A stretch of DNA of 13,748 nt from Saccharofermentans sp. (GTDB lineage: Bacteria > Bacillota_A > Clostridia > Saccharofermentanales > Saccharofermentanaceae), in the NCBI GenBank assembly GCA_024695565.1, contig JAILHX010000034.1:1-13748 (forward strand), given 5' to 3'. The position numbers and the translations under genes are program-made. Below the pieces are notes generated by a model, which worked only from the letters and a program-made list of their open reading frames with translations, was not told the origin of the DNA and ran no database searches. Shown one piece after another: positions 1-13,748 of this stretch (position 1 is the first letter of the stretch; each line of letters begins with the position of its first letter).

Positions 1-548
1 GCTGCAACGATCTGGGGCATTGCTTTGCTGAGTCTGTTAAAGATGTAACCTCTGAACACTACCTCTTCGATGATGGGAACGAAGATGCAGTTGGCGAGGA
101 GTGCCTGCCAGAACGGATAAGCTGTGAGCTTGGACATGCCGCTTGCGAGTTCGCCTGTAAGTTCTGCGGGGATGGGAAGGATTGTCATGATGAAGTTCAA
201 GAATACCATTCCGCCGAGAGCGCCGATGACTGTGAGGATGATGTGCTTGGGTGAGACGGTCTTGATGTCTGTCTCTTTTGCAAGGCCCGACTTCTTGACC
301 TTCTCGATGATGAAGTAAACTATGAGAGTTGCGATCGCGCCAAGGAGGAGGCAGATGCCCGTCATGGCTGCATTGTCTGATTGAAGAGCTGCCATAGCGG
401 CGTCGCGGTCCATGCCTGCTGCGCCATATTCCCTGCCCTTAACGTAACCGACGATGGCGGATATGATGATCGTGACGAGGTTTGATGTGAGCAGATAAGT
501 TAAAAAGTAAGCTAATGCTTTTCCGATCTGTGCTAATACCTTTTTCAT
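1..548 (-). CDS. CPBP family intramembrane metalloprotease (partial, C-terminus outside window)
   Basis: The gene reads leftward from an ATG at 548-546 and runs off the window edge, giving 182 codons (N-terminal part). The protein is strongly hydrophobic, with membrane segments near residues 11-36, 62-83 and 103-124. A further segment near 146-160 leads into the motif EEVVFRG (residues 161-167). An EExxxR motif at the end of a transmembrane helix is the first catalytic signature of the CPBP (CaaX protease / bacteriocin-processing, 'Abi') family. Later family motifs would lie outside the window. Family members cleave peptides within the membrane, and in Gram-positive bacteria they are linked to bacteriocin immunity or peptide maturation; the substrate here is unknown. 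An AAAGGA stretch about 11 nt upstream is the likely ribosome site. The gene is divergent from the LytTR/GHKL operon, which suggests but does not prove a shared signalling role. Confidence 0.85.
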   Translation of the reverse strand, partial: MKKVLAQIGKALAYFLTYLLTSNLVTIIISAIVGYVKGREYGAAGMDRDAAMAALQSDNAAMTGICLLLGAIATLIVYFIIEKVKKSGLAKETDIKTVSPKHIILTVIGALGGMVFLNFIMTILPIPAELTGELASGMSKLTAYPFWQALLANCIFVPIIEEVVFRGYIFNRLSKAMPQIVA

Positions 549-583
549 AACGTGATAAGTCCTTTCTTCGTTTGACTGAGGCG

Positions 584-592
584 ATTGTAGCA
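584..592 (-). promoter_or_regulatory. Putative extended -10 promoter of the CPBP protease gene
   Basis: On the minus strand the sequence TGCTACAAT (an extended -10, TGn plus TACAAT) lies 36-44 bases upstream of the protease start codon. No good -35 box is seen at 16-18 bp, which fits the extended -10 type. The assignment rests on motif match and position only. Confidence 0.5.
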
Positions 593-627
593 TCGGAAAC
601 AAGGCGCGGCCGCAAGTTGGAGTGAAT

Positions 628-650
628 GGTCGTTTTCCGGTCGTAAACGG
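628..650. promoter_or_regulatory. Possible operator: direct repeat GGTCGT and inverted CGTTT/AAACG
   Basis: GGTCGT occurs at 628-633 and again at 639-644, an 11-bp period or about one helical turn. The same stretch contains the inverted pair CGTTT (631-635) and AAACG (645-649). It ends 5 bp before the -35 box of the regulator operon, where an activator would bind. On the minus strand TCCGTTTAC matches 8 of 9 positions of the usual LytTR half-site pattern, so autoregulation by the adjacent regulator is possible. A clear second half-site was not found. Confidence 0.35.
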
Positions 651-654
651 AATA

Positions 655-683
655 TTGCAAACACCGGCAAGTTTTTTTAGAAT
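655..683 (+). promoter_or_regulatory. Sigma-A promoter of the LytTR/GHKL operon
   Basis: TTGCAA (655-660) is separated by exactly 17 bp from TAGAAT (678-683), close to the TTGACA-17-TATAAT consensus. Transcription would begin near 690, giving a short leader before the start codon at 719. A GGGGG stretch at 704-708 serves as a weak Shine-Dalgarno site 10 nt upstream of the ATG. Confidence 0.7.
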
Positions 684-718
684 TCAATACAGTTACTTCC
701 TGCGGGGGCTCAAAAACC

Positions 719-1420
719 ATGCGTATTGCGATCTGCGATGACGAAGAGATATACAGAGTAGAACTTAAGACTATCCTTGATAAACTGCTCATCAATGTCG
801 ATTACAACATCGATACTTTTGACGACGGCAGGCAGCTCATGGAGAGCTTCAATAAGGCACCCTACGACCTCGTGTTCCTTGATATCGAGATGCCTGCAGT
901 TGACGGCATCACGCTCGCAAAGTCGATCAGGAGCAAGTCTGAGAACGTCTTCATCGTATTCCTCACAGGCCACATCGAATATGCGCTCGAAGGCTACGAA
1001 GTCAACGCGTTAAGATACCTCACCAAGCCCGTCGACATCGACAAGCTCAAAGAGGTCATCAGATACGTTCAGGAGAAGCAGGGCAGCGCGCGCCAGCTGA
1101 TAATCAGAGAAGACGGCGAAGAGATCCTGATAGACATAGGCGACGTTATCTATATGGAATCCATGAACCAGAACGTCAGGATCGTATCGACGAGCGGCGA
1201 GCACATCATCAGATACAACATCGGCGACTTCGAAGAGCAGCTCAAAAACGACGGATTCTTCCGCATTCACAGGGGCTATCTGATATCGCTGTCGAAGGTT
1301 AAAAAACTCGTGAAGAACGACGTCATAATGGATAACGGCGAGACGCTTCCTGCGAGCCGCAGCAACTTAAAACCGCTCAAAGAAGCGCTCTATGCATATG
1401 TAGAAGGATCGGCTTTCTGA
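719..1420 (+). CDS. LytTR-family response regulator
   Basis: This 233-aa protein has two domains. The receiver domain (about residues 1-118) has acidic residues D7/D8 in the motif CDDEE, the phospho-acceptor D55 in FLDIEMP, the switch threonine T83 and the conserved lysine K103 in LTKP. The C-terminal LytTR DNA-binding domain (about 128-230) shows the family pattern 'YMESMNQNVRI' and 'FFRIHRGYLISLSKV'. Regulators of this class (AgrA, ComE and LytR relatives) are phosphorylated by GHKL histidine kinases and bind paired imperfect direct repeats upstream of targets. The length is normal for the family. The kinase gene begins 1 bp after the stop codon, so the two are co-transcribed and probably translationally coupled. 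The target genes are unknown; the divergent protease gene and the operon's own promoter are the obvious candidates. Confidence 0.93.
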   Translation: MRIAICDDEEIYRVELKTILDKLLINVDYNIDTFDDGRQLMESFNKAPYDLVFLDIEMPAVDGITLAKSIRSKSENVFIVFLTGHIEYALEGYEVNALRYLTKPVDIDKLKEVIRYVQEKQGSARQLIIREDGEEILIDIGDVIYMESMNQNVRIVSTSGEHIIRYNIGDFEEQLKNDGFFRIHRGYLISLSKVKKLVKNDVIMDNGETLPASRSNLKPLKEALYAYVEGSAF

Positions 1421-1421
1421 T

Positions 1422-2831
1422 ATGGATGAACCGCTTACCATTGTCGAGATAACCACAACCATACTGAACAACGCACAGATCATCCTGGCTTTGCTCATCG
1501 TTGTTATGGTAGCCGCATGTTTCCTCGGAAGATATGTCGTGCTGACAAAAAAGCTCGTTCTGTCGTCTCTGGGATTATTGCTGCTCGACGGAATATTAAC
1601 TGTCGTTTTAAATCTTTTCTTCCAAAACATCGATGAAGAATATATCCTCATTATTCAGTACATAACATCTGCCTTGACATATGTTTACGGATTTGTTTTC
1701 TACCTCTTGGCATTCAAAGAAAAGAAGGTCGTAAGAGCGATAGAAGCCACTGTCTGCTTCTACGTTCTGACTCTTTATATCTCCACGTTCTCACAGCTTA
1801 TCGTTGTATATGCTCTCGGCGGAACTGATGATATCGTGAATAAACTCTTTTTCCGGAATATAGGAGTAGGACCCGAGTGGCTGGCAATAATGGGGTTGTC
1901 ATTTCTCATAACACTGGCACTCTTCCTCATTGTGTTCTTCGGCTTCTACAAACCGAAGAAATACTTTGTCATCGGAATCCCTTACAGGATTTTATTTGTC
2001 ATTTGGACTGTTCTGTTCATTATTATTCCGTTCTTCCCTTCAGTAATACCGTCATCTGACATTACGATAGATTACAGATACCATATGATGAGCATAATGT
2101 TCGCCTTCGGTATCTTTATCTTGGGTCTCGCAGTTCCGGTCATCATGATCATCGCAACTGCCGAGAGATCGCTTAAGGAGAAGAACAAATCCCAGGAAGC
2201 ATACCTCGCAGCCGAGCTCGAATACATCGGCCAGTACAAGAAGACACAGGTTGAGACGAAGGCTTTCCGTCACGACATCAAGAACAATCTTGCCATGACG
2301 CAGATGATGCTCGAATCAGGCCACACCGATGAAGCCAGAGAACACATCAGCGACATGCTGGGCAGGGTCAGCGCGCTGTCTCCAAAGTACGTCACGGGCG
2401 ACGAGATGTTAGATCTCATCATCTCCATGAAGGCAGACAAAATGGACGAGATGAACATTAAGTTCACGCTTGACGGCGTCACCGACGGCGGTCTTAACAT
2501 CAAGCCGATGGACATGTGCAGTGTTTTCGCGAACGCATTGGACAACGCCATCGAAGCAGCGTCCAAATGCGAAGATCCGTTCGTCACGTTCAACATCAAG
2601 AGGACCGACAAATTCTTCGTTATCAAGATCACGAATTCAGCTGCAAAGAAGATCGATGCCGGCAAGCTCTTAGCGACATCCGGTTACACTTCCAAATCCG
2701 ATAAGGATCACCACGGCTTCGGCCTCATGAACGTAAGGCGCACCGTCGAAGATTACGACGGCATCCTGAAGGCCGAGTCTGAAGACAAGTCATTCACACT
2801 GTCGATAATGCTCCCGAGAAACAGGGGATGA
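1422..2831 (+). CDS. GHKL-type sensor histidine kinase (AgrC/ComD-like)
   Basis: This is a 469-aa membrane kinase. About seven hydrophobic segments occupy residues 18-246 (near 18-38, 46-67, 76-97, 105-128, 155-174, 183-206 and 222-246) and form the sensor region. A linker helix (about 250-280) leads to the H-box KAFRHDIKNN with the phospho-accepting histidine H284. The ATP-binding domain has the N-box FANALDNAIEA (369-379, with N371, D374 and N375) and a G-box HGFGLMN (431-437). This combination is typical of AgrC/ComD-type receptors, which sense extracellular peptides, but the ligand here is unknown. The start codon lies 1 bp after the regulator's stop; a GAAGGA element inside the end of the regulator gene is the only visible ribosome site. 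No pheromone or AgrB-like gene is present in the window. Confidence 0.93.
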   Translation: MDEPLTIVEITTTILNNAQIILALLIVVMVAACFLGRYVVLTKKLVLSSLGLLLLDGILTVVLNLFFQNIDEEYILIIQYITSALTYVYGFVFYLLAFKEKKVVRAIEATVCFYVLTLYISTFSQLIVVYALGGTDDIVNKLFFRNIGVGPEWLAIMGLSFLITLALFLIVFFGFYKPKKYFVIGIPYRILFVIWTVLFIIIPFFPSVIPSSDITIDYRYHMMSIMFAFGIFILGLAVPVIMIIATAERSLKEKNKSQEAYLAAELEYIGQYKKTQVETKAFRHDIKNNLAMTQMMLESGHTDEAREHISDMLGRVSALSPKYVTGDEMLDLIISMKADKMDEMNIKFTLDGVTDGGLNIKPMDMCSVFANALDNAIEAASKCEDPFVTFNIKRTDKFFVIKITNSAAKKIDAGKLLATSGYTSKSDKDHHGFGLMNVRRTVEDYDGILKAESEDKSFTLSIMLPRNRG

Positions 2832-2894
2832 ATCTCTTGGCAATGCTTCCCTTGTGGCTTAATTCAGTCTTCACAGATGCACCCTCCTGCTTCA

Positions 2895-3674
2895 TCAGAA
2901 CTCTACAGCATCTACATCAGAGACAAATTTATTGATGAACCAGTTCTCATCCTCGTCCTGAACGAGTATGACGTAGAATGTTGCAGTCGTCTCACCTGCA
3001 AGTTCTGAATCTTCCGTTGTCTCCATCTCGACAGTTACTAAGTAATACCATCTGCCTTCTTTGAGTCTTCCGTTTTCAGTTTCCGTGATATTTGCCCAAA
3101 TCATTCCGTTAACGTCGCCGTCATGGAAATAATCTTCAATACATGACTCCGTGCAGAATGCCTTCATTGCTTCGTAGTCGGATTCTGCGAAGGCTTCGAA
3201 AAACTGATCAAGCGTTGCTCTGGGAACAGAATCATCATATTTGTTGTAATCGTAGATCAGCTCTTCACCGTCATAGATCGTAATCGTTGCGATCTTCCCG
3301 CTGCTTCCAAAATAAACCGTAGCTTCCGATCCGTCATCAAGGATCCAATTGTAGTGTATTACCCCGGATCCTCCGAAGCTTGAGAATGGTCCGATCTCGT
3401 CAATCAGTTTGTCTAAGGTATAGTCTTTGTCAACGTTCTCAAAATAACTTTTGTCCAGATAAAAATCGCGGTAGCAGACAGTTTCTGCCTCGCCCTCGAG
3501 CTGGACTTCTGAAGAAGTAATTGCTGTCTCGGTCTCACCGGCTAGAACGAGTTCTGTAGTTGTCTCTCCCCCGAACATAGATCCGCATCCTGTCGCAAGC
3601 GTCGATGTTGCGAGCAGGACCGCAACAGCCATGTATGCGGGTGCTTTGGTGCCATGTTTCTGTTCGATCTTCAT
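2895..3674 (-). CDS. Predicted lipoprotein with SmpA/BLIP-like and NTF2-like regions
   Basis: This is a 259-aa secreted protein. The N-terminus has basic residues, a hydrophobic stretch (about 12-27) and a lipobox-like LATGC with the lipidated cysteine at position 30. A Thr/Glu-rich linker follows (about 35-65). Residues about 83-140 (from 'YTLDKLIDEIGPF' through a glycine-rich and beta-rich segment) resemble the small SmpA/BLIP-like fold. Residues about 150-250 ('ATLDQFFEAFAESDYEAMKAF' region, then beta strands ending 'ENWFINKF') resemble NTF2-like/DUF4878-type lipoprotein domains. These are my fold-level impressions, not proven matches. The protein is probably anchored on the outer face of the membrane, and its function is unknown. 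It is preceded by GGGAGGAG at 3683-3690, a very strong Shine-Dalgarno site. It lies downstream of the MgtA-type gene but has its own promoter. I see no clear terminator in the 63 bp that separate it from the converging kinase gene. Confidence 0.85.
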   Translation of the reverse strand: MKIEQKHGTKAPAYMAVAVLLATSTLATGCGSMFGGETTTELVLAGETETAITSSEVQLEGEAETVCYRDFYLDKSYFENVDKDYTLDKLIDEIGPFSSFGGSGVIHYNWILDDGSEATVYFGSSGKIATITIYDGEELIYDYNKYDDSVPRATLDQFFEAFAESDYEAMKAFCTESCIEDYFHDGDVNGMIWANITETENGRLKEGRWYYLVTVEMETTEDSELAGETTATFYVILVQDEDENWFINKFVSDVDAVEF

Positions 3675-3733
3675 AAGTTTGTCTCCTCCCTAAGAGTCAG
3701 ATGCCCTGCCCCTTTATCCCCTCAGATACCGCC

Positions 3734-3742
3734 ATTATAGCA
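3734..3742 (-). promoter_or_regulatory. Extended -10 promoter of the lipoprotein gene
   Basis: The minus strand reads TGCTATAAT, a perfect TATAAT with the extended TGn element, 60-68 bases upstream of the lipoprotein start. No -35 match occurs at 16-18 bp. The region around the expected -35 position is instead occupied by the 12-mer CGGAGAGCGTTC (minus strand, 3752-3763), which also occurs upstream of the MgtA-type gene. Confidence 0.65.
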
Positions 3743-3751
3743 GATGGGGCT

Positions 3752-3771
3752 GAACGCTCTCCGTTTTCCGG
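3752..3771 (-). promoter_or_regulatory. Candidate shared operator upstream of the lipoprotein gene
   Basis: The plus-strand 12-mer GAACGCTCTCCG (3752-3763) recurs exactly at 6549-6560 upstream of the MgtA-type gene, in the same orientation relative to transcription. Here it is part of a small inverted repeat, AACG-CTCTC-CGTT (3753-3765). It overlaps a 10-mer CGTTTTCCGG (3762-3771) that also occurs at 631-640 upstream of the LytTR operon. An operator role is inferred from recurrence in promoter regions. Confidence 0.4.
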
Positions 3772-3784
3772 GGTTTCTCATTAA

Positions 3785-3838
3785 ATAAAAAAGATCCCCC
3801 TTGAAGGTCTATATCCTATATACAGACCAAAGGGGGAT
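3785..3838 (-). terminator. Intrinsic terminator of the MgtA-type gene
   Basis: On the minus strand a long hairpin (arms 3793-3800 with 3831-3838, continued by GGTCT at 3806-3810 paired with AGACC at 3824-3828) is followed by a run of six T residues and more T-rich sequence. It lies 34 bp downstream of the ATPase stop codon and before the lipoprotein promoter, so the lipoprotein gene is a separate unit. Confidence 0.85.
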
Positions 3839-3871
3839 TTTGTTGCAGTAATTCTTATTCTTTTCGAGAAC

Positions 3872-6496
3872 TTAGTACCAGTCCTTGTGTCTCTTGATGT
3901 AAATGGTCTTCATTATCTGCGCAAAGATCATGTAGATGATCATAAGGATAGCGAGCCAGAGCATGTAGCTGATGGGCATCGTCGGCAGGCTGAAGACCGC
4001 GGAGATTCCCGTGAAGCCGATGAGCAGCGTAACAACGATTATGGCGAGCGTTGAGAGCGTCAGCTGGATCGATGCCCTGTCGCCCACGAACGGGAGCTTC
4101 GGCGTTCTGATCGTGTGGATGACCATCGTCTGCGAGATGACGCCGAACATGAACCAGCCGCACTGGAAATATCCGGCCATGTCAGGATTGTTATATCCGT
4201 AGATGAACCACAGAACGAGGAAGCACAGGACGTCCAACACCGTGCTCAATAGTCCGAACGATACCATGAAGCCTCTGATGCCGCCTAAGTCCCACTTCTT
4301 CGGCTTCTCGATATACTGCGGTTCGACGTGGTCGAAAGGCATGCCGAGCTGGGCAAAATCGTTAAGAAGATTCTGGACGAGAATATGGATCGGAAGCATC
4401 GGCAGGAACGGCAGGAAGATGCTTGCGATAAGAACTGAGAACATGTTGCCGAAGTTGCCGCTTACGGACATCTTCAGATACTTGGACATGTTGGCGAATG
4501 TGCTTCTGCCTTCGACAACGCCCTCATCCAATACCATGAGGTCTTTCTCAAGGAGGATGATGTCGGCAACTTCTTTTGCGATGTCGACGGCGTTATCAAC
4601 TGAGATTCCGATGTCTGCCTGCTTCAGCGGCAAGCTGTCGTTGATGCCGTCGCCCATGTAACCGACGGTGTGACCCTTGGACTGGAACATCTTGACCACG
4701 CGCTGCTTCTGGTAAGGAGAGAGCTTCGAGAAGATGTCGCACTTCTCGCACGCTTCTGCGAGTTCCTCATCACTCATGGCATCGACCTTGACACCCGTAA
4801 GTGTCATCTCGGTATTGATGCCGAGCCTGCCGCAGATGTTGATGGCAACGCCTTCGCTGTCACCCGTAAGTACTACAGTACGGACGCCGTTCTTCTTGAG
4901 CGCTGCGATAGCTGTGCCTGCAGATTCCTTCGGCGGATCCAAGAATCCGACGAAGCCGATCAATACCATGTCGCTCTCATCTTCGACACCGAAAACATCA
5001 ACGCCGTGAACGTTATTTTTCTGGGCAACCGCGATGACACGGATGCCTTCCAGGTTATTCTCTTCTGCGATCTTCTTCGCATTGGCCTTGAGTTCATCAG
5101 TGATGTCTTTTACCTCGCCGTTGATCTCGATGAACGAGCAGATGGAGAGGATCTCTTCTACCGCACCCTTGGTTATGAGCTGGCGCTTGCCGTTCTTATC
5201 CTTGAGCACGACGCTCATGCGGCGGCGCGAGAAGTCGAAAGGGATCTCATCTTCTCTTGTGTATGTCTCCTTAAGATATGAGAGATCTTCCTTCTCCGCA
5301 CGGTTGATGATGGCAACGTCCATGAGGTTCTTAAGACCTGTCTGGAAGTAGCTGTTGAGGAACGCATGTCTTAATACACGCTTGTCCTCGCGGCCGATAA
5401 CATCCATGTATTTCTCTAAGATGATCTCATCCTGTGTGAGAGTACCCGTCTTATCCGTGCAGAAGATATCCATCTCGCCGAATGTCTGGATCGCACCGAG
5501 ACGCTTAACGATAGTCTTCTTGCGGGACATGTTGATAGCGCCCCTCGCAAGCGAAGAGTTCATGATGACAGGCAGCATCTCCGGCATGATTCCTACTGCG
5601 ATCGTGATGCCGAACATCAGGGACTGGAGCCATCCGCCCTGACCCTTGGTGATGAAGTTCGCGATGAAGATGACGGGCACAGTAACAAGCATGAACCTGA
5701 TAAGGAGCTTGCTGACTGAATCAAGATTCTTCTCGAAAGCACTCTTCTCTTCATAAGAGTTAAGGCTCTTTGCCATGCTTCCGAAGTATGTGTCTCCGCC
5801 GGTCGTAAGGATGATCGCCTTGGCGCTTCCCGATACGATGTTGGATCCCATGAATCCGATGTTAGCAAGATCTGTTACGCCGACATTCGTATCTGCAGTA
5901 GTGAACTTCTCAACAGGATTGCTCTCGCCCGTGAGCTGTGACTGGTCGATAAACAGGTCCTTCGTCTCGATGAATCTGACGTCGCCGGGGATCATGTCGC
6001 CTGATGCGAGCTTAACAATGTCGCCCGGAACGATCTCCTCGATCTCTACCTCCATCTCAACGCCGTTTCTGATGACGTCGAGCTTGTTGGTGATCATGCC
6101 CTGAAGTTTCTTTGCAGCATTATTGGACTTCTCTTCCTGAATGAAAGATATCGTCGCAGAGATGATGATTACCGTAACGAGCATAGCGAACGTTACGACC
6201 GACGGCTCGTCAGACATGATTACATCTGTGATGAACGTGATGACCGCAACGATCAGAAGCACGATATTGAATGGGTTGATGATCGCATCCTTGATCCTCA
6301 CGGCAAGATTCTTCTCGTTGCCGAAATCAATGATGTTCTTTCCGTACTCTTCGAGTCTGTCAGACACCTGAACCGGATCCAATCCTTCTTCGTCTGTTTT
6401 GTATTTCTCGAAAAGCGCCTGCTGCTCCATGCCGCTTAATTCTAGCAGCTTCTTCTCTACTTCGTCGCGGCGCTCATTGTTGACTTTCTTCTTCAT
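3872..6496 (-). CDS. mgtA: MgtA-type P-type ATPase (magnesium-importing)
   Basis: This 874-aa ATPase couples ATP hydrolysis to cation movement across the cytoplasmic membrane. The visible P-type motifs in order are the actuator-loop TGES (189-192), the fourth-helix motif GIMPEMLP (302-309), the phosphorylation motif DKTGTLT with D348, the nucleotide-binding KGA (443-445), TGDSE (544-548) and the hinge GDGIND (615-620). About ten membrane helices are expected: two pairs before the phosphorylation domain and six after it. The MPEMLP motif and the 'FDHVEPQYIEKP' segment in the C-terminal membrane half are characteristic of the P3B (MgtA/MgtB) magnesium-importer group rather than of calcium, copper or potassium pumps. 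The length is typical. The start is fixed by AAAGGA 8 nt upstream of the ATG. The leader is about 100 nt or less, too short for a complete M-box magnesium riboswitch, so regulation is probably at the promoter. Confidence 0.92.
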   Translation of the reverse strand: MKKKVNNERRDEVEKKLLELSGMEQQALFEKYKTDEEGLDPVQVSDRLEEYGKNIIDFGNEKNLAVRIKDAIINPFNIVLLIVAVITFITDVIMSDEPSVVTFAMLVTVIIISATISFIQEEKSNNAAKKLQGMITNKLDVIRNGVEMEVEIEEIVPGDIVKLASGDMIPGDVRFIETKDLFIDQSQLTGESNPVEKFTTADTNVGVTDLANIGFMGSNIVSGSAKAIILTTGGDTYFGSMAKSLNSYEEKSAFEKNLDSVSKLLIRFMLVTVPVIFIANFITKGQGGWLQSLMFGITIAVGIMPEMLPVIMNSSLARGAINMSRKKTIVKRLGAIQTFGEMDIFCTDKTGTLTQDEIILEKYMDVIGREDKRVLRHAFLNSYFQTGLKNLMDVAIINRAEKEDLSYLKETYTREDEIPFDFSRRRMSVVLKDKNGKRQLITKGAVEEILSICSFIEINGEVKDITDELKANAKKIAEENNLEGIRVIAVAQKNNVHGVDVFGVEDESDMVLIGFVGFLDPPKESAGTAIAALKKNGVRTVVLTGDSEGVAINICGRLGINTEMTLTGVKVDAMSDEELAEACEKCDIFSKLSPYQKQRVVKMFQSKGHTVGYMGDGINDSLPLKQADIGISVDNAVDIAKEVADIILLEKDLMVLDEGVVEGRSTFANMSKYLKMSVSGNFGNMFSVLIASIFLPFLPMLPIHILVQNLLNDFAQLGMPFDHVEPQYIEKPKKWDLGGIRGFMVSFGLLSTVLDVLCFLVLWFIYGYNNPDMAGYFQCGWFMFGVISQTMVIHTIRTPKLPFVGDRASIQLTLSTLAIIVVTLLIGFTGISAVFSLPTMPISYMLWLAILMIIYMIFAQIMKTIYIKRHKDWY

Positions 6497-6541
6497 TCCC
6501 TGATTCCTTTCGATGAATTTTAAAACAATCAGTGATTATTC

Positions 6542-6571
6542 TGTATAAGAACGCTCTCCGAATCAAGTAAA
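6542..6571 (-). promoter_or_regulatory. Possible promoter of the MgtA-type gene with shared 12-mer
   Basis: On the minus strand TTTACT (6571-6566) and TATACA (6547-6542) are separated by 18 bp, a modest sigma-A match. AATAAT at 6540-6535 is an alternative -10. Between the boxes lies CGGAGAGCGTTC (plus-strand GAACGCTCTCCG at 6549-6560), which is repeated exactly upstream of the lipoprotein gene at 3752-3763. Confidence 0.4.
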
Positions 6572-6621
6572 ATCGTACGCCTGCCTAAATCCAAAATATG
6601 AGCAAAGTGTCAAAAATATTG

Positions 6622-6627
6622 TATAAT
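6622..6627 (+). promoter_or_regulatory. -10 element of the second lipoprotein gene
   Basis: A perfect TATAAT lies 37 bp upstream of the lipoprotein start codon in an AT-rich stretch. The best -35 candidate (TGAGCA, 6599-6604, 17-bp spacer) is weak. The strong Shine-Dalgarno sequence AGGGAGGG (6651-6658) follows. Confidence 0.55.
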
Positions 6628-6664
6628 TTATGGCATGGAATAAATTTTTTAGGGAGGGATAGAC

Positions 6665-7273
6665 ATGAAAACTATTACCAGATACATTGCAGGAATCCTG
6701 ATCTCATCACTGACGCTCGGAATCGCAGGATGCTCTGCCAAAGCAGAAGTTTCCCATGACCGCGCATGTGAAGCATTCGACAAGTTCGGTGCCGAAGAGA
6801 CCGATTTAGAGGACCTCATGAAGAGGATCTCACAGCGCAAAATACAGTGCGAAGGCGGTTACTATTACACAACGAATGACGAAGACGAAGCAAAAGACAT
6901 AGTCGAGAACATTATCTTCCGCTTCAATGAGATCCCTGATCTGGAATATCAGGCATGCACTTATTTTGCAGCAACATCCGAAGAAGATGACAGCTTGGCA
7001 TTGGTCTATGTCGTAACTTTCGATGACGAGGATGATGCGAAAGAACTCTTCAACAACACCGACTCCGATTTTTCTTTCGATGATAACTACGCTTCAGGCA
7101 AAGACTCAGGCATCGAATACTCAGTCCATCACGATGAAGACAGTATGTATGGCGTTTATCTGCAGGGCAATACCGCTCTCTACATAAGAGTCGTTGCTGA
7201 TGAGACAGAAGGACTCAAGCCGTACGAAGGCATCATCAAAGACATGGGCCTTGTCTCACCTCTGGGCGTTTGA
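6665..7273 (+). CDS. Small acidic lipoprotein of unknown function
   Basis: This is a 202-aa protein with a classic lipoprotein signal: MKTITR, a hydrophobic core (about 8-20), then the lipobox IAGC with the lipidated cysteine at position 23. The mature part (about 180 aa) is very rich in Asp and Glu, with clusters such as NDEDEAKD and FDDEDDAKE, and alternates predicted strands and helices. The segments beginning 'YYYTTNDEDEAKDIV' (near 67) and 'YVVTFDDEDDAKELF' (near 115) look like two related beta-alpha units, suggesting an internal duplication. I do not recognise a named family. It is expected on the outer face of the membrane. AGGGAGGG sits 6 nt upstream of the ATG and fixes the start. 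It is divergent from the MgtA-type gene, and its acidic surface would suit cation binding, but that link is speculative. Confidence 0.82.
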   Translation: MKTITRYIAGILISSLTLGIAGCSAKAEVSHDRACEAFDKFGAEETDLEDLMKRISQRKIQCEGGYYYTTNDEDEAKDIVENIIFRFNEIPDLEYQACTYFAATSEEDDSLALVYVVTFDDEDDAKELFNNTDSDFSFDDNYASGKDSGIEYSVHHDEDSMYGVYLQGNTALYIRVVADETEGLKPYEGIIKDMGLVSPLGV

Positions 7274-7301
7274 TCAGACAGCCGCATGATCCCTCTATTA
7301 G

Positions 7302-7310
7302 TGATATACT
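7302..7310 (+). promoter_or_regulatory. Extended -10 promoter of the oxidoreductase gene
   Basis: TGATATACT (extended -10: TGn plus TATACT) lies 48-56 bp upstream of the ATG at 7359 and just after the lipoprotein gene. No good -35 box is seen. No terminator is visible between the two genes, so read-through from the lipoprotein gene is also possible. Confidence 0.5.
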
Positions 7311-7358
7311 ATCGGATGTGTGTCTTTAAGGCACGACGATAATCAGGGGGGATTTCAC

Positions 7359-8846
7359 ATGAAAAAAGTAATCATTGTCGGAGCCGGTATCTCCGGAATG
7401 ACTGCGGGAATCATTCTGCAGAATTCCGGTTTTGAGACCGAGATCTACGAGAAGAATGCCATCCCGGGCGGAGAGCTTACCGGCTGGAAGCGCGAGGGCA
7501 TCTACATCGATAACTGCATCAACTATCTCATGTGCAGTAAGAAGGGCAGCGATATGAACGGGCTGTGGCGCGAGATCGGAATGCTCGATGACAGCGTAAA
7601 GATGTATTCGAAGGACAAGTTCTTCACATACAGAGGCGAAGGCGGAGAGATTACTTTCTGGAGAGATAAGGAGAGGACCAAGCGTGAGATGCTCGAACTC
7701 TCACCTGAAGACAAGGATGTTATCGAGAAGTTTTTCGAGAACGTGGTAAGAGCTGAAAGCATGATCATGCCTATCGACAAGCCGATGGACAAGATGGGCC
7801 CGAGAGACTTCATGAAGCTCGGCGACTTCGCAAAGAACGTTCCTGCAGCACAGAAGGCTTACAAGGGCGTCAGCGTTAAGGACCTCTCAGAGAGCTTCAA
7901 GAACCCCGTTCTGCAGGGCGCTGTTATGAACACTCACCCCGAGATGACACAGGCATATTCTTTCATCATGTCCTACGCAATGGTCACATCAGGCAGCGGC
8001 GACATTCCGGAAGGCGGCTCGCTTGCAGCAGCACTCAGGATCGCTGACAGATATAAGTCCGCGGGCGGCAAGCTCCACCTCGGCGCACCCGTAAAGAGCG
8101 TTAAGATCAACGGCAAGATCGCTGACGGAATCGTTCTTGAAGACGGCACAGAAGTCAATGCTGACTACGTCATCTGCGCAACAGATGCCAACCACACATT
8201 TACAAAGCTTCTTCCTGCAAGCTACATGCCGAAGAAGCTCAGGAAGTGCTTCGATGACAAGGATCACTTCTCGGTATTCTCCAAGTTCCACGCCGCATTC
8301 GTTATTGACGGCAAGACAAGCATCCCGATCGACACAACATACTGGGGCGTCGAAGGCTTTAAGGTCTGGGGCAGAGAACACAGCCACGTCGGCGTCATCA
8401 GCTACGACTACGATCCCACGATCGTGCCTGCAGACAAGACAGTCGTTCAGATGAAGATATTCCAGTACGGCAAGGAGATAGACAACTGGTTCGAGCTCGC
8501 TAAAGACCGCGAGAAGTATGAGGCCAAGAAGCTCGAGATCGCCCAGCAGATGCAGTCACTTATCGAGGAACAGTTCCCTGAGACAAAGGCCAGGATCCGT
8601 CTCCTCGACACATGGTCACCTGTCACATACGCCAATCACAACAACTCATACAGAGGCGCATACATGGCCTTCGTCGCTGACAAGGATACCAAGACGGTCA
8701 CTACACCCGGCGTCATCAAGGGCCTCAAGAACGTATTCCTCTGCGGCCAGTGGCTCATGGGTTCAGGCGGACTTCCGCCGGCAACCGCCCAGGGCAAATA
8801 TGCAGCATGGAGAATCTGCAAAAAAGAACGCGTTGAGTGCAAGTAA
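7359..8846 (+). CDS. CrtI-like NAD(P)/FAD-dependent oxidoreductase
   Basis: This 495-aa flavoprotein belongs to the phytoene desaturase / amine oxidase-like superfamily. The N-terminus has the dinucleotide-binding fold VIIVGAGISG with GAGISG at 8-13, an acidic residue at the end of the second strand (E31) for the FAD ribose, and the following PGG (36-38). A second FAD/substrate region includes SGSGDIPEGGS (211-221). The C-terminus has the second FAD-contact region, VFLCGQ (459-464) followed by GSGGLPPATAQG (468-479). No carotenoid synthesis genes are nearby, so the substrate is unknown; the desaturase resemblance indicates fold rather than pathway. I chose the ATG at 7359 because AGGGGGG lies 7 nt upstream and the conserved fold begins directly there; an upstream GTG at 7320 would add 13 unlikely residues. 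The gene ends with a strong terminator. Confidence 0.88.
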   Translation: MKKVIIVGAGISGMTAGIILQNSGFETEIYEKNAIPGGELTGWKREGIYIDNCINYLMCSKKGSDMNGLWREIGMLDDSVKMYSKDKFFTYRGEGGEITFWRDKERTKREMLELSPEDKDVIEKFFENVVRAESMIMPIDKPMDKMGPRDFMKLGDFAKNVPAAQKAYKGVSVKDLSESFKNPVLQGAVMNTHPEMTQAYSFIMSYAMVTSGSGDIPEGGSLAAALRIADRYKSAGGKLHLGAPVKSVKINGKIADGIVLEDGTEVNADYVICATDANHTFTKLLPASYMPKKLRKCFDDKDHFSVFSKFHAAFVIDGKTSIPIDTTYWGVEGFKVWGREHSHVGVISYDYDPTIVPADKTVVQMKIFQYGKEIDNWFELAKDREKYEAKKLEIAQQMQSLIEEQFPETKARIRLLDTWSPVTYANHNNSYRGAYMAFVADKDTKTVTTPGVIKGLKNVFLCGQWLMGSGGLPPATAQGKYAAWRICKKERVECK

Positions 8847-8861
8847 ATTGAATTATTAAAG

Positions 8862-8905
8862 AGACCGTCTCATAAGAGGTAATTGCCGCTTGTGAGACGG
8901 TTTTC
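8862..8905 (+). terminator. Intrinsic terminator of the oxidoreductase gene
   Basis: ACCGTCTCA (8864-8872) pairs perfectly with TGAGACGGT (8893-8901), with further pairing inside the loop, and is followed by TTTTC. It lies 17 bp downstream of the stop codon. Confidence 0.88.
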
Positions 8906-9193
8906 TTATGCCCGATTGATAAGAGGTTTTGCTTTAGTTGCCGGGAAACCGGGAAGCTCTTCAGCGGATGTTTATAGTTATCACAAACGGATTGATTTTT
9001 AAGATTAATGATAAAAATCCAAGTGGAATTTATCACTAACGACTTGTTTTCGCGGGCTAATGATAAAAACAACGTATGGGTTTATCATTTATTCCATTAT
9101 TCTTCGGGGAAAATGATAAATACTTCGCCAAAATTATCATTTATGTCCGCTTTTTTTGGAGTTTTTGATAACTCACCTCGAAAAGCACTCTCC
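8906..9193. other. Non-coding convergent intergenic region
   Basis: This stretch lies between the terminators of two converging transcription units. Open frames across it are short and lack ribosome sites. Besides the phased TGATAA array it contains a short direct repeat CCGGGAA (8941-8947 and 8949-8955). No tRNA or recognisable structured RNA was seen. Confidence 0.7.
8978..9171. repeat. Array of eight alternating TGATAA/TTATCA motifs, 52-bp period
   Basis: TTATCA begins at 8978, 9030, 9082 and 9134 (exactly 52 bp apart). TGATAA begins at 9009, 9061, 9114 and 9166 (52, 53 and 52 bp apart). Successive motif starts are separated by 31, 21, 31, 21, 32, 20 and 32 bp, or nearly three and two helical turns (31.5 and 21 bp). 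Most copies extend to AATGATAAA or its complement. The intervening DNA is largely unique, with faint similarity between neighbouring units (TTATCAC-AACG in the first two, TTATCATTTAT in the last two). A ninth TGATAA at 8917-8922 is out of phase. No gene is credible here. The array probably binds a protein cooperatively along one helix face; its role is unknown. Confidence 0.85.
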
Positions 9194-9226
9194 CAAGAAC
9201 AAGGGCTGCCTCAAGCGAGACAGCCC
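9194..9226 (-). terminator. Intrinsic terminator of the dynamin operon
   Basis: On the minus strand GGGCTGTCTC (9226-9217) pairs with GAGGCAGCCC (9212-9203) around a four-base loop, with one G-T pair, giving a ten-bp stem. TTGTTCTT follows. It begins 7 bp after the stop codon of the 186-aa gene. Confidence 0.8.
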
Positions 9227-9232
9227 GTTGCT

Positions 9233-9793
9233 TTATTCTTCCATGAACTCTTCCAGACAATTATCTGCGAAGTGCCAGACGCCGTAGAGACACAGCTTCG
9301 TGTTCTTCTCTGCGAGAGTTTTTGTATCGTCGTAGATCTTCTGCGCCGCAAGGCTCGCACCGCCCGTCGCGACTGCGAGACCGACCGTGCCGACTGCCTT
9401 TACGACCTTTGCTGCAGGGTCTTCCGCGGCCTGCGCAAGGATCGCGCCTAATGCATCGTTATACTCATCCTTGAATGCGATATAACGGTCGTTGTCCTTG
9501 ATGTAGACGGTGTCAGCAGTGATGAGCGCGTAGCGCGGATTAATGCCGTAGCGGATGCCCCAACGCTCGTAGCGGATGTCCATGAAGCATGAGAGCGATT
9601 CGGTCTCCTTGATGGCGCCGACTATAAGGACCTTCGAATTAATGGGACCTGTCTTGCGCTTAACGTCCCAGGTCTTCTCCTCCCAGCACTCCAGGTCTTC
9701 GCTTGCAATGTTGCCGGAAGACACGAGTATCTTGCTGACATCTTCTACTGTCTGCTTATCCTTACCGATAACTATCAGTTTGTTCCCTGCCAT
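9233..9793 (-). CDS. Unknown protein, third gene of the dynamin operon
   Basis: This 186-aa protein is of a family I do not recognise. The N-terminal half alternates strands and helices: 'KLIVIGKDKQTVEDV' (5-19) and 'SKVLIVGAIKETESL' (53-67) look like beta-alpha units, and 'YALITADTVYIKD' is strand-like. A helix rich in Gly, Ala and Val follows at about 126-150 (AAKVVKAVGTVGLAVATGGA), which could insert into or lie on a membrane. A short C-terminal region with two cysteines (C168, C179) ends in acidic residues. There is no signal peptide, so it is probably cytoplasmic or membrane-associated. AAGGAG 6 nt upstream of the ATG is an optimal ribosome site. It lies 58 bp downstream of the second dynamin gene and shares its operon, so a role as partner or regulator of the dynamins is the best inference. 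Confidence 0.82.
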   Translation of the reverse strand: MAGNKLIVIGKDKQTVEDVSKILVSSGNIASEDLECWEEKTWDVKRKTGPINSKVLIVGAIKETESLSCFMDIRYERWGIRYGINPRYALITADTVYIKDNDRYIAFKDEYNDALGAILAQAAEDPAAKVVKAVGTVGLAVATGGASLAAQKIYDDTKTLAEKNTKLCLYGVWHFADNCLEEFMEE

Positions 9794-9817
9794 AACTTTC
9801 TCCTTAGATCCCCTCTT

Positions 9818-9866
9818 TTATTCAGCCGACTCTTCTATTCAGCCGGAACTTTTATTCAGCCGACTC
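9818..9866 (-). repeat. 17-bp tandem triplication over the dynamin stop codon
   Basis: Three copies of TTATTCAGCCGACTC-like sequence begin at 9818, 9835 and 9852. The middle copy differs (CTATTCAGCCGGAAC). The copy at 9852 contains the stop codon of the 565-aa dynamin gene. Because 17 is not a multiple of 3, the TAA, TAG and TAA of the three copies fall in the three different frames. Confidence 0.85.
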
Positions 9867-11549
9867 GTGCATCTGCGCGATCAAAGACTGGATGTCCTTC
9901 TGAATACGCTCGAGCTTAACGCACTTATCAGACCTGTCAGATCTCGTGCTTCGAAGATCTGAGATATTGTCCTCAACAGACTTGATCGACTGCTCCATCG
10001 GAATTACGATGCACTGTCTGATGTAATCGGAAGCGTAGTCTTCCAGGCCCTTTGCGGCCGTATTGAATTCGCTTCTGATGTTCTGGCGGTTGTTCTTCAT
10101 GGCATCGAGCTTTAACTGCTCTTCGTAGTCTTCCTTGAACTGGAGAGCCATCTCAAGTCCGATTCCCACGATGCCGATGAATGAAGATACGCGGCCTGCC
10201 TTGCCTGCACCTTTTGCGATCGCGGTGCCCGCATTGACCGTATGAAGCGAGTTCTTGAGGAACTTCTGCGTGCTTCCGGTAAGGCCGATCGAATTGGCAG
10301 AAGGATCCGAGAGAGAAAGTACTTCATTGAATCCTGACTTCGCGAGAGTGCCTACCAGGAGGTCGCTCTGCTTCTCCAAGTCAGTTGCCGTAACGAATAC
10401 TTTCTTGACCGTGTCAGGGAGATTGTCGTACTTATCTACGAGCCTGATCTTGAGGTTCTGGTTGAACTCAGTTGCTTCCATGTCAACGAAGCTCTGACCA
10501 AGCTCAAGGAAGCACGAATGCACGTGATCGTCAGCAGCGGTGCGGGTCTTTTCGATGAGTTCTTCAGCGCTCTTGCCGTACTGGCCGACGCTCTCTTCGA
10601 GTTCTTCCTTGGTGATGTTCGAATCGACCAGTGCAGCGGCATCAAGGCCCATTCCCCTGATCTGTGCAGAGGCATCAGAGAAGATGTCCTGAACTTCTCT
10701 CTGCATCCTGGATCTCGCATCGATCAGGAGGTGGCGCTGCTGCTTTAAGTTCTCTTCGAGCATGTCGATATCTGCATCCTCCGAACCCGGTGTCAGATCT
10801 GATATCGCCTTGTCGAGTTCGTTATCGAGCACATAGAGGTCCGTCGTGAGCTTGGATGTGAGAGCCTTCTCCTCAACGAACTGGTTGAGCGTCTCAATGA
10901 ATTCCGCATAGCCGGATCTCGCGAGGAGCTCGTCAGCTAATTCGGGATCTTCCTCACGCTCTTCGAGACTATCAAGATAAGACTGGGCATCGAGGAATGA
11001 CAGATGTAGCTGCTCGGGCGTGTAGGGCGAGAGAACGGGGCGCAGAGCCTCTCTTACGACTTCGTGCTGTTCGGGCGTGTTGCCTGCTGCCGCACGGTCC
11101 ATCTTGTTGACAACGAGGATCATCTCGCCTGCCTTGTCCTTATCGATTGCAAGGCGTCTGAAGTGATCGGCCATATAAGAATCGAATAACTCATTTGTCA
11201 CTACGAAAACCAGGATATCCGCAGACGCGATAGCCTTGTAGGATATCTCGTCGTGGTCAGGACGAAGAGACGTATGCACGCCGGGAGTGTCAACGATCTC
11301 AAGGCCGTTCCATTCGTAGGTGTGGGTCTCCTGGGTGGTGATTTTCGCGCCCGTGGCAACGGTATCGTCGCCGGTGATCATCTTGATGATCGACGATTTT
11401 CCTGCAGAATATTGCCCTGCGAAAACGATCCTGACGCGGTCGGACTTCTCCGACTCAAGGTTTCCCTCAACACCGGCCTCGGCCAGCGCACGGACGGCCT
11501 TATCCTTCAGCGCTTCTTTTGCACGTGACAATTCGGCAATCTCTAACAT
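9852..11549 (-). CDS. Dynamin-like GTPase B (565 aa)
   Basis: This is a dynamin-superfamily GTPase expected to bind membranes. GTPase motifs are visible: G1 GQYSAGKSS (45-53), G2 threonines T71/T72 in KITTQET, G3 DTPG (87-90) and G4 NKMD (148-151), all close to consensus, so it is probably active. A mostly helical region (about 230-430, including 'DMLEENLKQQRHLLIDARSRM') forms the likely stalk. A small-residue-rich hydrophobic segment (about 440-470, 'GIVGIGLEMAL') is the likely membrane paddle, followed by a final helical arm. I chose the ATG at 11549: GGAGGA (11562-11557) lies 8 nt upstream inside the end of the preceding gene. An in-frame TTG at 11564 would add five residues but has no better site. 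Only 4 bp separate it from the preceding stop, indicating translational coupling. The partner is probably the 708-aa dynamin. Confidence 0.9.
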   Translation of the reverse strand: MLEIAELSRAKEALKDKAVRALAEAGVEGNLESEKSDRVRIVFAGQYSAGKSSIIKMITGDDTVATGAKITTQETHTYEWNGLEIVDTPGVHTSLRPDHDEISYKAIASADILVFVVTNELFDSYMADHFRRLAIDKDKAGEMILVVNKMDRAAAGNTPEQHEVVREALRPVLSPYTPEQLHLSFLDAQSYLDSLEEREEDPELADELLARSGYAEFIETLNQFVEEKALTSKLTTDLYVLDNELDKAISDLTPGSEDADIDMLEENLKQQRHLLIDARSRMQREVQDIFSDASAQIRGMGLDAAALVDSNITKEELEESVGQYGKSAEELIEKTRTAADDHVHSCFLELGQSFVDMEATEFNQNLKIRLVDKYDNLPDTVKKVFVTATDLEKQSDLLVGTLAKSGFNEVLSLSDPSANSIGLTGSTQKFLKNSLHTVNAGTAIAKGAGKAGRVSSFIGIVGIGLEMALQFKEDYEEQLKLDAMKNNRQNIRSEFNTAAKGLEDYASDYIRQCIVIPMEQSIKSVEDNISDLRSTRSDRSDKCVKLERIQKDIQSLIAQMHESAE

Positions 11550-11553
11550 AGGA

Positions 11554-13680
11554 CTATCCTCCAATCTTATATGGTACGATCTGCTCTAACAGACGTAATT
11601 TGTTATAAAGCCTGATATCTTTGTCGCCTGACTTGATTGTAACAATGTTACTTCCCTCGTCACACATGATATTCTCAGGTTCAACGAGGCCCCCCAGAAC
11701 TTCTGACACAAACACCGGAGTCTCGGGCGTGGCGGTGACAAAACCGACGTCTTCCGATATGAGATCTGCGATCTTCGAACGGAATTCCTCTCCGACCGCG
11801 CCTTCTGATTCTTCGGAATACAATGTGCACACACCGGGGATTCTCGCCGCGGTGGTGATCCTCGAGATATAAGAAGAAGCCTGCTCCTGACCAAAGACCG
11901 CAGTCGCGATATTCTCCGTGAAGGTCATGTTAAGAGAACGGGTCTCGGAACGAAGATCGTCAGCTAACGCCGACTGGGTCTCTGCCAGTGAATTAATTAC
12001 CGTCTCTATCTTGGTGAGCTCATTGATAACGAGGTCGACCTTGCCGGTGACGAGCCTTTTTAAGTTCTTCTCGAGCTGGGTCCAGATGTTGTCGCATGTG
12101 GCATTGACGGAATCAGTCAGTTCTTTCTCGAGGCGCGCGCGGGCCTTCGCGAGCCTGTCGCCATGCGATTCGAACAACAGGAGTCCCGCCTCGACCGTAA
12201 GGCTCACGCCCGCAACGATCCAGCCGACCGGACCGCAATTGATCCCCAATGCCGGAAGTATCAGCGCAGTCAGCGCTCCGCCCGTGCCCATAATGAGATT
12301 CGTCCACTTGACGATCTTCTTGACATCGATCAGGTCGGGCGTTAAGAAATTCCTCTCGAGCGAATCGACAGACACGTAATTGAGCTCGCTCGTCATCTCG
12401 CGGATCGCCTCTTCGACGAAGCCGTCAACTTCTGCTTCCATATCGTCTAAAAGCTCTCTGCATCTGCCTTCGATATCCTTGCTCTTAACTATCTTGCTCC
12501 ACTCGATATCCGCCATCTTATCGTCGTAATGGTCTTCCGCAAATGATGCGATATCCGTGCGGAGCTCAGTCTTAAGGCGCATCATGAAGGACTCGATCCT
12601 CTTCTTGCCTTCCTTTACAAATATAGCCTTGCGCTTCTCAAGCGCATGCTTCTTGTCGGCAATGATCCTGCCCTGCGACTCGTTCATCCTGCTCTGCATG
12701 TCGAGCTCGGAAAGCGCCTCTATCATGGGGTTCGCGATGATGTCCGCGAACGTCTTGACCCTTATGTATTTGCCCCTGACCCGGACCTCTTCACAAATCA
12801 GCGACTTGAGATCATCAATGCGGCTTATCTTGCGCCAGAACTCAGCCTTCGCCTTTGTCTCTTCATCATCAGACTTCTCACACTTTACTGCTTCGTATGC
12901 TGCCTTGAGGTGCGCGAAAACAAACGGCACACCTGTCCAGTCCTGACCATATGGCTCCGCAAACTTACAAAACTGAGTCCTGATATCTTCTATTCTCTCT
13001 TCGTCAAAAGCCCTGTTCATGTCGCGCTCGACAAGCTTCATGCTCTTGCCGGCATCAACAGAAACCTTGACGTTCATTATTACTATCACGGGCTTGCCCA
13101 GATCCTTTACCTGCCTGAAGCAGTCCGCCTCAACCGCCTGCGGGGCATCATCCGTCAGCAGGAACACGATGAGATCCGCAGTCTTCGCCGCGTCAAACGC
13201 CAGTCTCGTATCCTCTTCGCCCTCGAAAGCGCCGATTCCCGGAACATCCGTGACTGCCAGTCCGTTCCACTCATAGCGCCTGATATCCCTCGTGGTCCTC
13301 TGCGCGCCCAATCCGATCGCAGATCCGTCGCCTTCCGTCAGCACTTCCATCAGCGTGGACTTGCCTGCCATCGTCCTTCCGAAAAGCGTCACCGAGAACT
13401 TATCCAGATCCCCTTCGAGCACCTGCAGATCTTCGGTAAAAGACATGCGCAGATCATCGACCGCACCCTGTATCCCGGACAACTGTTCTTCCAGCGTCTC
13501 GCCGATCCCGACGACCTCGCAGGGCGAAGTCTTATATTCTATTGCCGTCTCAGAGATCTTGTCTTCAGCCGACTGCAGAACACCGTCAAGCACAGCCTTC
13601 TCATCCGAAGCGAGCTTATACCCGCTCCTCGCCGCCTCATGGCATTCGGCTAAAGCTTTTGTAAGATCGGTATTGGTCAT
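11554..13680 (-). CDS. Dynamin-like GTPase A (708 aa)
   Basis: This is the first gene of the operon and a larger dynamin-like GTPase. An N-terminal helical region (1-90) precedes the GTPase domain. That domain has G1 GRTMAGKST (101-109), G2 threonines in QRTTRDIRRYEW (T129/T130) and G3 DVPG (145-148). The G4 position reads IMNVKV (201-206) rather than NKxD, so guanine recognition may be unusual. Charged helices at about 310-440 form the stalk. A strongly hydrophobic hairpin (about 461-480 and 484-503, 'GALTALILPALGI' then 'GWIVAGVSLTVEAGLLLF') resembles the membrane-inserting paddle of bacterial dynamin-like proteins. A further helical arm (505-600) and a C-terminal extension of about 100 residues follow. 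AGGGGA about 5 nt upstream of the ATG fixes the start. Adjacent dissimilar dynamins usually work as hetero-oligomers, as known for several bacterial pairs. Roles in membrane repair or anti-phage defence are known for relatives but cannot be decided here. Confidence 0.9.
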   Translation of the reverse strand: MTNTDLTKALAECHEAARSGYKLASDEKAVLDGVLQSAEDKISETAIEYKTSPCEVVGIGETLEEQLSGIQGAVDDLRMSFTEDLQVLEGDLDKFSVTLFGRTMAGKSTLMEVLTEGDGSAIGLGAQRTTRDIRRYEWNGLAVTDVPGIGAFEGEEDTRLAFDAAKTADLIVFLLTDDAPQAVEADCFRQVKDLGKPVIVIMNVKVSVDAGKSMKLVERDMNRAFDEERIEDIRTQFCKFAEPYGQDWTGVPFVFAHLKAAYEAVKCEKSDDEETKAKAEFWRKISRIDDLKSLICEEVRVRGKYIRVKTFADIIANPMIEALSELDMQSRMNESQGRIIADKKHALEKRKAIFVKEGKKRIESFMMRLKTELRTDIASFAEDHYDDKMADIEWSKIVKSKDIEGRCRELLDDMEAEVDGFVEEAIREMTSELNYVSVDSLERNFLTPDLIDVKKIVKWTNLIMGTGGALTALILPALGINCGPVGWIVAGVSLTVEAGLLLFESHGDRLAKARARLEKELTDSVNATCDNIWTQLEKNLKRLVTGKVDLVINELTKIETVINSLAETQSALADDLRSETRSLNMTFTENIATAVFGQEQASSYISRITTAARIPGVCTLYSEESEGAVGEEFRSKIADLISEDVGFVTATPETPVFVSEVLGGLVEPENIMCDEGSNIVTIKSGDKDIRLYNKLRLLEQIVPYKIGG

Positions 13681-13742
13681 GAAATCCCCTGTGCGCTTAC
13701 TTTTGCGCGTTTCTCGATCGAGTTTCTTTATCCTACAAAAGA

Positions 13743-13748
13743 ATTATA
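13743..13748 (-). promoter_or_regulatory. Possible -10 of the dynamin operon (at window edge)
   Basis: The last six bases read TATAAT on the minus strand, 63-68 bases upstream of the first dynamin start codon. Any -35 box lies outside the window. The leader between them contains a perfect 10-bp palindrome CTCGATCGAG (13713-13722). Confidence 0.4.

Follow-up and report, generated by a model that had tools for sequence, protein, structure and literature searches.

Between two converging genes of Saccharofermentans sp., eight exact TGATAA/TTATCA hexamers of alternating orientation occupy positions 8978-9171 of the 13,748-bp stretch of DNA analysed in this study (contig JAILHX010000034.1, hereafter the window). 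Arrays of the same geometry, with this or other motifs, were found in some genomes of one order, relatives of the lactic acid bacteria, and the window array is assigned to the same class by its geometry, its AT rhythm, and its position, not by sequence homology. As judged from the sequence, such an array may well be a row of sites for a sequence-specific protein that would bend or wrap the DNA on one face of the helix.

The array in the window

The two converging genes leave an intergenic region, 8847-9232, between them. A preliminary description of this DNA had reported eight alternating TGATAA sites, downstream of both neighbouring genes and hence not in a promoter position, and both statements hold. 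All eight sites are present and exact, with starts at 8978(-), 9009(+), 9030(-), 9061(+), 9082(-), 9114(+), 9134(-), and 9166(+) and start-to-start spacings of 31, 21, 31, 21, 32, 20, and 32 bp. The features of the region are as follows.

7320..8846, plus strand: left convergent gene, FAD-dependent oxidoreductase, resembling the phytoene desaturase family below the model cut-off
8857..8908, plus strand: imperfect 26-nt inverted repeat (77% complementary), then T-rich DNA; possible terminator of the left gene, without a call in the terminator scan
8976..8988: outer extension on the left, 13 nt, 92% complementary to 9161-9173
8978..9171, no strand: whole array, four 37/38-bp inverted units TTATCA-N25/26-TGATAA with 14/15-bp linkers, period 52
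8978..9014: unit 1, from site 8978- to site 9009+, spacing 31 bp
9015..9029: linker 1, 15 bp, A/T-rich beside the sites
9030..9066: unit 2, from site 9030- to site 9061+, spacing 31 bp
9067..9081: linker 2, 15 bp
9082..9119: unit 3, from site 9082- to site 9114+, spacing 32 bp
9120..9133: linker 3, 14 bp
9134..9171: unit 4, from site 9134- to site 9166+, spacing 32 bp
9161..9173: outer extension on the right, 13 nt, 92% complementary to 8976-8988
9203..9226, minus strand: terminator-like hairpin of the right operon, from the terminator scan (0.7 expected by chance)
9233..9793, minus strand: right convergent gene, last of its set, 186-aa protein, family unassigned

One more TGATAA, the ninth of the intergenic region, is found at 8917, 61 bp away from the array. 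According to the motif-blind scan described below, the 13.7 kb window holds one such array only, and the window has no match in Rfam at the gathering thresholds. The array had been placed between two terminators; the right one (9226-9203, minus strand) is called, while on the left there is only the imperfect 26-nt inverted repeat. Five promoter-like matches occur in the array against 0.8 expected, all of them the site pairs themselves. Bidirectional promoters were considered and rejected, since these matches are merely site pairs and the other motif families, by eye, are unlike promoters.

Departure from chance and history of the spacers

The whole window contains 18 TGATAA on both strands against 6.84 expected, a number reached in 0 of 200 shuffles, and the 386-bp intergenic region contains nine against 0.33 expected, with a maximum of six in 20,000 dinucleotide shuffles. 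A more general test accepted any hexamer in alternating orientation at distances of 10-45, provided that each distance was repeated within 1 bp. The longest such chain has eight members in the real window; in the 1,000 dinucleotide shuffles made from the intergenic region, as in 100 shuffles of the whole window, it was 0 or 3. The preliminary description had asked whether shuffled AT-rich intergenic DNA would give similar arrays, and shuffles of the intergenic region that holds the array gave none. With the hexamers masked, the A+T content of the spacers is periodic at 10.4-10.6 bp, as strongly as in 0 of 2,000 hexamer-fixed shuffles. This independent rhythm bears out the helical phasing that had been proposed from the site spacings.

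The spacers are partly related to one another. Those of units 1 and 2 have 15 of 25 letters in common, as many as in 0 of 5,000 shuffles; those of units 3 and 4 have 13 of 26 (p 0.03), and that of unit 2 shares 11 of 25 letters with each of the latter two (p 0.04 and 0.05). Identity among the linkers is no more than expected by chance, and the pooled direct identity is 82/194 (42%). The simplest account, and a likely one on these figures, is that of an old tandem duplication after which the spacers drifted and the hexamers were retained. The preliminary view that spacing is conserved rather than sequence therefore stands insofar as all hexamers are intact while other letters drift, but the spacers retain some mutual similarity, and 'rather than recent duplication' is true only in part because an old tandem duplication is likely.

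TGATAA arrays in Aerococcaceae bacterium DSM 111022

A four-site TGATAA pattern, run against one genome per species for 84,980 species, returned two loci. The locus from Neobacillus lies inside a 1262-aa open frame, which is 5'-nucleotidase-like by eye, and was taken as chance. The other (L121), from Aerococcaceae bacterium DSM 111022 (G001), has 24 consecutive alternating sites; these form four sets of six, each set 38-39 bp from the next. Because its linker was fixed at 15 bp, the pattern cannot detect arrays with 14-bp linkers throughout, to which most of those in G001 belong, and the scan is no census.

In 713 kb of the approximately 2.2 Mb of G001, 19 chains of at least three TGATAA sites were found. 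Ten of these have six sites, nine at spacings of 31, 20, 31, 20, 31 and one with a 32. On two contigs, TTATCA is followed by TGATAA at 31 bp 47 times and TGATAA by TTATCA at 20 bp 32 times, and at any other distance from 7 to 60 there are at most three pairs. A three-site TGATAA pattern matched four of 76 genomes of the family, with 77 places in G001, ten in a second genome (G026, which one control pattern also matched once), and one in each of two others; in the phylum it matched one of 398 genomes, which is G001. As an array motif, TGATAA is rare.

At C10:292767-295068 of G001 (in L178), a TGATAA array is split by transposase-like genes, IS66-like by eye. Some phased arrays can be read as open frames with 17-residue repeats (L121:7093-7668; G001 C19:47216-47740 and 263375-263623), so that annotation may call them repeat proteins; no relatives of one such frame were present among 7988 candidates scored.

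A class defined by geometry

A motif-blind scan accepted any six-letter word followed by its complement, the word itself, and the complement again. On two contigs of G001 (676 kb) it gave 330 matches, 250 of them at a period of 51 bp, and the same DNA contains 34 clusters at 50-53 bp. About nine motifs other than TGATAA form arrays in G001, namely AGTGAA, CTAACA, TGAAAA, TAAGAA, AGTTAT, GTTTAA, GTATAA, GTCCAA, and GTAACA, some of which are related via a common ACAACT core. In 434,595 bp of G026, which was chosen partly because it was already known to match, a slightly more tolerant scan gave 45 clusters, and the periods of the matches were 51 (n=341), 52 (n=72), 41 (n=49), 50 (n=42), and 82 (n=17). 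The background is low by comparison: 120 viral loci (1.03 Mb, preselected by a TTATCA pattern) gave 11 clusters, two of them at 51, and 40 genomes of the phylum (597 kb) gave two, at 39 and 67, none of the array period. Among 20 genomes of the family (297 kb, with some pieces of 1-2 kb), arrays were seen in G026 alone, three in 20 kb.

The GTATAA family of G001 has a 31-bp unit and linkers of exactly 10 or 20 bp in alternation, as seen in one array of 15 sites and one of 11. When GTATAA sites less than 60 bp apart are counted on the two contigs, one kind of inverted pair occurs at 31 bp 18 times, and the other at 10 bp 10 times and at 20 bp 6 times, the other distances shown occurring once each. 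The linkers of this family are quantised in whole helix turns, and its fixed 31-bp unit with 10- or 20-bp linkers is further evidence for helical phasing. Two G026 arrays have distances of 31 and 10 bp, with a single 12.

Beyond these two genomes, an AGTGAA pattern run against 395 genomes of the order matched G001 82 times, G026 27 times, and a third genome (G051) four times. A reversed control that spells the same geometry (TCACTT/AAGTGA) matched 14 others of the 395, and all 14 matched again when it was re-run on them and G051. When 32 loci from these 15 genomes were scanned motif-blind, four or more alternating sites with a period of 51-52 were seen in 18 loci from eight genomes. Some of these 18 lie on a shared array, and the single three-site matches in the remaining genomes may be chance. 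Arrays of the AAGTGA or AGTGAA type have longer and different arms, e.g. TCACTTGTACCG.

Overall, the class is characterised by a row of at least four exact sites of alternating orientation, with distances of about 31 and 20 (or 10) bp by turns, and by a rhythm of about 10 bp in the AT/GC content of the spacers, and the window array has both. Its period is 52-53 bp, the commonest in G001 being 51, and its AT profile correlates modestly with that of G001 (r 0.35, p 0.022). The preliminary description knew of no described element with this geometry. A literature search that covered few subscription papers likewise gave no description of the array class; the geometry itself, however, recurs beyond the window.

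Dispersed hairpin-like repeats, around GTCAATTTC...GAAATTGAC and AGAGTCGC...GCGACTCT, often adjoin arrays in G001 and G026 by eye (e.g. L292:8300-8400).

Helical rhythm of the spacers

In the 51-bp profile of 33 G001 units, A or T is present in 33 of 33 units at columns 38-41 and 49-51 and in 32 at column 48, with both letters common in these columns, while columns 44 and 45, halfway from one site to the next, hold G or C in 32 of 33. Such a pattern is what would be expected of DNA bent round a surface. In the masked spacers of 71 arrays, including that of the window, the AT rhythm at 10.2 bp has 5.1 times the shuffled power; the next strongest harmonic of 51 bp in the plotted range, near 7.2 bp, has 2.2 times.

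Genomic position and turnover

The stretches of G001 and G026 contain 85 clusters, among which some at 41, 42, and 50 bp (AGAGTC, CGACTC, CCATAA, GATGCA) may be other palindromic repeats. One cluster is inside an open reading frame, seven are at the end of a stretch, and 77 lie between called genes, the calls being simple open reading frames of at least 100 aa. The 77 intergenic clusters comprise 26 in convergent, seven in divergent, and 44 in co-directional regions, and all 408 intergenic regions comprise 58, 83, and 267, respectively, which is a convergent excess (Fisher p 1e-4). The test was redone per region because several clusters may share one region. Convergent regions then account for 19 of the 67 that hold arrays and for 39 of the 341 that hold none (p 8.5e-4). 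With regions shorter than 300 bp set aside, the excess is weaker, at 18 of 66 and 22 of 153 (p 0.035), and divergent regions are no longer significantly scarce (p 0.30). For periods 51 and 52 alone, 16 of 50 array regions are convergent (58/409 regions overall, p 7e-4). It thus appears from the per-region counts that a convergent position is favoured but not exclusive.

Both flanks allowed 13 G026 arrays to be located on G001 contigs. Where the flanks are at least 94% identical, array and motif are unchanged in five of five cases; where they are 80-91% identical (n=8), G001 has an array at the spot in five and none by scan in three. At C76:41457, sites of GTAACAACT type in G026 stand opposite TGAAAA, TAAGAA, and TGATAA arrays in G001, and at C76:59157 three TGAAAA units of G026 stand opposite an AGTTAT array and TGATAA sites split by a transposase gene in G001. 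These two are the clean cases of another motif among the five spots with an array in G001; of the other three, two involve 41-50 bp clusters (maybe other repeats), and one has the common ACAACT core. By eye, the alignment at one of the three array-less G001 spots shows an imperfect array of another motif, and at a further spot sites of GGTTGTTT type in G026 lie opposite two TGATAA arrays of G001. Replacement of the motif at a kept intergenic spot is thus suggested by these comparisons but not established.

A putative protein row and its alternatives

Chance in AT-rich DNA, or a tandem duplication without function, would be in keeping with the 60% of letters common to the spacers of units 1 and 2. 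This is hardly credible, however, as an account of an array whose chain of eight compares with at most three in any shuffle of the intergenic region, whose eight hexamers are intact while the spacers have drifted to 42% pooled identity, and whose geometry is found in other genomes. The inverted sites might instead be RNA or cruciform hairpins, such as terminators or stabilisers of mRNA 3' ends. The inverted repeats do sit downstream of genes, and RNA of the region that holds the window array folds better than its dinucleotide shuffles (z -3.4), but this fold is mostly explained by the hexamers; when they are fixed and the spacers shuffled, a small excess is left (z -0.9 and -2.0 for the two strands). 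The longer arms of G001 add stability, with a mean z of -2.6 over ten arrays relative to hexamer-fixed shuffles, and a few units alter both arms jointly (TTAAAC to TTCAAC in G001 C10:350791). Yet among 1,945 differences between units in 53 arrays, just 49 are compensated within the unit, while 1,652 are one-sided and 244 affect both sides without pairing. The arms match at 8.45/11 within a unit, which is no better than the 8.54/11 across units; across the linker the match is slightly better (9.01/11), and this value and the joint arm changes mildly favour pairing. In the TGATAA family, AAAT arms are opposite TTTC in 13 of 54 units and never opposite AAAT, and exact 10/20-bp linkers together with an AT rhythm are properties of double-stranded DNA. 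The hairpin explanation, already weakened, is improbable.

Another explanation is that the arrays are selfish elements of REP/BIME or MITE type, sites for a transposase that disperses them, with any effect on gene ends secondary. The scatter of the 19 TGATAA chains, ten of them six-site, over the 713 kb of G001, the many G001 array ends that read gga...tcc, the patchy distribution, and the failure of array-bearing intergenic stretches to align between G001 and G026 (77-86% identical where aligned) would all fit such elements. In a search that covered the Y1 family, however, the REP-type transposase was present in four of ten genomes and absent from both G001 and G026. Two aligned cases revealed no clean empty site or target duplication, albeit in poor alignments; the copies have little in common beyond hexamers and phasing, and whole-turn linkers are no obvious requirement of transposition. 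Viral contigs lacked two four-site TGATAA patterns and a three-site AAGTGA-type pattern, and BLAST of three class arrays against plasmids and of one against phages gave nothing. Dispersal of this kind is rather unlikely as the main explanation, though it deserves consideration. The window array itself had two short weak matches to plasmids by BLAST. A loose three-site TGATAA pattern matched at least 120 stretches of viral contigs, which were treated as noise; the sole one with two overlapping matches among the 80 viral stretches listed (L040) is repetitive and coding-looking. The array might finally be an ordinary operator cluster of a regulator, or a centromere, an iteron, or a dynamin docking site. 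In favour of these are the repeated sites on one face of the helix, a common trait of such elements, and the excess of promoter-like matches noted above, all of them site pairs. Against these, the array is downstream of both neighbours, and G001 and G026 carry dozens of arrays with several motifs, with which the single segregation or loading site of the preliminary description also fits poorly. In addition, G001 has no homologue of the 708-aa GTPase encoded in the window (this protein, and not its 570-aa partner, being the query), and the Omega repressor (PF07764) was found in one of 13 genomes searched, neither G001 nor G026. Explanations of this sort appear quite improbable. In G051, three Omega-repressor matches occur within 12 kb of one chromosome (C1:1238328-1249837; L356, L357).

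The reading as a row of protein-bound sites rests on the alternation of sites on one face, on whole-turn linkers, and on AT tracts in which either letter will do, from which we infer a protein that would bind inverted pairs and bend the DNA. Either a dimer or a dimer of dimers may occupy each 31-bp unit, adjacent units would touch, and the DNA would be wound round the row of protein. The several motifs within one genome point to a putative protein family with varied specificity, one member of which might set the motif of a given array. The same variety also counts against the protein row, as several motifs per genome would demand several specificities, and so does the patchy distribution, with arrays of the class period in one of 20 genomes of the family (G026, already known to match) and in none of 40 of the phylum, in small samples. 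Further points against it are the slightly different period of the window array, its modest profile correlation with G001, the weaker convergent excess among long regions, and the better match of arms across a linker, which leaves some scope for pairing. As a guess from their position, the nucleoprotein at gene 3' ends could act as a roadblock or a topological insulator between converging units, a role that we regard as doubtful.

One possible scheme, which is speculative and as a whole unlikely at present, suggests a nucleosome-like system in some Bacillota. In this scheme, members of a putative protein family, each with its own hexamer, would wind up stretches of 100-600 bp in intergenic DNA close to gene 3' ends and so form phased rows. 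The assembly would fix the geometry of three-turn units with one- or two-turn linkers, and the motif could be swapped with the protein while the spot keeps its row. If the protein reading is right, the arrays constitute a kind of structured non-coding DNA that as yet has no name, in one Bacillota order, with a Clostridia member in the window. The rule of the class would be geometry, not sequence, so that sequence-similarity searches would overlook such arrays. A family of DNA-binding proteins with differing specificities would then await discovery, and the arrays would offer a direct route to how bacteria organise DNA at converging gene ends.

Relation to known systems

Omega/parS of Gram-positive plasmids consists of arrays of short sites in varying orientation, the contiguous heptads WATCACW, to which a small protein is bound. 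We take this heptad to resemble TATCACA and TATCACT at window sites 8978 and 9030; unlike the contiguous heptads, the window sites are 20-32 bp apart. Sites of DNA gyrase have phased GC/AT flanks, and the rhythm of about 10 bp in AT/GC content makes the arrays similar to gyrase-wrapped DNA. Exact alternating hexamers, as present in the arrays, are not known as a feature of the preferred gyrase sites (PMC6379681).

REP, BIME, and REPIN elements are described (PMC2817692) as dispersed intergenic palindromic units with alternating orientation and regular spacing. The window and class arrays are similarly alternating, evenly spaced, and intergenic. Unlike REP/BIME, they keep a site of 6-10 bp and phased AT tracts rather than a covarying stem-loop, their linkers come in whole helix turns, their motif varies from array to array, and the two array-rich genomes lack the Y1 transposase. 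As to the stem-loop by which REP/BIME are recognised, complementary arms are not maintained in the arrays, though the hexamers themselves are complementary. REP tags are given as GTAG or CGTC (PMC3733652), and neither these tags nor their complements are present in 8978-9171. Many intergenic sets of a short exact motif are also formed by the TAACTGA repeats of Beggiatoaceae (PMC4679880). These are reported to be direct repeats, with one indirect, of a single motif, unlike the alternating arrays in this study.

Neighbouring genes

Behind the gene for the 186-aa protein, two dynamin-like GTPases are encoded in tandem on the minus strand (9852-11564 and 11554-13680), for which the best PADLOC models are LeoA in the case of the 570-aa protein (E 7e-114) and LeoBC in that of the 708-aa protein (E 8e-101). 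Docking to this dynamin module, also suggested in the preliminary description, finds no support in array-rich G001, in which the 708-aa GTPase has no match and the arrays adjoin unrelated genes. In the genome searches, the 708-aa GTPase had a 33% match in one genome (G106). In the class of that genome, the 186-aa protein had matches of 23-28% in three of 300 genomes, and the same three were found among 61 genomes of one order. The 186-aa protein, a conserved partner of the GTPases, has 71 relatives, of which the named ones are from Butyrivibrio, Ruminococcaceae, and Clostridiales; to judge by these names, the host is probably a rumen-type Clostridium. Elsewhere in the window, a magnesium-translocating P-type ATPase (TIGR01524, above cut-off) is encoded at 3872-6496 on the minus strand, and a pair consisting of a LytTR response regulator and a GHKL histidine kinase at 719-2831 on the plus strand.
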